Source: Ignavibacteria bacterium (GTDB taxonomy: Bacteria; Bacteroidota; Ignavibacteria; Ch128b). From it: a stretch of 64,000 bases of DNA. The notes under the pieces were generated by a model, which had not been told where the DNA came from, did not search any database, and worked only from the letters and a program-made list of their open reading frames with translations. Below, in pieces: positions 1 through 64,000 of this stretch. Positions within the stretch are counted from its first letter, which is position 1, and every line of letters starts with the position of its first letter. The stretch covers positions 62,001-126,000 of the forward strand of contig JABLYA010000007.1 of assembly GCA_013177855.1 (NCBI GenBank), read 5' to 3'. The translations under genes and the position numbers were made by a program.

Positions 1-147
1 AAATGTAAATCACTTAAAGAATTATTTAAAAATTTTACAAATTGTTCTGGTAATAGATATGCCACAAGTAATTATGAAAGTATTATTAGTACTGAATATT
101 ATAAAATAAAAGGATGGTTGGAATCAAATTATAAAACTGAGAATTAG
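1..147 (+). CDS. 3' end of an unknown phage gene
   Basis: An open frame runs from the window edge to a TAG stop (48 residues, ending WLESNYKTEN). The start lies outside the window and no domain is recognisable in the visible part. The next gene begins four bases after the stop, so the two are probably co-transcribed. Base and codon composition match the neighbouring phage genes. Confidence 0.6.
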   Translation, partial: KCKSLKELFKNFTNCSGNRYATSNYESIISTEYYKIKGWLESNYKTEN

Positions 148-151
148 ATTG

Positions 152-592
152 ATGAAAATGATTAAAAAATTTGAAAAATTTTTAAAAGAAAATTACGAAA
201 TAATATTTGAGAAAGGTGTATTGATTGCACCTGATTTAACTTACGAAATTTTGCCAGTAAGTGCAACGAAATTATCTTTAGAAAATTTTTTTAAAAATGT
301 ATTTTCAGGTAGTTTAACTACTGAAAAACCATTTATTAAAGATAAAGATGGTTATGTTGAAATGGTTGGAATAGGTATCAATAATCCTAATTTAAGAGGT
401 ATTGGGTTAGGAGAAAAAATGATTACTTTAATGTTAGAATATTTAAAAAAACAAGGTGTAGTAGGTATAAAATCGATCAATAATAGTAGTTATGCAGATA
501 TAAAAGGAAGAACGAAATCGGCAGAAAAAATGTGGGAAAGGTTGCGAAAAAATAAAAAATTTATTGTATCTAAAAAAAAATATGGATTATAA
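152..592 (+). CDS. GNAT-family acetyltransferase-like protein with capsid-targeting-like N-terminus
   Basis: The protein has 146 residues. I chose the ATG at 152 rather than the TTG codon just before it. Residues around 85-110 contain the segment NLRGIGLGEKM, which matches the R/Q-x-x-G-x-G/A acetyl-CoA pyrophosphate-binding loop of motif A in GNAT N-acetyltransferases, followed by the expected helix. The preceding strand (GYVEMVGIGINN) fits beta-4. The N-terminus, MKMIKKFEKFLKENYE, has the aromatic-x-x-F...E pattern shared with many proteins in this window and with the T4 capsid-targeting sequence. The substrate cannot be read from the sequence. A GNAT fold is likely; packaging in the virion is inference. 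Confidence 0.65.
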   Translation: MKMIKKFEKFLKENYEIIFEKGVLIAPDLTYEILPVSATKLSLENFFKNVFSGSLTTEKPFIKDKDGYVEMVGIGINNPNLRGIGLGEKMITLMLEYLKKQGVVGIKSINNSSYADIKGRTKSAEKMWERLRKNKKFIVSKKKYGL

Positions 593-629
593 AATCAAAC
601 TTGCTAACGGCACCAAATTATAAAACTGA

Positions 630-643
630 TAATTAATATATAG
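630..643 (+). promoter_or_regulatory. late-type promoter-like element before the kinase-like gene
   Basis: TAATTAATATATAG lies immediately before the ATG at 648. It matches the TTTAATATATAAA motif that recurs before other genes in this window and resembles the T4 late TATAAATA element. Function is inferred from recurrence only. Confidence 0.4.
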
Positions 644-647
644 TTTT

Positions 648-1214
648 ATGATTACTAAATTCAAACTATATGAATCTATAAATGAATGGTTATCAAAAAA
701 AGGTAAATTCATAGGTAAAGGTGGATTTGGCGAAGTTTTTGAGATCGTAGGACATCCTAATCTAGTGTTAAAAATCACAACAGACCAATCAGAATATGAA
801 ACTGCAAGAAGATTGATTGGTAAAAATACCGAATACATAGTTAATTATTATGAAGCTGAACCTTATCAGAAAGGTTCTTTTTTATTAATTATGGATAAAA
901 TCAATACAAAATTACCTCAGAATCTAAATAATATATTAGACGAATTGAATATTTATTGTTATGATTATGATGAAAATTTCTATTATAAAACATTATTTGA
1001 TGCAGAAGAAATAGAATTTGTAATTGAAGATTATACTGAAGAGTATCCTGAAAAAGATGTAAAGTATGTTATTGAACAATTACAAGAGATTGTAAAAGAA
1101 TGTAAAGAAAATGATATTGATACCAACGATTTTCATTCAAAAAATATAGGTCAAAGGAACGGACACCTCATATTTTTTGATGTTGGTGCACAAAAATTAA
1201 ATATCAAACAATGA
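648..1214 (+). CDS. aminoglycoside-kinase-like (protein-kinase fold) protein, putative virion cargo
   Basis: The 188-residue protein has a compact kinase-like signature. There is a glycine-rich loop GKGGFG at residues 23-28, a candidate ATP-anchoring lysine at K42 (NLVLKIT), a catalytic-loop pattern D161-x-H-x-x-N166 (DFHSKN) as in APH/choline kinases, and a Mg-binding D178-V-G resembling DFG. It is much shorter than a typical kinase (about 250 residues or more), so the helical lobe is reduced. The first ten residues, MITKFKLYES, are of the capsid-targeting type seen elsewhere in this window. The stop overlaps the next ATG (ATGA), indicating translational coupling. The target is unknown; a small molecule or a host protein is possible. 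A paralogous fold is encoded at 56114. Confidence 0.65.
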   Translation: MITKFKLYESINEWLSKKGKFIGKGGFGEVFEIVGHPNLVLKITTDQSEYETARRLIGKNTEYIVNYYEAEPYQKGSFLLIMDKINTKLPQNLNNILDELNIYCYDYDENFYYKTLFDAEEIEFVIEDYTEEYPEKDVKYVIEQLQEIVKECKENDIDTNDFHSKNIGQRNGHLIFFDVGAQKLNIKQ

Positions 1215-1504
1215 TAACTAAATTTAACGAATTTAATGAGGGTCTTTTCTCAAAAAAACATTATGAAGATGATGATATAGGTTTAAAAATGCTTACATAT
1301 TTAAACAAAAATGATTTTACATTATCAAATACTATCAAATCAGATGGATATTGTTATGAATTGATAAAAAAATTTGACTACAGAACTAAAAATGCCAAAA
1401 CAACTCATTCTAAAATGAAAATCAATTTGATGTTTGATTATAAATTCTTATATTGCGAACATTTTCGCAATGAATATTTTCGCAATTACTATGGAGACAA
1501 ATAA
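1211..1504 (+). CDS. phage gene truncated by a junction with host DNA
   Basis: The frame opens with MITKFNEFNEG, one of the clearest capsid-targeting-like N-termini here. It overlaps the preceding gene by four bases. Phage-like sequence continues to roughly 1440. After that the frame reads into a hairpin-bearing stretch (attgcgaa/ttcgcaat) that precedes a host ATPase start at 1491, and it ends by chance at 1504. The true C-terminus is therefore probably missing. No domain is recognised. The gene is real at its 5' end; the 97-residue product as read is probably an artefact of the junction. Confidence 0.5.
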   Translation: MITKFNEFNEGLFSKKHYEDDDIGLKMLTYLNKNDFTLSNTIKSDGYCYELIKKFDYRTKNAKTTHSKMKINLMFDYKFLYCEHFRNEYFRNYYGDK

Positions 1505-1785
1505 CCCTTTTAAATTCGGTTCTGTTGTTGATGATGTTTATTTTACAGATAGGAAGAATGAGATTAATGAAATAAAACAAACACTTAATAGTAAAAATCA
1601 TTTAATTCTGATTAGTCCCAGAAGATTCGGTAAAACCAGTCCATCCTAAAGTCTGTTAAAAATCTTCAAAAAAATTACATATACCTTGATTTGCAATTAA
1701 CCAACTCTGTTGAAGAGTTTGTATCACAATATCTGAAAAAAATATATACGCTTTTTCCTGCCGAAAATAGGTGGTCAAGGAAATG
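1491..1785 (+). pseudogene. 5' fragment of a host AAA-type ATPase, frameshifted
   Basis: From the ATG at 1491 the translation METNNPFKFGSVVDDVYFTD followed by a Walker-A segment (SPRRFGKTS) is typical of the Bacteroidetes/archaeal AAA ATPase family that begins this way. After GKTS one base is missing: the reading moves to another frame and continues plausibly (ILKSVKNLQKNYIYLDLQL) to about 1785, where phage sequence resumes. A full gene would be about 370-500 codons, so only the first quarter is present. It is a relic or an assembly chimera, not a working gene. Confidence 0.7.
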
Positions 1786-1901
1786 TTAAAAAGTTCTTAA
1801 ATTCTGATGGTAAATATGATTATGCTGATGCAAATGGTACTAAAATTTCAGAATATTTATCTAAATTTAGTGGATATAAAATAAATAATCTTATAAAATG
1901 A
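1773..1901 (+). pseudogene. 3' fragment of an unknown phage gene
   Basis: An open frame without a start codon resumes right after the host ATPase fragment (GQGNVKKFLNSDGKYDYA onward, 42 residues) and ends with a TGA that overlaps the next ATG. Composition is phage-like. It may be the lost 3' end of the gene starting at 1211 or of another gene. Confidence 0.45.
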
Positions 1902-2053
1902 AAAAAGAATTGATAAAAGAAAAAGAAAGTTTGTTACAATGGTTGCAAAAAATAATGGAAAATAATCCAGAGGAAATTGAAAATTATCAAATGAAAGAAT
2001 ATATAGAAAAACAAATTGAAAAAATAGAAAAACAAATTGAAAATAATGACTAA
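1898..2053 (+). CDS. 51-residue charged coiled-coil protein
   Basis: ATG at 1898 overlaps the preceding TGA as ATGA. The product is almost entirely Lys/Glu/Gln/Asn with regular hydrophobic spacing and a near-repeat KQIEKIEKQIE near the C-terminus, predicting a single amphipathic or coiled-coil helix. There are no cysteines and no signal peptide. No family is recognised. The ATGA overlap and phage-like codon use support it as a real small gene. Confidence 0.5.
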   Translation: MKKELIKEKESLLQWLQKIMENNPEEIENYQMKEYIEKQIEKIEKQIENND

Positions 2054-2199
2054 TTCCAAAAGTCATTATTTGAGAAAATTTGATCACTCATCTTCATATA
2101 AACAAGATGTTCTTCCAAAAGAATGTCTAATTTCTTTTTCTACATATTTTATTTTTTCTTCAAAAGTCATTTAAAATACTTTCTAGTTCTTTTTACCAT

Positions 2200-3081
2200 C
2201 TATTCTATATTAAATTTAAAATCTTTATCGTCTTTATTATCAATAATCTTTTTAAGATTTATTCTCTTTCTTTTGTTTATTTCTTCTTTCTTTTTATTTT
2301 TCAAGTCTTCTATGCTTTTTGGTTCAATTGATATCAATTTTTCCTGAATACCTGGATTGTCATTTTTTGCTTGTAATTTACTCAATTTTTCTAAGAAATT
2401 AGAACCATTAAAATATGTGTCAATATAAAATATCTGTTCATCTTCAGATTTTATTTCACCTGTTATTTCTGGTTTATGTTTTATAAAATCCTCATAATAC
2501 TTTTTATTAAATTCAAAATTTTTATCGAACTTTTTAAATACTTCCATTGTAAAAAAATTTGTATCAAAATATGGTGAAGATTCTATAAATTCAAATATCG
2601 TGTAATCTGTTGGAAATCCATTACTTATCATATGAAATGGCAATTCTAAAAAATCAAAAATATCTTTCATATTTTTTGTAATATCAATAAGTTTATCATT
2701 ATATTGATATTTTAATCCAAATCTTGTATATCTTAAATTATAAGAACTGAAAGCTAATATATCTATCATAATTGGTAATATATTCCAACAATAATACCAA
2801 AAGGTATAATACCAATCATGCTGATTTGTTTTTACAAAATAAATTGTAAAATCATCTATAACACTTGTTATAATACCTTCTTTTTCATTAACTGTATCAC
2901 AATTAAATATTTTACTTATATCATATGACGTAATATGGTCAGGAATAACTATATACATATGGTTGAAACTCACTTTATCAATATGACAAAATGGTAATTC
3001 GTATTGTATTTCCTCTTTTTCTAATGTATCAGATATTGTTTTAAGGAATAAAATAAATTCAGTTTTGTTCAAAGTTTTCAT
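2200..3081 (-). CDS. unknown 293-residue phage protein
   Basis: A long clean minus-strand frame starts MKTLNKTEFILFLKTISDT. The first two thirds have alternating hydrophobic strands and helices. A region near residues 45-120 (YIVIPDHITSYDISKIF, then an FTIYFVKT strand) is weakly reminiscent of nucleotidyltransferase-type folds, but I cannot identify catalytic residues. The last 60 residues are highly charged (KKKEEINKRKRINLKK) and probably disordered or nucleic-acid binding. It is divergent with the reductase at 3119 and shares an AT-rich promoter gap with it. It ends in TAG. Function unknown. Confidence 0.6.
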   Translation of the reverse strand: MKTLNKTEFILFLKTISDTLEKEEIQYELPFCHIDKVSFNHMYIVIPDHITSYDISKIFNCDTVNEKEGIITSVIDDFTIYFVKTNQHDWYYTFWYYCWNILPIMIDILAFSSYNLRYTRFGLKYQYNDKLIDITKNMKDIFDFLELPFHMISNGFPTDYTIFEFIESSPYFDTNFFTMEVFKKFDKNFEFNKKYYEDFIKHKPEITGEIKSEDEQIFYIDTYFNGSNFLEKLSKLQAKNDNPGIQEKLISIEPKSIEDLKNKKKEEINKRKRINLKKIIDNKDDKDFKFNIE

Positions 3082-3100
3082 GAATTTTTATATTCATTTA

Positions 3101-3114
3101 TTTAATATATATAG
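3101..3114 (+). promoter_or_regulatory. late-type promoter-like element
   Basis: TTTAATATATATAG sits four bases before the ATG at 3119. Its reverse complement also faces the divergent gene ending at 3081, so it may serve both. It matches the motif recurring upstream of capsid-targeting-type genes. Confidence 0.4.
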
Positions 3115-3118
3115 TCGT

Positions 3119-3946
3119 ATGAAAACAAAGTTTAAAAATTTTAGCAAAAAGTTAAATATAGTTCTAATCCAAGGTTCACCAAGATACGTGAATAATTGTC
3201 CAGATGAAAATTCAAAAACGTCTAAAATAATTAAATATGTTAAGGATAATATAAAAAATGTTGATTTTACTATAATAGATTTAAAATTGAGTCCTGATAA
3301 ACATATTATACAGCCTTGTAAAGGATGCGTTTCGACTGCTGGTGGGGCTCATTGCCAATATCCGTGTTCTTGTTACAATGAAGAAAATGATAAAATGTTT
3401 TCAGAAAAAATATATGAAAAATTAGAAAAGTGTGATGCTTTCATAGTTTTCACACCAATTCATTGGTCTGCAGCAACTTCACAAGTTAAAGCACTTTTTG
3501 ATAGATTAGTTTGTATCAACCAAACTTTAACAAGAGAACAAGCTGAAGAAATTTACGATGGTGATATGAAAAATTCAACAAAGACTGCAAAATTTGAAAA
3601 GACTGATGTATATTGTGAATTAAAGAAAAATCATTGGGAAGGTAAAATTGCTGCATTTTATGCACATGGTGATGATGGTGCTGATGATTATAAATGTAGA
3701 GATTTTCCAGAAGTATTTAAAAAATATTGTTGTGAATTTAAACCAGAACAAATGATGATGCCATATGTTTGGCAATTAAGATATTCTGGTATAGATGTTC
3801 CTGATGAATTTGTAGAATCATTTTTTATAAAGGATAAAATTTCATATTCAGAAGAAAATGAAAAATTTGAAGAAGGTAAATATGATTTTATGTATGATAA
3901 AGCGATTAAACTTGTTAATAAGGTTATTAAAAAGTTAGAAAAATAA
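3119..3946 (+). CDS. NADPH-dependent FMN reductase / flavodoxin-fold protein
   Basis: I take ATG 3119 as the start (MKTKFKNFSKKLNIVLIQGS). An upstream extension to 3065 lacks a sensible leader and overlaps the divergent gene. The beta-1 strand and phosphate loop IVLIQGSPR at residues 13-21 and the later segment FIVFTPIHWSAATSQVKALFDRL match the NAD(P)H-dependent FMN reductase family. There, the W/Y-x-x-x-x-x-x-K-x-F-x-D-R stretch contacts FMN and the dimer. Four cysteines in the middle (KGCVS...HCQYPCSCY) are extra and could bind metal or form a redox site. The protein has 275 residues, longer than simple flavodoxins (about 180) because of a C-terminal extension. It probably acts as a flavin-dependent reductase in the cytoplasm. 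Confidence 0.75.
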   Translation: MKTKFKNFSKKLNIVLIQGSPRYVNNCPDENSKTSKIIKYVKDNIKNVDFTIIDLKLSPDKHIIQPCKGCVSTAGGAHCQYPCSCYNEENDKMFSEKIYEKLEKCDAFIVFTPIHWSAATSQVKALFDRLVCINQTLTREQAEEIYDGDMKNSTKTAKFEKTDVYCELKKNHWEGKIAAFYAHGDDGADDYKCRDFPEVFKKYCCEFKPEQMMMPYVWQLRYSGIDVPDEFVESFFIKDKISYSEENEKFEEGKYDFMYDKAIKLVNKVIKKLEK

Positions 3947-3970
3947 TGAAATATTAAAAACGCCCAAACT

Positions 3971-4285
3971 TTACAATAATCTAGATAATTTTGCTTTCCT
4001 TAACTCAGTTTGAACCCATTCTTCAGCACTAGAGTTCTCATATTCAATATATTTTCTTTCATATTCTCTGGCACCTGGCATTAGTTCAGCGCCCAATTCT
4101 TGTATAGCTTCATCAAGAACTTCAAAATCAGAAGAATTTTTACTAACAAAATGTTTTATTATATCTTCATTCGTTACATAGAATATACTTTTAATACCTT
4201 TGTGTATTATACAATTATTACCACGTTCTCTAATAGTTATTATAGACCAATTGTCGAGAACAACGTACCATCTACATGGTAACAT
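3971..4285 (-). CDS. unknown 104-residue protein
   Basis: A minus-strand frame (MLPCRWYVVLDNWSIITIRE onward) with even, protein-like composition ends in TAA close behind the convergent reductase gene. The N-terminal half alternates hydrophobic strands; the C-terminal half (EAIQELGAELMPGAREYERK) is helical and charged. No motif or membrane segment is recognisable. The opposite-strand 60-residue frame is its shadow. Confidence 0.5.
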   Translation of the reverse strand: MLPCRWYVVLDNWSIITIRERGNNCIIHKGIKSIFYVTNEDIIKHFVSKNSSDFEVLDEAIQELGAELMPGAREYERKYIEYENSSAEEWVQTELRKAKLSRLL

Positions 4286-4317
4286 TGGATTATCTAAAAA
4301 TATTTTTCTAAATTTGT

Positions 4318-4441
4318 AGAGGACTCGGTAAAATTGAAGATGATGAGTATTTCTACCTCAAACATATAGAAGAAACTGAATCCGAAGAAAAAAAAAACAG
4401 AAGATTCTGATTGTAAAGATAATACAGCAGAAAATGACTAA
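4318..4441 (+). pseudogene. frameshifted 3' remnant of a phage gene
   Basis: Reading RGLGKIEDDEYFYLKHIE continues to a run of ten A at about 4388-4397. There the frame breaks, and the adjacent frame continues acidically (TEDSDCKDNTAEND) to TAA. Removing one A joins the two. No start codon is visible upstream. The pattern points to a homopolymer error or a decayed gene. Confidence 0.4.
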
Positions 4442-4559
4442 AGAATATCTTATAATTAAGAATCCTACAAAAAAATGGTTGAAAGATACTGCTTTTGGAG
4501 ATGAATATATCTCCAAGAGTGGTATTATTTTTCGAATTGGTGATAAGACGAAAATATAA
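4434..4559 (+). CDS. 41-residue unknown protein
   Basis: ATG 4434 overlaps the end of the preceding fragment (AATGACTAA). The product starts MTKEYLIIKNPTKKWLKDTA and ends RIGDKTKI. Its strand-rich, basic composition is plausible for a small phage protein. It is too short to assign. Confidence 0.4.
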   Translation: MTKEYLIIKNPTKKWLKDTAFGDEYISKSGIIFRIGDKTKI

Positions 4560-4660
4560 ATTTAATATGTTGGTGTGAAAAAAAAAAATTAAACAGACTT
4601 TTAAACTTAAAAATGAATTAAAAATATAAACTAAAAATAGAATTATGGATACAAAGTATT

Positions 4661-5383
4661 TTGAAAAACATCGAATTGTGTAATAAAGTTCTTTCTATGA
4701 CTTTTATCAAAGAAACTGCCAAACAGTACAACATTGAACTGACATACACTGGTGACAAAAAAGATGTTATCAAAGTAAATAAAAATGAATTCTCTAGACT
4801 ATATCACATTAAAATAATGATAAGATATATTACAGCACCAAATTTTGAAACAATCAGCGAGAATGATATTGTTATCTTTCTCGCTGGTCCTATTCAGGGA
4901 TCAGAAGATTGGCACAAACAGTGTTATAATTTTCTTAAAAAAGAATACGAAAGACTTAGTACATCATATAAGGAATTACCATGGAAACCTTTATTTCCAA
5001 ATCTTGTAGTGTGTTCACCAAGAAGACAATCTGGTATAAAAAAGAATGAATTTGAGTACAAAGACCAGGTACTATGGGAAACACATCATTTAAGACTTGC
5101 TGGAAAACAAGGCGTTGTTCTTTTCTGGTTTTCAAACGAAAAAGAACAAATTATTGAAAATGGTAAGATAAGACCATATGCAAAAACAAGTAGATTTGAA
5201 TTTGGAGAATGGAAAACAAGACATGATTTAACAGGTGCGAATGTTGTACTTGGTTTAGATACAGACTGGTCAAAAGAAAAATATTTTTTAACAAGAATAG
5301 AACAAGATGGTTCTGACATTCCTGTGTGTTACACTCTTGAAGAAACCGCAAAAGAATCAATTAAACTTTGTTTTAATATTTAA
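4661..5383 (+). CDS. nucleoside 2-deoxyribosyltransferase-like protein
   Basis: The segment IVIFLAGPIQGSEDWHKQCY (residues 68-87 from the first possible start) is the characteristic hydrophobic strand plus AGPI loop of the nucleoside 2-deoxyribosyltransferase-like family. A later ETHHLRLAGKQGVVLFWFSNE and an SRFEFGEW segment (acidic residues that place the sugar) fit the same Rossmann-like fold. Members move deoxyribose between bases or hydrolyse nucleotides; in a phage this would serve nucleotide salvage. The start is uncertain: TTG 4661 and ATG 4697 are possible, and an ATG at 4645 is out of frame and stops after 12 codons, so a one-base error near 4662 may hide the true start. The N-terminal 65 residues match nothing I recognise. 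Confidence 0.65.
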   Translation: MKNIELCNKVLSMTFIKETAKQYNIELTYTGDKKDVIKVNKNEFSRLYHIKIMIRYITAPNFETISENDIVIFLAGPIQGSEDWHKQCYNFLKKEYERLSTSYKELPWKPLFPNLVVCSPRRQSGIKKNEFEYKDQVLWETHHLRLAGKQGVVLFWFSNEKEQIIENGKIRPYAKTSRFEFGEWKTRHDLTGANVVLGLDTDWSKEKYFLTRIEQDGSDIPVCYTLEETAKESIKLCFNI

Positions 5384-5384
5384 T

Positions 5385-5484
5385 ATGAAAGAAAATTATG
5401 TAGAACATTTGTAATAACTTTTTAGAATATTCTTTCGATTGTACAAGTGTGATTGAATCTAAAAATCAGCAGAAAAAGAATTAA
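5385..5484 (+). pseudogene. possible small frameshifted phage ORF
   Basis: ATG 5385 encodes MKENYVEHL then stops. One base over, the frame continues NNFLEYSFDCTSVIE to TAA 5484. Joining them would give about 32 residues. Support is weak and rests only on the recurring one-base breaks elsewhere in the window. Confidence 0.25.
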
Positions 5485-5536
5485 AAAAATTGTGCAAAAC
5501 TTTACTGACTAATTTTTTTTATTTTGAACAATTATG

Positions 5537-5544
5537 TAATTTTG
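5537..5544 (+). promoter_or_regulatory. Bacteroidetes-type -7 element (TAATTTTG)
   Basis: TAATTTTG fits the TAnnTTTG -7 consensus of the Bacteroidetes primary sigma factor. It lies about 40 bases before the LemA-like start and follows a T-rich stretch, as at several other enzyme genes here. Confidence 0.5.
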
Positions 5545-5585
5545 TAAAACTAAAAATTTATTAATTCACTTAAATTTAAAGAAGT

Positions 5586-6199
5586 ATGAAACTATCAAAA
5601 GGTATTATTTTTGCACTGGTTGGTGCTGTAATTCTGGTTGTCGGACTCAGTTTGTTTTTCTACAATATGAGTATAGACAACAAAGAAATCTCTCTGCGTG
5701 AGAAGTTTAAGGCTCAACAGAAAGTGTGTATGACAGCTCACGATGAAATGTGGAAAATCATCACACAGAAAGCCGAAGTATCAAACGAATACAAGAAAGC
5801 GTTTGAAGAAATTATGCAAAAGGCGATGGTGCTCTTATGAAGTGGATTCAGGAACAGAATCCTAATTTTGATGTTAGTCTTTATAAGGATGTTATGAACG
5901 CTATTTCAGATGAACGTACTAAATTCAAGAGAGCACAAGATATTTGTACCGATGTAAGTCGTGAATACTCAACTTTTATTAAGAAATCTCCTGCTAACTG
6001 GTTTATTGATAATGAAATTCTTGATGCAACTGAATATATAAGGTATTCTAAAAATGAGATTAAAGATATGAATCTTGATCTTACAACCAGTGAAGTTGTT
6101 AATATTCTTACATACAAACCAGTAACATCAACACAAACAGAAGAAATATTTGAAAAAGGTGTTGATAACAATGTAAAAATATTCAATACAGAAAAGTAA
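5586..6199 (+). CDS. LemA-family-like membrane-anchored protein, split by a one-base deletion
   Basis: The first part (MKLSKGIIFALVGAVILVVG) has an N-terminal transmembrane anchor at residues 5-27, then a helical region NKEISLREKFKAQQ. The frame breaks at about 5820 in CAAAAGGCGATGG. Adding one A gives QKGDGALMKWIQEQNP, which continues in the second frame to TAA 6197-6199 with long helices and the segment FIKKSPANWFIDN. This single-anchor, long-helical-bundle arrangement matches LemA-like proteins common in large phages. The restored protein would be about 204 residues with the bulk outside the membrane. Its role in infection is unknown. It is followed by a terminator and the multi-span gene at 6294. 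Confidence 0.7.
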
Positions 6200-6216
6200 T
6201 ATAAAAATATAAAACA

Positions 6217-6247
6217 AATCCAGCCAAGTTATTGACTGGATTTTTTA
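6217..6247 (+). terminator. rho-independent terminator after the LemA-like gene
   Basis: Stem AATCCAG (6217-6223) pairs with CTGGATT (6236-6242), followed by a T run. Confidence 0.75.
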
Positions 6248-6263
6248 TTTTATAAAATCTTAG

Positions 6264-6271
6264 TATATTTG
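6264..6271 (+). promoter_or_regulatory. Bacteroidetes-type -7 element (TATATTTG)
   Basis: TATATTTG matches TAnnTTTG and lies 22 bases before the ATG at 6294, directly behind the LemA terminator, so the membrane-protein gene likely has its own promoter. Confidence 0.5.
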
Positions 6272-6293
6272 TATAAATTTAAAAATATTAAAT

Positions 6294-7481
6294 ATGATAA
6301 TATTTGGTACTATTATAATCGCTTTCGCTTGTGCAGGTATTCTTTTATGGAAATTCCATGAACGTATTGTTTGGTGGGAGATTGCTCTCGTAATTATTAT
6401 TCCAATTCTTTTATCTTTAGGTGCAAAAGCACTTATTGAAACTTATTCTGTTTATTATACAGAATATTGGGGTGATGAAGTGGTATCTGTAATCGAAGAA
6501 GAACCTTATAACTATTGGCACAGCGAAATTTGTTCAAGAGAAGTTGCTTGTGGAACAGACGAAAATGGAAATATTGAATATTGCACAGAATATTACGACT
6601 GTTCACATCAAGATGATGTTGGTCCTAATTGGTATGCTAAAACAAGACTTGGTAATTCTATTGTTATATCAGAAGAACAATATGATAAATGGAACAAACA
6701 ATTTGGTGGTAATCGCATTAAAACTAATACACATGAAAATTACGATCCAAATGATAAATGTGTAAATAGTAGTGGTACAAAGTTTTCTGGTAAAAATGTT
6801 GGCAAATATTCATATACGTGGGAAACAAGATGGGATGGTAATTATTTAACATCTGTTCCTTTAACAACAGAACATTCTTACATAAATAAAATAAAAGCTT
6901 CAGATTATACAGTATTTAATTATATTAAAATAAGCGAAGATGAAGCAGATTCTTTAAATCTTTATGACTATCCTGATATGATTAATAATTTCAGTTATCC
7001 GTCTGTTCTTGGTTATAATAGTAATAAAATAAATAATGAATTTCATAGAATTAATGGGCACCTTGGATATAAAAAACAAGTAAGAATTTGGGTATTAGTT
7101 CATAATACAACCGATTCTGAAATTGGATATAAGCAAGAATGTTACTGGGTTGGTGGTAATAAGAATGAACTTGTAATTAATATAGGTGTTCAAGGTAAAG
7201 ATATTAAGTGGTGTCATGTATTTTCTTGGACTAATATATCTTCATTAAAAAATGATATTAAACAGTTTGTGCTTAATCAGAAAGTATTAAATGATAATAC
7301 GTTTATGCAAATTGCAGATTATATTCACAATGAAACTGAAAAAAGATTTGAAAGACTTGAATTTTCTCAATTTGATTATCTAAGTATAGAACCACCAACA
7401 TGGACAATCATCGTGTCATACATAATAACTATTATTGTTTGTATAATTATTGGTGCATTAATCATTAATAATAAATATTAA
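6294..7481 (+). CDS. three-span membrane protein of unknown function
   Basis: The 395-residue protein has two N-terminal transmembrane segments (about residues 2-19 and 27-48) and one at the C-terminus (about 372-392). A large middle domain of roughly 320 residues is rich in Tyr, Trp and Asn. Four cysteines cluster near residues 80-105 (EICSREVACGTDENG, then EYCTEYYDCSH), suggesting disulphides or a metal site in a non-cytoplasmic domain. It follows the LemA-like gene with its own promoter, and the two may act together at the envelope. A bidirectional terminator separates it from the tmRNA. No known family assigned. Confidence 0.7.
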   Translation: MIIFGTIIIAFACAGILLWKFHERIVWWEIALVIIIPILLSLGAKALIETYSVYYTEYWGDEVVSVIEEEPYNYWHSEICSREVACGTDENGNIEYCTEYYDCSHQDDVGPNWYAKTRLGNSIVISEEQYDKWNKQFGGNRIKTNTHENYDPNDKCVNSSGTKFSGKNVGKYSYTWETRWDGNYLTSVPLTTEHSYINKIKASDYTVFNYIKISEDEADSLNLYDYPDMINNFSYPSVLGYNSNKINNEFHRINGHLGYKKQVRIWVLVHNTTDSEIGYKQECYWVGGNKNELVINIGVQGKDIKWCHVFSWTNISSLKNDIKQFVLNQKVLNDNTFMQIADYIHNETEKRFERLEFSQFDYLSIEPPTWTIIVSYIITIIVCIIIGALIINNKY

Positions 7482-7554
7482 AACTACAACCTAAAAGTAA
7501 AAAAAAATACTCGTTGATTAAGATAAATGTTTTGTCTGATTCATAATATTTAAT

Positions 7555-7583
7555 AAAAAAGTCACTGAATATGTGACTTTTTT
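7555..7583. terminator. bidirectional terminator between membrane gene and tmRNA
   Basis: A-run, GTCAC (7561-7565), 7-base loop, GTGAC (7573-7577), T-run. The symmetric A and T tracts can end transcription of the plus-strand gene and of the minus-strand tmRNA. Confidence 0.75.
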
Positions 7584-7617
7584 GTTATATTATACTAATA
7601 ATCAATCGAATATCATT

Positions 7618-7983
7618 TGGTGGAGGTGGAGGGAGTCGAACCCTCGTCCTAATACCAACTCCTATTGATTTCTACAAGCTTAGAATATTTTTATAAATAT
7701 TCAAATCAAAGTTTTCTTGGATTTTACTTCTTATTTAAACTGAAAACAATAAAGCGTTTAAATTTGAAGTTTTTGTTGATTTTAGCGTTTTACCGCCAAG
7801 TAACCTTAAGCTACTTCAACTTCGTTTAGTGAATCAACAACACTTAGAACGAATGTTGGAATTGCGGTATTTAATAAACTTTCGTCATTTAAATTTGTTT
7901 ATTAATAATTTATTAATCGCTTATTAACAATGCGATACTTGCTTACAATATTAGTTAAAGTACAGTCAAAACCATACACCCCC
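7618..7983 (-). ncRNA. ssrA: tmRNA (SsrA) with an unusually long, divergent tag
   Basis: Read on the minus strand the RNA begins GGGGGTGTATGGTTTTGACT and ends GGTTCGACTCCCTCCACC then TCCACCA. The 5' GGGGGTG pairs with 3' CACCTCC, with A73 and encoded CCA; the 3' end has a perfect T-arm. Length is 366 nt, normal for tmRNA. In the mRNA-like part, the only long open frame near the expected resume point (about nucleotide 95) begins N-D-E-S, runs 27 codons and ends V-E-V-A before TAA (nucleotide 176). Host Bacteroidetes tags are about 9-11 residues ending A-L-A-A. A long tag without that ending recalls mycobacteriophage Bxz1 and Mycoplasma. It probably rescues ribosomes during infection; the SmpB partner would come from the host or elsewhere in the phage. 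Confidence 0.9.
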
Positions 7984-8084
7984 ATTCAAAGAACATTATA
8001 GTATATTATATATTTTATTTTTATATTTATTTTTCTAAAATGTTTAATTTTTATTTTACACATTTTTATATTAATTTTATAACT

Positions 8085-8183
8085 ATGATACTAAAAAGTG
8101 ATAACAACTACATATTTTCTAGTTTAGTAACTAAAACAAATAGAAATTATTTGGTTTATCTAAATAAAAAAAGTAAATTATAA
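8085..8183 (+). CDS. possible 32-residue phage protein
   Basis: This is the only frame in the otherwise featureless AT-rich stretch 7984-8289. It runs from ATG 8085 to TAA 8183 (MILKSDNNYIFSSLVTKTNR...). Composition is phage-like but nothing else supports it. The rest of this stretch holds only the presumed tmRNA promoter region and no other signal I can defend. Confidence 0.3.
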   Translation: MILKSDNNYIFSSLVTKTNRNYLVYLNKKSKL

Positions 8184-8289
8184 AGAAAGATAATAAATAT
8201 ATAGGGTATTGGATATAATTATATAGAAATTTAAAATATAAACTTATAGATTTTTTATAATATAAAATAAGAAAAATTATTATTATGTT

Positions 8290-8769
8290 ATGTTACAAAA
8301 ACGAACAGAATTAGAAAAGAAAGAATTAATATTATTACTTTCTTGGTTAAAAGGCGAAGTATTTATTCAAAATAAAAAATTTAATTATGATGAGCTATTA
8401 CAAAGATGTATGATCGATGATGATGATGATGATATACCGATTAATGTGTCTGACTATTTTGATGATTTGATGCTTGACCTTTATTCATTATATGAAAAAC
8501 TATCAAAAATAACAAAGGAACAAATAGAAGAAAAAATAGTTAATAACACAATGTTTAAAATTCTTCCAAAAAAATGGATAGAAGAATCTATGAGAAGTTA
8601 CCAATCTTTTTTACATTTATATGAAGAATTGATGATGTCTTCAAAATTTGAATATCCACAAATCAGAAAAATTCAGAAAAATTTAATGAATGATTTTATT
8701 ACCAGATATATAGCATCTGAAGAATACGAAAAATGTATTGATTTGAAAGAGAAGATAAAAGAAGTGTAA
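8290..8769 (+). CDS. helical protein with UVR-like C-terminal motif
   Basis: The 159-residue protein is almost all helical, with an Asp run (about residues 43-48). Its C-terminal 50 residues (SSKFEYPQIRKIQKNLMND and then EEYEKCIDLKEKIKEV) resemble the UVR motif of UvrB/UvrC and McsA, a short helical hairpin used for protein-protein contacts (consensus E-x-Y-E-x-A/C-x-x-L/I-R/K-x-x-I). The same C-terminus occurs in the broken gene at 48862-49039, so two related copies exist. It is probably an adaptor rather than an enzyme. Confidence 0.6.
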   Translation: MLQKRTELEKKELILLLSWLKGEVFIQNKKFNYDELLQRCMIDDDDDDIPINVSDYFDDLMLDLYSLYEKLSKITKEQIEEKIVNNTMFKILPKKWIEESMRSYQSFLHLYEELMMSSKFEYPQIRKIQKNLMNDFITRYIASEEYEKCIDLKEKIKEV

Positions 8770-8826
8770 TGAAAAACTACATATGTTTAGTAAAATGTTT
8801 AATTTATTAAAAATGATAACCTATTC

Positions 8827-9207
8827 ATGGCAAAATCTACTAAGATGATTAAATGGTTTGAACAACCAGAAGATCATAATTATCCAGCAGCAGAATCTTA
8901 TTTATCTTTAATTTTTGATAAAAATGAAGTAGATAGGATTATAAGAAAACTAAGAGATGAGAAAATAGTTACATTCAAAGCCAAAGATATTTTTAGAGCT
9001 TCAAGATTGTCTTTGCTTGGCATCTCAAACTCTCATGTAGAAAAGACACATGAAAAAATTGAAAAAGGCAAATCTTTATCTCCACTCTTACTTGTAAGAG
9101 ATACAAAGAAAAGACAAGTAATCATAGCAGACGGATACCATAGGATGTGTGGAGTTTATCATTACGATGAAGACATTGATATACCTTGTAAAATTACTTC
9201 AATTTAA
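8827..9207 (+). CDS. ParB/sulfiredoxin-like domain protein
   Basis: The 126-residue product ends with LSPLLLVRDTKKRQVIIADG followed by YHRMCGVYHYDEDIDIPCKI. The P-x-x-V pattern, the A-D-G-Y/H-H-R motif and the closing strand are typical of the ParB N-terminal/sulfiredoxin-like fold, which binds or hydrolyses nucleotides. Very similar stand-alone proteins occur in many bacteria (MAKSTKMIKWFEQPEDHNYP is a familiar start). Its job in a phage is unknown. It follows the previous gene by 57 bases on the same strand. Confidence 0.75.
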   Translation: MAKSTKMIKWFEQPEDHNYPAAESYLSLIFDKNEVDRIIRKLRDEKIVTFKAKDIFRASRLSLLGISNSHVEKTHEKIEKGKSLSPLLLVRDTKKRQVIIADGYHRMCGVYHYDEDIDIPCKITSI

Positions 9208-9291
9208 ATAAAAATGTTAAGTCATAAAAACTTTACATTTTTAATAACATTAGGAGCCAAGCTTATGATAGGTTCTATTAAAATTGAATAA

Positions 9292-9393
9292 ATGGATTTA
9301 CAAATAATAAAATATCGTATGCCTTCTTTGCGTTTCCTTCCCGAAGCTCAAAACGTACTGTTAGATTATACATGGATTAACGATACAAACTAG
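9292..9393 (+). CDS. possible 33-residue fragment
   Basis: The frame runs from ATG 9292 to TAG 9393 (MDLQIIKYRMPSLRFLPEAQ...). It reads like the start of a longer protein but stops early, just before the frameshifted gene at 9402. It could be a truncated 5' end. Confidence 0.25.
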   Translation: MDLQIIKYRMPSLRFLPEAQNVLLDYTWINDTN

Positions 9394-9401
9394 AATATAT
9401 T

Positions 9402-9967
9402 ATGGCTCGCAGTGAAATACTAAGTCCTTTTATTTAAAGGATTCATTTGGTAGATATACCGTATATGATGTAGAGACAAAAACGATGCGAGTTGGTTTAA
9501 CAGATGAAGAGTTTACTGATGATAGATCAAAATATAAAAAAGTATCAAAAATACCTGTTACTTTCTATGACTGGCGTTTTTGTTATGGTAATGTTGTCGA
9601 AATGAAGTATAAATTATTAAAAGATTGGTTGTTGAATAGTGGTATATTGAATAAAATTATCATTAAACATCGTATTTTTGATAGTGATGATAATTATAAA
9701 ACGGAGTGGGTTACTGAAAAAATGAAACCTGTTATCATAAAAGGTTTAGAAAACGATACACCAGAAAATATAAATGAGTATATTACAAATTACTATACTG
9801 GCGATTTTACTTTTGAGGACGCTTTGTGTGAAGTTTTAAGAGATTATCTACCGTGGGATGATGAGTTTAGTTCAGACAATCAATACTTCGTTTATATTGA
9901 GTTTCACGAATGTAAAAGACACTATATTGATTGGACTAGGGAAAGAAAATTAAATAGGATTATTTAA
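9402..9967 (+). CDS. unknown phage protein, frameshifted, with KLxRI tail
   Basis: ATG 9402 starts MARSEILSPF and then meets a stop. Adding one T to the CCTTTT run joins it to YLKDSFGRYTVYDVETKTMR and the long frame that continues to TAA 9965-9967, giving about 188 residues. The only internal in-frame ATG (9485) begins after a well-formed leader, so the longer reading is preferred. The protein is mixed alpha/beta with an acidic middle and ends TRERKLNRII, one of seven proteins between 9.4 and 16.5 kb with a K-L/F-x-R-I/L C-terminus. No enzyme motif is seen. Confidence 0.6.
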
Positions 9968-9983
9968 TAAAAAACCCACTCAA

Positions 9984-10166
9984 AAGAGGCAGCACACGAA
10001 TTTACCTATAAATAAAGTTCAAACAAACAATCCAAACAAACACGGTAATGTTGATGCGAAATGGTTAAATGATGAATTTCTTTCTGGTAAAAGAATTGAA
10101 CTTGAACCTTTCGTTGGTTATGAAAATAAAAGTTGTCATGTTGAATTGGATATAAAATTAAAATAA
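9984..10166 (+). pseudogene. 3' fragment of an unknown phage gene
   Basis: An open frame without a start (NKVQTNNPNKHGNVDAKWLN onward) ends at TAA 10166, just before a host-derived insert on the other strand. Composition is phage-like. It is probably the tail of a gene whose 5' part is missing here. Confidence 0.4.
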
Positions 10167-10182
10167 AAGATTTTACATCTGT

Positions 10183-10742
10183 TTATTTTAATTGTTTTCT
10201 CATAGGACGTACATATAGTGGTGTAACTTCCTTACCCAAATTATCTTGTATACTAAAGTCATTTGATTCTCCATAAACTCCCGTGCTTGTATTTTCTGTT
10301 GAAGACCAATGTAATCCATGCAACATAGATACTGCTCCACTACTAAACATAATATGTAGTTCATCTATAGCAGGCAAATACCAATCTGTAAAACCACCAC
10401 CAGTATATCCAGTACATCTGCTGCAATCCAATAATATGTACCATCATCATGAAATACAATACCACCAGTAGTGCCACCACTAACAGTATAAAAACTTCTA
10501 ATCTCACCAATATACATAGGATTTGGTTCACCAACTCCTAAACCCATGAATGCTTGATAGTAGTATTTTGTATCTGCTGATAATTATCCATATCAGGTTC
10601 TATTGTTGTTTCATCAGAATTATGATTCAACCAAAGAGTATATATGTTTTGATTTTTTAATAAATAATTAGTCAATCTTTCAGCATAATATTCTGCTTTA
10701 ACACCAGTAATTCCACCCATATGAGGGCATCCTCTAGGATCC
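10183..10742 (-). pseudogene. fragment of a host lipoprotein with DUF1566 (Lcl)-type domain, multiply frameshifted
   Basis: Three minus-strand frames read consecutively as one protein: HMGGITGVKAEYYAERLTNY, then GEPNPMYIGEIRSFYTVSGG with GGIVFHDDGTYYWIAA, then CTGYTGGGFTDWYLPAIDEL with LHWSSTENTSTG and PLYVRPMRK. The GG-x-x-D-W-x-L-P and W-S-S-T-E motifs are diagnostic of the DUF1566/Lcl C-terminal domain found in Bacteroidetes surface proteins. Frame changes and a truncated N-terminus show it is not functional here. GC is higher than in the phage genes. It abuts an unrelated host fragment at about 10742 (GGATCC). Confidence 0.65.
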
Positions 10743-11270
10743 GGAATAATGTCAGATAATTTATTTGAGGTAAATAATGTTCGTCAAATGAAGAATATTG
10801 TTGAACAAATTTCAATAATAGAGCAAGAACGTGAGATTGATGCAAATACTTTGAAGAAATATTTACCAGATGCTTTTTTAAATAAACTTCCGGCAATTGT
10901 CAATCACGATTTTATCGATCAAAAAACCTTTAATACCGAACGTGAGATTTTGTTTCAAATACTTTTTGATATGCGTAAAGATATGGCTGAGTTAAAACAA
11001 CGAGTTCATAATCTTATGCATGAAAGTTCAGCAGCACCTATTTCTCAGATACATAAAGAAAATATTATTACTAAACCTGATATAAATTTAGCTGATAACA
11101 TTCAGGATACTTTTATTATAGAAGATGAAACATTTTCTTTACAAGAAAAAGAAAAAGAAATGATAAAAAAGGCGTTGGAAAAATATAACGGAAAAAGAAA
11201 ATTGGCAGCTCAAGAATTAGGTATAAGTGAACGCACATTGTACCGAAAGATAAAAGAATATGAACTTTAA
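10743..11270 (+). pseudogene. 3' fragment of a host sigma-54-dependent transcriptional regulator
   Basis: The frame enters mid-gene: NNVRQMKNIVEQISIIEQER corresponds to the end of the AAA+ domain (W-P-G-N-V-R-Q-L-x-N) of NtrC-type activators. The C-terminus, KALEKYNGKRKLAAQELGIS followed by ERTLYRKIKEYEL, is the Fis-type helix-turn-helix. The Walker A/B and GAFTGA parts are missing. An ATG at 10749 exists, but the product would lack all activator function. It lies next to the Lcl fragment, with phage sequence on both outer sides. Confidence 0.75.
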
Positions 11271-11351
11271 AATTAATTTATATAATAGTTGGATTTATTT
11301 CATCATGCTGAACCTGCATCAACTAAAATTGGTTTTTAAACATAGCGATAT

Positions 11352-12443
11352 TCACGGGTTTGATATTTGATTGTTAATAGAATCAACAAATTTATACAAT
11401 TTCTTTTGATATGATGCTCTATTATATTCTGGGTGTGTCATTAAATATGTTATATAAGCAAAGAATAATGTTTTTTCTACAATAATATCTTTATTTATAA
11501 TTCCTCCAACATATCTAAATTCTACATAATTATTTTCTTCAATATGTAAAGTATTGAAAGCATAATGTTTATATCCTTTTTCTTGTAACAAAGTACGTAG
11601 TTTATTATTTAAGAAATTTTCTAAATTTGGATCTTTAATATCCAATTTTGTACCATTTGAAATCAAATCATCCTTCAATTCTTTTAAAATAGATTGACAA
11701 TGACTTATTGGTATTCTGTATTCTATATTTTTAAATGCAAATGGTACTTTTGTGTCAGTAGCAATGTCATTAATATTTAACAATCCTTTAATTTGGTTCC
11801 ATTTATGTTTACCTTTCATACCTAAATTAATGTGTAGACCAGTTCTTTCTGAAAATATCCAATACTTTTGATTATCAAAATCTTTAAAGAAATCATCCAG
11901 CATTTCAATCGCAGCATTAATACCATCGCAATATTTCTTTGGCGAAAACTCAATACCTCTTTTTAATGAAGTATCTAATTCAAATTTTAAATCTTTATTA
12001 TATTTTTTGTAGAAATTTGGTAAGTATTTTTTAACATTATTGGTCAAATATGTTAAATTATCATTTGAATAAAGATTCCATTCATAAAATATTAAACCTA
12101 TTATAATTTTTTGATCTGGTTTTTTATATCTGTTTTCATCCAATAACTTGTTTATTTTATCTAATTCTTCATCAATAGCCAAATCATATAATTTATCCAA
12201 AATATTATTTATAAAATCTAATTCTCTTTCATAAAATGGTTCTGTTCTGAGTCTACTTAGTAACCTTTGACTAACCAATTTGTGAACTTCTTCAAGATCA
12301 TCATTATACATTTTCTTAGTATCGGTTGTTTCTAATTCAAATTCAAAGGCAACTGTAAACTGACTTGAAACCTCTGGTGATAAAATCATTAACCTATCTC
12401 TTCTGTGATACTCATAAATATAATCACTAAATCTAAAAATCAT
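11352..12443 (-). CDS. amidoligase-like (glutamine-synthetase-fold COOH-NH2 ligase) protein with capsid-targeting-like N-terminus
   Basis: This 363-residue protein shares four blocks with the proteins at 57652 and 53940. They are FTVAFEFELE near residue 30 (E-x-E metal ligands), KRGIEFSPKKY, a G-L-H-I-N-L-G block (residues 203-209) and NNYVEFRYVGG. This order (E-x-E, H-x-N/H, E-F-R) resembles the Amidoligase_2/GS-like COOH-NH2 ligase group, which forms amide or isopeptide bonds using ATP. The N-terminus MIFRFSDYIYE is of the capsid-targeting type. Identity to the 57652 protein is obvious by eye over the C-terminal two thirds. The substrate is unknown; host protein or peptidoglycan peptide is conceivable. 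It ends in TGA next to a host insert. Confidence 0.6.
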   Translation of the reverse strand: MIFRFSDYIYEYHRRDRLMILSPEVSSQFTVAFEFELETTDTKKMYNDDLEEVHKLVSQRLLSRLRTEPFYERELDFINNILDKLYDLAIDEELDKINKLLDENRYKKPDQKIIIGLIFYEWNLYSNDNLTYLTNNVKKYLPNFYKKYNKDLKFELDTSLKRGIEFSPKKYCDGINAAIEMLDDFFKDFDNQKYWIFSERTGLHINLGMKGKHKWNQIKGLLNINDIATDTKVPFAFKNIEYRIPISHCQSILKELKDDLISNGTKLDIKDPNLENFLNNKLRTLLQEKGYKHYAFNTLHIEENNYVEFRYVGGIINKDIIVEKTLFFAYITYLMTHPEYNRASYQKKLYKFVDSINNQISNP

Positions 12444-12462
12444 TTAACTTTTCCATATTTTA

Positions 12463-12477
12463 CCATATATATTATTT
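12463..12477 (-). promoter_or_regulatory. late-type promoter-like element (minus strand)
   Basis: On the minus strand AATAATATATATGG lies about 20-35 bases before the amidoligase-like start at 12443 and fits the window's recurrent TTTAATATATAAA motif. Confidence 0.35.
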
Positions 12478-12522
12478 TTAGTGGATACTTTTTTTATTTT
12501 GATATTTTTTAGTATCTTTGTA

Positions 12523-12530
12523 ATTAAGGA
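12523..12530 (+). promoter_or_regulatory. Bacteroidetes-type -7 element (TATCTTTG)
   Basis: TATCTTTG, preceded by ATATTTTTTAG and a T-rich -33 region, is a good match to the TAnnTTTG consensus. It lies 59 bases before the ATG at 12590. Confidence 0.55.
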
Positions 12531-12589
12531 AAATACTATTAAACGAATGAAAAGAACAATAACAGTAGATAATATAAAAATAAAAAATA

Positions 12590-13099
12590 ATGGAAAAGAA
12601 ATATAGAATAACATTGAATGAAAGGCAAATGTTACTAATATCTAAAGCATTGGAACAATACAGTCGAATGATTTGTGGTCAAATGTCTCATTGGTATATA
12701 CCATCCATAGAACACGCATTACACAAAGAACATTATAATAAGTATAAAGAAGAAAATCCTGACGATGCAGACAATGCTATGACTCATATGTGTAAAGTAA
12801 GGGATAAGGTAGATTATCACCTTGAAGAAATTAAAAAACTTATCTGGACTGAATTGAAAGATAATTCAAGTGCACACTACGGTATAGGTTATGATAAAGA
12901 ATCAGATTTAGCATATGAGATTTATAAATGTATATTACATCACATAGAAGTTGAAGAAATGAAAAGGTGTAAAGAAACAGGTGAGAAATATAATTATAAT
13001 GTCCACTCTGGAACACCATTACACATTACTGATGTACCTCATATTAAAGTAGATACAATTGATACAAGAGAAATAAAACTTAAAAGAATTATCAAATAA
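12590..13099 (+). CDS. unknown 169-residue phage protein with KLxRI tail
   Basis: MEKKYRITLNERQMLLISKA begins a helical protein rich in His and Cys (residues 30-50 and 125-150: MICGQMSHWYIPSIEHALH; CILHHIEVEE). It has a conserved look (RMICGQMSHW) that I associate with hypothetical proteins of large phages but no assigned function. The C-terminus REIKLKRIIK is shared with six neighbours. It is driven by a TAnnTTTG promoter and followed on the same strand by several small genes. Confidence 0.6.
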   Translation: MEKKYRITLNERQMLLISKALEQYSRMICGQMSHWYIPSIEHALHKEHYNKYKEENPDDADNAMTHMCKVRDKVDYHLEEIKKLIWTELKDNSSAHYGIGYDKESDLAYEIYKCILHHIEVEEMKRCKETGEKYNYNVHSGTPLHITDVPHIKVDTIDTREIKLKRIIK

Positions 13100-13109
13100 G
13101 AAAAATAAT

Positions 13110-13820
13110 TTGGTTGTTGCTAAGAATTGTGTCCCAATCATTGATATTAATGTATTCAAATACTATACATATCTTGGCGATGTTGTTTTATTCAATTTTC
13201 CAAGAAGATATGACAATGATAGTAAGACAATGGATAGAATTGAAGAATGTTTATCTGGTGATATAAAAAGAGAAATATCACATATTATTGGTAATAAAGT
13301 ATTTCATTCTTTAATGATTAAAGATGGTAAAACTCCAACAAAAGAAAATGATACATTTCATACATACGACAGAATAACTAAAAAGTTAATATATGATACT
13401 TTCTCAAAGAGATTTGAGATTATGTTTAGATATACTAATGGTGGTGTATGGTGTTTAATGATTAAAAATAAAAATATGAAAATATTAAATGATTACAACG
13501 AAAAATTACAATCAATTTATGATTATTTTGGCTTTGCTGAACTATTAAAAAAATATCCAATAGATTCTAAATTTATATACAAAACAAGATACAGTGGTAT
13601 TTTATTATTGAAAGTTTATTGTTTAGATGAATCATTTATTTATGTCAAGTCTTTTAATAACGACAATATTAAGAACTACTATTCTTATAACAATTGTAAT
13701 ACTTTAGATAGAGAACAAGAATTGATTTCATTATCTTCTTTCAACAAACCAATTTTATTAACTAATCTATCTATTGCAAAAACAAAGTTAAAACAATTTG
13801 AGAAAAAATTTATAAAATAA
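13110..13820 (+). CDS. unknown 236-residue phage protein
   Basis: The frame opens at TTG 13110. The first in-frame ATG is at 13230, which would discard 40 well-formed residues, so the start is TTG or has been lost to an error. The protein alternates strands and helices and has no recognisable motif, signal or membrane span. The C-terminus TKLKQFEKKFIK is a weaker version of the basic tail of its neighbours. It is co-directional with the 12590 and 13826 genes and spaced by under 15 bases, so probably one operon. Confidence 0.5.
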   Translation: MVVAKNCVPIIDINVFKYYTYLGDVVLFNFPRRYDNDSKTMDRIEECLSGDIKREISHIIGNKVFHSLMIKDGKTPTKENDTFHTYDRITKKLIYDTFSKRFEIMFRYTNGGVWCLMIKNKNMKILNDYNEKLQSIYDYFGFAELLKKYPIDSKFIYKTRYSGILLLKVYCLDESFIYVKSFNNDNIKNYYSYNNCNTLDREQELISLSSFNKPILLTNLSIAKTKLKQFEKKFIK

Positions 13821-13825
13821 GGAAT

Positions 13826-14337
13826 ATGAAACCTGAAATAAAAACAGAATTAGAAAACTTCCTAAATTGGCTTGAAACCAAAGTGGATTTTATTGCTTGG
13901 TCTAAACATAAAGGTGTTGGTTTTGATATTCTACAAGAGTATGAAGTTTTTAGAAAAAAGAATGTCAAACTAAAACATTATGTTAATTGTTATTTTCCAG
14001 TTTGTTTTCTGAAACCTCAGAAAAAGAATTAACTGATGAGTTTGAATTACCAAAAGGTTGTTTCATGTATGAATTTTATGACAAAGACGGTGATTTTATT
14101 CTGAACAAATCAAATAGATATTATATCGGTGATGTATTAACTTATGAAGATATTGAAAAATTAAATGTAGATGGTACTTATAATATAACTTTATCTAATA
14201 TGAAGTCAAACAATTATCATAAAGTTATTAAATCAATTTATGGTAATATTTATCCATATGAAGAAGGTTATATAGTTATACCTAGTGCTGTTTATTTTAG
14301 AGAACAAAAATTAAAACGTATATTAAATGGAGAATAA
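13826..14337 (+). CDS. unknown phage protein, frameshifted, with KLxRI tail
   Basis: MKPEIKTELENFLNWLETKV starts a frame that ends at TAA 14032. The adjacent frame continues from about 14010 (SETSEKELTDEFELPKGCFM) to TAA 14337. Adding one T to the TTTT at about 14005 joins them, giving about 170 residues. The restored C-terminus is REQKLKRILNGE. The gene overlaps the next ATG. No domain is recognised. Confidence 0.55.
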
Positions 14338-14470
14338 AATTCAAGAATTGATATATGAAGAAAACTATTATATTGAACAATTACGTTATGAGGAAGAAAA
14401 TCAACAAAGATTGAATGACCTTTACACTTACGGAGATGATGGTTTTTGCGATGGTTTTACGAAATATTAA
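14327..14470 (+). CDS. 47-residue acidic protein
   Basis: ATG 14327 overlaps the stop of the previous gene (ATGGAGAATAA), indicating coupling. The product is Glu/Tyr-rich (MENKIQELIYEENYYIEQLR), with a C-terminal YGDDGFCDGF. It is helical in the first half. Function unknown. Confidence 0.5.
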   Translation: MENKIQELIYEENYYIEQLRYEEENQQRLNDLYTYGDDGFCDGFTKY

Positions 14471-14487
14471 CAATAAAAAATAAAATT

Positions 14488-14605
14488 ATGAAAAAAGTTT
14501 TTTAATTACGGTTGGGCAATATGGGTAGGTTTTTGGATGTCTATCTTTGATGTAACAATATTTGGGATTGGCGTTGGTGGGTATTTTTTATACCTTTATC
14601 TATAA
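14488..14605 (+). CDS. 38-residue membrane microprotein, frameshifted
   Basis: ATG 14488 reads MKKVF then stops at a run of six T. With five T it continues NYGWAIWVGFWMSIFDVTIF and a second hydrophobic stretch GIGVGGYFLYLYL, predicting one or two membrane spans. This size and composition is common for phage membrane microproteins. Confidence is limited by the frame break. Confidence 0.4.
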
Positions 14606-14635
14606 TGATTTCAATTAAAGACCACTATAAAGAAA

Positions 14636-14953
14636 ATGAAAAGAATGACAGATAAAAAGTTTTGGAAAATAGTCAAAAAACTTGGTTGGGGTACACTATC
14701 AACTGATAGTGATGTTGTCGGTTTAAAATTGGCACATCTCGTAGATAGCATTGATGATATTAAAGAAATGCATGATATATCACGTTTAAAAAGAGAAGAG
14801 TTATCAAATGTTATTGACAAGTTTATGGAAAATCCCAGAAATAAAAAATACCGATATTGGGGTGGTGATGATTCATACTGGGATTTCACGGCTCATATAG
14901 TTGGTCTTGGTGAAGAAATTTTTATGTCTGTTATAAAAAACCTTCTAATATGA
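14636..14953 (+). CDS. unknown 105-residue protein
   Basis: MKRMTDKKFWKIVKKLGWGT begins a protein with a helical middle (DDIKEMHDISRLKREELSNV) and an aromatic segment (YRYWGGDDSYWDF). The layout resembles the DUF4240-like type, in which an N-terminal W/F-x-x-I/V is followed by a helical core and a DDS/DDF segment, but I cannot confirm this. The stop overlaps the next gene as ATGA. Confidence 0.5.
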   Translation: MKRMTDKKFWKIVKKLGWGTLSTDSDVVGLKLAHLVDSIDDIKEMHDISRLKREELSNVIDKFMENPRNKKYRYWGGDDSYWDFTAHIVGLGEEIFMSVIKNLLI

Positions 14954-15087
14954 AAATTGTGGAAAACTATGTTGAAAATTTTGAATATTCTTTTACAAAG
15001 GCAGAAAAATTTTTAGATACACCAGAAGGACATAAACTTCTAAATAAAAAGAAAAGACTTCCAAAATTAGAAAGGATATTAAAATGA
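14950..15087 (+). CDS. 45-residue protein with KLxRI tail
   Basis: ATG 14950 overlaps the preceding TGA. The product MKIVENYVENFEYSFTKAEK... ends RLPKLERILK, so nearly a quarter of the protein is the shared C-terminal motif. It overlaps a short further frame at 15084 (MRKFIVK then TAA, with coding-like NEWYNNLKEPKEV beyond). Confidence 0.5.
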   Translation: MKIVENYVENFEYSFTKAEKFLDTPEGHKLLNKKKRLPKLERILK

Positions 15088-15148
15088 GAAAATTTATAGT
15101 TAAATAAAACGAATGGTATAACAACCTAAAAGAACCAAAAGAAGTTTG

Positions 15149-15274
15149 ATGTTTTTGGTTTTTGTGGTATTTACTCTTATAGTTGCACAATATATGAGAA
15201 TGATTTACAGTAATTACTTAAATTTAGATGAAATTCGAAATGATATTGCAAAATATGAAAAAAGAAGCAATTGA
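15149..15274 (+). CDS. 41-residue single-span membrane protein
   Basis: MFLVFVVFTLIVAQYMRM forms one N-terminal transmembrane helix, followed by a charged tail (NLDEIRNDIAKYEKRSN). It overlaps the start of the 15228 gene by 47 bases in another frame. It is plausible as a phage inner-membrane microprotein. Confidence 0.4.
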   Translation: MFLVFVVFTLIVAQYMRMIYSNYLNLDEIRNDIAKYEKRSN

Positions 15275-15626
15275 AAAGAATTGTGACATATACATTGTAA
15301 CCAAAGGTGGTTTATATTCAAAAAAATTTGAAATTTTAAATGTATTTTGTGATGTAGAGAATCTGATTAAATATCTTGATAGAAAAAATTACAAGACAAA
15401 TAAAAATCAGTATTATTTATTTGATTATTTAGGTTTTTTAAAAGATTTTTGTAAAGATACTAATAAATATAGAACATTTGATAAGAAAAAAGTTTGGAAA
15501 TTAAATAAAACTCTTGAATTGGGCAACAAAACTGAAGTTTTAGAAATTATGGAATTAAAGAAAAAACCAGAAATACAAGTTTATCTAAGAAAAAAGAAAT
15601 TTGAAAGGATTTTGAAAAATGAATAG
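15228..15626 (+). CDS. unknown 132-residue protein with KFxRI tail
   Basis: MKFEMILQNMKKEAIEKNCD is followed by strands IYIVTKGGLYSKKFEILNVF, then Lys-rich helices. The C-terminus is KKKFERILKNE. It ends in TAG, within an ATGAATAG overlap to a ten-codon frame. The stretch 15627-15781 after it holds only very short frames. No family recognised. Confidence 0.5.
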   Translation: MKFEMILQNMKKEAIEKNCDIYIVTKGGLYSKKFEILNVFCDVENLIKYLDRKNYKTNKNQYYLFDYLGFLKDFCKDTNKYRTFDKKKVWKLNKTLELGNKTEVLEIMELKKKPEIQVYLRKKKFERILKNE

Positions 15627-15781
15627 TTATATGACAAAGATTGAATTGTGAAATTATGGTATGCACGATAATAAATGTTATATGAAAATACCAGGTGTAA
15701 TAAAAATATGGAATATAATGTTTTTGAATATAAATATTACAAATATATAAGAAATAAAAAATTATAACATTAATTAAAAAT

Positions 15782-16132
15782 ATGAGACAACCAATAATAT
15801 TTCATGTTTGTTTAGGATATGGTGCAAGCCAATCGGATATTGATTCTATGTCTTATAATCTAAACGAAAACCACAGACATTTAATTGATGGTTATGAATT
15901 TGTATATTATGTTTCTTGTTCATTGGATAAAAATAATAAAAAATCAACTATTGAATGTGTTTATCCTATATACAAAGGTGATGATGAATTGATTAAATTA
16001 CACAAAGAAAATTTAAAAATGTTAAATCAAATACTTAAGCAAAAGTTAAAAAATAAAGAAAAAAAGGATATCTCTATTTTAAGGAGAATATTAAGAGAAT
16101 TCAAGTTGGAAAGGTTGAATAAAAATGTTTAA
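15782..16132 (+). CDS. unknown 116-residue protein with KLxRL tail
   Basis: MRQPIIFHVCLGYGASQSDI starts a small alpha/beta protein, then a Lys-rich helix leading to REFKLERLNKNV. No catalytic motif is visible. It belongs to the run of small plus-strand genes that share the basic C-terminal motif. Confidence 0.5.
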   Translation: MRQPIIFHVCLGYGASQSDIDSMSYNLNENHRHLIDGYEFVYYVSCSLDKNNKKSTIECVYPIYKGDDELIKLHKENLKMLNQILKQKLKNKEKKDISILRRILREFKLERLNKNV

Positions 16133-16218
16133 ATGTTTATTAAGTTATAAATAAGTTTGGTAGCGCACAATCTTGGTGTTACAAATTTAAAAAAACATAT
16201 GACGAAAACGTATAAAAT

Positions 16219-16473
16219 ATGAAAATAATAGAAATAGTTAATAATTATTATGTAATAACAACTACTGTATTATATAATAATAGAAATTATCGAAGACATT
16301 TTTATCCATTTGGTAATCAAGAACCATATTGGATTATTTTTGATGAAAAGATAAATAAATATAAATCAATACCATATAAAGAAGAATTGAGTTTAGAAAT
16401 AAAATATCAGAAATATTTAAAAAAAGAAGAAAGACTTAAAAAACTAAAAAGATTGTTCAGATTGTGTTTATAA
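16219..16473 (+). CDS. unknown 84-residue protein with KLKRL tail
   Basis: MKIIEIVNNYYVITTTVLYN has a strand-rich, SH3-like N-terminal half (YYVITTTVLYNNRNYRRHFY; EPYWIIFDEK) and a strongly basic helix ending KKLKRLFRLCL. It is the last phage gene before the host-type block; a weak hairpin (GTTTTCT/AGAAAAC, about 16541-16560) follows. Confidence 0.5.
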   Translation: MKIIEIVNNYYVITTTVLYNNRNYRRHFYPFGNQEPYWIIFDEKINKYKSIPYKEELSLEIKYQKYLKKEERLKKLKRLFRLCL

Positions 16474-16609
16474 TTACCAATCTTGGATTTATTCTCTTTA
16501 TTCGTAGATAAAATTTTAAACAAACAAACGTTTTCTCATTTTAGAAAACTAATTAGTTAACATGGTCATAGGAAAATTAGTAAGTTTTTAAAGATTTGCA
16601 ATCGTTAAG

Positions 16610-19600
16610 TTACTTTACTAATGTAATTTTTTTAGTTAAATTACCATTAGCCGTTGTAACAAGAATAGTATAAATACCTGTCGTTAAGCTTTGTTTATCA
16701 ACTAAAATAGTAGAATAGTCTTCGCCTTCGTATTGTTTCGAAATAACACATCTGCCAATTTTATCAAATATTTGAACGTTTACTTTTCCTGAAATTGGAG
16801 AATTAAATAATAAAGAAATATAATTTTCAGAACTTCCAATTCTTAAAAAGTTTTCGTTTAGCGAATTACATTGAACGGCGATAATTTCCGATGTCGTTGT
16901 TTTTCCGTCAAAGTCAACTTGTTTTAATCGATAATAATTAATAGCCTGATTTTTAGCATTTTTATCAACAAAACGATACGATATTATTGTATTAGAATTT
17001 CCTGCACCATTTATTTTAGCAATTTCAGTAAATAAAACTGCATCATTACTTCTTTCCAAAATAAAATAATTATTGTTAAGTTCAGTAGCAGTTACCCAGT
17101 CAACGATAATATCAGAATTTTGACAACGAGCCGAAAAAGAAATTAAATTAACCGGTAAGGGTGTTGCTGAGCCTTTGTAAAAAATAAATTTACTAAAACC
17201 TATTACATCTGTAATTTCAAAATAACTATGCGAAACATCAGAAGTGGTGGAATATACACCATAATTATCCACCGGTGGAGTTGTTGGAGTGGGATATATG
17301 TATGGATTTTTAGCAATACTAATAGCTGTAATATCGTCAATCGTTCCAATATATTTATTATCATTATAAATTCTCAAATCGTACGTATATGTATTTATAT
17401 CTCCTCCAATAGGTTCAATTTCTAAAACAAAATTTGAGTATTGAGCACCAACAAGTGTTGAATATGGATTACCCAATCCATCGTTTAAGTCAGGATATTT
17501 CTGAGTGTACCAATAAACATTGAGCGAAGTGGGCAAGTTGCTCCCATGCCATGTAATTTGGCCAAAGTTTACACCTCCAAAATTAAAAGTTGTTGTAGAA
17601 CCATCAGAAATGGCTCCTGAAAGATTTGCTTCAATAGGTGTAGAGGTTAAGGTAATTTCGTCACAACCAATATCGGTTGTTCCATTAACAAACGATGTAC
17701 TTCTTGTATCTCCATCAATATCGTTATTTATTGTCAATTGACCTCCTTTACCATTTATAAACCAAGCTTCAGGATTGTTGCTATTAATATGCAAATCTCC
17801 ATTGGCGATATCAGCAAACAAATTATTAATATTAATCTGAGAATGATTAGTTGTTGCACTATTTTTAGCTACTAAACTAAAATTATCTCCGTTTGAAGTT
17901 GTTCTAAAAGAAGACATATTTAGTGAAGATAAATTCCACAATGCTACATTCTGAGTTGCTATATCAGGTGTTATGTAAAAATTATTATCTGATATATTTG
18001 ACCAATTAGTTTCCGGACTGGTTCCTTGATTTCCAATACAATAATGCACACCTGTTCCCCCATTACGAATATTTGCAAATATATTATTATATAGATTCAA
18101 TGAAACACTTTGTGTAGTAGAAAAATTATTGCCACGCAAAAGTGCAAATGAGCTTAAAGCCCCTCCGGAAGCTGTACCTGAAATAAGAATAGAATTAAAA
18201 TATATATTAGCAGTATATGCATTGGTAGAAGATTGTAGCCAAATGCCATTAAATTCAGTATTTGTATTAGCTCCATTGCCTAACGTTATCATATTGTTTC
18301 TAATTTCCGCAATGGAAGATGCTGCCGGTGTGTAAATGGATATTCCGCTAACAGTAGGAGGTGCCGTAGGAGTTGTTTTGGTTGAAGCATTTGTTAAATT
18401 CCAAATTTTATTTTGATTGATAATTGGATTGCTGAGATTTGTAACAGAGATTCCGGCTATATTGGTTTGAACGGATGTGTTGTTCGTTAATGAAAGATTA
18501 TATATTTGATTGTTTGTAACGTAGCAACCTCCTATAGATGCTCCGCTGACATATATACCTTGTAATGCCATTGCATCTATACTTGTTTTAGTGCTGACAC
18601 TGGAAATGTTGGCTATGATATTATTTGCAATATTTCCTGCCCCTGTTCCTGCCTGCCAAATTCCTATAAATGTATTTGCAGTATTTGATGCGGAACAAGT
18701 TATTCCTCCAATAATATTATTCCATATACTAACGCTCGATGTTGAACTGTTTTTTATTCCTGAGCTTATTGTATTTCCTGCAAGAGTTATATTTCCTGCA
18801 CTATTTGGATCCCCAATGTTATTTCCTGTAGTTGTTCCAATATTACACGATCCACTAATTACTTCGATTCCTATAAATGACGAACTTGCATTTGAAAGAG
18901 AAAAATTTTGAATTGTATTACCTTGAATTGAGCATGGAGTTCCAACACCTGAACTTAGAGAAATTCCTTTTATTGCAACAGCCCCGGAATTTGTCCATGC
19001 TGTACTTCCACAACCAACAGTGCTACCACCTATATAATTATTAAGTATCTGTTGATTTTGACCTGTAGCAATGCTAATTATGGTTTGAGCTGTGTTTCTA
19101 CTTGCAGTTTGATAAAAATTATTATTACTGATAGTCCAGTTATCACCATTCCCGGTTGAAGTAATAATTATACCACTTGATGTAAAATTAAACAAATTAC
19201 AGTTTGATATAGTATTTGACTTATTTAATTTTCCTGCTGTTCCACTGGAGTATATCAAATTTCTAGGAACAGAAGTAGCATCTGAACGATCTCTAATAGT
19301 ACAATTTTGAATGCCATTAAAACTGTTTCCCAAAGAAGTTAAAGCAGTTGATGTACTGAATAAAATTACCCCACTTGTAGATGTGGTGTTCCCCGATTCT
19401 ATAAGAATATTTTTTAATGTATCGTAAGTTGCTTCATTTATAAAAGTAAATACAGGATTAGAACTATTGGTATTTCTGAATAACAAATATTTTCCGCTTC
19501 CATTGTAACTACCATCAAACGTAACTTTGTCAGCTCCGTCTAACCGTATCATTCCATTTGAAACATTTCCTGAAATTGTTTTTGTAGTTCCATCAACTGG

Positions 19601-22600
19601 TTTAATAGTAATCGTATATCCACTTCCATTAATTTCTGCCCATGGTGTTAATGCAACTGCTCCATTTTCTGCCAGATCAGAGGTAATTAAAAGTGTAACA
19701 TTTCCTTTTAACCCTCTGGAAGCAACCGTTTTAAAGAATCCAAAATTGGTATTTTCTGTAAGTGATAAAAATGGTTGTCCGCTTCCGCAATAGTATGTAC
19801 CCGATAAAAATCCAGGGGCAGCGCTACAAAAATATCCTAAAGAAGTAACTGATGATGAGGTTAATGAATTCCCTGTTTGTGAAGCATGTATCGTTCCGTC
19901 ATAAAACCCATCGATTGTATTAGATTTAGCAATAATCATATTGGTCGTTGGGTTCGATTCATAAATAATTACGATACTATTATTCAATGTCCCGGAAATA
20001 ACCTGAGCATGCCAGTATCTGTTTGTATTTAATTCATAACCTGCAGGATTTATAATACTTCCTCCGCAATTATTGTCAAAAACCTCAGCTCTGATTAAAA
20101 CAGTTCCACTGGTTGAAGGATTTTTTAGTTCCAGATAGGTATAGGTTGATTTGCCAATAGGAAACTTGTAAGTATTTGTAACAGTTGTGATTTTTCTTTC
20201 AAAAGGTCCGTTGATATAACTTGTAGCTGAACCTCCGGATAAATCAGAAGCTGTGGTTGAAAGCATTGTTAATATATTGGTTGAAGTGGTATTAATAATA
20301 CCATTTGTTAACGTAAGCTTTAAGCAGGAGAATGGTGAATTAAGAGTTAAACCATTTGCATTGTTTATAGTAAATAATAAATTATTCGTTGCAGATAAAC
20401 TACCGGAACCAGAAATGATCTGAGGTATTAATCCAACCATGCTGATTGCAGAACTTGCAGTGGAAACATCTATCATGCCATTATTGGTAATATTTCCATT
20501 AATATTAAATGAAATACCATTTAATTTCCAAGTTCCGGCAATTAAATTCATATTATTTATTATAATTGGATTTGAGCCAGAAGATCGAGTAAATTTGACA
20601 AATCTATTTGTTCCTGCTGGGTTATTAATTTCAATGTTACCTAAAGGAAAGCCATAAGAAGTAGGAATGGTAATAATAAATCCATTAGTAGAACCATTTG
20701 AACTACTTAAACCATCTCCTAATCGAATTGTTCCACCTGTCATTATTTTATTTTGCTCACCTGAAGATGGTATATAAAAATCTGAAGAAGTAGTAAAATT
20801 TTTTGGATCAACAAATGTGATATAACCTCCCGTAAATATAGCATAAGAAGTTGTATTAAAATTTAAAACATTGCCAGAAGCAAGGTTATTTCCAGCTTGT
20901 GGATCTAAACGAAAATCACCGTCTGTTATAGTAAGATGCGCATTAGCAGAAAAATCGGCTCGTCCATAAAACAACAAGGTTCCGCTTGCACCATCAATCT
21001 GTAACACTCCATTGTCATTGACAGAAAGTACATTGTTCCCACTGCCATAAGCAAACATACCGGCAGTTATTCTTAATAAACCATCAATTGTTGCATTACC
21101 TGCTCCTGTAGTAGTTCCTGCTCCCACACATTGAATAACAGCATTTGGATGATTGAGCCAGATTCCATTTGTTAAACTACAAATGGTTTGGGTTCCAAAA
21201 TATGGAGAAATTGTAGATGCACTGGAAAGTTTGAAAGTGCCATTTATTATGTTTAACCTTCTATCTGAAGCAGTAGGAGTATCTATCGTTATGACTCTTT
21301 GAAAATCGATAACTTTTTCATTAGTGGTTCCCTTATTTACTGTAATTGAATAAAAATCGCAGTTAGGACCTGAGCCTGTTACAGTCCCATCTACAGAGCC
21401 TCTAAATTCAACATCGGCAAAAGCATTACCTCCACAATTCATATCAAAATTTCCGTCAACCTTTAGATTTCCTTGCGAATAATATCGTTGTCCAATTATT
21501 AATTTGCGAGTTCCACCTGAAGCACTAGTGTTCACATCGAACGTAGCACCAGACTTAACCCATATATCCCCATCACACGATAAGGTAGCATTAGTACTTC
21601 CCCCTATAAACTGAAGGTGTCCTGAATTCCCTTCACCAACTGTTAAGTTATTACAAACAGCTGTAGTTATATCAATAGTAACAGTTGCATTATCCCTTAT
21701 GATTACATCATCGTTTGGCCCAGGAAGCACACCTTCTTCCCATGTTGAAGTTTGACTCCAAAGACCACCGGTACTGGTAGAATGAATAATTCCTGCAGGG
21801 AGTGTGGAACATACACCTTCTAAAGCATCGCTTTGTGCTCCTTCGTTTACCGCATAAACTTTCCAAAAATAAGTTCTATCAGGTAAACCGTTGATTGGAC
21901 CAGAAGTAGTAGAATTTGCAGGTACAATTGAAACAAGTTCATAAGTTAACCCTCCATCATCACTTCTATATATATGATAATGAGTTTCATTTGTAGCGTT
22001 ATCAGTCCAATTTAGTGTTACACTGGTTTGACTAATACCTGTAAAATATAACCCAGTTGGAGCTGCCGGTGCTACTGGTGGAACAAAACGATATACTCTT
22101 CTAGCTCCGTCTGTTGTAGAAGATAATCCGGCAACTTCTCCAGTAGTCGTTATTTTACTTTGACAAATTAAATAAACTGGAAGTGTGGTTCCATATGAAT
22201 TATCAGAAAATGAAGTTGTTTTATAAAAAACGCCATTATTTGCATTGGAATTTCCGAAACCTATAGCTCCCAAATCACTATTATCCCTTCTTCTTTGCAT
22301 ATTCATATATCCATAAACATATTCAAAAATACCAGTTGTTTCATATAAACGTATTTGAAAAGTTAATTGTCCCAATACAGGCATAGTTGAAGGAAATGTT
22401 CCGTAACAATTGAGCCATTCAATAATACAAATTCTGTTAGGTGCCGTACCAATAACTTTATAATGAACTTTACCATTAGAACCTGTAGCCATATCGCAAG
22501 AAAATGGTACTAAACGTGGTTCATTTATATTTATTTCAGGTGTTCTGTTTATGGCAGATAGCGATGTGCCCAGACGTAATACGCCATCTTCTGTTACAAC

Positions 22601-22837
22601 AAATTGATCGTAAGGTTGCGACATGAAATAAAAGGTAAAACCAATAGGATTTGTATTTGAAAATATACCTGTATTTAACCCGTCTGTGTTGGGAGCTATT
22701 AGTTGCGTTGTTTCGATTGACATATCCGTTAAAGAGCCGTTTGATAAAGACGAAAAACTATAATTACTACTATTTTGTGCTTTTATTGTAGAAAAATAAA
22801 AAAGCACTAAACCAGTAATTATAAAAATAAGTTTCAT
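16610..22837 (-). CDS. giant T9SS-secreted protein with FN3 and parallel beta-helix regions
   Basis: I start at MKLIFIITGLVLFYFSTIKA, which gives a clean signal peptide ending at AQ; a start 8 codons upstream is possible. The 2075-residue product then has a lectin-like or nidogen-type region and an FN3 domain near residues 260-350 (APTGLYFTGISQTSVTLNWT). A very long Asn/Ser/Thr-rich parallel beta-helix follows (many NNI, G-N-T-I, I-x-N-N repeats). At the end is the C-terminal T9SS type A sorting region (V-N-V-Q-I-F-D, GIYTILVTTANGNLTKKITL). It is exported by the type IX system and displayed on the cell surface, probably as an adhesin. The higher-GC, host-like codon use contrasts with the phage genes on both sides. 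Confidence 0.85.
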   Translation of the reverse strand: MKLIFIITGLVLFYFSTIKAQNSSNYSFSSLSNGSLTDMSIETTQLIAPNTDGLNTGIFSNTNPIGFTFYFMSQPYDQFVVTEDGVLRLGTSLSAINRTPEININEPRLVPFSCDMATGSNGKVHYKVIGTAPNRICIIEWLNCYGTFPSTMPVLGQLTFQIRLYETTGIFEYVYGYMNMQRRRDNSDLGAIGFGNSNANNGVFYKTTSFSDNSYGTTLPVYLICQSKITTTGEVAGLSSTTDGARRVYRFVPPVAPAAPTGLYFTGISQTSVTLNWTDNATNETHYHIYRSDDGGLTYELVSIVPANSTTSGPINGLPDRTYFWKVYAVNEGAQSDALEGVCSTLPAGIIHSTSTGGLWSQTSTWEEGVLPGPNDDVIIRDNATVTIDITTAVCNNLTVGEGNSGHLQFIGGSTNATLSCDGDIWVKSGATFDVNTSASGGTRKLIIGQRYYSQGNLKVDGNFDMNCGGNAFADVEFRGSVDGTVTGSGPNCDFYSITVNKGTTNEKVIDFQRVITIDTPTASDRRLNIINGTFKLSSASTISPYFGTQTICSLTNGIWLNHPNAVIQCVGAGTTTGAGNATIDGLLRITAGMFAYGSGNNVLSVNDNGVLQIDGASGTLLFYGRADFSANAHLTITDGDFRLDPQAGNNLASGNVLNFNTTSYAIFTGGYITFVDPKNFTTSSDFYIPSSGEQNKIMTGGTIRLGDGLSSSNGSTNGFIITIPTSYGFPLGNIEINNPAGTNRFVKFTRSSGSNPIIINNMNLIAGTWKLNGISFNINGNITNNGMIDVSTASSAISMVGLIPQIISGSGSLSATNNLLFTINNANGLTLNSPFSCLKLTLTNGIINTTSTNILTMLSTTASDLSGGSATSYINGPFERKITTVTNTYKFPIGKSTYTYLELKNPSTSGTVLIRAEVFDNNCGGSIINPAGYELNTNRYWHAQVISGTLNNSIVIIYESNPTTNMIIAKSNTIDGFYDGTIHASQTGNSLTSSSVTSLGYFCSAAPGFLSGTYYCGSGQPFLSLTENTNFGFFKTVASRGLKGNVTLLITSDLAENGAVALTPWAEINGSGYTITIKPVDGTTKTISGNVSNGMIRLDGADKVTFDGSYNGSGKYLLFRNTNSSNPVFTFINEATYDTLKNILIESGNTTSTSGVILFSTSTALTSLGNSFNGIQNCTIRDRSDATSVPRNLIYSSGTAGKLNKSNTISNCNLFNFTSSGIIITSTGNGDNWTISNNNFYQTASRNTAQTIISIATGQNQQILNNYIGGSTVGCGSTAWTNSGAVAIKGISLSSGVGTPCSIQGNTIQNFSLSNASSSFIGIEVISGSCNIGTTTGNNIGDPNSAGNITLAGNTISSGIKNSSTSSVSIWNNIIGGITCSASNTANTFIGIWQAGTGAGNIANNIIANISSVSTKTSIDAMALQGIYVSGASIGGCYVTNNQIYNLSLTNNTSVQTNIAGISVTNLSNPIINQNKIWNLTNASTKTTPTAPPTVSGISIYTPAASSIAEIRNNMITLGNGANTNTEFNGIWLQSSTNAYTANIYFNSILISGTASGGALSSFALLRGNNFSTTQSVSLNLYNNIFANIRNGGTGVHYCIGNQGTSPETNWSNISDNNFYITPDIATQNVALWNLSSLNMSSFRTTSNGDNFSLVAKNSATTNHSQININNLFADIANGDLHINSNNPEAWFINGKGGQLTINNDIDGDTRSTSFVNGTTDIGCDEITLTSTPIEANLSGAISDGSTTTFNFGGVNFGQITWHGSNLPTSLNVYWYTQKYPDLNDGLGNPYSTLVGAQYSNFVLEIEPIGGDINTYTYDLRIYNDNKYIGTIDDITAISIAKNPYIYPTPTTPPVDNYGVYSTTSDVSHSYFEITDVIGFSKFIFYKGSATPLPVNLISFSARCQNSDIIVDWVTATELNNNYFILERSNDAVLFTEIAKINGAGNSNTIISYRFVDKNAKNQAINYYRLKQVDFDGKTTTSEIIAVQCNSLNENFLRIGSSENYISLLFNSPISGKVNVQIFDKIGRCVISKQYEGEDYSTILVDKQSLTTGIYTILVTTANGNLTKKITLVK

Positions 22838-22946
22838 ATATAACGTATTTTTATTTATCATTTTTACGTAATAATTTGTTAATGGTTTAAAAAGTTACCT
22901 ATTTCACTATAAATAACAACTAAATAGTTTTAATCAAAATTGTTTT

Positions 22947-25900
22947 TTAACGAATAATACTAACTGCACCAACTTCTTCATGCGATTTATCAAAACTATC
23001 TCTAAACACTGCTCTCCATGTATAAGTACCGATTGGAACAATTTCGTGGTTTTTAGCACGACCATCCCATTTTTCACTACGTTCATATATCTTGCTATAT
23101 TGTTTGGTGCTCCATATTATTTCGCCCCAACGATCATATACTTCAAGATAAAAACCATCTTCTTTTATACCATGAGCAACTATATAAAAAAAGTCGTTAT
23201 TACGGTCACCATCTGGACTAAAAGCTGTTGGTGCATAAAACGTATATTGCTCTAAAATCTTAATAATCGCTTTTGTTGTATCGGTACAACCTTTGTTGCT
23301 AATGGACACCAATTGTGTTTCGTAATTACCTTTGCCAGGATAACGATGTTCTGGATTGACTACACTCGACGAATCACCATCGCCAAACATCCATTGATAC
23401 CACGATGCACCGGTTGACATATTGGTAAAATTAAAAACAGGTTTAATTTCGGTTACTACCTCTGGGCTCCACACATAAGCAGCATTAGGCTTTGGCCATA
23501 CCGTTATCATATCATTATATACCACCATTGTTTTACATCCATGATTTGAAGTTACAGTAATAGTTACATCAAAGGTTCCTGGTGTGTTATATGTATGAAT
23601 AGGATTTTTCGACAACGACAAATTTGATTGGTCGCCAAAATTCCAAAGATAGGTTTGACCACTGTCTGGATTTACTTCAATAAAATGAACCATTAAAGGA
23701 ACACAACCTTGCAATGTGTCGGCTAAAATACTGGCCGGAGGTAACGGCCATACATGAATAAACACATTCGAAGTATCCCACGAACCGCAAGCATCTTCTA
23801 TGCGTACACTGTACCATCCACTTTGATTTGGATATACGTAAATAGGAGGAGTTACAATATCTCCGTCTTGGTTGTAAATAATATACGGAGGTCCTACACC
23901 ACCCCAAATAACCGGAGTGAGCATTACTGGATCGCCTGGACATACATGGTCGGTATTGACTAATAAATTAACATGCAGCGGATGAGCTACATATACTGTT
24001 GTGCTTAATAAATTGCTGCTGCAACTATTTGCATCTACTACCGAAGCAGTATAGGTTGTCGTTACTTCTGGATAAACGGCAATGGAAGGGTTGGACGATT
24101 GACCGTTCCAGAAATATTGATACGATGGCGTACCACCGGTAGCAGTAATACTTAAGTATGCGGGTTGACCTATACAAATGTATTGTGTCGGAGTAACAGA
24201 AGCAACAAGCTGGGTAGGTTGATTTACAGTAATACCATCGGTCTTGGTACATCCGCTGGCATCGGTAACCGTAACAGTATAAATGCCGGACGGTATATTT
24301 AATAAATCTTCGGTTGGAGCACCGTTGTTCCATTGATAACTATAAGGTAAACGACCACCTGTTACGGTTAAATCTACTGTTCCGTTAGCATCGCTATGGC
24401 ATAATATATCGGTTTTAGTAAGCGAAGTGCTCAATGGTGTTGGATTGTAAATTTGAACTATAGTTGGTGGTGATGCACATCCATTTGTCGATACAATTAA
24501 GCTAATGTTATGAATACCATTGCTGTTCCAGTTTACAATATGTGGTCCGACTCCAGTTCCGGGTATGGCATTCCCACCATCCCACGACCACGTGTAAACG
24601 GAATTTCCTTCGGCAAAACCGGTGAAAGTTATCATGGAATTGTTGCCGGCACAAGGAATGGTATCGGCTGTAAATTCACTCGTTGGATATCGTGTTAAGT
24701 TAATTAAAACAGTATCGGCATCTATGCAACCCTGATTGTTTTCAGTCCAAATAAGGATATATTGACCGGTTTGGTTAACGGTTAAAGTAGCATTGGGATT
24801 ATTAACAGGATTAATGATTACATTTTGTGGCGATGACCATATTCCTTGTCCAATAGATGGGGTTGCCGATAAGTTATATGTCAAACCGCATTGAATAACA
24901 TCTGCACCAGCATTAGCATTTGGTATTGGAATCACAGTAACTTGATATGTAGCAGTATTTGTACAACCATTAGCATCGGTACCAGTAACCTGATAAGTAG
25001 TTGTTGCTAATGGCGAAACATTAACACTTGCTAAGTTATTTCCTATATCCCAAACATAACTTGTAGCTCCACCGGCTGTGAGCATTGTACTTTGTCCCTG
25101 GCATATACTATTGTTTCCTGAAATAGAAATGGTGGGAGGAGTATAAACAACTACGGAAACAGTAGCAGTAGCAGTACATCCTGTAGCATCCGTTCCGGTA
25201 ACATGGTAAGCGGTAGTATTTGCAGGACTTACCATTTGCGGATTGCCATTTCCTAATCCATTATCCCATGCATAAGTAACAGCTCCGTTGGCTGTAAGAG
25301 TAGAACTTGCTCCCGGACATATAGAACCGGGCGATGCTGAAGCGGTAATGGTAAACTGAGGAGGTTGAGTAATGGTAACAGATGCGGTTATCGAACAGTT
25401 ATTAGCGTCTTTAATGGTTACAGTATAAGAATTTGCAGCTAAATTAGTAGCAGTAGAACTCGTTTGTGCATTACTCCATTGGTATGTATAAGTTCCAGTA
25501 CCACCGCTAACATTAACCGTTGCAGAACCATCATTAAAACCATAACAAGAAACATTTGTCTGATTTGTAGATAACTGCATTTGGGGTGGTTGAGTAATGG
25601 TAACAGAAGCTGTATTATTACATCCACCAGGTTCAGTTACCGAAACAGTATAAGTGCCTGGTGGTAAATTATTTGCTGTAGCTGTAGTTTGAGGTGGTGT
25701 CGTACTCCACGTATAGCTATAGCTACCGCTTCCTGAGGCAGTTACAGTAGCTGAGCCATTTTGACCATAACATAAAGGATTTGTGGAGGAAACACTGATA
25801 CTAAGACCAGAAACAGTAACATGGTGAGATATTGAATTTTGACAACCACCTGCAGTAATAGTTAAGGTAACATTATAATCTCCGGCCGTTGTGTAAGTAT

Positions 25901-27176
25901 GTATCGGATTTTGCAAAGTAGAACTTTGTCCATCTCCGAAATCCCATGACCATCCCGAAATTGTAGTTCCGGTTACAGAAGATAAATCTGAAAAATTAAC
26001 CGTAAGACAGTTGGTAGTTGTATTAAATTCCGGATTAAGTTGTACTACTTCTATTGGAAAAAGATAATAAAAACCACAAAGACCAATTGAAGTTGGTGAT
26101 TGAATATAAACACTAACATTTGAGCCATCGTAGTTTTGTGGATTAATTGTAATAGATGGAGTTGTTTCACCGGTTGACCACTGAAAATTCATACCAGGGT
26201 CAATATCAGGAACTGTAAGAGTAGCAGAAGTAACATTATTGCAATAAACATTTGGTGTAGATGTAAATGAAGAAGGACAAATAAAATCAATGTATCCGTA
26301 ACCAAAATGACCTCCTTGAGCACAATCAGCACTTGTAACTATAAGAGTAATAGTTTGGCCTATATATGGACCTAAATTTAAACCAACGGTTGTCCATGAT
26401 TTACATTTAACACTTGAATTTGAAGGGCTATCAAAAAAACCAGGTATTGAACCACCTGATACATATTGTTGATAACTACAAGGAATAATTTGTCCATTAC
26501 CATCATAAATTTTTAATTCAAAATATGGTTGTTCTACCCAAGTATGACCAGGATCTTCAAGAATTACGGCATATTTATATATGAAATTTGTATCTTGTGG
26601 ATTGACAAAAAAAGTATATATTAATTGTTCGGCTTCATAGTTATAATCATTATTGCCAAGTTTAACCGAAAATGATCCACCATTTGGAGCTAACATTGGA
26701 AAGTTACCGTATGGATCATTGCCACTTGCAGCGTTTGTTATGACGTGGCGATTTGCAACAGGTGCAGTTCCAGCCCATGCCGTTTCTGGAGAAGGTGAAG
26801 CATCACCGGCTGGATAATTATAATTTGTAGCTGTTTGACATGTCCAATTTGAAAAATTACCATTTTCAAAATCTAGATTGGAACACCCACTTGCTTTAGT
26901 ACCTTTTAAATAGATATTTTCAGTAACTTTGTTACGGCTTCGCTGTATATATTCTTTCAGCCATTTATCTGCTAATGTATCATTTCTATATCGTTGAATA
27001 ATAATAGCTTCACCTGCATTATCATCTCGTAGAAATGTCTGAACTACTTTAATTGTTGTATCGTTTACAGATTTTACTTTATGATTATGTGTACATTTTT
27101 TCTGATTATGATGATCATGTTGTGCAAATAACAAACTGTTAATCAACATAAAAAATAAAAATAATATTGTTTTCAT
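22947..27176 (-). CDS. giant gliding-motility-associated T9SS type B protein with PKD and SprB repeats
   Basis: The signal peptide is MKTILFLFFMLINSLLFAQ. A His-rich start (HDHHNQKKCTHNH) precedes an N-terminal jelly-roll-like region. PKD domains follow (SGWSWDFGDGQSSTLQNPIH; YLWNFGDQSNLS; YQWMFGDGDSSSVVNPEHRY) among repeated SprB-type units (NDGSATVNVSGGTGTYTYQW). The C-terminus YAPTAFSPDGDRNNDFFYIV with VYDRWGEIIW and WDGRAKNHEIVPIGTYTWRA is the CHU_C gliding-associated domain that directs type IX secretion (type B signal). At 1409 residues it is a typical Bacteroidetes surface adhesin. It is arranged in tandem with the previous protein on the same strand (about 110 bases apart). It is chromosomal in character. 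Confidence 0.9.
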   Translation of the reverse strand: MKTILFLFFMLINSLLFAQHDHHNQKKCTHNHKVKSVNDTTIKVVQTFLRDDNAGEAIIIQRYRNDTLADKWLKEYIQRSRNKVTENIYLKGTKASGCSNLDFENGNFSNWTCQTATNYNYPAGDASPSPETAWAGTAPVANRHVITNAASGNDPYGNFPMLAPNGGSFSVKLGNNDYNYEAEQLIYTFFVNPQDTNFIYKYAVILEDPGHTWVEQPYFELKIYDGNGQIIPCSYQQYVSGGSIPGFFDSPSNSSVKCKSWTTVGLNLGPYIGQTITLIVTSADCAQGGHFGYGYIDFICPSSFTSTPNVYCNNVTSATLTVPDIDPGMNFQWSTGETTPSITINPQNYDGSNVSVYIQSPTSIGLCGFYYLFPIEVVQLNPEFNTTTNCLTVNFSDLSSVTGTTISGWSWDFGDGQSSTLQNPIHTYTTAGDYNVTLTITAGGCQNSISHHVTVSGLSISVSSTNPLCYGQNGSATVTASGSGSYSYTWSTTPPQTTATANNLPPGTYTVSVTEPGGCNNTASVTITQPPQMQLSTNQTNVSCYGFNDGSATVNVSGGTGTYTYQWSNAQTSSTATNLAANSYTVTIKDANNCSITASVTITQPPQFTITASASPGSICPGASSTLTANGAVTYAWDNGLGNGNPQMVSPANTTAYHVTGTDATGCTATATVSVVVYTPPTISISGNNSICQGQSTMLTAGGATSYVWDIGNNLASVNVSPLATTTYQVTGTDANGCTNTATYQVTVIPIPNANAGADVIQCGLTYNLSATPSIGQGIWSSPQNVIINPVNNPNATLTVNQTGQYILIWTENNQGCIDADTVLINLTRYPTSEFTADTIPCAGNNSMITFTGFAEGNSVYTWSWDGGNAIPGTGVGPHIVNWNSNGIHNISLIVSTNGCASPPTIVQIYNPTPLSTSLTKTDILCHSDANGTVDLTVTGGRLPYSYQWNNGAPTEDLLNIPSGIYTVTVTDASGCTKTDGITVNQPTQLVASVTPTQYICIGQPAYLSITATGGTPSYQYFWNGQSSNPSIAVYPEVTTTYTASVVDANSCSSNLLSTTVYVAHPLHVNLLVNTDHVCPGDPVMLTPVIWGGVGPPYIIYNQDGDIVTPPIYVYPNQSGWYSVRIEDACGSWDTSNVFIHVWPLPPASILADTLQGCVPLMVHFIEVNPDSGQTYLWNFGDQSNLSLSKNPIHTYNTPGTFDVTITVTSNHGCKTMVVYNDMITVWPKPNAAYVWSPEVVTEIKPVFNFTNMSTGASWYQWMFGDGDSSSVVNPEHRYPGKGNYETQLVSISNKGCTDTTKAIIKILEQYTFYAPTAFSPDGDRNNDFFYIVAHGIKEDGFYLEVYDRWGEIIWSTKQYSKIYERSEKWDGRAKNHEIVPIGTYTWRAVFRDSFDKSHEEVGAVSIIR

Positions 27177-27344
27177 AACTTTTTTCTTTATTGATGTAAT
27201 AAAAATTTTTTGGTTGCCTAAATTTAGATGTTTATTTTTAAAATTTAAACAAAATTCGTAAATTCTTTGTGGTCATAAAAACTTAGATTATTTTTTGTTA
27301 ATAATCCAATTAATTCAAATCATATCCTAAACAAACATGAAACA

Positions 27345-27560
27345 TTATTGGTTGTTTAATATTTTAAATAATGTTACAATTATACTTATTACAAAAATAA
27401 TGACTATAACAGCACCTATTAATGCAAAACCAGCCCATAAAGGACAAGTAACCCACCACCAACTCCAATCAATTGTATTTGTTAATTTTAACACTAAAAA
27501 TATAAAGAATAGTAACATTGAGGTACTAATTCCACTTTTTGTTGCACCGTTTTTACTCAT
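27345..27560 (-). CDS. Fragile-X-F-type small membrane protein
   Basis: This 71-residue protein has two membrane spans around the highly characteristic segment NTIDWSWWWVTCPLWAGFAL. The D-W-S-W-W-W-V-x-x-P-L-W motif marks the small family annotated as transmembrane Fragile-X-F protein, frequent in phages. The N-terminus is short and polar (MSKNGATKSG). Function unknown. It is the first phage-like gene right of the host T9SS block. Confidence 0.75.
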   Translation of the reverse strand: MSKNGATKSGISTSMLLFFIFLVLKLTNTIDWSWWWVTCPLWAGFALIGAVIVIIFVISIIVTLFKILNNQ

Positions 27561-27960
27561 TTTTTATCCTTACGATTAAATTTTGAAAAAAAATTAATTA
27601 ATTTTTATATAACATTTTTCCTAATAAGTTTTAATAATTAAAATACTTTATGAGGTATAATTTCTATTAAATATAAATAACTAGATGCAAACCCTTTAAT
27701 TTTGTAATTTTTTTTATTAAAATTAGTTTCAAAAAAACCATATTTCGTAATTACAATAAAAATATTTTTTTTTAATCCTGACAAAAAAAATCAATACAAA
27801 AATAATATTAGCTATAACGGTTATTTCTTAAATTGAAATATAAAACTTAAAGATAATAAAGTTTATTTGTTGTTATGTATAGGTTTGGTTAATTAAGGTT
27901 TAATCGAAGAAGTGAACAAAAATTTTTAAAGAAAAATAAGGACAGGAATTTTAATTTTTT
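27561..27960. other. 400-base AT-rich stretch without a gene
   Basis: I see no coding frame, RNA or convincing hairpin here. Long A and T tracts dominate. It lies between the Fragile-X-F gene and the next phage promoter-like element and could contain a host-phage junction. Confidence 0.4.
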
Positions 27961-27963
27961 ATA

Positions 27964-27975
27964 TTTATATATAAA
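27964..27975 (+). promoter_or_regulatory. late-type promoter-like element
   Basis: TTTATATATAAA, 20 bases before a capsid-targeting-type small gene, fits the window's late motif. Confidence 0.4.
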
Positions 27976-27994
27976 GAAAAAACAAATATAAGAT

Positions 27995-28153
27995 TTGAAA
28001 CAATTTATTAAAACTACAATACGGGAATTTTTAACTGAAAGTCAATTGAATAATAATGATAAATTAATCTATGATTTAGTTTCTGATTGGGTCATTTCTT
28101 CTTTAGATGATGTGGAAAAGAGACAAATAATAGGAGAGAAACTATCACATTAA
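27995..28153 (+). CDS. 52-residue protein with capsid-targeting-like N-terminus
   Basis: From TTG 27995 the product is (M)KQFIKTTIREFLTESQLNNN..., ending GEKLSH at TAA 28153. The F-I-x-x-x-I-R-E-F-L-x-E pattern is among the best matches to the T4 internal-protein leader, including a potential processing site L-T-E. The rest is a short acidic helix. There is no ATG, so TTG is used or the gene was damaged. The size resembles T4 internal/scaffold peptides. Confidence 0.5.
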   Translation: MKQFIKTTIREFLTESQLNNNDKLIYDLVSDWVISSLDDVEKRQIIGEKLSH

Positions 28154-28207
28154 AAAGTTAGTTAGACTTAAATATAAAATTAAAGACGAATAGATAAAAT
28201 TTAAAAA

Positions 28208-28909
28208 ATGATATTAAAAAAAGTTACATTTACAGGTGTTGATGATTGGACAAATACAAATCATATGGTAGATATTTGGAAAAAGAATAAATGGGTTGAG
28301 TGGGGTTACCTATATTCTAAAAATCTTAATGGTGTGGAAAAAAGATATCCAAACGTAAAAAAATTAATTCAACACTTTAAAAGTGAAGGTTATTTTATGA
28401 ACAGATCATTACATTTATGTGGTTCTGTTGTACAAGAAATTTTATCAAATGGTCTTATAAATTATGACATAACATATTTAATGACAGGTATTAACAGAGT
28501 TCAATTAAATTTTAATTTGAAACAATCACATATAAACATAATTAAATTTTTTTCTTTTATTAATAGATATCCTAATCCATTTATTTTACAAATTAATGAT
28601 AATAACAAACCTTTTATTAATGCAATAATTCCTTATGTAAATGAAGATAGATTTCATTTTTTATTTGATATATCTAATGATATTAAAGAAATTCCTAAGC
28701 CAATAGAAGGTAGGATTTGTGGTTGGACAGGTGGTTTAAGTCCTGACAATTTGGAACAAAAACTAATTCAATTGGAAGAACAATTACCAAAAGATTTAGG
28801 AATTTGGATTGATATTGAAACAGGTGTGAGAACTGATGATTACTTTGACCTTTCAAAAGTAGAAAAATGTTGTGAAATTATTAATAAATTCAATTATATT
28901 AAAAGATGA
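28208..28909 (+). CDS. TrpF-like TIM-barrel protein
   Basis: The 233-residue protein begins with the strand ILKKVTFTGVDDWT. Near its end it has FDISNDIKEIP, GRICGWTGGLSPDNLEQKL and LGIWIDIETGVRTDDYFDLS. The GGL-x-P-x-N phosphate-binding turn and the W-I-D-x-x-x-G-V strand-loop match the last strands of phosphoribosylanthranilate isomerase. The Cys/Asp general acid-base pair is not clearly conserved (SLHLCG holds a candidate Cys), so the substrate may differ. A lone TrpF-like gene is unlikely to serve tryptophan synthesis here. It lies between phage genes and the third host-type secreted protein. Confidence 0.6.
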   Translation: MILKKVTFTGVDDWTNTNHMVDIWKKNKWVEWGYLYSKNLNGVEKRYPNVKKLIQHFKSEGYFMNRSLHLCGSVVQEILSNGLINYDITYLMTGINRVQLNFNLKQSHINIIKFFSFINRYPNPFILQINDNNKPFINAIIPYVNEDRFHFLFDISNDIKEIPKPIEGRICGWTGGLSPDNLEQKLIQLEEQLPKDLGIWIDIETGVRTDDYFDLSKVEKCCEIINKFNYIKR

Positions 28910-29002
28910 TTTAATAAAAAAGAAAATAATTAAAAAAAAATTAAATCTATACAACTTTAATATTAAATTTACGTATAACTTAAATAAGTGAAAATACTTA
29001 TT

Positions 29003-31870
29003 ATGACAAATATAAATTTACAATATATAAAAACTGTACTTTTAGCAGTGGTTTTAAGTGTATATGCTTTTACGCTGCAAGCTCAAGGTGTTATGTGGAC
29101 CAAACAATTTAAAGGAACTGGTCAGGCAAATCCGACGGAAGTGATTCAAGATGAAAGTGGAAATTACTATGTTTATGGTAATTTTAATGGTGAGATAAAA
29201 ATTGACACAGTTGTGGTTAATGCTGTGGCGTTACAAGATGTTTTTGTTGCAAAATTTAATGGTCTTGGTCAATTACAATGGTTTAAAACAATTGCAGGAA
29301 TTGGTACAGAAAGTGCATATGGAATGAAATTTTCGAGAGATAAAAGTTTTATTTATTTATCAGGAGTTTTTAGTAATACTACATCGTTTTTTAATCAAGA
29401 TAATTTATTAAATAATGGTGGAAACGATATTTATTTGTGTAAAATAAATTTAAACGGAAATTTAATTTGGACAAAAAATGTAGCTTATGGGTCAACGCAT
29501 CAAATGGGTGGGTATTTTGATATCGACAATAATGGGAACATCATTATGGTTGGACAATTTACTTCATCCGTTATTTTTTATGATGATTTGTATGATATTA
29601 CATTGACAGTGGATGATCCATATCAAAAACAAAGTTTTATTGTAAAATTTGATGCAAGTGGCTATCCGCAATGGTCTAAACTTTTTTATGGCACTTCTGA
29701 TGTTAATTATGTAAGAAATGTGTCATTGATAGGCAATGAATATTTTTTGTCTGGACAAGCAACCGGGACCATTCAATATGATGAAAAACCAATAATTACT
29801 ATTAATTCAAGTTATAAAAATGGTTTTATAATGAAAACAGATGCCAATGGAAATTTTGTTTGGATAAGAAAAATATTAACTACGAATAACGATTTATATG
29901 TCATTAAACATACTTCTGATATAAATGGTGATCAGTATATAGCAGGGAAATTTGCAGCATACCGTATTAAATTCGATTCTACACTTACCGATACATCCAA
30001 AAAAATTTATTATAACACATCAAATGGGACATACGATTTGTTTGTGGCTAAATATAGCAGGAGTGGTTCATTGCAATGGGTCAGACTTTATGGTAGTAAT
30101 AAAGATGAAAATGTAATTAATATTACTCATTCAAACGGTCAAGTAATGTTTACAGGATCGTATGGTTCTAATATTAATTTTGGTACTATATCATTAGATT
30201 ATAAAGCACAAAGCGACGGATTTTTAGCTATAATGGATTTAAACGGTACTATATTAAATGCACTAAATGTGAAGGGCAAATTAAATGAAATCGGCAATTC
30301 TGCATATTTTAGCAATACAGCTAGAAATTATGTTTGGTTAGGTGAATTTTTTTCAGATACAGCTACAATTAGTTCTACAAATATTATCAATGATTTACCT
30401 ACTAAAAGAGATGGTTTTGTTTTTAGGTATGGATGTTTTGATAGTGTAAGTTTTGCCATTACCAAAGTAACTTGCACCGGTCTTAATAATGGAAGTATAA
30501 CAGCTAATCCTTCGTTTGGTAGTGAACCTTATACATATTTGTGGAGTAATAATTCAACAAGTCAAACGATATCAAATTTAGCAGCTGGTAATTACACTGT
30601 AACAGTTGTTGGTGCAAATAACTGTGAATTGGTTGAAACGGTATCGTTGTCTCAAATACCTTTATTGACAGCTGAAATTATAAATATTCAACATATTGCA
30701 TGTTTTGGAGGAACCACAGGTTCTGCTACAGCTAATCCAATAAATGGAAATCCGCCTTATACTTATAAATGGTCTAATGGTAAAACGACTCAAACAATTA
30801 CTAATTTAGCCGCAGGAACATATAATGTTACGATAACCGACCAATGTGGAACAAAAGCAACAGCACAAGTTACTATTACTCAAGCATCAAAAGTTGATGC
30901 CTCTGTTACATCTACACCTTCTACATGTAGAGGGGGAAATGATGGTACTGCAACAGCAACTCCAATTGGAGGTATGATTCCTTATACATATAATTGGACT
31001 AATGGACAAACAACACAAACTGCTATTAATTTATTAGGAGGTAATACATATAAAGTAACTGTTAAAGATGGTTGTCAAAATTCAGTAGTAAAATCTATTA
31101 CAATATCTCAACCTTTAGCTTTAAACGGAACTGTAATTACATATGCTTCTTCGCCATGTGTTCCTACCGGTATAGCTATTGCTACAGGTACTAATGGAAC
31201 TCCACCATATACATATAAATGGAATACTGGAGATACAACAGCATCAATTTCAAATCTATCAGCGAATACTGCATATACCGTTACTATAAAAGATGCTTGT
31301 AATGCATCAAAATCAATAAGGAAAACAGTTGGTTCAAAAGTTATTAATATTTCAACTACTGTAACGTGTACTCCAACCGGTAGTTGTCAAGGTTCTATTA
31401 AAGCAAATGTTACTGGTGGAGATGCTCCTTATACCTATTTATGGAACAATGGTCAAACATCGCAAACAGCTGTAAATTTATGTAAAGGATATTATAGAGT
31501 TACTGTAACAGATGCTAATGGATGTACTAATAGAAAAACCGGAATTTATGTTGGAAATTGTGCAAAATCATTTATGATTGAAGATGATACAAATAGTGAT
31601 AATGATTATGAAGAATTGACAAACATAATAAACGTTTATCCAAATCCGGCAAACGATGTATTAACAATTCAATTACCAGATGAAGAATTAGACTGTGATT
31701 TTGAATTTGAAATGTATGATATGATAGGAAATAAAATCTTTGAAAAGAAGTTGGAAAATGCTTTTGGACAAATAAATTTAGATATTCATCATCTATCAGA
31801 AGGGATATACATTGCTAAAATAAAATTTGGTGAAAATGTTTTAAGTCAAAAAATTATAATCAGCAGGTAA
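29003..31870 (+). CDS. T9SS type A secreted protein with beta-propeller-like and SprB repeats
   Basis: I start at ATG 29003 (MTNINLQYIKTVLLAVVLSV...TLQAQ gives a signal peptide) rather than GTG 28988. Residues of about 30-460 form repeated strands with FVAKFNGLGQLQWFKTI, KINLNGNLIWTKNV and VAKYSRSGSLQWVRLYG, an SBBP/beta-propeller-type repeat. Then come about six SprB units (P-Y-T-Y-x-W-S/N-x-G-x-T-T-Q-T motif) and a C-terminal type A sorting domain (INVYPNPANDVLTIQL, EGIYIAKIKFGENVLSQKII). It is a surface protein of a gliding-lineage Bacteroidetes. It is complete at both ends and followed by a strong terminator. Its composition sits between the phage genes and the other host block. Confidence 0.85.
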   Translation: MTNINLQYIKTVLLAVVLSVYAFTLQAQGVMWTKQFKGTGQANPTEVIQDESGNYYVYGNFNGEIKIDTVVVNAVALQDVFVAKFNGLGQLQWFKTIAGIGTESAYGMKFSRDKSFIYLSGVFSNTTSFFNQDNLLNNGGNDIYLCKINLNGNLIWTKNVAYGSTHQMGGYFDIDNNGNIIMVGQFTSSVIFYDDLYDITLTVDDPYQKQSFIVKFDASGYPQWSKLFYGTSDVNYVRNVSLIGNEYFLSGQATGTIQYDEKPIITINSSYKNGFIMKTDANGNFVWIRKILTTNNDLYVIKHTSDINGDQYIAGKFAAYRIKFDSTLTDTSKKIYYNTSNGTYDLFVAKYSRSGSLQWVRLYGSNKDENVINITHSNGQVMFTGSYGSNINFGTISLDYKAQSDGFLAIMDLNGTILNALNVKGKLNEIGNSAYFSNTARNYVWLGEFFSDTATISSTNIINDLPTKRDGFVFRYGCFDSVSFAITKVTCTGLNNGSITANPSFGSEPYTYLWSNNSTSQTISNLAAGNYTVTVVGANNCELVETVSLSQIPLLTAEIINIQHIACFGGTTGSATANPINGNPPYTYKWSNGKTTQTITNLAAGTYNVTITDQCGTKATAQVTITQASKVDASVTSTPSTCRGGNDGTATATPIGGMIPYTYNWTNGQTTQTAINLLGGNTYKVTVKDGCQNSVVKSITISQPLALNGTVITYASSPCVPTGIAIATGTNGTPPYTYKWNTGDTTASISNLSANTAYTVTIKDACNASKSIRKTVGSKVINISTTVTCTPTGSCQGSIKANVTGGDAPYTYLWNNGQTSQTAVNLCKGYYRVTVTDANGCTNRKTGIYVGNCAKSFMIEDDTNSDNDYEELTNIINVYPNPANDVLTIQLPDEELDCDFEFEMYDMIGNKIFEKKLENAFGQINLDIHHLSEGIYIAKIKFGENVLSQKIIISR

Positions 31871-31902
31871 ATTAATCCAATAACTTTTTATAAATCATTG
31901 CT

Positions 31903-31945
31903 AAACCCTGAATAGTTTCAAACTATTCAGGGTTTCTTTTTTATT
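31903..31945 (+). terminator. strong terminator with a degenerate second copy
   Basis: AAACCCTGAATAGTTT (31903-31918) pairs with AAACTATTCAGGGTTT (31920-31935), followed by CTTTTTT. A decayed copy of the same hairpin (AACCTTGAATA...ACTATTCAGGGTTT, 31962-31987, then a T run) follows directly, so the terminator is tandemly duplicated. Confidence 0.8.
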
Positions 31946-32017
31946 AAAAATCCAACCTTGAATATAATTTCGAACTATTCAGGGTTTATTTTTTTTTATT
32001 AAAATCCATTTTCAATC

Positions 32018-32032
32018 ATTAATATATAAAAG
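32018..32032 (+). promoter_or_regulatory. late-type promoter-like element
   Basis: ATTAATATATAAAAG, 18 bases before the ATG at 32050, is a close match to the recurrent motif. Confidence 0.45.
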
Positions 32033-32049
32033 AAAAATAAGTTAATATT

Positions 32050-32241
32050 ATGGCAAAAAGATGGAAATGGGTTAGATCAATCCTAGTAAATGCTGGTCAT
32101 TACACTACTGTTAGTTCACTTGCTAATGTTACTATTTTAAGTATTATTGGTGATGAAGAAACAGGTTATTTGTACTGGAGAGATGGCTCAATTAATTATA
32201 GAGCACGTATTACTGACACTTCTGCTGAAGTAATCAGCTAA
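32050..32241 (+). CDS. 63-residue unknown phage protein
   Basis: MAKRWKWVRSILVNAGHYTT begins a small strand-rich protein with YLYWRDGSINYRARI. The size and even strand pattern suggest a small beta-barrel or virion decoration protein, but this is only a guess. It has its own late-type promoter-like element and is closed by an 18-bp hairpin, so it is an isolated transcription unit, which fits abundant expression. Confidence 0.5.
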   Translation: MAKRWKWVRSILVNAGHYTTVSSLANVTILSIIGDEETGYLYWRDGSINYRARITDTSAEVIS

Positions 32242-32263
32242 TATTTTAACATTTAAGAAATTT

Positions 32264-32312
32264 AAACCTACTTGGAATAATATATAAAAATAAAATTATT
32301 CTAAGTAGGTTT
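32264..32312 (+). terminator. 18-bp hairpin carrying a late-type promoter motif in its loop
   Basis: AAACCTACTTGGAATAAT (32264-32281) pairs with ATTATTCTAAGTAGGTTT (32295-32312) with one G-T wobble, followed by a short T run. The 13-base loop plus stem edge contains AATATATAAAAA, the same late-type motif, six bases before the glycosyltransferase ATG at 32319. The element can both end the 32050 unit and begin the next. Confidence 0.7.
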
Positions 32313-32318
32313 TACATT

Positions 32319-33116
32319 ATGATTACTTTTGATAAACAAATAAAAAATCTTTTTAAAGACTATAAAAAACGTGAAAAAGAATTAGAATTAATTGATAATA
32401 ATATAAATCAATTAATCATAGATATGAAAGAACGTCATAAAATTTCTTTTATCATATCTGCTTACAAATCAGAGAATTTTATTGAAGAATGTTTAAATTC
32501 TATTGAAAAAGTAGAAGGTTTGTATTATTATGAAATATTAATTGGTATTGATAATTGTATAGAAACACTTAATAAAATTAAAGAAAAAAATTACAAAAAT
32601 CTTAAAATATTTTGGTTTACTAAAAATGTTGGACCTTATGTGGTTAAAAATACACTCGTAAAACAAGCTAAATTTAACACCATTTGTTTTTTTGATTCAG
32701 ATGATATTATGTTACCAAATTATCTTTATAACCTCATATATTTCACCAAAAACACGTATGTAAATGTAAAATGTACTAATTTTACACATCCAGATAAAAC
32801 AAAAACTACAATGACATATAATCCTGCAGGAGTTATTATTGTTAATAAGAAAGATTTTATTTCAGTAAACGGTTATGCAGATTGGCGTTGTGGTGCAGAC
32901 ACAGATTTGATCAGAAGATTAGATATGAAAGGCATTCAAAGAATTGATGCAAAAAAAGTGACTTTTCTAAGAAGGATTCACGAAAATAATATTACAAATG
33001 ATAGTTTATACGGAAATGATTCAATATATAGAAAAGAAAGACATCAAGAATCATTGAGTCGTAAAAAACCAAAATTAAAATCGTATATAACTTCTGATTA
33101 TGAATTACTTGCTTAA
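32319..33116 (+). CDS. family 2 glycosyltransferase
   Basis: After a helical leader, residues 45-150 show the GT-A signature: KISFIISAYKSENFIEECLN, EILIGIDNC, and ICFFDSDDIMLPNYLYNLIY, where the D-S-D-D is the metal- and sugar-nucleotide-binding D-x-D. The later WRCGADTDLIRRLD and the basic RRIHE segment fit the acceptor side. At 265 residues it is one complete GT2 domain. It overlaps the next gene by 17 bases and is related in sequence to the GT domains inside it. It probably glycosylates a phage protein, modified DNA base or host surface sugar. Confidence 0.8.
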   Translation: MITFDKQIKNLFKDYKKREKELELIDNNINQLIIDMKERHKISFIISAYKSENFIEECLNSIEKVEGLYYYEILIGIDNCIETLNKIKEKNYKNLKIFWFTKNVGPYVVKNTLVKQAKFNTICFFDSDDIMLPNYLYNLIYFTKNTYVNVKCTNFTHPDKTKTTMTYNPAGVIIVNKKDFISVNGYADWRCGADTDLIRRLDMKGIQRIDAKKVTFLRRIHENNITNDSLYGNDSIYRKERHQESLSRKKPKLKSYITSDYELLA

Positions 33117-35754
33117 TGAAAATTTTGACAACTTACAAGGATGGAAATTATATAAAAGTGCTGTTAGTCCTGATTATAAGAACAGTTCCAATTATTCTTT
33201 GAAATTTATTACGAATGGTAGTTACGCTATTACTCCTTTATTGACTACACCACAAAACATACAATTACATTATAAACTTTCTACTCATCAAACTTGGGGC
33301 ACAGATAAATGGGGCAATCCTTCATTTAATCCAGTTGATCAGTTATTTCTTTATTATTCAAAAGATTTGGTTGTTTGGACAAAAATTAATTGTGGTGGTC
33401 CCGATGGTGGAATTTTTCCGTCAAAAGATATACCAGAACACGAAATAAAATACTTTTATAAATCAAATAAAGTTAATATTTCACTATATGAAAACATTTA
33501 TCTTAAATTAGAAAGAGTTAATAAAAATGGTGGTAAGGTTTCAGAAGATTTTTACATAGATGATATAATCATAGAAAATAAAATCAAATCATTTAAAACC
33601 AATGTTGTTATTTCTGCTTATGATGCCGCAGAATTTATAGAAGAATGTTTGGATTCAATTAAGAGTCAAACACACCCAGTAAATAAGATTTTACTAGGTA
33701 TAGATGGTTGTCCTAAAACATTAGAAAAAGTAAAAAATATTTCTTGGAAGTATGATAATTTGGAAATATACAATGCAGAAAAAAAAAATAAAGGTAAATA
33801 TGTAACAATAAATTCATTGATAGATTTGGTACCAAATGATGAATACTTTATCACATTTGATGCTGATGACGTAATGAATCCTGATATGGTTTCTAAAATG
33901 ACAATTGACACACAACCAAAGGTTTGTGATGATGGTGTTATATTTATAAGTAAAGAAATATTTAACAAAGTTGGTGGTTATCAAGATTGGAAATGTGCTG
34001 CTGATTCAGATTTATTAAAAAGATTAAGCAATGTTACAAAAATAAACAGAATAGAAAGATTGTATTTTAGGAGAGAACACGAAAAACAATTAACAAAAAT
34101 GCCAGAAACAAAGCATGGTTCCGAATTAAGAAGAACATATACAAAAATTATGAATGAAAATAAAAACATTAAAATCGAGGCTAAAAAGAACGAAATCAAG
34201 AAAATTGAAGAAATGGATGAATTAGATGTTAAGATTTTAGGAATGCTTGAAGATATGGAGAAGAGAGAACTTAAAGATAAAATTGAGAGACTCGAAGAAA
34301 GAATAAATATTATAGATAATCGTTTAAAATATATCGAAACAAATAAATCAACTGAAGACAAATTACCATTATCAATAATAATAACAGCATATCAGACAGA
34401 AAACTATATAGAAGAATGTTTGGATTCTATTGAAAATCAAACATATTTTAACAATAATAATAATTATGAAATTCTTATAGGTGTTGATAATTGTGCAAAA
34501 ACTTTGAAAAAACTGGAAGAAATTAAATCAAAATATAGGAATATAAAGATATATATGATGGATTCAAATAAAGGTACATATATCACATCCAATACACTAT
34601 TAAATTTGGTAAAATATGACAACATATTAAGATTTGATAGTGATGATATTATGGATTTAGATATGATCAAAGAAGTAATGTATTTTGCTAAATATTATGA
34701 TGTTATAAGAATAAAGTGTGTTGATTTTTTTATAAAAGATAATAAAAAAATTTATACTTTATTCAAAAGATTTGCCGCTGGTGTTATTTTTTATAAAAAA
34801 CCAATTATAGAATTAGTAGGTGCCTATGAGCCTTGGATATGTGCTGCTGATAGTGATTTAATAGAGAGAATTAATAAAATATCAACATCCTATTTTTTAG
34901 ACAAAGTATTATTTTACAGAAGAGTTCATCAAAATAGTTTATCTACAAGAGATGAAACAAAGAATAATTCACAAATTAGAAATATGTATCATTCTAAAAT
35001 GATTGAAAACAAAAATAATAATATTATTAATGTTGAAAGAATAACAAATTCATTTAAAGAAATTATAAAAATAAAACACTTGGTTGTAACAAGATTAGCA
35101 ATTAAGTGGAGATTTAATGAAACAAATTTATCTTGGGATGATTGGTTAAAGAATAGTATTTACTTGATGAATAGATATTGCAGACCATCATTAAAAAATC
35201 AAAGTAATCAAGATTTTACACTATTATCAATAGTAGATAAAAGTGTAACATATTATGGTGATGTACTGGAAAATGAAATTATATTGAAAGTGCCAGAAAT
35301 TAAAAAAGGAATCGATATTAAAAAAGTAATAATAAATTCAATAAATAAATATATTTATACTCTTAAAGGTTACGATTATGTTATAATAACAAGATTAGAT
35401 CGAGATGATTGTCTTGCACACGATTTTGTTGATAATATAAGAAATAATTTTTCATATATCGAAGAATATATTGATATTAATTATTCTTATATTTATGATA
35501 CTAAAACGGATATTTTTTATAAATCTGAAAAATATAAAAAAATGATTTCACCTTTTGTCTCAACTTATGAAAAAATCAATAATGGTAAAATAAATTGTTA
35601 TCCTTTTTTAGTAGACCATACTAAAGTTGGAAAAATGTTAAATGGTAAAAAATGCGATAAACTACAATGTATTCAAGTAATACATGATTATAATTTAAAA
35701 AATAAAGTATATGGTATAATAACCGATATAAATAAAAAAGATTTTGGTATATAG
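33100..35754 (+). CDS. multidomain glycosyltransferase (two GT2 domains plus rhamnosyltransferase-like domain)
   Basis: This 884-residue fusion has four parts. Residues 1-165 form a jelly-roll, carbohydrate-binding-like domain (FDNLQGWKLYKSA; EDFYIDDIIIE). The first GT2 domain is at about 168-350 (NVVISAYDAAEFIEECLDSI; FITFDADDVMNPDM). A coiled coil follows at about 355-415 (DMEKRELKDKIERLEERINI). The second GT2 domain is at about 420-640 (SIIITAYQTENYIEECLDSI; RFDSDDIMDLDM). The C-terminal domain of about 220 residues carries VVTRLAIKWRF and YVIITRLDRDDCLAHDFVDN, resembling the putative rhamnosyltransferase (DUF3118-like) family. Both GT2 domains keep a D-x-D. Such a fusion suggests stepwise building of a short glycan. 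Confidence 0.75.
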   Translation: MNYLLNENFDNLQGWKLYKSAVSPDYKNSSNYSLKFITNGSYAITPLLTTPQNIQLHYKLSTHQTWGTDKWGNPSFNPVDQLFLYYSKDLVVWTKINCGGPDGGIFPSKDIPEHEIKYFYKSNKVNISLYENIYLKLERVNKNGGKVSEDFYIDDIIIENKIKSFKTNVVISAYDAAEFIEECLDSIKSQTHPVNKILLGIDGCPKTLEKVKNISWKYDNLEIYNAEKKNKGKYVTINSLIDLVPNDEYFITFDADDVMNPDMVSKMTIDTQPKVCDDGVIFISKEIFNKVGGYQDWKCAADSDLLKRLSNVTKINRIERLYFRREHEKQLTKMPETKHGSELRRTYTKIMNENKNIKIEAKKNEIKKIEEMDELDVKILGMLEDMEKRELKDKIERLEERINIIDNRLKYIETNKSTEDKLPLSIIITAYQTENYIEECLDSIENQTYFNNNNNYEILIGVDNCAKTLKKLEEIKSKYRNIKIYMMDSNKGTYITSNTLLNLVKYDNILRFDSDDIMDLDMIKEVMYFAKYYDVIRIKCVDFFIKDNKKIYTLFKRFAAGVIFYKKPIIELVGAYEPWICAADSDLIERINKISTSYFLDKVLFYRRVHQNSLSTRDETKNNSQIRNMYHSKMIENKNNNIINVERITNSFKEIIKIKHLVVTRLAIKWRFNETNLSWDDWLKNSIYLMNRYCRPSLKNQSNQDFTLLSIVDKSVTYYGDVLENEIILKVPEIKKGIDIKKVIINSINKYIYTLKGYDYVIITRLDRDDCLAHDFVDNIRNNFSYIEEYIDINYSYIYDTKTDIFYKSEKYKKMISPFVSTYEKINNGKINCYPFLVDHTKVGKMLNGKKCDKLQCIQVIHDYNLKNKVYGIITDINKKDFGI

Positions 35755-35756
35755 AA

Positions 35757-36191
35757 ATGGAAAATATAAATAAATTGAAAAAATGTGTATTTACAATAAT
35801 TATCAATGATTATTACAATATTTATGACAATCATTTTAAGACAGAAGATTGGGATTATTTTTGCATAACTGATGACAAACAAATGAAATCATCGTTTTGG
35901 GAAATGATTTATGTAGAAAATGAAAGCAAAACAGCTATAGAACATGCAAAAATTTCCAAATTTTACAAAACTAATTATGACATCTTTTTTAAAGATTATG
36001 ACTTGATATTGTATGTAGATGGACGAATTGCTATAAATTGTGATCTTAATGACTATGCAAAAAATATTGATAATAATGATATTTTTTTCATGAAACACAA
36101 AGCAAAGAGTATAAAAGAACATTATAATACTATTCTTAATAATAAATATGAAACTGAAGAAATGATTAATATAATAAAGAATATAAAATAA
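35757..36191 (+). CDS. DUF616-type glycosyltransferase, probably truncated
   Basis: KKCVFTIIINDYYNIYDNHF, then WDYFCITDDKQMKSSFWEMI, KISKFYKTNYDIFFKDYDLI and LYVDGRIAI follow the pattern of the DUF616 (TOD1/hydroxyproline-glycosyltransferase-like) family, which ends with a D-G/D-x motif in the same position. The product stops at 144 residues, about two thirds of the family's usual length. Coding-like sequence follows in another frame to about 36290 (SRISFTPSKEKIEIVFDSPT), so the 3' end is either a different gene fragment or shifted. It is the third gene of the glycosylation cluster, two bases after its neighbour. Confidence 0.55.
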   Translation: MENINKLKKCVFTIIINDYYNIYDNHFKTEDWDYFCITDDKQMKSSFWEMIYVENESKTAIEHAKISKFYKTNYDIFFKDYDLILYVDGRIAINCDLNDYAKNIDNNDIFFMKHKAKSIKEHYNTILNNKYETEEMINIIKNIK

Positions 36192-36355
36192 AAGAATTCT
36201 CCAACGAAAAATTTCAAGAATTTCTTTTACACCATCAAAAGAAAAAATTGAAATTGTTTTTGATTCTCCAACTGGTGAGCATAAAAGGTAATTTATTAAC
36301 AATCATATACAAACTATAATCATATTTTTGCTGGTAATTAGAAATATTATTAAAA

Positions 36356-36541
36356 CTACAATTTGTATTTTTTAAAATCTATCGAACTGTCAAAAACTTC
36401 GATAAAGTTTTCAAAATCTGTAATTACGCTTTCTTGATATTTTGCTTGTCTCCAAGCTAATGGATTTTTTGAATCCCATGCGGTTAAGTCGGAACCAAAT
36501 CCTTTTCCAAAACCTTTCTTTTTAAGTTCTTGTTTATCTTT
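36356..36541 (-). other. in-frame coding-like extension beyond a TAG stop
   Basis: Directly after the TAG ending the 36542 gene, the same frame stays open for 61 codons of well-formed protein (KDKQELKKKGFGKGFGSDLT, then AWDSKNPLAWRQAKYQESVI) to a second TAG. There is no start codon in it. The TAG may be a sequencing or natural point change (for example from CAG, AAG or TTG), or it may be read through. Confidence 0.45.
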
Positions 36542-37174
36542 CTAATTTAACAAATGAGGATTTACTTCATCTTGCCAATGCTTTTTTGGACCGCCTTTAT
36601 ATTCTTTTAAAGGAATAAATTCAACTTTAGCATCTCTTCTCCACCAATAATCATCACGCATTTCTAATTCTTCATCTACTAAAACTTCTACTTTACATTC
36701 ATCGTCATTCCATATGTCTTTGTTTAAATAAGTTTCAATAGCATTTACAACATCATGAAGTTCTTTATTATCTTTTGGAAATTTCCAAAATGTAATTAAT
36801 TTATATTTTGGAAAATATCTACCAGCTAAATCTCCTCTACCTGCATGTTTTTCATACTCTACTATTTTTTCAATAGGAACATCTGGATATTGATCATGAA
36901 ATTCTTTTAAACTTTCTTTATTATTTATATCTGGTATTGGTAGATTATACCATCCTTTTTCTTTTAACCAATCATATAAACAGTCTATATGTGTGTAATT
37001 AACACAAAAATCACCATTGTAAAAACCAAATGCAAAACCTTCATTAAAGTGAAAATCTACATAATTACCATCTTTTGTTTGAAAATTTTGAACATAATTT
37101 GGATTTTCAAATAATTTAAATGATTTCACATTGTTTAACTTTCTTAATATTTTATTTCCATATAATTTTCCCAT
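36542..37174 (-). CDS. unknown 210-residue phage protein, possibly extended by readthrough
   Basis: MGKLYGNKILRKLNNVKSFK carries a capsid-targeting-like block slightly inside the N-terminus (VKSFKLFENP). The body is alpha/beta with a conspicuous basic-aromatic segment RGDLAGRYFPKYKLITFWKF and a WWRRDAKVEFIPL strand. There is no catalytic signature I can name. The ATG overlaps the end of the repeat protein upstream (37152), so the two are coupled. The frame continues past the TAG stop for 61 codons. Confidence 0.55.
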   Translation of the reverse strand: MGKLYGNKILRKLNNVKSFKLFENPNYVQNFQTKDGNYVDFHFNEGFAFGFYNGDFCVNYTHIDCLYDWLKEKGWYNLPIPDINNKESLKEFHDQYPDVPIEKIVEYEKHAGRGDLAGRYFPKYKLITFWKFPKDNKELHDVVNAIETYLNKDIWNDDECKVEVLVDEELEMRDDYWWRRDAKVEFIPLKEYKGGPKKHWQDEVNPHLLN

Positions 37175-38773
37175 TTATTTTACAATTTTGTTTTAACCAT
37201 TCTATATCTTTTTCAGTTAAATTATTATTATAACAATAAAAATTACCTTCAACCATTTCTGGAGCACCTTTTAATGAAGTTAATTGATTATTATAACAAT
37301 AAAAACCACCTTCAACTATTTCTGGAGCACCTTTTAATGAAATTAATTTATTATCAGAACAAATAAAATCACCTTCAACTATTTTTGGAGCACCTTCCAA
37401 TGAAGTTAATTGATTATCAGAACAATCAAAATAACCTTCAACCTTTTCTGGAGCACCTTCCAATGAAGTTAATTTATTATTATCACAATAAAAATCACCT
37501 TCAACTATTTCTGGGGCACCTTCTAATGAAGTTAATTGATTATCATAACAATAAAAATCACCTTTAACTATTTCTGGTGCACCTTTTAATGAAGTTAATT
37601 GATTATAAGAACAAATAAAATCACCTTCAACCTTTTCTGGAGCACCTTCCAATGAAGTTAATTTATTATTATCACAATAAAAATCACCTTCAACTATTTC
37701 TGGGGCACCTTCTAATGAAGTTAATTGATTAAAAGAACAATTAAAATTACCTTCAACCTTTTCTGGTGCACCTTCTAATAAAATTAATTGATTATAAGAA
37801 CAATCAAAATTGCCTTCAACCATTTCTGGTGCACCTTCTAATGAAGTTAATTGATTATAAGAACAATCAAAATAACCTTCAACTTTTTCTGGGGTACCTT
37901 CTAATGAAGTTAATTGATTAAAAGAACAATTAAAATAACCTTCAACCTTTTCTGGGGCACCTTCTAATGAAGTTAATTGATTATAAGAACAATCAAAATC
38001 GCCTTCAACTATTTTTGGTGAACCTAATAGTGTGTTTTTTCCCCATTTAATAGAATCATTAAAATATTTTTTATATTCTTTATTATAATTATTTAACAAC
38101 CAATATTTTATATCTTCATTTTCATTTAAAAATGTTTTTAGATCAACTTTTTTATCGAATTTATCCATGAATTGTTTTGATCTTAAATGAAGTTGGTATT
38201 TTTCTTTTGAATCTGTTTTAGAAATGAATATAAGTAATTCTCTTCCAGGTTTATGATATTTTTTATACCATTTAGAGGTTTTTTCTGTGGCTGTACACCA
38301 TTCAGTTCCTTTACCAAGAATGCATGAATCTTCATATGTTCTAGGAATATATAAATTAAAATTTTTAAACTCCTTTACAAAAATTTTATCTTTTATCTCA
38401 CTTCTGCTTAAAATTTCTTCACTTTCTTTAAAAGGTTCTATAGTTTTTGCTAATTCACCCAGAGAATCATATAAATTTATATCTCTTTTATTGAGAGGTA
38501 ATTTATTTCTAACAGATTGTCTATTAAATATATCCAAATAGTCTTTTACTTTATAAAGGTCTTCTAATTTTAATTTATTTGATTTATAAAGGTTTAAAAG
38601 CCACTTACAATATTTACCGAAATAAAGATTTCCATCTATCCAAGATGTTGGATCTGATGAAATAATTTCTTTAAATATTTTGTAATCAATGTTTTTATAA
38701 TATTTATTATAAATTACATCTATGTTTTCTTTTCGAATGATTTTTTCTAAATGAAATTGTTATAATTTTTCAT
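37152..38773 (-). CDS. large protein with 13 leucine-rich-like 21-residue repeats, frameshifted near its start
   Basis: ATG at 38773 gives MKNYNNFI, then a stop. Adding one T (ATTTAG to ATTTTAG) yields MKNYNNFILEKIIRKEN, a near-perfect capsid-targeting leader, and joins the long frame ending at TAA 37152. The N-terminal 90 residues include SSDPTSWIDGNLYFGKYCKW. Next is a domain with LGKGTEWCTATEKTSKWYKK, a W-C-T/V-A motif frequent in large-phage proteins of unknown function. Then come 13 tandem units of 21 residues with consensus G-A-P-E-x-V-E-G-D-F-x-C-S-x-N-Q-L-T-S-L-E, which should form an LRR-like solenoid binding a partner protein. Restored length is about 540 residues. Confidence 0.75.
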
Positions 38774-38813
38774 ATTGTCTTTTTTGTTAAATTATTATAA
38801 CAATAAATATTTT

Positions 38814-39230
38814 TTAATTAAATGTTAATAAATATTTTAATTTTTGTAATAATGCTATAACTTCATCTATTAATGCAGAGATTTCTCGATCATCTTTAAA
38901 TATATTATCTTGGTAAACTTTAAATATCTCAATACATTGGTCAGCAAAACCATAAGAATCTAACTCTTGAAGATTTCTTAATGGTATATATGTGTCTATA
39001 TTTATCATAATTCTACCATATTTACCTTGAATAACTTCCATTATATTGTCAGCTATTTCTTTAAATTCTTCATTAAATTCATCAAAAACATTATGATGAC
39101 CCATTTTTGGTGTTTGCCAATGAAACATTTGAATTTGTGCCAATACGTGCAATATTTTTATTGCAATTTCTGATTTCTCAGTGTCAGCAAAAATTCCAAA
39201 GTTTTCATATATTTTAAATTTTGTTATCAT
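38814..39230 (-). CDS. DUF5856-like (Dps/ferritin-like helical) phage protein with capsid-targeting-like N-terminus
   Basis: MITKFKIYENFGIFADTEKS is the shared leader type. The body, IKILHVLAQIQMFHWQTPKM then HHNVFDEFNEEFKEIADNIM and EVIQGKYGRI, matches the phage DUF5856 family, whose H-W-Q-T and E-x-x-D pattern recalls the first helices of Dps-type ferritins. At 138 residues it is a full-length member. It overlaps the 3' end of the broken ferritin gene by four bases. A role in metal or DNA protection is conjecture. Confidence 0.7.
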   Translation of the reverse strand: MITKFKIYENFGIFADTEKSEIAIKILHVLAQIQMFHWQTPKMGHHNVFDEFNEEFKEIADNIMEVIQGKYGRIMINIDTYIPLRNLQELDSYGFADQCIEIFKVYQDNIFKDDREISALIDEVIALLQKLKYLLTFN

Positions 39231-39530
39231 AATTTTTTACATATTATTTTTTGTGCAAAAGCATAAGTATCATTATCCTTTTTAGTCAACGATGCGTTTG
39301 CAATATCGTTCCAATTTTTAGAAATTTCCATTTCATGATTTAAAGATTCTTTGTAAGAATTTTTTACTTCATTACAAGCTGGTGTTACTACTTTACAATT
39401 TTTATAAAAAAGATATTGCCCTATATATTTGTGAAGATTCAAGTTCATTCTTTATTTGTTCATTAAGCATTTTTAATATTTTATCTGATAGTCTTGCTTT
39501 GTTCTTTATATCAGAGAATGATTTGAACAT
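39227..39530 (-). pseudogene. phage-borne ferritin gene with internal loss and frameshift
   Basis: ATG 39530 reads MFKSFSDIKNKARLSDKILK, then MLNEQIKNELESSQIYRAIS, the first helix of bacterial non-haem ferritin, and stops. The neighbouring frame supplies NCKVVTPACNEVKNSYKESL and NHEMEISKNWNDIANASLTK, then DNDTYAFAQ, the third and fourth helices. The part that should lie between (about 40 residues with helix B ligands, E-x-x-H) is missing, and the C-terminus is cut short by the next gene. Total remaining length is about 100 of about 165 residues. This is an old, decayed ferritin or an assembly deletion. It sits directly beside the DUF5856-like gene. Confidence 0.65.
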
Positions 39531-39553
39531 TTTAATTCTTTTTATTGTTTTAT

Positions 39554-39724
39554 TTATTTTTTATTGTATGTAAATTGTTCAAATGTTTTAATTTTTTGGT
39601 TTTTGCCAATTTGGCATTTTTCACAAACACCAGATTCTAATTCAAAGAAATACCTAAGTTGTCTGCCACATAATGCACATTTCTTTTCGTCTTTAAATAA
39701 TGAAATATCCTTTTTCTTTTTCAT
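39554..39724 (-). CDS. 56-residue zinc-ribbon protein
   Basis: From ATG 39724: MKKKKDISLFKDEKKCALCG, with a second pair VCEKC, giving C-x2-C...C-x2-C with 15 residues between, a zinc ribbon. It ends KIKTFEQFTYNKK, in which K-T-F-E-Q-F resembles the capsid-targeting block but at the C-terminus. A late-type element (TTTTATATATAG) lies about 20-35 bases upstream on this strand. A DNA- or RNA-binding role is likely. Confidence 0.6.
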   Translation of the reverse strand: MKKKKDISLFKDEKKCALCGRQLRYFFELESGVCEKCQIGKNQKIKTFEQFTYNKK

Positions 39725-39967
39725 AAATATTTTTTTTTTTATATTACTATATATAAAACTTTTATCTTCATTATTTTTATATTTTTACTTTATTTTTTTT
39801 TGGCAATGGACTTACCGATTGAAGTATTTTCCCAATGATAGATACAATTTTTATTGTTCTTAATAAGATGTAGAGAAAGTTTTAAAGACATAAAATATCA
39901 TTTTGTAATAATTTTAATGATAAAAAATTATCTATAATTTAATTTTTTTTAATTCATATATTTTTTA

Positions 39968-39975
39968 TAATTTTG
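39968..39975 (+). promoter_or_regulatory. Bacteroidetes-type -7 element (TAATTTTG)
   Basis: ATATTTTTTATAATTTTG, 57 bases before the Thg1 ATG (40033), matches the TAnnTTTG class. The stretch 39741-39967 otherwise holds no gene I can support. Confidence 0.5.
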
Positions 39976-40032
39976 TAATTAAATTTTAAGAACATTTGGT
40001 TGCAATTATTTTTAATAATTATAAACGTATTT

Positions 40033-40848
40033 ATGAAAAATGACAAACTGGGCGATCGTATGAAGATGTACGAAAGCCAAACAACAAAATACAGACTAAT
40101 TCCTCTTCTACCAGTAATGGCAAGACTTGATGGAAAAGGTTTTTCAAAATTTACAAAAGGTCTAAAAAGACCATATGATGAAAGATTATCAAAACTGATG
40201 GTTGAAACAACTAAGTATCTTGTTGCAGAAACAAATGCTAATTGTGGATACACTCAGTCTGATGAAATCACACTTTGTTGGTACAATAATGACATAAAAT
40301 CTCAATCATATTTTAATGGTAAAGTCTTCAAAATTCTGACCGAATTATCATCAATGTGTTCAGTATTTTTCAATGAAAAACTATCTGAATATCTACCTGA
40401 AAAAGTCGGTAAGAGACCTCGTTTCGATTGTAGAGTTTGGAATGTACCAACTCTTGATGAAGCAGTAAACACATTCCTATGGAGAGAATTTGATGCAACT
40501 AAGAATTCTATTTCTATGGCTGCACAATCAGTTTACTCACACAATCAACTTGAAGGTAAGAACGGTTCTGAAAAACAGGAAATGCTTTTCCAGAAAGGCA
40601 TCAAATGGAACGACTATCCTTCATTCTTCAAACGTGGAACTTATGTTCAACGTAAAGTAAGAACTGGAAAACTTACAATCGAAGAACTGGAAAAACTTCC
40701 ACCAAAGCACAATGCTAGGAAGAATCCAGACCTTGTAATTGAAAGAAAATATGTGGAAACTCTTGACCTTCCACCTCTTTCAAAAGTAGTATACAGTACC
40801 AGCACTGATATGCTCAGTGATTTATGGTCTGATTATGTATTGGTTTGA
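40033..40848 (+). CDS. tRNA-His guanylyltransferase (Thg1-like protein)
   Basis: Start ATG 40033 (MKNDKLGDRMKMYESQTTKY). VMARLDGKGFSKFTKG holds the D-G-K-x-F metal/catalytic motif (D33), and CGYTQSDEITLCW holds the second Asp of this reverse-polymerase family. WREFDATKNSISMAAQSVYS and the K-G-x-x-W/N segment fit Thg1 helices. It has 271 residues, the normal size for a full-length family member. Thg1-like proteins add nucleotides in the 3'-to-5' direction to tRNA 5' ends, either G-1 of tRNA-His or repair of truncated tRNAs. A tRNA-His with an encoded G-1 candidate lies in the tRNA cluster at 63.8 kb. It heads a plus-strand run with radical SAM, RNase H and RNA ligase genes. Confidence 0.9.
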   Translation: MKNDKLGDRMKMYESQTTKYRLIPLLPVMARLDGKGFSKFTKGLKRPYDERLSKLMVETTKYLVAETNANCGYTQSDEITLCWYNNDIKSQSYFNGKVFKILTELSSMCSVFFNEKLSEYLPEKVGKRPRFDCRVWNVPTLDEAVNTFLWREFDATKNSISMAAQSVYSHNQLEGKNGSEKQEMLFQKGIKWNDYPSFFKRGTYVQRKVRTGKLTIEELEKLPPKHNARKNPDLVIERKYVETLDLPPLSKVVYSTSTDMLSDLWSDYVLV

Positions 40849-41029
40849 TATAACGACACCATTAACAGATGGTCTGTTCTTTTTTATTGGATATATGACA
40901 AGTTCATATTTCATTACAAAAATAAAGAGTAACCCAGACAAAAAGAAAGCAGATAAGAATATGATAGTTTATTCACTTTCAGTTTTGTCTGTATGCGTTC
41001 TTATATTAGTTTTAATATCAATTCTTTAA
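40835..41029 (+). CDS. 64-residue two-span membrane protein
   Basis: Using ATG 40835 (MYWFDITTPLTDGLFFFIGY), the product has spans at about residues 11-30 and 44-63 around a basic loop (KIKSNPDKKKADK). It overlaps the Thg1 3' end by 14 bases, so translation is coupled. The holin-like topology is suggestive, but there is no other support. Confidence 0.5.
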   Translation: MYWFDITTPLTDGLFFFIGYMTSSYFITKIKSNPDKKKADKNMIVYSLSVLSVCVLILVLISIL

Positions 41030-41044
41030 TAAAAAAAAAAAATA

Positions 41045-42127
41045 ATGAAAGCAACAAAAATTAAAATGTTTGATGGATCTTTTGGAATCATTATTGAAAA
41101 TGAAAATTTTAAATCATTGATACATCCAAAATATAATTATAGATTTAGAAAGTCTGATGGTCTTTTTGTTCGTTGGGGTGCAACAAAAAAAGATGATGGT
41201 GATATGACACTTGGACTTCCTGAAATTTGTGATATGGAAATATCTACAATTTGTAATGGTGTAAAAGGTATTGGTCCGTGTAAATTCTGTTACAAAGGTA
41301 ATACAGGAAAAGGTAAAAATATGTCTTTTGAGACATTCAAAAAAGTGTTTCATAATCTTCCACCAACTATTACTCAGATTGCTTTTGGTATCGGTGATAT
41401 TGATAGTAATCCTGATATGTGGAAGATTTTTGATTATGCAAAATCTAATGGTGTAACACCTAACGTAACTATTAATGGTGGTCGTATGACACCAGAATTA
41501 TTTGACAGACTTGCTTCTACTTGCGGTGCTGTTGCAGTTAGTCTTTATGATAAAGATTTAACCTATAATGCAATTCATGAACTTACTAACAGAGGTATGA
41601 AACAAGTCAATATTCATTTTATGATTTCAAACGAAACATATGATAGAGCTATTGAACTTATGAATGATAAAATGTCAGACCCAAGACTTTCAAAACTTAA
41701 TGCTATTGTTTTTCTTTCCCTTAAACTTAAAGGTAGAGCAATAGGTCATTATACTCAACTTTCACAAGAAAAATTCAAAGAATTGACAGATTATGCACTT
41801 AATAATAATATCCCTATGGGATTTGATTCATGTTCAGCGCCCAAGTTTGTAAAATCTATCAAAAATAGAGAAAATGCAACTCAACTTGAAATGTTTGCAG
41901 AACCTTGTGAAAGTTCAATTTATAGTTGTTATATATCTTCCGATGCAAAATATTACCCATGCAGTTTTTCTGAAGGTGTTAATGGTTGGGAAGAAGGTAT
42001 TGATGTATCTGTTGAAAATTTAGATTTTCTTCAGGATGTATGGTATTCAAATAAAGTTAAAGAGTTTTCTGATAGTGTTATTAATTGTAGAAAAAAATGC
42101 AAAGCTTGTCCAATTTATGATATTTAA
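41045..42127 (+). CDS. radical SAM enzyme with SPASM-like C-terminus
   Basis: Residues 60-90 read LPEICDMEISTICNGVKGIG then PCKFCYKG. The C-x2-C (PCKFC) is the end of a [4Fe-4S] motif, but the first Cys lies eight residues earlier instead of three, an unusual spacing. The C-terminus has SIYSCYISSDAKYYPCSF and CRKKCKACPIYDI, a seven-Cys-type SPASM/twitch region binding auxiliary clusters. Such enzymes usually modify peptides or RNA. At 360 residues the length is normal. It stands between the Thg1/membrane genes and DUF3228 on the same strand. The substrate is unknown; a ribosomal, tRNA or peptide target is possible. Confidence 0.8.
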   Translation: MKATKIKMFDGSFGIIIENENFKSLIHPKYNYRFRKSDGLFVRWGATKKDDGDMTLGLPEICDMEISTICNGVKGIGPCKFCYKGNTGKGKNMSFETFKKVFHNLPPTITQIAFGIGDIDSNPDMWKIFDYAKSNGVTPNVTINGGRMTPELFDRLASTCGAVAVSLYDKDLTYNAIHELTNRGMKQVNIHFMISNETYDRAIELMNDKMSDPRLSKLNAIVFLSLKLKGRAIGHYTQLSQEKFKELTDYALNNNIPMGFDSCSAPKFVKSIKNRENATQLEMFAEPCESSIYSCYISSDAKYYPCSFSEGVNGWEEGIDVSVENLDFLQDVWYSNKVKEFSDSVINCRKKCKACPIYDI

Positions 42128-42226
42128 TTTTGATTGAACAAATAGATGAGATTAAAAAAAATAAATAAAAATGTATATAATTTCTCCAATAAGATAGACA
42201 AAAAAAAATAAATTTTGTAGAAGTAA

Positions 42227-42868
42227 ATGAAAATTAAATTAACAGACTTTAGTAAAAGACATTTTGATAAAAATTTTGGTGGAACTAAAATTCTAAATAT
42301 GACACCAGAAGAATTTGAAAAATCAATTGATGTATTAAATTATATTGATTTTAAAAATTGTGAAAAAGGAAAAAATATTTCAAATTTAGATAATACTCAA
42401 ATATTTGTACATGATGGTTATGCATCATTTTGTAAACTTGTTGCTATTACAAATTTTACAGATGCAAAGGTTGGTTCACTTCCTATTACACTTGAAAATT
42501 ATCAATATTTAAGAAGTGGTTATTCTGCACGTAGAGATAATGAATTACCAGTTTTTTCGAGATGGCTAGAATTACCACTTGGTAAACCTAAAGCAGAATG
42601 GTTGATTCTAATTCTTTATTCTTATGAACAACTTCACAAGGAACATTCAGAAAATCCTAATAATGATGGAATACCTTTCTTATTCGATGGAGAATGGGGT
42701 ATTGTGGCTATTCTTGGTCAAAGTCATCCAAACGAAGAACCAATGAAACCTGAAACTATGATTAGAAATGCTCTTGGTATTTCTGAAGGTGGTTCTGGTG
42801 TGCCTCTCGATAGAGAAAAATATTTAAAAAGTGTAGATTTTTGGGATAAAAACGCAACAGTAAAGTAA
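42227..42868 (+). CDS. DUF3228 family protein
   Basis: The 213-residue product MKIKLTDFSKRHFDKNFGGT has the family landmarks: HDGYASFCKLVAITNFTDAK, LRSGYSARRDNELPVFSRWL (R-S-G-Y-x-A-R-x-E/D-x-E-L-P-V), LILYSYEQLHKEHSEN, and a C-terminal PMKPETMIRNALGISEGGSG with V-P-L-D-R-x-x-Y. Function of the family is unknown. The stop overlaps the RNase H start (TAATG). Confidence 0.75.
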   Translation: MKIKLTDFSKRHFDKNFGGTKILNMTPEEFEKSIDVLNYIDFKNCEKGKNISNLDNTQIFVHDGYASFCKLVAITNFTDAKVGSLPITLENYQYLRSGYSARRDNELPVFSRWLELPLGKPKAEWLILILYSYEQLHKEHSENPNNDGIPFLFDGEWGIVAILGQSHPNEEPMKPETMIRNALGISEGGSGVPLDREKYLKSVDFWDKNATVK

Positions 42869-43332
42869 TGAAAGTATTTATTTATACGGACGGTGCTTGT
42901 TCTTGCAACCCAGGTGTTGGTGGTTATGGTACGATATTAGTTTGTGGTGATTTAAGAAAAGAATTATCACAAGGATATAAATTAACTACGAATAACAGAA
43001 TGGAATTACTCGCAGTTATTGCAGGTCTTGAAGCACTCAAAAAAGATAATTTAGAATTGGAAATCATTTCCGACTCTAAATATGTTATCGATTCTGTTAA
43101 TAAAGGTTGGGTATTCAATTGGGAGAAAAATAATTTTAAAAACCGAAAAAATTCAGACCTATGGAAAAGATTTCTAGTTCTTTATAGAAAACACAAAGTC
43201 AAAATGGTTTGGATAAAAGGACATAATTCACATCCTGAAAACGAAAAATGTGATAAATTAGCAGTAAACGCTTATAAACAAATAAATTTATTAAAAGACG
43301 AAGGTTATGAAATATATTTAAATGAAAAGTAA
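42868..43332 (+). CDS. rnhA: ribonuclease HI
   Basis: The 154-residue protein has the classic RNase HI order: MKVFIYTDGACSCNPGVGG (D8), TNNRMELLAVIAGL (Glu on helix A), LEIISDSKYVIDSVNKGW (Asp) and WIKGHNSHPENEKCDKLA (His plus final Asp). All four catalytic carboxylates are visible. It removes RNA primers or R-loops during replication. It is translationally coupled to the DUF3228 gene. Confidence 0.93.
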   Translation: MKVFIYTDGACSCNPGVGGYGTILVCGDLRKELSQGYKLTTNNRMELLAVIAGLEALKKDNLELEIISDSKYVIDSVNKGWVFNWEKNNFKNRKNSDLWKRFLVLYRKHKVKMVWIKGHNSHPENEKCDKLAVNAYKQINLLKDEGYEIYLNEK

Positions 43333-43354
43333 AGGAAAATATAGAATTCCTTAA

Positions 43355-43453
43355 GTGATAGTTACTACAAACAGAATAAAATATTATAATGAAATGATGG
43401 TTTTGAGAAAGATTGGAGAAAATGGAATTAAAAATTTAGGAATGAATTGGTAA
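43355..43453 (+). CDS. possible 32-residue protein with GTG start
   Basis: GTG 43355 to TAA 43453 (VIVTTNRIKYYNEMMVLRKI...). The tail GENGIKNLGMNW looks protein-like. It lies in the 194-base gap between RNase H and the next promoter. Weak. Confidence 0.25.
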   Translation: MIVTTNRIKYYNEMMVLRKIGENGIKNLGMNW

Positions 43454-43498
43454 TAACCAATTTAAAAAATATAATTTTTTTATTTAATATTAATTCCA

Positions 43499-43506
43499 TA
43501 ATTTTG
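43499..43506 (+). promoter_or_regulatory. Bacteroidetes-type -7 element (TAATTTTG)
   Basis: CCATAATTTTGTATT, 21 bases before the ATG at 43527, with a T-rich -33 region. Confidence 0.5.
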
Positions 43507-43526
43507 TATTATAAACAGAAAATTGT

Positions 43527-45200
43527 ATGAAATATCAAGAACTAAAGAAATTTGACCTCAATTCAATTAAAAACCAAGAAGAAGCCATTAAATGGAAAGA
43601 CGCTGTCATGTCTTCAGAAAAAGAAGACATATTAAAATATATTAATTTCCTTCGTTGGCAACAATTTAATCAATCAGATATTAAGTACATGAACAGAATT
43701 GTTAAATTTTTGTCATTTGATGAACTTATTGATTTTGAGAGAGAAAATTCAAATATAATCACAGGTGATACAGAAGATTTAATATTGCTTGTTGAAACTC
43801 CAAAAGAAGAAAAATTAGCAAATCCAGTATATATTGACGGTAAAGAATATTCTGTTAAGAGTGTTCTTGAAGATGATTTTGAATCAATTATGATAGTTTC
43901 TGATAGAGAAGGCAAACTATATAAATTTGGTTTCATTGTTCTTACAAAACTTCAAGGTTTGGAACTATATGCGTATGAACTTTTTGAAGAAAGTCAAGAA
44001 TACTACAAGCAGATAATTGACGCTAAAGTAGGCACAAAAATCAACATATATTGTGATATTGTTGGTGAAAAACAAATTACTAAGACTTTTAAAAAGTCAG
44101 ACCTTTTGATTGAAGAAAAGAATTTTATATTGGCTACAAAAACTAATAAAGGTATTATGTCGCCAGTTACAAAAGAAGGTACTTATTCAATTCTCAAAAA
44201 AGAAGAAGTAATTTCTGCTGACGGTATTTCAGAAGATAGAATTGCAAATGAAATTTCAAGATTCCAGCAAGAAATCGCTAATAAACTTGGTTTCAAACAA
44301 AGTGATATTCATATTGCAACTCAAAGTGCTATAAACACAAATAAACAAAAAGAAAAGACTGCAGAAGACTTTGCAGATGATTTTAAATTTTCAAAGAAAT
44401 ATTTCTTCTCTGTTCAATCTCCTATAGAAAATGAAGAATATAGTGGTGTAAATCCTTTAACACATTCTATTCTTAATTTCCACGGTGAAAATAAAGAGAA
44501 AAATGAAGAAGGTGAATATTTCAACGAATATGAATACGTACATGAAGTATATGAACTACTTGACAAAGTATTTGGTATTATAGAAGAAATGGAAGGTGTT
44601 TGGGCTATTGAAAATACTAAACTTGACAGAGTTGTAAGAAAACTTATAAGAGCTGGTGCAGATGTTGAATTTATTAACGAAACTGCAAATGATTTCTTAA
44701 AGAGATTTATCAATAAGAATGTTGGTAGGATTTTAAATCATGTTATGAATCTTCAGATTGTTAAGAAAATAAAAAGCAAGAAAGACGTTGCTGAATTTGC
44801 AAAAGATTCAGGTACAGAACTATATGTTCAAATTGGCCAGTTAATGACTGCTGTTCTTGAAGGTACTCAAAGATTATATGGTGAAAATCATATGGTATTT
44901 GGTTCAGACCATAAAATTATTATTTGTAAGTTTGATAAACTTGACCTTCGTGAAGCAAGTGAGTACGCTATTGAAAATGGTTACGATAACTTTTATGTTA
45001 TTGAAAAAGATAAATTCCAGCAGTATGATGCTTGGTATAAAGAAACACTGAAAAACAAGGTTGATGAAGCAGAAGATACAACTATGCCTACACCTACAAC
45101 CGTAGATAATTCGAATGTGAGTTCTAATTTTGTTCATCCAGAAGAAGTAAAAGACCAATCTACTGAAAAATTAATAGATGAAGATGATGAAGCAGAATAA
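43527..45200 (+). CDS. unknown 557-residue acidic protein
   Basis: MKYQELKKFDLNSIKNQEEA starts a large soluble protein with an N-terminal helical domain, a beta-rich middle (residues 100-215: VYIDGKEYSVKSVLEDDFES; KINIYCDIVGEKQITKTFKK) and a mostly helical C-terminal half. The last 45 residues are acidic and disordered (PTPTTVDNSNVSSN; EDDEAE). No catalytic motif is obvious. It has its own TAnnTTTG promoter and sits between RNase H and a radical SAM gene. A fragment of its 3' region (accgtagata...ttcgaatgtgagt) is duplicated near 50575-50605. It uses richer codons than its neighbours, suggesting good expression. Confidence 0.6.
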   Translation: MKYQELKKFDLNSIKNQEEAIKWKDAVMSSEKEDILKYINFLRWQQFNQSDIKYMNRIVKFLSFDELIDFERENSNIITGDTEDLILLVETPKEEKLANPVYIDGKEYSVKSVLEDDFESIMIVSDREGKLYKFGFIVLTKLQGLELYAYELFEESQEYYKQIIDAKVGTKINIYCDIVGEKQITKTFKKSDLLIEEKNFILATKTNKGIMSPVTKEGTYSILKKEEVISADGISEDRIANEISRFQQEIANKLGFKQSDIHIATQSAINTNKQKEKTAEDFADDFKFSKKYFFSVQSPIENEEYSGVNPLTHSILNFHGENKEKNEEGEYFNEYEYVHEVYELLDKVFGIIEEMEGVWAIENTKLDRVVRKLIRAGADVEFINETANDFLKRFINKNVGRILNHVMNLQIVKKIKSKKDVAEFAKDSGTELYVQIGQLMTAVLEGTQRLYGENHMVFGSDHKIIICKFDKLDLREASEYAIENGYDNFYVIEKDKFQQYDAWYKETLKNKVDEAEDTTMPTPTTVDNSNVSSNFVHPEEVKDQSTEKLIDEDDEAE

Positions 45201-45262
45201 AGATAATCATTTTTGCAGTTCAGGAAAATTTAACAGTCTTGAAAAAGCAATTTTAAAATAAT

Positions 45263-46174
45263 ATGAAAATTCAAAGTCTATCCATAGTAGTTCCCACGAA
45301 TAAGTGTGTAAACAACTGTCCTTACTGTGTTTCAAAAACACATGACAATGACTACAAAGATGAATTTCAATGTGGTAAAAATCCCAGATTTGAAAGAGAT
45401 TACATTGAAAGATTATCATTCGCTAAGGATAATGGTGTAAACATAATTATACTTACTGGTACTGGTGAAGCATTACAGAACAAGAAATTTTTAAATAAAT
45501 TTGCAACTTGGAATACCTCACTCAAATCACCGTTTTATATTATTGAACTCCAGACTACTGGTGTGATGTTAGATGATGAAACACTTGAATTTCTCAGAGA
45601 TCAGGTAAGAGTTAAAACTATTTCTTTATCTGTATCTGATTTATTTGATAATGAAAACAACTTGAATATTATTGGAGTTACTGAAAAACTTCGTTTTAAT
45701 CTTGATGAACTTTGTAAGAAGATTAAAGAATATGATTTTAACCTTAGAATTTCTTTGAATGTACTTAATAATATTGAGAAATTACTGTTTATTGATAATG
45801 ATACTGATTTTAAATATGATTTCAATAAACTGTTTTTAAGATTAAAAGAACTTGGTGTTGACCAAGTTACATTTAGAAAATTGTGGAAATCAAATAATAA
45901 CAATAATATTGATAAGTGGATTGAAGAAAACTCTTCGGATACGAACTCATTCTTTACATTTCTGAAAGCATATATCAGAGAAAAAGGAAAATTACTAGGT
46001 AGACTAACTTTTGGCGCATTACAATATGAAATGTGTGGTGAGAATGGTATATCAACAGTTATTGATGAAGATTGTATGGCAGATGAAGTAAAAGATACTT
46101 TCAAGTATTTAATTTTGAGAGAAAATGGAAAACTTTATACTAAATGGGATTCAAAAGCATCATTAATATTCTAA
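45263..46174 (+). CDS. radical SAM enzyme
   Basis: MKIQSLSIVVPTNKCVNNCP with C-V-N-N-C-P-Y-C (residues 15-22) is the canonical C-x3-C-x2-C [4Fe-4S]/SAM motif. IIILTGTGEALQNKKFLNKF gives the G-x-G-E SAM-contact strand. At 303 residues it fits a single TIM-barrel domain with no SPASM extension. The C-terminus holds further Cys (EMCGENG; DEDCMAD). The substrate is unknown. It is co-directional with Thg1 and RNA ligase, so RNA modification is a reasonable but unproven guess. A terminator follows at 46312. Confidence 0.85.
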   Translation: MKIQSLSIVVPTNKCVNNCPYCVSKTHDNDYKDEFQCGKNPRFERDYIERLSFAKDNGVNIIILTGTGEALQNKKFLNKFATWNTSLKSPFYIIELQTTGVMLDDETLEFLRDQVRVKTISLSVSDLFDNENNLNIIGVTEKLRFNLDELCKKIKEYDFNLRISLNVLNNIEKLLFIDNDTDFKYDFNKLFLRLKELGVDQVTFRKLWKSNNNNNIDKWIEENSSDTNSFFTFLKAYIREKGKLLGRLTFGALQYEMCGENGISTVIDEDCMADEVKDTFKYLILRENGKLYTKWDSKASLIF

Positions 46175-46311
46175 TAATTTAAACATCAAAAGATAATTTC
46201 TTATTTGGCTGGCAAATTTGATGTTAAAAGTTGTGAAGTTTACATAAACTCATAAAAAAATTAATTTTCAGACCTTTAAAATAGAGTAAGTACTTCATAT
46301 GTTTTTACAAA

Positions 46312-46340
46312 CCTGAGAATTTTAAATCTCAGGATTTTTT
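46312..46340 (+). terminator. terminator after the second radical SAM gene
   Basis: CCTGAGA (46312-46318) pairs with TCTCAGG (46327-46333), followed by ATTTTTTATTT. Confidence 0.7.
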
Positions 46341-46358
46341 ATTTCGATATTTTTTGCT

Positions 46359-46366
46359 TAATTTTG
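46359..46366 (+). promoter_or_regulatory. Bacteroidetes-type -7 element (TAATTTTG)
   Basis: GATATTTTTTGCTTAATTTTG, 19 bases before the RNA ligase ATG (46385), closely parallels the sequence before 12590. Confidence 0.55.
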
Positions 46367-46384
46367 TATTCTAAAAATGGATAT

Positions 46385-47542
46385 ATGAAATATTTTTTAC
46401 CTACATATGAACAGTCTAAAGAGATTGTAGCATCTAAGGGTATTATGGTTTTTTACGAAACTGTAAACTATATAGATGGTTACAAAGTTTCTGCATTTAA
46501 CTACAGATTACCTAAGTATATGGACTTTTTAGTTCCTGTGGAAGGTAAGAATTACGATGCTCGTGAATTCAGAGGTTTAACCTATGTCTTCAACGAAGAT
46601 GGTACTGTATTCAATAGATACTTGATGTTGAATAAATTCTGGAACGTAGACCAGGTTACTGAAACTTTATTCGATAAAGTAAAAAATAAAAAGATAAAGT
46701 CTGTCTACAACAAAGAAGACGGTTCTTTAATATCTTTCATTAGATTACCTAACGGTAAAGTTGTTGCAAAGACTAAAATGGGATTTGACAACGACCAGGC
46801 TGTTTCTGCAAACGAATTGCTTGCAAAGAATGAATCTATCTTTAAATTCGTAAACGAATGTTTAGATAACGATTTAGTTACTATGTGGGAATACGTTTCT
46901 TTCAAGAACAAGATTGTATTAGACTACAAAGATACTAACTTAATCTTGTTAAGAGTAAGAAACAACAAGACTGGAGAATATGTTGATGTTGAACAGTTTA
47001 GAGGTTTAGGTTTTGATGTTGTTAAAACTATGTCAATAGGTTCTGATTTAGAATCTATAATGAAGTGGTTAGAAACTGCGGTTGATATAGAAGGTGTTGT
47101 TATCACTTTTGAAGATGACATGATGGTTAAGGCGAAATCAAAATGGTACTGTGCTAGACATCACTTACTTACAGAAGAATCTAACAGAGAAGACTACATA
47201 ATCGAAATGGTTTTGAAAGAAACTATAGACGATTTAAAGGCTCAGTTAAATCCTGTATCTGATGTTGAAAGAATAGCTTGGATTGAAAATATCGAAGTTA
47301 TAGTTAGAAACTTTTTAGCTGAAAGAGTTGCAGAAGTTGAAGAATTAGTTTCTAAATATACTGGTGATTTGAAATACTTTGCTATTGCTTACAAGAAAGA
47401 TAAGAACTTTTCACTTGCTATCAACGTAGTAAGAGGAAAATGTGACGCTTACACTGCTGTTAAAGAATGGTTATTAGTGCAAACTAAACATCTTGAACAA
47501 GCAAGATCATTTATAAATGAAAAAGGTTTCAAGAGAAAATAA
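46385..47542 (+). CDS. rnlA: T4 Rnl1-type RNA ligase
   Basis: ATG 46385 gives 385 residues. Motif I is SVYNKEDGSLISFI, with the nucleotidyl-accepting lysine about residue 110 (K-E-D-G-S), close to its place in T4 Rnl1. Upstream is FRGLTYVFNEDG (the R-G-x-x-x motif). Downstream are TMWEYVSFKNKIVLDYKD (motif IIIa/E-x-V), IEGVVITFEDD (motif IV) and MMVKAKSKWYC (motif V, K-x-K). It seals RNA ends using ATP. In T4 this counters tRNA cleavage by host anticodon nucleases. With Thg1, the tRNA cluster and the tmRNA it forms a plausible tRNA-repair set. Confidence 0.88.
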   Translation: MKYFLPTYEQSKEIVASKGIMVFYETVNYIDGYKVSAFNYRLPKYMDFLVPVEGKNYDAREFRGLTYVFNEDGTVFNRYLMLNKFWNVDQVTETLFDKVKNKKIKSVYNKEDGSLISFIRLPNGKVVAKTKMGFDNDQAVSANELLAKNESIFKFVNECLDNDLVTMWEYVSFKNKIVLDYKDTNLILLRVRNNKTGEYVDVEQFRGLGFDVVKTMSIGSDLESIMKWLETAVDIEGVVITFEDDMMVKAKSKWYCARHHLLTEESNREDYIIEMVLKETIDDLKAQLNPVSDVERIAWIENIEVIVRNFLAERVAEVEELVSKYTGDLKYFAIAYKKDKNFSLAINVVRGKCDAYTAVKEWLLVQTKHLEQARSFINEKGFKRK

Positions 47543-47659
47543 TCTTTTGAAACTTTTTTAATCTCTACACTTGAAAAACTCGGTGTAGAATTTGCAGGCT
47601 TCTATCATGCAGATATGCAGAAACTTATATATGCTATTGATAACTATTACAATAAATAA
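47518..47659 (+). CDS. 47-residue unknown protein, frameshifted
   Basis: ATG 47518 overlaps the ligase 3' end and reads MKKVSRENNLLKLF, then stops in a T run. Adding one T continues ISTLEKLGVEFAGFYHADMQ and KLIYAIDNYYNK to TAA 47659. Helical, no known family. Confidence 0.45.
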
Positions 47660-47683
47660 TTTTTTTTATTCAAAATTTTGCTA

Positions 47684-47691
47684 TATATTTG
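47684..47691 (+). promoter_or_regulatory. Bacteroidetes-type -7 element (TATATTTG)
   Basis: AATTTTGCTATATATTTG fits TAnnTTTG. The gene it should drive is cut off within a few bases by host sequence (ATG 47700 gives only seven codons). Its 3' part may be the fragment at 48862. Confidence 0.45.
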
Positions 47692-47707
47692 TATAAAATA
47701 TGACAAT

Positions 47708-48003
47708 TTTGGGAATATGGAGGTGATGTTCAAGGAACATTTGGCATTTGCGTAAAAGACATGGAACCGCCTTGTTCAGGTACTCCTCTTGCTGGAACAA
47801 TTTCAGCTACTCCTAATTCAGTTTCATGTCCAAATACAAGTGTTACTTTAAATTCAACAGGTTATACGATAGGGTGTAACATAACTTATTTATGGCAAAG
47901 TTCACTTGATAATTCTACATGGTCAGACATCATTGGAGCCAACACAATACCGTATTCTTTAGTAGTTACATCTCAAAGCTATTATCGTTTGAAAATAGTA
48001 TGT
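47708..48003 (+). pseudogene. fragment of a host secreted protein (Ig/PKD-like region)
   Basis: The open frame FWEYGGDVQGTFGICVKDME continues with AGTISATPNSVSCPNTSVTL and TYLWQSSLDNSTWSDIIGA, the C-P-x-x-x-V-x-L...Y-x-W-Q-S-S-x-D pattern repeated in T9SS-exported Bacteroidetes proteins. Both ends are cut. It stops being coherent where a second, oppositely oriented host fragment begins (about 48000). Confidence 0.65.
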
Positions 48004-48855
48004 TTGAATAGCGGTATTGTATAGACATTAGCCGATGTTGTTATTGCACCCATGTTGTAATTCGGACTATTTACGTTAATATAATTGGTAGAGGTCGTAC
48101 TTAGATTGCCCATTGCCGTTGGTGAAACAGCGTGTCCAATATTTTTAGTAAGAATTTTAATAATTGCATTTTCACCCGGATCCAAACGACCATTGTTGTT
48201 GCCGGCAGCATCATCAACTAAAACGGTAGTAGCATTTAAAACAGGTGCATTTAATGGAAGGGTAAAAGTCGTGGTCCATGAAGTGTTTTGATCATCGGTA
48301 GCAGTTATTGTAAAAGTAGCTGTTTCTTGGTCGCTTACAACCGTATCAACTGTAAAGGCAAAGGCATTATATTTAGTTGAAGTTGCAGAAGCAACTATAA
48401 CTCCAAACGATTCTATGCTATCAGTTAAATGAATATGAGGATTATTGCAACTTAGCGTAGCTTCAACCTGATTTGCATCTTGAAGTCCAACATTTGAGAG
48501 GGTTACATCCAGATTAACATTTTCGCTGTATTCAACATTCCCATTAGCTGCAACTCCGGTATCATGAATAACATTGCTCTGATAAATAACATAAGGAGTA
48601 TTATTGGGAACCAACTGAACTGTTCCGACATGAGGCTGGCGATTTTGTTTAGTAATAACGATATCCAATGTACTTGGCGATGAAATACTCGATAAATCGA
48701 GTGTAACGCTGGTACCCGAACCGGTATATTTAGCATCAATCCATGTGTTGTTGATAGATAAGCCCACATAAGCATAAGGTTCTGTAGTAACGGTTAAAGT
48801 AGGTGTTCCAACCGGTACAGAATTTAGATAAGAGGCCGATAAGGGTGTTGGTATG
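47995..48855 (-). pseudogene. 3'-region fragment of a gingipain-like (peptidase C25) host protease
   Basis: Minus-strand reading begins mid-protein (LGIPTPLSASYLNSVPVGTP; LTVTTEPYAYVGLSINNTWI). It continues through Ig-like strands and a stretch typical of the C25 C-terminal region (NNNGRLDPGENAIIKILTKN; NIGHAVSPTAMGNL). The catalytic domain and sorting signal are both absent, and the frame ends by running into the opposite-strand fragment. It is chromosomal in base composition. Together with the previous item it forms a 1.15 kb scrambled host insert. Confidence 0.65.
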
Positions 48856-48861
48856 CCCAAA

Positions 48862-49039
48862 GAGAAACATTGAAAACTACATTCGTCTCTATGAAAAAAT
48901 TATGTTTGAAACAAAGTTTGAATATGCTGATATTCGTTCTGTCCAGAAGTTTTTACTGATGGAAAAAATGGAGTCAGAAATCAGAAAAGAAAACTATGAA
49001 GTTTGTGCAAAAATTAAAAAACTCATTAATGAAGTGTAA
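48862..49039 (+). pseudogene. 3' fragment of a UVR-motif phage gene
   Basis: From about 48862 the frame reads NIENYIRLYEKIMFETKFEY, then ADIRSVQKFLLMEKMESEIR and KENYEVCAKIKKLINEV to TAA 49039. It is clearly related to the C-terminus of the 8290 protein (EELMMSSKFEYPQIRKIQKN). The 5' part is replaced by host sequence. Confidence 0.6.
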
Positions 49040-49090
49040 TGGAAAATATTTTCAAAGGTAGTGTTTTTAAAAACCTCACAAACAGTAAAG

Positions 49091-49879
49091 TTAATAATAA
49101 TAAAATAATTCTTCATCATCTACTTCTTTTGAAACCATTTCCATAAATTCTCTTCTATCAATAAAATCTATTTTTTCATCATCTGGCAAATTATCAAAAT
49201 ATGTTTCAAGTTCATTTTTATTACCACTTATGTTAGTATTAAACCATTCTGATAAGAAATCTTCCCATAAATCATGCGTTCTTAGTAAATTTATCAATTC
49301 TGTTGATGTCATATTTTTTACATTTTCTTCATCATAAGAATCTGCACTAAGGTTTTCTTCAATATAGTTTATCATAGCATCTATTCCATTGTCCAGACTA
49401 TTAGTATATAACAAATCATCATACATTTTTTGTTTTAATGAATCAAAAAATATAAATTCTCTAGAATCATAATTATTTATAAAATGTTCAACGTAATCTA
49501 TATTATAGTCTATCCAATTTTCTCTCAAATCATTTAAATCAATATCGGGTAAATCTTTATATGTTATTGGATTTTCTTTAAAATATTCAATTACAAATTC
49601 ATATCCTTCAGTGTGTTTAATTAAATAATCAATAAAATCTTTTGGTTTATCAACATAATAAGAATACACTTTTTCATCTCGGTAGTTCCATACTTCTATA
49701 TTACCATCTTTTTCTTTTTTTAATGCTAAGTCTTTAGTATCATCTAATTTATTTATAATAAATGTTAAGCCACCATTCGGTCCAAAATATTGTTTAAAAT
49801 AATATTCACTGTAAGAAACATTAAAAAGTAATTTGTTTATATATACCACTATAAAACAAATAAATAAAATATGAAACAT
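49091..49879 (-). CDS. unknown acidic phage protein, start uncertain
   Basis: The frame can be opened at 49879, but that would overlap the divergent 49871 gene and give an odd hydrophobic leader. A late-type TATATATAAA on this strand at about 49838-49848 suggests the real start lies near 49820, where no ATG is in frame (NKLLFNVSYSEYYFKQYFGP). The body is acidic and helical (DLNDLRENWIDYNIDYVEHF; SADSYDEENVKNMTSTELIN). No family recognised. Confidence 0.5.
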   Translation of the reverse strand: MFHILFICFIVVYINKLLFNVSYSEYYFKQYFGPNGGLTFIINKLDDTKDLALKKEKDGNIEVWNYRDEKVYSYYVDKPKDFIDYLIKHTEGYEFVIEYFKENPITYKDLPDIDLNDLRENWIDYNIDYVEHFINNYDSREFIFFDSLKQKMYDDLLYTNSLDNGIDAMINYIEENLSADSYDEENVKNMTSTELINLLRTHDLWEDFLSEWFNTNISGNKNELETYFDNLPDDEKIDFIDRREFMEMVSKEVDDEELFYYY

Positions 49880-50491
49880 TTACAAACATATGAATTATTT
49901 ATTGGTGGAAAGAAAGAACCAAGATGGAATTCAAAAGAAGTTTTTGAAAATCGTATAATAGAACTTATAAAAGAAAAGGAAAGAGAAAGATATTTTAGAG
50001 TTATGACTGAATTTGTAGGAAAAGAAGTAATGTTTGAACCCAATGGATATTATGAAGCTGTTGATGAAGATGGTAATCCAGTTATTAAATATGATGAATT
50101 TTGGATTTCAGATATTGGAGAAATATGTGCATCAAAATATATAGGAGGTGCTATAATGGGGGCATTTTCAAGTAGAAATATGGGAGCAAAAGAAACAAAT
50201 ACATTTTATGTATATGAAATAAATGATGCACCAGACAAAGATATTAGTCATTGGAATATTGGAGATTTTATTTTCTTGGAAGAAGTAAGATTTAGAAAAA
50301 ATGTAAAAGGAAGATATATAGGAAAAGTTGTTATAAACAAGGAAATAGAAAACATGCTGAGTTGTTGGTATGAATTTTATAATAAAGACCATTGGGATGA
50401 GGAAAATGTTTCTGACAAATGCGAAAAATTTAAAAACATAGAAGATATTAATAATTATGTATATAATGAATTAAAAAAATTAAATGTATAA
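49871..50491 (+). CDS. unknown 206-residue protein with capsid-targeting-like N-terminus
   Basis: MKHLQTYELFIGGKKEPRWN has the shared leader pattern. The middle (FEPNGYYEAVDEDGNPVIKY; DEFWISDIGEICASKYIGGA) is strand-rich. The C-terminal third is helical. No catalytic motif is visible. Divergent from the 49091 gene with a common AT-rich promoter gap. Confidence 0.55.
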   Translation: MKHLQTYELFIGGKKEPRWNSKEVFENRIIELIKEKERERYFRVMTEFVGKEVMFEPNGYYEAVDEDGNPVIKYDEFWISDIGEICASKYIGGAIMGAFSSRNMGAKETNTFYVYEINDAPDKDISHWNIGDFIFLEEVRFRKNVKGRYIGKVVINKEIENMLSCWYEFYNKDHWDEENVSDKCEKFKNIEDINNYVYNELKKLNV

Positions 50492-50569
50492 AATAATATA
50501 GATACAATGACAGGATTACCAAGAAAAAGTACAGCAAAACAATTCAAGAAGTAATCATAAGATACAACT

Positions 50570-50605
50570 AATACATATACCTAACCGTAGATATTCGAAT
50601 GTGAG
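50570..50605. repeat. short dispersed duplicate of the 43527 gene's 3' region
   Basis: Sequence around ACCGTAGATATTCGAATGTGAG here matches ACCGTAGATAATTCGAATGTGAG at about 45101-45123, with CCTA/ACCTA context on the left in both. A ten-codon-scale remnant rather than a working copy. Confidence 0.45.
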
Positions 50606-50610
50606 TATTA

Positions 50611-50640
50611 AGTAATCACTCGTTTGAGTGGCTTTAATTT
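50611..50640. terminator. terminator hairpin
   Basis: CACTC (50617-50621), GTTT loop, GAGTG (50626-50630) with flanking A- and T-rich sequence, between convergent genes. Short stem, so moderate support. Confidence 0.45.
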
Positions 50641-50956
50641 AAAATTTTGCTTTATCGTCTGGTTTTTCTTTTTTCTCTAATTTAAGTTGAGATGTTTCAT
50701 TTGATTTAGTAATACCAAGTAATGTCAATTGTTGTGCTAATAATGAACCAAATATAATAATAATTTCATTTGAAATTACATATTTACCTACGGTATTTAA
50801 TGCAATAATTGCAGCTGATATTTCTATACCAATAAAAACCAAACAAAATAAAAGAATAATAGCACTTATACTATAACTTATTATTCTTGTTGATGAACTT
50901 TTTCCGTTTTTTACTATAACGGAATTTTTCATTAATGATAATAATTTTTTAAACAT
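50639..50956 (-). CDS. two-span membrane protein, holin-like topology
   Basis: The 105-residue product has a basic N-terminus (MFKKLLSLMKNSVIVKNGKS), spans at about residues 28-52 and 62-82 (ISYSISAIILLFCLVFIGIE; YVISNEIIIIFGSLLAQQLT) and a charged tail ending KKEKPDDKAKF. Charge distribution and size fit class II holins and related phage membrane proteins, but no lysis partner is adjacent. Confidence 0.5.
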   Translation of the reverse strand: MFKKLLSLMKNSVIVKNGKSSSTRIISYSISAIILLFCLVFIGIEISAAIIALNTVGKYVISNEIIIIFGSLLAQQLTLLGITKSNETSQLKLEKKEKPDDKAKF

Positions 50957-50970
50957 ATCTTTTAATTTTT

Positions 50971-51558
50971 TTATATTAAAGTTGGTTGTGTTTTTGGATC
51001 AAATTGCTGAGTATTATTAGTTTTTGCGCTGTATATAAACCTTTTATCATATTGTGGTTTTATACCAAATGATTTCATTGCTTCATATACATCCTTTAAA
51101 CATTCACCATATGCACCACCAACCAAAATGACTGTTTTACCTTTTAATGATTTGAATAATTCAGCCATTTTTTCTGGAACATAAAACCAACCGTGATTAT
51201 TTTTAACTCTAACTACGTAAGAATTAACATCATCAAATTCAAAAATATCACCTTCTTTTGCATTAGGGTGTTTTTGATTTAGTTTTGCAACAGTATCTTC
51301 TAATTCATCTGAAAATTTAGTACCAAATTTTTTGATAATAGCAGCTTTTTGATTTGGGAATGTGTAAGATGGTTTGTTAGCATTATTAGAATCCCAAATT
51401 TGATAAACTGTGTGAAATTTTTTACAATAATCAATAACAGCATCAACCATACCAGTAGGTATGTAACGACTAAACTCTTTTTGTAAATCACAAACAATAA
51501 GAATACCATCATTGCGATTTTCTGATTGTTCTTTTATGAACTCTAAATAATTTTTCAT
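50971..51558 (-). CDS. isochorismatase-like cysteine hydrolase with capsid-targeting-like N-terminus
   Basis: MKNYLEFIKEQSENRNDGIL is one of the best leader matches, with a potential gp21-type processing site I-K-E. The first core strand ILIVCDLQKEF carries the catalytic Asp (D24), and LVGGAYGECLKDVYEAMKSF carries the nucleophile Cys at the expected strand-helix turn of the isochorismatase/nicotinamidase superfamily. It has 195 residues, a typical family length after a 15-residue leader. Substrates in the family include nicotinamide and isochorismate, so it could alter host NAD metabolism, but the substrate-pocket residues are not diagnostic. A 23-residue paralogous start lies at 52057-52128. 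Confidence 0.75.
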   Translation of the reverse strand: MKNYLEFIKEQSENRNDGILIVCDLQKEFSRYIPTGMVDAVIDYCKKFHTVYQIWDSNNANKPSYTFPNQKAAIIKKFGTKFSDELEDTVAKLNQKHPNAKEGDIFEFDDVNSYVVRVKNNHGWFYVPEKMAELFKSLKGKTVILVGGAYGECLKDVYEAMKSFGIKPQYDKRFIYSAKTNNTQQFDPKTQPTLI

Positions 51559-51560
51559 AC

Positions 51561-51574
51561 AAATATATATTAAA
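51561..51574 (-). promoter_or_regulatory. late-type promoter-like element (minus strand)
   Basis: On the minus strand TTTAATATATATTT lies just before the isochorismatase-like ATG (51558). Confidence 0.45.
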
Positions 51575-51651
51575 AAAATAAAATAGAAAAATATGATATA
51601 TTTAATTTTATTTAATTTTATGCGTTAGAGAATAAAGATATTATTGAAAAT

Positions 51652-51867
51652 ATGAAAATTAAAATTAATAATAAAACACAAGAAGAAATAAATAGTATAC
51701 AAGAAAAAATGAAAAAATCTTGTTTAGAAAAATATGGTGTTGAATATGCATCATCCATAATTTATGGTTTTAATAATAAAATATCACCAGAAATTATAGG
51801 AGATATTAATAATTTATGTATTACAAAGAAATATATCAATAGTGGTAAAGGTATTAAATCATGGTGA
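51652..51867 (+). CDS. 71-residue protein or fragment with a K/E-K-Y-G-V-E motif
   Basis: MKIKINNKTQEEINSIQEKM is followed by KKSCLEKYGVEYASS. The C/N-L-E-K-Y-G-V-E-Y-A-S motif is the unit repeated in the N-terminal zinc-associated region of phage-encoded homing or Vsr-like endonucleases. Here only one unit is present, with no nuclease domain after it, so this is probably a truncated mobile-endonuclease gene. Confidence 0.45.
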   Translation: MKIKINNKTQEEINSIQEKMKKSCLEKYGVEYASSIIYGFNNKISPEIIGDINNLCITKKYINSGKGIKSW

Positions 51868-51902
51868 TAAATTTGATTTGAAAAATTGGAAAGCAATATA
51901 AT

Positions 51903-51936
51903 TAAAAAACCTCTCAAATTGAGAGATTTTCTTTTT
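51903..51936 (+). terminator. terminator hairpin
   Basis: CTCTC, AAATT loop, GAGAG (51911-51925) within A- and T-rich flanks, followed by TTTTCTTTTT. Confidence 0.6.
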
Positions 51937-51998
51937 ATCTACTCATAAAGAATTAACCGCTCTGAGTTTCTGCTTTTATCTTTTCAATTGAAGTTTAT
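51937..51998 (-). pseudogene. partial duplicate of the 3' end of the 52564 structural-type gene
   Basis: The sequence TCTACTCATAAAGAA..CTCTGAGTTTCTG repeats the last 60 bases of the gene at 52564-53322 (minus). In this copy the tryptophan codon in the TQSGWFF segment is a stop. Confidence 0.6.
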
Positions 51999-52056
51999 AA
52001 AAAGCCTCTTGATGGATACCATCAAATTGTTGGTCATACAAGAATTAATGAAATCA

Positions 52057-52128
52057 TTAGTGCACATCAACCACTATTAAAATACCGTTATTCTTTTTTT
52101 CTTTTATGAATTTTAAATATGTTTTCAT
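52057..52128 (-). pseudogene. 5' fragment of an isochorismatase-like paralog with capsid-targeting-like leader
   Basis: ATG 52128 gives MKTYLKFIKEKKNNGILIVV then D-V-H and a stop, copying the opening of the 50971 protein. Just left of it, 52000-52056 carries plus-strand coding-like sequence of a phosphatase type (DGYHQIVGHTRINEI), so several gene ends are joined here. Confidence 0.5.
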
Positions 52129-52129
52129 A

Positions 52130-52546
52130 TTAATCTTCATATTGATTTGGTTTGAAACCAATTGGTCTATTTTTTACTTCAATATCTCTTCCTTGTAAAT
52201 CAATAGAATCAAAAATAAACAAAACATCGTCTCTTAGTTTTTTATTAACATTTTTCATCAATAAATCAATCATAGAAATAATTTCATATTTTGAATAACC
52301 TTTAATTTTAATAGTTAATTTATATTCATCTGCACCAACATGTCTAAAAGAGATAGAATCTTCACCAACATTGTGTTTTTTAAAAATATCTTTTATAATA
52401 TTTTTTACAAATACAGGTTTTAATTCAGGATTAACGACAACATTTATTGAAAATGTATAATTTATACTTGGTTCAGAATATCTAAAACCAATAGCCTTTC
52501 CAGGACCACCATATTCATTTAAAAATTTATCAAATTCTGTTTTCAT
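52130..52546 (-). CDS. unknown 138-residue protein with capsid-targeting-like N-terminus
   Basis: MKTEFDKFLNEYGGPGKAIG carries the leader with a potential L-N-E cleavage site. Two similar alpha/beta halves follow (YTFSINVVVNPELKPVFVKN; KLTIKIKGYSKYEIISMIDL), like a small ferredoxin-type fold. It is 17 bases downstream of the structural-type gene at 52564 and probably co-transcribed. Function unknown; a virion internal protein is plausible. Confidence 0.6.
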   Translation of the reverse strand: MKTEFDKFLNEYGGPGKAIGFRYSEPSINYTFSINVVVNPELKPVFVKNIIKDIFKKHNVGEDSISFRHVGADEYKLTIKIKGYSKYEIISMIDLLMKNVNKKLRDDVLFIFDSIDLQGRDIEVKNRPIGFKPNQYED

Positions 52547-52563
52547 ATATTTTAATTTTATTT

Positions 52564-53322
52564 TTATCTACTCATAAAGAACCAACCACTCTGAGTTTCT
52601 GATTTTATTTTTTCAATTACTTTATCAACCATAACTTGACCTTGTGTTATCATATCATTTGCGTTATATTGAAAATTACCAGGCATATTAAAGTTAAATC
52701 TACCTATAGCTTCACCTAATCTAATCCTTGATAAACCAATCACATAATCTTTAAATAAATGAAAATCAAATAATTCTTCAGGTTCTATTCTTACATAAAC
52801 GTCAAATACCAAATCAGTATCCACTTTTGTAAGAATATGTAATCTTTTATTAATGTGGTTATATCTAAATTTCAATGATTGCTTATTCATTTTATTTATT
52901 TCGTCCGAAAATGCTGATATAACAGAACGATATACTGCTAAATCACCAACTGTTGTGACAAATGATGTCAAAAATGGTTGATTTGTAACACCGAGGTTTA
53001 TAGATAAATGTGGTGCTTGAATACCCAAATGAAATAATGAAGGATCATCTACTTTTACAATCCTTACAATATTTTCAATTTCTTCAGGTAAAACGAAATA
53101 TTTATATTTTGTATATACTTCAGTTTTAAAACATTGTAAATCCATGTAATAATATGCCTTAATAACAGAAAATTGATAGTTTTTATAGAACCATTCTAAA
53201 GCTTGTTCTTTTATAATACGATAAATTTCAATATCAGGCAATACTTTTGGAAACAATCCTGACATTGTTAAATCAGCTTGTATTATATCAATTAATTGTT
53301 CTATAGTTATTGAGTTACCCAT
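52564..53322 (-). CDS. probable virion structural protein
   Basis: MGNSITIEQLIDIIQADLTM, then LPDIEIYRIIKEQALEWFYK, is followed by LPEEIENIVRIVKVDDPSLF and a C-terminal helix ending TQSGWFFMSR. The overall layout resembles conserved virion/neck-type proteins of T4-like phages, but I cannot name the T4 counterpart. It has no leader of the capsid-targeting type. It is preceded by two tandem late-type promoter elements, which argues for strong late expression. 252 residues. Confidence 0.55.
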   Translation of the reverse strand: MGNSITIEQLIDIIQADLTMSGLFPKVLPDIEIYRIIKEQALEWFYKNYQFSVIKAYYYMDLQCFKTEVYTKYKYFVLPEEIENIVRIVKVDDPSLFHLGIQAPHLSINLGVTNQPFLTSFVTTVGDLAVYRSVISAFSDEINKMNKQSLKFRYNHINKRLHILTKVDTDLVFDVYVRIEPEELFDFHLFKDYVIGLSRIRLGEAIGRFNFNMPGNFQYNANDMITQGQVMVDKVIEKIKSETQSGWFFMSR

Positions 53323-53337
53323 TTACGATATTTTTTC

Positions 53338-53365
53338 TTTTTATATATTAAACTTATATATTAAA
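53338..53365 (-). promoter_or_regulatory. two tandem late-type promoter-like elements
   Basis: On the minus strand TTTTAATATATAAG and TTTAATATATAAA occur 15 bases apart, 20-40 bases before the structural-type gene start at 53322. The tandem arrangement is the strongest instance of the motif in the window. Confidence 0.55.
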
Positions 53366-53430
53366 ATTTAAATAAACCTTTTCTACTATAAGGATCAAAT
53401 AAAAATTTTGGTAACAATAAGTGAATATTT

Positions 53431-53910
53431 TTATATTTTAACATTTACATTTTCTTTTTCTTCATTGTTTTTAAAATCTGTAAAAATTATATAATCACCT
53501 TTTATATTAACTTTAAAATTTTTAACAATTTGAGTTTTATTCATTTCATTATAAAATGTCATAAATTTATTCTTATCAACAGAACACTCTTTAAAAAACA
53601 CACTTAATGGAACAGCAACTGTGTCTGAATCAGGATTATCCACCAACTTTGATCTCAACCATTCCATAATTTGGTCAACCACTATATTACCATTATATTT
53701 ACTTGGTTGATATTCAGAAAATTTTATAATTTTATCCTCCTTAATTTTTTTATATTTTGGATCTTCATCATTTAATATAGATGTTGCCAATTCAATACCA
53801 TTGTACAACCCCACATTATATGAATCATCACCACTTTTTGATTGAATCTTTTTAATTTTAAATAAATCATTCAATTTTTTATCAAAGTCTATATATTTTT
53901 TAATCTTCAT
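53431..53910 (-). CDS. unknown 159-residue protein with capsid-targeting-like N-terminus
   Basis: MKIKKYIDFDKKLNDLFKIK is a looser leader match. A winged-helix-like C-terminal half is suggested by DQIMEWLRSKL, AVPLSVFFKECSVDKNKFMT and GDYIIFTDFKNNE. It follows the 53940 gene on the same strand by 29 bases. Function unknown. Confidence 0.5.
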   Translation of the reverse strand: MKIKKYIDFDKKLNDLFKIKKIQSKSGDDSYNVGLYNGIELATSILNDEDPKYKKIKEDKIIKFSEYQPSKYNGNIVVDQIMEWLRSKLVDNPDSDTVAVPLSVFFKECSVDKNKFMTFYNEMNKTQIVKNFKVNIKGDYIIFTDFKNNEEKENVNVKI

Positions 53911-53939
53911 TTTAGAAACTTGTTATTTTTGACAAGGTA

Positions 53940-55364
53940 TTATTCAGTTTTATTATCCATGCCTTTTAACCATTTAGTTTTAATATTACTTTTATTATTA
54001 AATGAACCAACAGCTTTAAGTTTGTCTTCCATAGATTGTTTCTTGTTATCACCAAAGTAATTGTTGGCTGAAGTAACAATCTTAACATCTTTACCAATTA
54101 CACCTTCTTCACCTAATTTACCACTTCTAAATACACCACTTTTCATTTGAGCATCTAATAAACAATTAAAAACATAACAATCATCTAATATCGAACCATT
54201 AATTATTTTACAAGATTCTATTTTAGAATTATAAACATTAGTAGAAATTATAGTACAATTAATTATATGAGCATTTTTAATCTCACAATTTACAAAGGTA
54301 CAATTTGAAAATGAACCACCATCAATATTACTATCAATAATATCAACTTTGCTAATATCAAAAATAGTTTTAAAATTAGAATCCACAATTTCAATCTTTT
54401 GATTTTCAGTATTATAATTAATTATACAGTTATTTAAATTATAAATATTTGTAATAATATCATATAATTGTTCAAAAAATTGTTCATAGTATGTTCTAAG
54501 AATAATCAAATCTGAATTCATATCAACTTGTAAGTTAATAGAAGGGAATTCAGCGATAAAATTATCAAGTTTTGTAAAATTCTTAAATTGATTGATGTTT
54601 TTACTTAGATATTCTTTAAGTTCTCTCATATTTTCTTCTGATAATGGTTCATCAATACAATTCCAAGTTAATTCAATGAAATAATCCATCAAGTCTAATA
54701 TTTCAAATGTTCTTTTTTCATAACCTTCTGAACCAATATATCTAAATTCCAATCTACCATCGTACACATTTAACACATTAATACCGTAATATTTTGTATT
54801 TGGTAGTTCTAATGAATTAACTAATAATTCAGCAGCATTATTTGAAAAATCATATGATTTGAAAGGAATTAATCTTTTTACTGATTTAGCATAAAAATTA
54901 TTTTTTCTTTCAGGAAAATACTTATAAATAAAGTTTTCATCAACTTCAAGTATAAGTTTTAGTTTATTTAATTTGTCTAATATCTTTGGAGATGTTTCTT
55001 TATCAAAAGATAAATTAATATGTATAGAACACTTATCATCTGTTCTAAATTGTGAACCTTGTAATATTTTTAATACTTTTAACAAATACACTTTTGCATC
55101 TACGTAGTGCATAGGACCAGTTATTAATTCAATACCATCATAACCCATTGATAAGTCTGGTTCAATTTTCCAATGGTCAGGTGTAGGATCAAATGAACTG
55201 TGATAAATTCTAAAACCAGAAACTATAACAGGTGCCAATTCTCTATTGAGAAGTTCTAACAATTTATGATACGGTCTATCACAATAAAACTCAAACTCAA
55301 AACCAACAATAGCATGTTTAAGTATGTTAAACTTATTTATATATTTATCAGTATATTTATCCAC
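53940..55364 (-). CDS. amidoligase-like protein with C-terminal pentapeptide-type beta-helix
   Basis: GTG 55364 starts MDKYTDKYINKFNILKHAIV. The N-terminal 250 residues carry the GS-like ligase blocks: IVGFEFEFYCD (E-x-E), GIELITGPM, CSIHINLSF and GRLEFRYIGSEG. From about residue 330 a run of short repeats (NIDGGSFSNCTFVNCEIKNA; HIINCTIISTNVYNSKIESC) forms a pentapeptide-type solenoid of about 85 residues, followed by GKLGEEGVIGKDVKI. Fusion of a ligase-like domain to a repeat solenoid suggests an enzyme tethered to a partner. It is the third and most divergent member of the family in this window. 474 residues. Confidence 0.6.
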   Translation of the reverse strand: MDKYTDKYINKFNILKHAIVGFEFEFYCDRPYHKLLELLNRELAPVIVSGFRIYHSSFDPTPDHWKIEPDLSMGYDGIELITGPMHYVDAKVYLLKVLKILQGSQFRTDDKCSIHINLSFDKETSPKILDKLNKLKLILEVDENFIYKYFPERKNNFYAKSVKRLIPFKSYDFSNNAAELLVNSLELPNTKYYGINVLNVYDGRLEFRYIGSEGYEKRTFEILDLMDYFIELTWNCIDEPLSEENMRELKEYLSKNINQFKNFTKLDNFIAEFPSINLQVDMNSDLIILRTYYEQFFEQLYDIITNIYNLNNCIINYNTENQKIEIVDSNFKTIFDISKVDIIDSNIDGGSFSNCTFVNCEIKNAHIINCTIISTNVYNSKIESCKIINGSILDDCYVFNCLLDAQMKSGVFRSGKLGEEGVIGKDVKIVTSANNYFGDNKKQSMEDKLKAVGSFNNKSNIKTKWLKGMDNKTE

Positions 55365-55383
55365 TATGGAAACTATATTTTTC

Positions 55384-55398
55384 TTTATATATTAAAAA
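55384..55398 (-). promoter_or_regulatory. late-type promoter-like element (minus strand)
   Basis: TTTTTAATATATAAAG on the minus strand, about 20-35 bases before the GTG at 55364. Confidence 0.45.
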
Positions 55399-55479
55399 TA
55401 AAAAACAAAATATATAATTATAGAAAATTTAATATAAACAAAAAATCATAACACGTATATAATAGTATATTCCAGATTT

Positions 55480-55896
55480 ATGAATTTTTTAAAACGAACA
55501 ATAATAAAAATTAGAATTTATGTCAGAAAAAAACTCAAAGACAGAGTTAGTTTCACGACAGAACATGAGAAAATTTGTTTCGAAATTTTTAGGAAATATT
55601 TATATAATCATGATAGTAAATTATTTATGTCTCCAGAAATAACAGACATAAGTAAATTAAATTCATATAAAAGATATATATGTCTTGGTGAATTAGATAA
55701 TCCAAATGTAGCTATTATTATAACACATTCAAATATAAAAATTATAAATCATACATATGTATATACTATTGATATAAACAAACAACTTTATATCAAAATG
55801 ATAGAAATGTTTGATAGAAAATTAATCAAAGAAAGAAATATTATGGAGAATGCTATTTACAGGAATATAACAGAAGGTCTTTCAAAATTAGTATAA
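55480..55896 (+). CDS. unknown 138-residue phage protein
   Basis: MNFLKRTIIKIRIYVRKKLK is a basic amphipathic leader without a clear membrane span. The rest is alpha/beta (KRYICLGELDNPNVAIIITH; SNIKIINHTYVYTIDINKQL) with a helical end. No family recognised. It is closed by a strong bidirectional terminator. Confidence 0.5.
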   Translation: MNFLKRTIIKIRIYVRKKLKDRVSFTTEHEKICFEIFRKYLYNHDSKLFMSPEITDISKLNSYKRYICLGELDNPNVAIIITHSNIKIINHTYVYTIDINKQLYIKMIEMFDRKLIKERNIMENAIYRNITEGLSKLV

Positions 55897-55901
55897 AAAA
55901 G

Positions 55902-55933
55902 AAAGAGTGGTTTTTAAACCACTCTTTTTTTTT
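55902..55933. terminator. bidirectional terminator
   Basis: AAAGAGTGGTTT (55902-55913) pairs with AAACCACTCTTT (55916-55927), flanked by A and T runs. Confidence 0.8.
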
Positions 55934-56084
55934 CTTTATTTTTGTCTTTTATTTTTAACATTTGTTTTCGTGCCTTTAAAATAACTTTGTTTATTGAACC
56001 TTCAAATGAGTCTAATACATTTTCAGCGAAAAATTATTTTATTTTGTGAAATGTGAATATATATTATATATTTATAATTAATGA

Positions 56085-56101
56085 TTTTTTAATATATAAA
56101 A
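56085..56101 (+). promoter_or_regulatory. late-type promoter-like element
   Basis: TTTTTTAATATATAAAA, 13 bases before the kinase-like ATG (56114), is a full match to the motif. Confidence 0.5.
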
Positions 56102-56113
56102 TAAAAAATTTTA

Positions 56114-56751
56114 ATGAAATATCTTAAAAAAATTGAATCCTATTTAGAACCAATTAAATCAATTTTAATTACTGGTTTTGAAACTCTTATGTATAATACG
56201 CATTTAGTTCAAGACCAAGTAAGGAATAATCTTGATGATTTTATATCAGAGTTAGATACAAAAAAATTTGAAGCCAAGTTTGGAAAGATTACAAAATTTT
56301 TGGGTGCTGGTGTTTTTGGTGCTGTATTTCAATTAAATAATGGTAAAATATTAAAAATAACTTTTGATTTTCACGAAGCACCTTTCCTTTATGAGTATTG
56401 TAAATTGAAAAGAACACCTGGTTTAGTTAAAATAGATGATGTTTTTAAAATAAAATTTGGTGATACAAATGCCTATATAATCACAAGAGATCCTATTCAA
56501 GTAGTTAAAAATAAAGATTATCCAGAAGAAATCAAAAGAGCACAAGACGCTATGTACAAGATAAGTCCTATATGGAGAGGAACACACGAAGGTAATTTCG
56601 GAATTCAAAATGGTGAAGTCGTTTTGTATGATGGTTTTTGCAAAAAAGCAAAAGTTGATGAATCAAAAATACCGTTTTTGGATATAACAAAAAATCATTA
56701 GAAAAAATTATAGGTGATTATTTTAATCATATGAAAGATAGAAAAAATTAA
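56114..56751 (+). CDS. kinase-fold protein with capsid-targeting-like N-terminus; catalytic Asp apparently lost; 3' frameshift
   Basis: MKYLKKIESYLEPIKSILIT is the leader. Kinase-like landmarks are the glycine loop GAGVFG (residues 64-69), K81 in ILKIT, H158-x-x-N161 (GTHEGN) and D173 (YDGF). Compared with D-x-H-x-x-N of the 648 protein, the Asp position is Gly here, so it may be a pseudokinase or use a different base. The frame stops at TAG 56701. Adding one A to the preceding A run continues KSLEKIIGDYFNHMKDRKN to TAA 56751, giving about 212 residues. Like the 648 protein it is a minimal kinase. An upstream helical insert (about residues 20-55) is unique. Confidence 0.6.
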
Positions 56752-56754
56752 GTT

Positions 56755-56898
56755 ATGATTATAATTCAAAAATATGCTGGTTTATGGGTGTTAAAAAAAG
56801 AAGATGGTGAGTATAACCAAGAAGATAGGGACATGATTGAAAAAATATTAAATGTCATATGGGGATCATTATTAAAAAATAAAATAGAACAATGTTAG
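56755..56898 (+). CDS. 47-residue unknown protein
   Basis: MIIIQKYAGLWVLKKEDGEY continues with a helix (EDRDMIEKILNVIWGSLLKN). It ends TAG and overlaps the next ATG. Small strand-helix protein, no assignment. Confidence 0.45.
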   Translation: MIIIQKYAGLWVLKKEDGEYNQEDRDMIEKILNVIWGSLLKNKIEQC

Positions 56899-57191
56899 TA
56901 GATGATATTTTTATAGCAAATTTAGATGGTGAATCAACATTTAAACTTAAAGTTAAAGATAACCCTAGTGTTTGGGGTATTATAGAAAAGGAATATAGTA
57001 AAAATTTAAGAAAGGAAGTTTTCGCTATTAAATATTATTGGAATAATGTGTATCAAGATACAAAATATGCAGATGATATGGAGCAAGCCAAAGAAAAATT
57101 AAAAAGAATTTTAAAACAAGTACTTGATAAAATTACTAATATGAAATATATTCAAACATACAAAAATTTTAATAACAATGAAATATCTTAA
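56892..57191 (+). CDS. unknown 99-residue protein carrying a leader-like peptide at its C-terminus
   Basis: MLVDDIFIANLDGESTFKLK leads an alpha/beta domain that ends AKEKLKRILKQVLDKITN, a copy of the K-L-K-R-I-L motif seen at C-termini at 9-16 kb. The last 16 codons (from ATG 57141) read MKYIQTYKNFNNNEIS, a capsid-targeting-like peptide in the same frame. It could be an in-frame remnant of a following gene or an independently translated 16-residue peptide. The stop overlaps the next gene's ATG (57178). Confidence 0.5.
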   Translation: MLVDDIFIANLDGESTFKLKVKDNPSVWGIIEKEYSKNLRKEVFAIKYYWNNVYQDTKYADDMEQAKEKLKRILKQVLDKITNMKYIQTYKNFNNNEIS

Positions 57192-57636
57192 ATTATATAA
57201 AGCATTTGAAAATCTTTTAGATCAATTTTTAGATGAGATGCACAATAGAATAAAGGTTAGTAAAACCAGAGATGAAAAAATTCTCAATGTTGTTGCTAGT
57301 CAGTTTAGATTCTATCTTGAAGAAAAACATCCTGAAAAACTAACCGAATATTTATATAGAATATCTGATGGTGAAGACCCAAGGAAAGTGATATTAGAAA
57401 TAAGTAAAACTTGGGTTAGAGATGATGAACTCTTTGAAATGATTCACGAAATTTTTCCTAAGTATGAAGTTACTTGTATAAAAGACACAAAAGATGGATA
57501 TAAATATGATATAACAGTCGGCAATACATATACAATTACTGATAATTTTATAGAAGATGGTGAAGAATATGTTGAGTTAGAATTTAATGATTCTGACGAA
57601 CCATACTTTACTTTTCCTAAAAGTTGGTTCATATAA
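57178..57636 (+). CDS. unknown 152-residue protein with capsid-targeting-like N-terminus
   Basis: MKYLKLYKAFENLLDQFLDE is the leader. The middle is helical (ILNVVASQFRFYLEEKHPEK). The C-terminal 60 residues form a small beta-barrel-like unit (YEVTCIKDTKDGYKYDITVG; NTYTITDNFIEDGEEYVELE), resembling an SH3-type fold. No enzyme motif. It overlaps the preceding frame by 14 bases and is followed 15 bases on by the amidoligase-like gene. Confidence 0.55.
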   Translation: MKYLKLYKAFENLLDQFLDEMHNRIKVSKTRDEKILNVVASQFRFYLEEKHPEKLTEYLYRISDGEDPRKVILEISKTWVRDDELFEMIHEIFPKYEVTCIKDTKDGYKYDITVGNTYTITDNFIEDGEEYVELEFNDSDEPYFTFPKSWFI

Positions 57637-57648
57637 TTAATATATATT
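57637..57648 (+). promoter_or_regulatory. late-type promoter-like element
   Basis: TTAATATATATT between the 57178 stop and the ATG at 57652. Confidence 0.4.
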
Positions 57649-57651
57649 CTT

Positions 57652-58713
57652 ATGAAATATCTAAAATCTATATTAGAGTTCAATAGAAAGGATAGAAATT
57701 TATTACTTTCATCTGGAATAAATGAATTATTCACTGTTGCTTTTGAATTTGAGTTAGAATGTGATGATCCAAAATATATTACAAAGGATGAACTTAGTAC
57801 ATATATGAAGGATATCAAGAAAAGACTTATCGATGATTCAAAAAAAAATGGTGTCTATGATGAAAATGTAATAAATTATTTAATTGAACTAATAGATTTA
57901 ACAGATTTGGAATACACTTTTAATATGTTAGAAAAACCATCTGTAGTAAGAAATATTAATAAAGAATTATTATCCATATTATTTAAATTATTAGATGATT
58001 ATGAAGATATAGAAATCGAAGAAAGTGATACAAATTTAGATTATGGTATTGAAATGATAGCTAAACATTTACCAAATTTTTATAAAAAATGGAAAGATGA
58101 ATTGAAATTTAATTTTGATCAAACTTTAAATAGAGGTATAGAATTTTCACCAAAAAAATATGTTATAAGTTTAGATACAGCAATTCAAATGATTAATGAT
58201 TTTTATGATGATTTTGAAAAACAAAATTATTGGTATCAAGATGATACAACATCAATACATATAAATTTAGGTTTTACAAGACCTGTAAAGTGGAATATTA
58301 CAAAAGGATTAATAATGTTAGGTGAAATAGACAAAAGGAGTGTTCCTTTTGTATACCAAGGAATTGAAAGTAGAATTGAAACAAATTACACTAGAAGTTT
58401 ATTAAAAGATATTGATAAATTATTAAAGAAAAAGATACAAAAAAGTGGTATAAGAGATTTGAAAGTGATTGAAAAAGAAATAGAGAAAATGATTGGTAAT
58501 AGTATAAAAAAATTTGGTGCAAAAGCTTTTTCTGTTAATATTGAAAGAATTAAAAATGATAATTATGTTGAATTTAGACATATTGGAGGTAAAGTAGATA
58601 GAAAATTAGTGATAGACAAACTTATGTATTTGTCATATATATCATATTTAATGACAACAAATTATAAGCAACAAGATTATTATAAGAAACTTTATAAATA
58701 TATTTTTGATTAA
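57652..58713 (+). CDS. amidoligase-like protein with capsid-targeting-like N-terminus
   Basis: MKYLKSILEFNRKDRNLLLS leads into FTVAFEFELECDD, identical over nine residues to the 11352 protein. It also has LNRGIEFSPKKYV, TTSIHINLGF and DNYVEFRHIGGKVDRK. The order and spacing of E-x-E, H-I-N-L and E-F-R match the glutamine-synthetase-fold COOH-NH2 ligase (amidoligase) group. At 353 residues it is nearly the same length as the 11352 paralog, and the two are alignable throughout. It is the last phage gene before the TonB segment. Confidence 0.62.
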   Translation: MKYLKSILEFNRKDRNLLLSSGINELFTVAFEFELECDDPKYITKDELSTYMKDIKKRLIDDSKKNGVYDENVINYLIELIDLTDLEYTFNMLEKPSVVRNINKELLSILFKLLDDYEDIEIEESDTNLDYGIEMIAKHLPNFYKKWKDELKFNFDQTLNRGIEFSPKKYVISLDTAIQMINDFYDDFEKQNYWYQDDTTSIHINLGFTRPVKWNITKGLIMLGEIDKRSVPFVYQGIESRIETNYTRSLLKDIDKLLKKKIQKSGIRDLKVIEKEIEKMIGNSIKKFGAKAFSVNIERIKNDNYVEFRHIGGKVDRKLVIDKLMYLSYISYLMTTNYKQQDYYKKLYKYIFD

Positions 58714-59012
58714 TTATTTGTAAATTATTATAGCATAGCAAGAATAGATGATTTTGAAAGTTTAGTTTTTTGATTTATCCTACTAACGATTTTTTGAAAT
58801 AATACCTAATAATAGTTATTATAATTCCAATTTAAGTTTAATATTAACTGATAGGTGTACCACATCTCCTTTCACAACGGCAGATTTGTATTGTTTTTCT
58901 TTGGCTTTAGCTTTGGTTTCTGTTTTTCCCTTTTGTTTATTTTTCGGCGAATTTTATTTTTAATAAAAATTAATGGCATTATTTTTGAGAAATTCCATAA
59001 AAATATTTTATC
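58714..59012. other. gene-free junction between phage and host-type sequence
   Basis: No complete gene. On the minus strand 58855-58950 reads like the Lys-rich C-terminus of a host protein (KGKTETKAKAKEKQYKSAVV), so the join to host DNA lies near 58740-58850. The rest is AT-rich without signals I can defend. Confidence 0.35.
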
Positions 59013-59686
59013 ATGGAAACGAAAAAAATATTTACGTTAATTTAGACAAAAAAAGAATCTTGTTTTTCGAAATAGGATTAGTCGTAATACTATTTTTAGT
59101 ACTTGTTGCATTTGAATGGGAAATATTACCAGAAGAAAATAATTTTTTTAGCAATAACGATGTAACCATTATTTACGAAGATATAATTCAAACAACACAA
59201 AACGAACCTCAAAAGCCTAAAATAATTCCTCCCCTTCCACAAGTTGACATAATGAAAATAGTTGATAATTCAAAAAAACTAGAAACGGAATATAAAATTG
59301 ATGACACAGAAGCAAACGATTCTACTAAAATAATTGTCAATCCAATACCTGAAGTCGAAGACACTATGGTTTATGATTCTTGGAAAGTAGAAAAAATGCC
59401 AAAATTTGTTGGTGGAGATGAAGCTCTCTACAAATGGATTCAAGACAACATTAAATATCCTAAAGAATTAAAAGAAATTGGAATCGAAGGAATAGTAGGT
59501 ATTCAATTTGTTGTTGATAAAGATGGGAAAGTAAAAAATATTGAAATTATTAGAAGTTTAGACCCTGATTTAGATAAATATGTTTTAAATAAAATATCCG
59601 AAATGCCTAATTGGGAACCAGGATTTAAAGATAGTAAGTATGTTGCTGTCAAATACGCTTTACCAATAAAATTTAAGCTATATTAA
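59013..59686 (+). CDS. TonB-type energy transducer, host-derived, frameshifted at the start
   Basis: The C-terminal 90 residues (MPKFVGGDEALYKWIQDNIK, then YPKELKEIGIEGIVGIQFVV, LDKYVLNKISEMPNWEPGFK) are the TonB C-terminal domain of the Bacteroidetes type, with the Y-P-x-x-A/L-x-E-x-G-I-x-G-x-V core. Upstream are one transmembrane span (IGLVVILFLVLVAFEW) and a Pro-rich periplasmic linker (KPKIIPPLPQVD). ATG 59013 (METKK) is out of frame by one base at a run of seven A. With eight A it reads METKKNIYVNLDKKRILF, the usual start; the in-frame ATG 58973 gives an unconvincing leader. It transduces proton-motive force to outer-membrane receptors. Confidence 0.8.
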
Positions 59687-60506
59687 TTTTCTTAGCTTTT
59701 TTGTTTGATGTGTCGTAAATTGAAAATTTAACATCATTATATAAAGATGAAATTTCACCAAAATATTTTTTAATAGTTTTGACATTTCCAGAATCATCAT
59801 CAGAAAATCCTATTCTTGTTTCACCATCTATTATATTTGCATACTTTTTAACTTTATTAATAAATTCATTCAATGCTTTTAATTTTGATTGTTCTGGTGA
59901 TGCAGAATCAGAAGTAATTTTATATTTATTTATAAAACTTGGTGATGATATTCCTACAAAATCACAATTGTCTAAATATCCACTAACCAGTGTTTTAAAA
60001 GTGTTCTGTCTTAAAATATCAAAATTCTGAACAAACAAATCTTGAAACGCAGTTAAATTAGCACCCATTTCAGTTCTTTCTTCTTTATTCATTGCATTCC
60101 ATATAATCCATTCAACCGCTTCTCTTATTGTATCTGGTTCATGACCTCTTGCTGTAATAATTGCAAAAATAGAACCTTTCATTAAACACTCAATAAACTT
60201 ATTCCAACTTGGACCAAATTGTTTATTCTTAATTGCTATCTTTACATCTTCAATAAAAGCATTTCTACCTCTTGGACCATTATCTCTAAAATCACTAAAA
60301 GAACCTGGAATTGTTCTCCAATTATCTAATTTTCTTACTTTTGAAAATTCTTCAGTAGAAACATCTACTGGAACCCAGTGTCCATTATCTTTTTTTTCCA
60401 TGTGTATTTTCGTTGGCATAATTAATATATTATCATCCCAATCAAAAGCATAATATTTTAATATCGGTTTGTTCTTTTCTAATATAAAATTAGTATATCT
60501 CTTCAT
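59673..60506 (-). CDS. HAD-superfamily protein with capsid-targeting-like N-terminus
   Basis: MKRYTNFILEKNKPILKYYA leads directly into FDWDDNILIMP, the HAD motif I D22-x-D24. ITARGHEPDTIREAVEW is motif II (T/S), and RIGFSDDDSGNVKTIKKYF is motif IV (D-D-D). A helical insert of about 60 residues sits between motifs II and IV. This is a phosphatase or phosphotransferase fold of 277 residues. Leader residues 1-10 carry a potential I-L-E processing site right before the catalytic domain, so cleavage would leave the enzyme intact. Its 3' end overlaps the convergent TonB gene by 14 bases, which supports a junction there. Confidence 0.75.
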   Translation of the reverse strand: MKRYTNFILEKNKPILKYYAFDWDDNILIMPTKIHMEKKDNGHWVPVDVSTEEFSKVRKLDNWRTIPGSFSDFRDNGPRGRNAFIEDVKIAIKNKQFGPSWNKFIECLMKGSIFAIITARGHEPDTIREAVEWIIWNAMNKEERTEMGANLTAFQDLFVQNFDILRQNTFKTLVSGYLDNCDFVGISSPSFINKYKITSDSASPEQSKLKALNEFINKVKKYANIIDGETRIGFSDDDSGNVKTIKKYFGEISSLYNDVKFSIYDTSNKKAKKINIA

Positions 60507-60525
60507 TTTTGAGAATTTAATTTTA

Positions 60526-60541
60526 ATTTATATATTAAAAT
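60526..60541 (-). promoter_or_regulatory. late-type promoter-like element (minus strand)
   Basis: TATTTTAATATATAAAT on the minus strand, 20-35 bases before the HAD gene start at 60506. Confidence 0.5.
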
Positions 60542-60651
60542 ACTGAAACAAAAAACTTTACTTTCCATCCGTCTTTCAACTGTTCATTTACTTCTTTGTC
60601 ACGTTCTATGTTTCTTTGAATTTTTTTTAACCAAAAGTTTTGATTGCTTTT
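60535..60651 (-). pseudogene. 3' fragment of a Vsr-type endonuclease
   Basis: The minus-strand frame KSNQNFWLKKIQRNIERDKE then VNEQLKDGWKVKFF matches the conserved F-W-x-x-K-I-x-R-N-x-x-R-D-x-x-V-x-x-x-L-x-x-x-G-W stretch of Vsr-type mismatch endonucleases. The catalytic N-terminal part is absent. It overlaps the HAD gene's promoter-like element. Confidence 0.6.
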
Positions 60652-60733
60652 AATAATTTTTTAATTTTTTAAATTGATTTATTTACCATAATCTTTTTAT
60701 TTTATATAAAATTTAACACCATATGAAAAATCT

Positions 60734-61957
60734 TTAATTTTTCTTTAACCAGGTCTTAGTTTTTTTGTCAAAAACAATCTTATCCAAATATATTAAATCA
60801 AATTCATCAATAGAAAAAAAATTATCTAACTTTAGAGATTTATAAACGTTTGGATTTTTTGCAGCTTTTACTAGATCATTTAAATCTATAATATTTTTCA
60901 ATTTGTTTTGAGCATCATATTTATTTTTTTCTTTTTCTATAAGTTTTGAAAACAATTTATTCCACAAGAATACAGGAAATCCTTTCTTTAACATTTTTGT
61001 TGCTTTTAATATACCAGTTGTATCATTATCATAAAAAAATTTTAATTTTAAATCTGCATCACTTTCTGTTAAAAATTTTAATAAATCTTGGTCATTTTTT
61101 GCACCAACCATACCAATAGAATTCGGATAGAATATAGAATCTAAGAAACCTTCAAATATTGTTATAGGTTGTTCAAAATCTATATTTAATATATTATAAA
61201 AGTGAGATAGTTTGTTGTAAGATATAGCTTCCATTTCATCTATAGGCTCATTTGGATGAATATAATTATATAATTCTTCAAATTCAACAATCTTATAAAA
61301 CCTCTTGTTTCTATCTTTTTCAAGATTTCTTAACTGAATACCTAATATTTTCTTTTTATCACCTAATGTCATATTCATATTAATCATAACTGGTGTATAA
61401 TAAACAACTTTATTATCTTTTATAACCCTATAAATACCCTGGTATATTTGTGAAAAATTTTGTATTAACCTTTCATATTTTAAATATTGATAAACATGTG
61501 AATTTTTTTGAACAGGTTTAATATCATATAACCAAGAATTTTTATAATTATTAAAATGTTCCATAAATTCTTCAATATCTATCAACTTATTAAGTTCTTC
61601 AAGAATATATTCATCAGTTTTCTTATAAGTAGTGTGTTCATCTATATACTTATATAATTTAATACGATTGTCTATGTCAATTGGTTCATTAAAAGTATCA
61701 CAAAATTTTGTAAATGTCATACTTATATCACAATTAAAACATTTGAATCTTAAATTATCTACATATAGATTACCACGTTTTTTATGGTCAGATTTTGCTG
61801 AATCACCACAAATTGGACATGCAAAGTTCAAACGATCAGGTTGTGTGTCGTTTGGAAAAGATTTTATGACTTTCTTAGGATTAGACTTGTGTGTTTTATC
61901 TAAGATACATTGAATCTTTGATTTAATATAGCCTAAGTTTAAATCAGAACTTTGCAT
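60734..61957 (-). CDS. phage DNA primase (zinc-binding plus TOPRIM domains)
   Basis: ATG 61957 gives 407 residues. LNFACPICGDSAKSDHKKRG and LRFKCFNCDISMTF form the N-terminal C-x2-C...C-x2-C zinc finger. A TOPRIM domain follows (PITIFEGFLDSIFYPNSIGM with the catalytic Glu; KLKFFYDNDTTGILKATKML with D-x-D). This order is that of DnaG/T4 gp61-type primases without the C-terminal helicase-binding domain. It primes lagging-strand synthesis. It is transcribed from the 61.96-62.05 kb side, with RNase HI elsewhere in the window as a replication partner. Confidence 0.88.
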   Translation of the reverse strand: MQSSDLNLGYIKSKIQCILDKTHKSNPKKVIKSFPNDTQPDRLNFACPICGDSAKSDHKKRGNLYVDNLRFKCFNCDISMTFTKFCDTFNEPIDIDNRIKLYKYIDEHTTYKKTDEYILEELNKLIDIEEFMEHFNNYKNSWLYDIKPVQKNSHVYQYLKYERLIQNFSQIYQGIYRVIKDNKVVYYTPVMINMNMTLGDKKKILGIQLRNLEKDRNKRFYKIVEFEELYNYIHPNEPIDEMEAISYNKLSHFYNILNIDFEQPITIFEGFLDSIFYPNSIGMVGAKNDQDLLKFLTESDADLKLKFFYDNDTTGILKATKMLKKGFPVFLWNKLFSKLIEKEKNKYDAQNKLKNIIDLNDLVKAAKNPNVYKSLKLDNFFSIDEFDLIYLDKIVFDKKTKTWLKKN

Positions 61958-62046
61958 CAAAAAAAAAAAGAATTGTTTTTTAATTTATATGACTATTTTA
62001 ATGGTTTGTTTGATTTTGAAATGTTTTTTATTTTAATATTTTGCTG

Positions 62047-62054
62047 TATCTTTG
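62047..62054 (+). promoter_or_regulatory. Bacteroidetes-type -7 element (TATCTTTG)
   Basis: AATATTTTGCTGTATCTTTG precedes the small gene at 62078 by about 24 bases. Confidence 0.55.
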
Positions 62055-62077
62055 TAAACAATTAAAAAATTAAAATT

Positions 62078-62181
62078 ATGACAGAAAATTGTATAAGCAC
62101 TTATATGCTGATGCTCTAATAGCTATTGTGAAATCTCTTCACACACAAGCATCATATGGAATAACAAAAAATAATTATTAA
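62078..62181 (+). CDS. about 34-residue protein, frameshifted
   Basis: ATG 62078 reads MTENCI, then breaks. The adjacent frame gives KHLYADALIAIVKSLHTQAS and YGITKNNY to TAA 62181. A helical micro-protein with its own promoter. Confidence 0.35.
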
Positions 62182-62205
62182 TTTTTAATTTACTAATATT
62201 TTTTG

Positions 62206-62213
62206 TATCTTTG
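62206..62213 (+). promoter_or_regulatory. Bacteroidetes-type -7 element (TATCTTTG)
   Basis: AATATTTTTTGTATCTTTG lies only four bases before the ATG at 62218, implying an almost leaderless transcript. Confidence 0.5.
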
Positions 62214-62217
62214 AATT

Positions 62218-62724
62218 ATGGATAAAAAATTAAAAATATCATTTGACTTTGACGGAACTCTAACGAATTCTAAAATTTGTGAACTTGCTAAAACTCTTGT
62301 TAATAACGGTGCTGATGTATGGATTTTAACATCAAGAATTGACAATACTTTTTTTGAAAATAATACTGTATATCATTATAGCATGAACTCTGATATTAAA
62401 TATATCGCTGATATTGTTGGCATTCCACATGAAAAAATTATCTATACAAATGGTGATTGGAAGAAATATAGTTGGGCTATTGCTCAGTATTGCCATGATA
62501 AATTAGACACAGAAAGATATAATTGGAAGAAATATAGTTACATGGTTGCAGAATATTGTCCCGATAAATTAGACCCTGAGAAATATAATTGGGAAGAACA
62601 TAGCGATTATGTTGCAAGATATTGTCCTGAAAAACTTGATGCAGAGAAATATAATTGGGAACAATATAGTTGGGAAGTAGAAAAATTTTGTCCAGAAAAA
62701 TTGGTATTAAAACCTAAAAAATAA
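62218..62724 (+). CDS. HAD-type domain fused to four 22-residue repeats
   Basis: KISFDFDGTLTNSKICELAK is HAD motif I, and DVWILTSRIDN is motif II. After GIPHEKIIYTNGDW, where the motif IV Asp region would follow, the protein instead runs into four tandem units of about 22 residues with consensus N-W-x-x-Y-S-x-x-V-A-x-Y-C-P-E/D-K-L-D-x-E-K-Y. The final unit ends FCPEKLVLKPKK. The repeats resemble DUF4116-type or surface-repeat units. Loss of motif IV suggests a non-catalytic or altered phosphatase. 168 residues. Preceded by a TAnnTTTG promoter. Confidence 0.6.
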   Translation: MDKKLKISFDFDGTLTNSKICELAKTLVNNGADVWILTSRIDNTFFENNTVYHYSMNSDIKYIADIVGIPHEKIIYTNGDWKKYSWAIAQYCHDKLDTERYNWKKYSYMVAEYCPDKLDPEKYNWEEHSDYVARYCPEKLDAEKYNWEQYSWEVEKFCPEKLVLKPKK

Positions 62725-62730
62725 ATAACT

Positions 62731-63201
62731 ATGAAAAAGCTACCAAAAGAAATAGACAGAACAAAAATCTATTTTAAAGTTACAAATGAAAAAGAAAATC
62801 ATTATGGATTACAATATCATGATGGATTAGTCGAAGACATAATTCCATTTAACGATAATTCAGAAGATAGTTGTGTTGAAGGTGGTATTTATTTTACCGA
62901 TTTAGAAAACATATATGAATTCTTTGATTATGGTTGCTATATACGTCCATTAACTATTCCCGGTAACGCTAAGGTTGTATTATTTCTCCAGCTACTTCGG
63001 TGGTGGTGGACAGGAAAGTGCCACGCAATCCCTTACTGCTGTTACACTCAAACGTTAGCAACAAGCCTAAAAACCCGAACCTCTACACAGAAGTTCGGGT
63101 TTTTTGTTTTAGGTTCTTTTAAAAAATGTAGTAGTGTAATACTTTTGAAAATAGGAGTATGGTGTAATGGTAGCATAATTCTCTCCAAAAGAATTGGTTA
63201 G
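62731..63201 (+). CDS. unknown phage protein, genuine only in its first about 80 residues
   Basis: MKKLPKEIDRTKIYFKVTNE to FDYGCYIRPLTIPGNAKVV reads as a phage protein with a strand-rich N-terminal half (HYGLQYHDGLVEDIIPF; YFTDLENIYEFFDYGCY). From about 62975 the same frame becomes incoherent and runs through a terminator and a tRNA. A different gene tail in another frame starts at 62981. The 3' part was therefore replaced at this join. Confidence 0.5.
   Translation: MKKLPKEIDRTKIYFKVTNEKENHYGLQYHDGLVEDIIPFNDNSEDSCVEGGIYFTDLENIYEFFDYGCYIRPLTIPGNAKVVLFLQLLRWWWTGKCHAIPYCCYTQTLATSLKTRTSTQKFGFFVLGSFKKCSSVILLKIGVWCNGSIILSKRIG
62981..63058 (+). pseudogene. 3' tail of a GC-richer gene
   Basis: YFSSYFGGGGQESATQSLTA then VTLKR and TAG, followed at once by a strong terminator. 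Codons are richer in G/C than in neighbours, like a highly expressed gene. The body of the gene is not in the window. Confidence 0.45.
63071..63105 (+). terminator. strong terminator
   Basis: AAACCCGAAC (63071-63080) pairs with GTTCGGGTTT (63093-63102), followed by TTTT. Confidence 0.85.
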
Positions 63202-63223
63202 GGTTCAAATCCTTATACTCCTG
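63153..63223 (+). tRNA. tRNA-Trp (CCA)
   Basis: Acceptor AGGAGTA pairs with TACTCCT. Anticodon stem ATTCT/AGAAT around loop CTCCAAA gives anticodon CCA. The T-loop is GGTTCAAATCC. CCA end not encoded. Confidence 0.85.
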
Positions 63224-63263
63224 CTAAGATTACTAACAACAAATTATTAACAATAAAACTACA

Positions 63264-63348
63264 TTGTGACGTGGGTGAGCGGTGCAGCCACCAGTCTGAT
63301 AAATTGGGTACGTAAAGTACGAGGTGGTTCAACTCCCACCGTCACAAC
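63264..63348 (+). tRNA. tRNA with GAT anticodon loop and long variable arm
   Basis: Acceptor TTGTGAC/GTCACAA and anticodon stem CCAGT/ATTGG enclose loop CTGATAA, so anticodon GAT (Ile) by the standard rule. The variable region carries a hairpin GTAC-GTAAA-GTAC, as in class II tRNAs (Leu, Ser, Tyr), which is unusual for Ile. The T-loop seems to have eight bases. It might be a Tyr-type tRNA (GTA) with a one-base insertion. Confidence 0.65.
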
Positions 63349-63357
63349 AAAATATAA

Positions 63358-63432
63358 CGGCTCGTAGCTCAGCCTGGTGAGAGCGTCTGACTGATACTCA
63401 GAAGGTCGTAAGTTCAAATCCTACCGAGCCGA
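63358..63432 (+). tRNA. tRNA-Ile (GAT)
   Basis: Acceptor CGGCTCG/CGAGCCG. Anticodon stem TCTGA/TCAGA with loop CTGATAC gives GAT. Normal D- and T-arms and a normal short variable loop. Confidence 0.88.
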
Positions 63433-63550
63433 CAAATTAAAAACATTAAAAAATAGAAATTATGACATATACTTTTAAACATAAACATTTTAAATTTAGT
63501 CGCATAAGTGGCTCAGGATAATATTACCTATAAATTAAAATTAGGTGTGT

Positions 63551-63582
63551 AACCCAGAGCCAAGAAAGGTTCTGGGTTTTTT
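63551..63582 (+). terminator. strong terminator inside the tRNA cluster
   Basis: AACCCAGAGCC (63551-63561) pairs over 11 bp with GGTTCTGGGTT (63568-63578), then TTTT. It splits the cluster into two transcripts. The preceding 63433-63550 holds no gene I can support. Confidence 0.85.
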
Positions 63583-63609
63583 GTTAAGTTCTTTTTTTAT
63601 TGAAAAAAT

Positions 63610-63696
63610 GAGGGTATAGCTCAATTGGTGGAGCTTCTGACTTTTAATCAGAAGGGTGACGTATGTCCGTTGTGGGTTCGAGTCCCACTACCCTCA
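63610..63696 (+). tRNA. tRNA-Lys (TTT) with long variable arm
   Basis: Acceptor GAGGGTA/TACCCTC. D-arm GCTC/GAGC. Anticodon stem TCTGA/TCAGA with loop CTTTTAA gives TTT. T-arm GTGGG-TTCGAGT-CCCAC. Between anticodon stem and T-stem are about 18 bases that can form a small hairpin (GAC-GTAT-GTC), unusual for Lys. Confidence 0.8.
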
Positions 63697-63740
63697 CTTT
63701 AATCATTCGTATTCGTAGTTGGCGAACCAGAATACCACAA

Positions 63741-63815
63741 GGAGTAGTAGCTCAGTAGGTAGAGCGCTGGACTGAAAATCCAGGTCTTGCGGCAGTTCGA
63801 TTCTGCCCTTCTCCG
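63741..63815 (+). tRNA. tRNA-Phe (GAA)
   Basis: Acceptor GGAGTAG/CTTCTCC with one T-T mismatch. Anticodon stem CTGGA/TCCAG with loop CTGAAAA gives GAA. T-arm GGCAG/CTGCC. Confidence 0.85.
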
Positions 63816-63825
63816 CAACAAACAT

Positions 63826-63912
63826 GGTGTCTGTAATCGGTAATTGGTGTCCGACCAGATTGTGACTCTGGAAACCATAAGGTTCATGTGGGTTCGAATC
63901 CCATCAGACACC
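63826..63912 (+). tRNA. tRNA-His (GTG) with long variable arm and encoded G-1 candidate
   Basis: Acceptor GTGTCTG/CAGACAC with C73. The base before the acceptor is G, opposite C73, as expected for G-1. Anticodon stem CCAGA/TCTGG with loop TTGTGAC gives GTG. The variable region is about 16 bases with hairpin AACC-ATAA-GGTT, unlike normal tRNA-His. The Thg1-like gene in the same window makes this tRNA of interest. Confidence 0.82.
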
Positions 63913-63916
63913 CAAT

Positions 63917-63989
63917 GGTGAGGTAGCAAAGGTGGTCTATGCAGGGGACTGAAAATCCTCAAATGTGGGTTCAACTCCCACCCTCACCA
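63917..63989 (+). tRNA. second tRNA-Phe (GAA)
   Basis: Acceptor GGTGAGG/CCTCACC, anticodon loop CTGAAAA (GAA), T-arm GTGGG-TTCAACT-CCCAC. It differs strongly in sequence from the first Phe tRNA and has a short three-pair D-stem. Confidence 0.75.
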
Positions 63990-64000
63990 CAAAAGGAAAA

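Follow-up and report, generated by a model that had tools for sequence, protein, structure and literature searches.

A phage-encoded tmRNA with a 26-codon tag and a candidate pathway linking ribosome rescue with Clp proteolysis

The rescue of ribosomes by tmRNA and SmpB is well established, and tags ending in LAA are read by ClpXP. In E. coli, the A that sets the frame lies four bases ahead of the resume codon (PMC2481249). Among phages, tmRNAs are on record for the mycobacteriophages Bxz1 and Wildcat, Bacillus phage G, the OM43 phage Melnitz and Streptomyces phages tagged ANSNVASAYALAA, at times together with SmpB, and huge phages carrying both tmRNA and SmpB have already been reported (PMC7162821). 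About 2% of phage genomes (402/18,146) contain a tmRNA, and the published guesses for its role are the upkeep of hijacked machinery or amino-acid recycling (PMC9004378). In Mollicutes (Mesoplasma florum), a long tag has departed from LAA and ClpXP and works with a different protease (PMC9382460). The protein families treated below are also known from large phages, since ClpP, ClpS, ClpA and ClpX of jumbo phages have been reviewed, with ClpP thought to serve maturation or to act against the host (PMC7824862). That review mentions neither tmRNA, SmpB nor trans-translation, whereas the phages described below have a tmRNA gene linked to clpP.

The window, that is, the whole analysed stretch of 64,000 nucleotides (C7:62001-126000), contains a complete one-piece tmRNA (table 1). 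The Rfam tmRNA model RF00023 is matched over its full length (model 1-374) with 77.5 bits against a gathering cut-off of 47 (E 2.3e-28), and the fold is 4.9 SD stabler than shuffles (z = -4.9). The first-pass annotation, made from the sequence alone, had described a tmRNA with full tRNA-like ends and proposed a covariance-model alignment as the check; both the match and the ends hold up. The 7-bp acceptor stem, the G3-U70 pair, the T arm (GAGGG-UUCGACU-CCCUC) and the encoded CCA (read at 7983-7977 and 7640-7618) are those of an alanine acceptor, so that the tRNA-like domain would, as read from its sequence, be of the alanine-accepting type. Among the pseudoknots PK1-PK4, a candidate PK1 stem alone was recognized, in a region of the RF00023 model that aligned poorly. 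ARAGORN, run over the window, missed the gene, and a megablast of its DNA against phage records returned no similarity, with T-arm matches only at low stringency. The gene stands alone in intergenic space, between one gene that ends at 7481 and another that starts at 8290. About 30 bp beyond the 3′ CCA lies an inverted repeat which is a possible terminator, and which is absent from the list of a consensus terminator scanner.

The tag starts at GAC (7886) and has 26 codons, because the A(-4) rule fits the sequence TTAAAT before GAC; the same rule excludes a 27-codon tag starting at AAT. Of the earlier description of a 27-codon tag ending in V-E-V-A, the long frame and the ending therefore stand, and the length is one codon shorter. 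In the local fold, a hairpin of 8 bp closes on the stop UAA, whose three bases are exactly its loop. Since 12% of shuffles of the 78 bases of the tag are also open, the open frame by itself is weak evidence, and the case for a long frame is made by its resume signal, by the hairpin around the stop and by the related RNAs described below. The C-terminus reads E-V-E-V-A (NEVEVA). Canonical ClpXP degrons of the ssrA type are short and end in LAA; with 26 codons and a VEVA end, the window tag lacks the usual ClpXP-type ending, as the first reading had it. It also differs from the Lon-type tags of Mollicutes, which end in NYAFA. Compared with bacterial tmRNA, the window RNA shares the tRNA-like domain, P2, the A(-4) resume signal, the hairpin-loop stop and the SmpB partner, and differs in its 26 codons without LAA, the most frequent length being 10 (PMC11915505).

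Table 1. Features of the tmRNA gene and its flank, in window positions
Feature	Position	Strand	Basis
tmRNA (ssrA-like) gene, one-piece	7618..7983	minus	Rfam RF00023 and fold z-score
tRNA-like domain, 5′ part: GGGGGUG acceptor strand with G3; GGUUUUGAC; P2 start	7955..7983	minus	Rfam alignment and sequence reading
Candidate PK1 stem AUCGC/GCGAU	7916..7936	minus	Rfam alignment and MFE
Predicted 9-bp hairpin UUAAUAAAC/GUUUAUUAA, resume codon in loop	7871..7905	minus	MFE structure, prediction only
Tag reading frame, 26 codons, GAC resume, DESLLNTAIPTFVLSVVDSLNEVEVA	7809..7886	minus	A at -4 of GAC
8-bp P5-like hairpin AAGUAGCU-UAA-GGUUACUU around tag stop	7798..7816	minus	Local fold
Tag stop codon UAA, hairpin loop	7806..7808	minus	
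tRNA-like domain, 3′ part: P2 3′ strand, T arm, acceptor strand with U70, encoded CCA	7618..7672	minus	Rfam alignment and sequence reading
Inverted repeat GTCAC/GTGAC with T and A runs at flanks, possible terminator	7557..7590	minus	Sequence reading

The contig of the window, C7 (147 kb, 26% GC), encodes a head-tail adaptor, a DNA polymerase, a primase and an RNA ligase/tail-fibre protein. The tail sheath and tube are found on C8, and the portal and major head protein on C5. Contigs C5-C9 have a GC content of 25-28% and are probably one huge phage of ~0.5 Mb; C7 and C8, which have edge and repeat segments in common and were not joined in the assembly, almost certainly belong to the same phage. 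The bacterium of the same assembly (C1, 2.65 Mb), presumably the host, has an ssrA of its own with 214.8 bits and the tag DNYNYALAA, and also encodes SmpB, ClpP, ClpX, ClpC, ClpB and ClpS. The window RNA, on phage contig C7, is thus a different gene from the ssrA of that bacterium. The suggestion that the tmRNA was of phage type is borne out, and the comparison with the host gene that had been proposed as a test sets a short LAA tag on C1 against 26 codons on C7.

Several other features of these contigs were recorded. Clusters of tRNA genes with duplicated isoacceptors occur at 63153-63990 of the window, C5:84835-88488 and C6:122753-125333. Repeated families of small proteins lie at C7:20395-37232 (L011) and at 37152-38537 of the window; several members begin with MK[IV]R.GFVSNSSSSSF, and there are repeats of NQLTSLEGAPE, which also break the assembly at contig ends. 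Two more co-binned contigs of the assembly, C3 and C4, are phage-like with a crAss-like look, each with one very long ORF (5414 and 5861 aa).

The phage of the window encodes its own SmpB (C7:45133-45579, L012:5133-5579), with scores of 191.9 in Pfam (cut-off 27) and 192.2 in NCBIfam (cut-off 130). This protein is 58% identical to the SmpB of a viral contig (L106) and 44-56% identical to several others. A ClpS is also encoded on C7. The unfoldase on C8 (669 aa) is ClpC-like, having two AAA modules, a D2-small domain and a ClpP loop of IGF type as in ClpC/ClpA unfoldases, and is 52.7% identical to the ClpC of C1 versus about 43% to its ClpB. It retains the loop LGKGIGFTTSS at the place where ClpC and ClpA dock ClpP, and a Pfam scan gave no Clp_N domain. 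A search for clpP in the contigs attributed to the phage found none, ClpP being present on C1 only, and the window tmRNA is not adjacent to any Clp gene. Consequently, the phage ClpC would need the ClpP of the host or a clpP on an unrecovered piece. The tail sheath is related to those of phages with SmpB (G017, G021, and G022) and of phages with both ClpP and ClpC (G045 and G065).

Genes of translation and protein quality are also found elsewhere on these contigs. A cluster at C7:129386-133715 (L014:3386-7715) consists of an RF1-like protein, thioredoxin, DnaK and ClpS, and C9 encodes translation initiation factor IF3 (L127:220-759). The RF1-type gene (C7:129300-129934, L014:3300-3934) has PPT and GGQ motifs with most of the N-terminal domain missing, and its halves join in the +1 frame at CUU-UAG-C, to be compared with CUU-UGA-C of the prfB frameshift. 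UAG is the stop read by RF1, and the layout is kept in five distinct loci (L014, L197:6972, L227:6984, L234:6958, and L236:6925), which makes it possible that the gene is an RF1 regulating itself through a programmed frameshift.

Scans of viral contigs produced two RNAs of the same architecture, L023 and L029, with 27-codon tags (DDNTVSTTKYFLNELEAEFNGKLALTA and DETNVTSAQYLESIALAVTSEKAALSA, respectively). In both, clpP is located directly upstream of the tmRNA, with gaps of 51 and about 350 bp. Other hits of the sequence-pattern search (TGGTTTTGACTG...) were mostly chance matches. Bacteroidota controls that share the T-arm pattern, drawn from collections of viral sequences and of genomes, nearly all had 9-10-codon tags ending in -LAA or -FAA.

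Fifty viral records were then chosen by ClpP similarity alone and each was searched whole for tmRNA. They comprise the higher-scoring ClpP relatives and larger contigs and are not a random sample; they are metagenomic, mutually related, and none is flagged complete. A tmRNA at E ≤ 1e-12 was present in 41 of the 50, and one more (L219, 46.1 bits) fell just under the cut-off, giving 42/50, a count which does not represent independent events because the records are related. All 42 tmRNAs are downstream of clpP and on its strand, at a distance below 2 kb in 40 (85-1969) and of ~6 kb in two. In Lak phages, three ~640-kb phages, E. coli phage 121Q and two human faecal phage fragments, a search extending 4 kb from clpP gave no tmRNA. 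In records larger than 200 kb, a Clp unfoldase (ClpC) was found in 6/7 and SmpB in 4/7; the eight unfoldases found in large records are all ClpC-like with an [IVM]G[FL] loop. SmpB is present in just 6/32 clpP records, and a search in 14 tmRNA-bearing phage records found none.

Further tmRNAs were met outside these loci. Two viral fragments (L143/L144:1501-1908) carry a tmRNA ~0.6 kb from smpB and beside an endonuclease-like gene, apparently with a 6-nt T loop. The L143 tag ends in SEVAVA, and the SmpB of the fragments is 56% identical to that of the window phage. A further viral tmRNA (L022:5426-5838), missed by ARAGORN, has a frame that suggests a tag of ~38 codons (AKTQLIQGLLDRFNPAKKVASSKIIARKSVARQLAVAA), and a Microgenomates (CPR) tmRNA (L052:4300-4700) has a predicted 28-codon tag (VTKNNASLAFATLKANLSGGYPLNYAFA).

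The 35 distinct clpP-linked tmRNAs have tags of 25-27 codons with the consensus [DG]N[DES][FL].[IV][SD]ENFL...GE[LV]A[VLF]A. Their C-termini are the most uniform part, with E at -5 and L/V at -4 in 35/35 and A at -1 in 32/35. With the window RNA, L023, L029 and L143 added, the RNAs number 39 and the distinct tags 36. Differences at codon positions 1, 2 and 3 amount to 2063, 1657 and 3289, respectively, and 55% of the single-base codon differences were synonymous against 22% expected. The excess at third positions and of synonymous changes shows that the tag frames are translated and selected, the clpP-linked frames being under purifying selection as protein. The window tag resembles this family by its length, which falls in the 25-27-codon range, and its C-terminal motif alone. 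Against the clpP-linked profile it scores a nonsignificant 1.1 bits, reached by 340/2000 shuffles, and its tmRNA has no clpP upstream on the same strand. Its end (NEVEVA) fits E[LV]x[hydrophobic]A (p 0.0015 in shuffles, post hoc), a motif not matched by the LAA tags of Bacteroidota. A PTF-x-L stretch, which the window tag presumably has in common with that of Mesoplasma, was dropped as a candidate link, being absent from other phage tags.

The explanation that best accounts for these observations, at a probability of about 0.6, is that the window tmRNA works in a pathway owned by the phage, in which ribosome rescue leads on to proteolysis by Clp, its tag being the degron for a phage-modified Clp machine. 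Under this explanation, the alanine-charged RNA would be carried by SmpB into ribosomes stalled on truncated mRNAs during infection, translation would switch to the tmRNA frame at GAC, and a phage-specific tag of 26 residues ending in ...NEVEVA would be appended. The tag would most likely be a degron for the phage ClpC docked on ClpP and not for the LAA-reading ClpXP of the host. Related large phages seem to make the pairing explicit, with clpP kept directly upstream of the long-tag tmRNA. For the window phage we infer the route, from expression and charging to tagging and the protease that reads the tag, since no phage clpP was recovered and the likeness of the tag is limited to length and C-terminal motif. 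As for the phage ClpS, ClpS in E. coli diverts ClpA from ssrA-tagged substrates (PMC9382460), and it may be speculated that the phage protein could free the host unfoldase of competing work.

A different possibility is that the phage RNA only frees ribosomes and that its long tag is loosely constrained, no longer a degradation mark, and stabilizing or neutral. The divergence of the window tag and its loss of LAA agree with this, as does the finding that phage plaque formation in E. coli tolerates altered tags and that rescue needs no tag function (PMC2481249). However, the clpP-linked tags show strong conservation at the protein level, most of all in their C-termini, and a protease gene lies beside the tag RNA in 42/50 of the related records, which makes a rescue-only role unlikely. 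The first-pass annotation had left it open whether tagged products are stabilized, rerouted or degraded otherwise. The phage SmpB, ClpC and ClpS, and the ClpP beside the tmRNAs of relatives, point to another route of degradation, and stabilization is less likely than degradation through a different Clp machine.

Less probable again is a degron read by another ATP-dependent protease of phage or host. C9 encodes a protein of 695 aa in which an AAA/ClpB-D2-small module is fused to an M41 (FtsH-type) protease domain (L127:13161-15248), and C6 a C-terminal fragment of Lon; tags of Mollicutes are longer and are read by Lon after the loss of ClpXP (PMC9382460). The repeated genomic partner of the long-tag phage tmRNAs is, on the contrary, ClpP, with ClpC in the largest records, and C6 and C9 are only presumed to belong to the window phage. 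The Mesoplasma florum tag ends in NYAFA and is read by Lon, whereas the phage tags end in ...GE[LV]A[VLF]A or NEVEVA and are probably read by ClpC/ClpP.

The clpP gene next to the tmRNA might instead encode a head maturation protease, the linkage being the inherited synteny of one phage lineage. Its PHROGs family is labelled "head maturation protease", and the records are related. Still, in alignment with solved cellular ClpPs the protein keeps the catalytic triad of Ser, His and Asp, and among proteins of solved structure cellular ClpP is closest to it (179 bits). The neighbor that recurs at these loci is dnaJ (61/80), accompanied in some of them by a small protein of RF1 type, and no capsid or portal domain was found by Pfam in eight neighbor representatives. 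A maturation role combined with mere synteny is therefore improbable, to nearly the same degree as another protease.

Two readings have very little probability. A phage tmRNA that takes over the host by competition, titrating host SmpB or stalled ribosomes and so blunting host trans-translation, has a parallel in the TLD-only RNA of mycobacteriophage DS6A, which inhibits tmRNA (PMC4131195, PMC11915505), but this phage brings its own SmpB, and the full tag frame and resume signal are kept, which a decoy would not need. A decaying relic would agree with the failure of ARAGORN and with the divergence of the window tag from the clpP-linked family, but the tRNA-like elements are all intact, and so are the 26-codon frame, its resume signal and the hairpin at its stop.

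With respect to novelty, phage tmRNA, phage SmpB and jumbo-phage ClpP and ClpS are known, and the clpP-tmRNA locus with its tag family is best filed as a variant of trans-translation. Like reported phage tmRNAs, these are phage-encoded, at times with SmpB; unlike them, they show clpP linkage, a conserved family of 25-27-codon tags and co-occurrence with ClpC, features undescribed in the papers found. Bxz1, which had been put forward as a precedent, is confirmed as a phage with a tmRNA, and to that extent only (PMC4131195). A search of the open-access literature, with subscription papers and preprints outside its range, gave no description of the clpP-tmRNA locus or of the long-tag family.

For large phages in general, a self-contained and partly host-orthogonal system of rescue and degradation is proposed tentatively, with the odds slightly against it: their own tmRNA, often with their own SmpB, would write a C-degron of 21-27 residues, to be read by phage ClpC with phage ClpP, or with host ClpP in phages that bring the unfoldase alone. 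What is rescued by the phage and by the host would then be disposed of along different routes. A tmRNA gene that is repeatedly found beside clpP and whose tag is conserved as protein makes the role testable, the expectation being that the phage Clp machine recognizes the tag as a degron. If true, this would be the second natural case, after the Lon switch of Mollicutes, of a tag and its protease changing together, and controlled proteolysis would gain new pairs of degron and protease.
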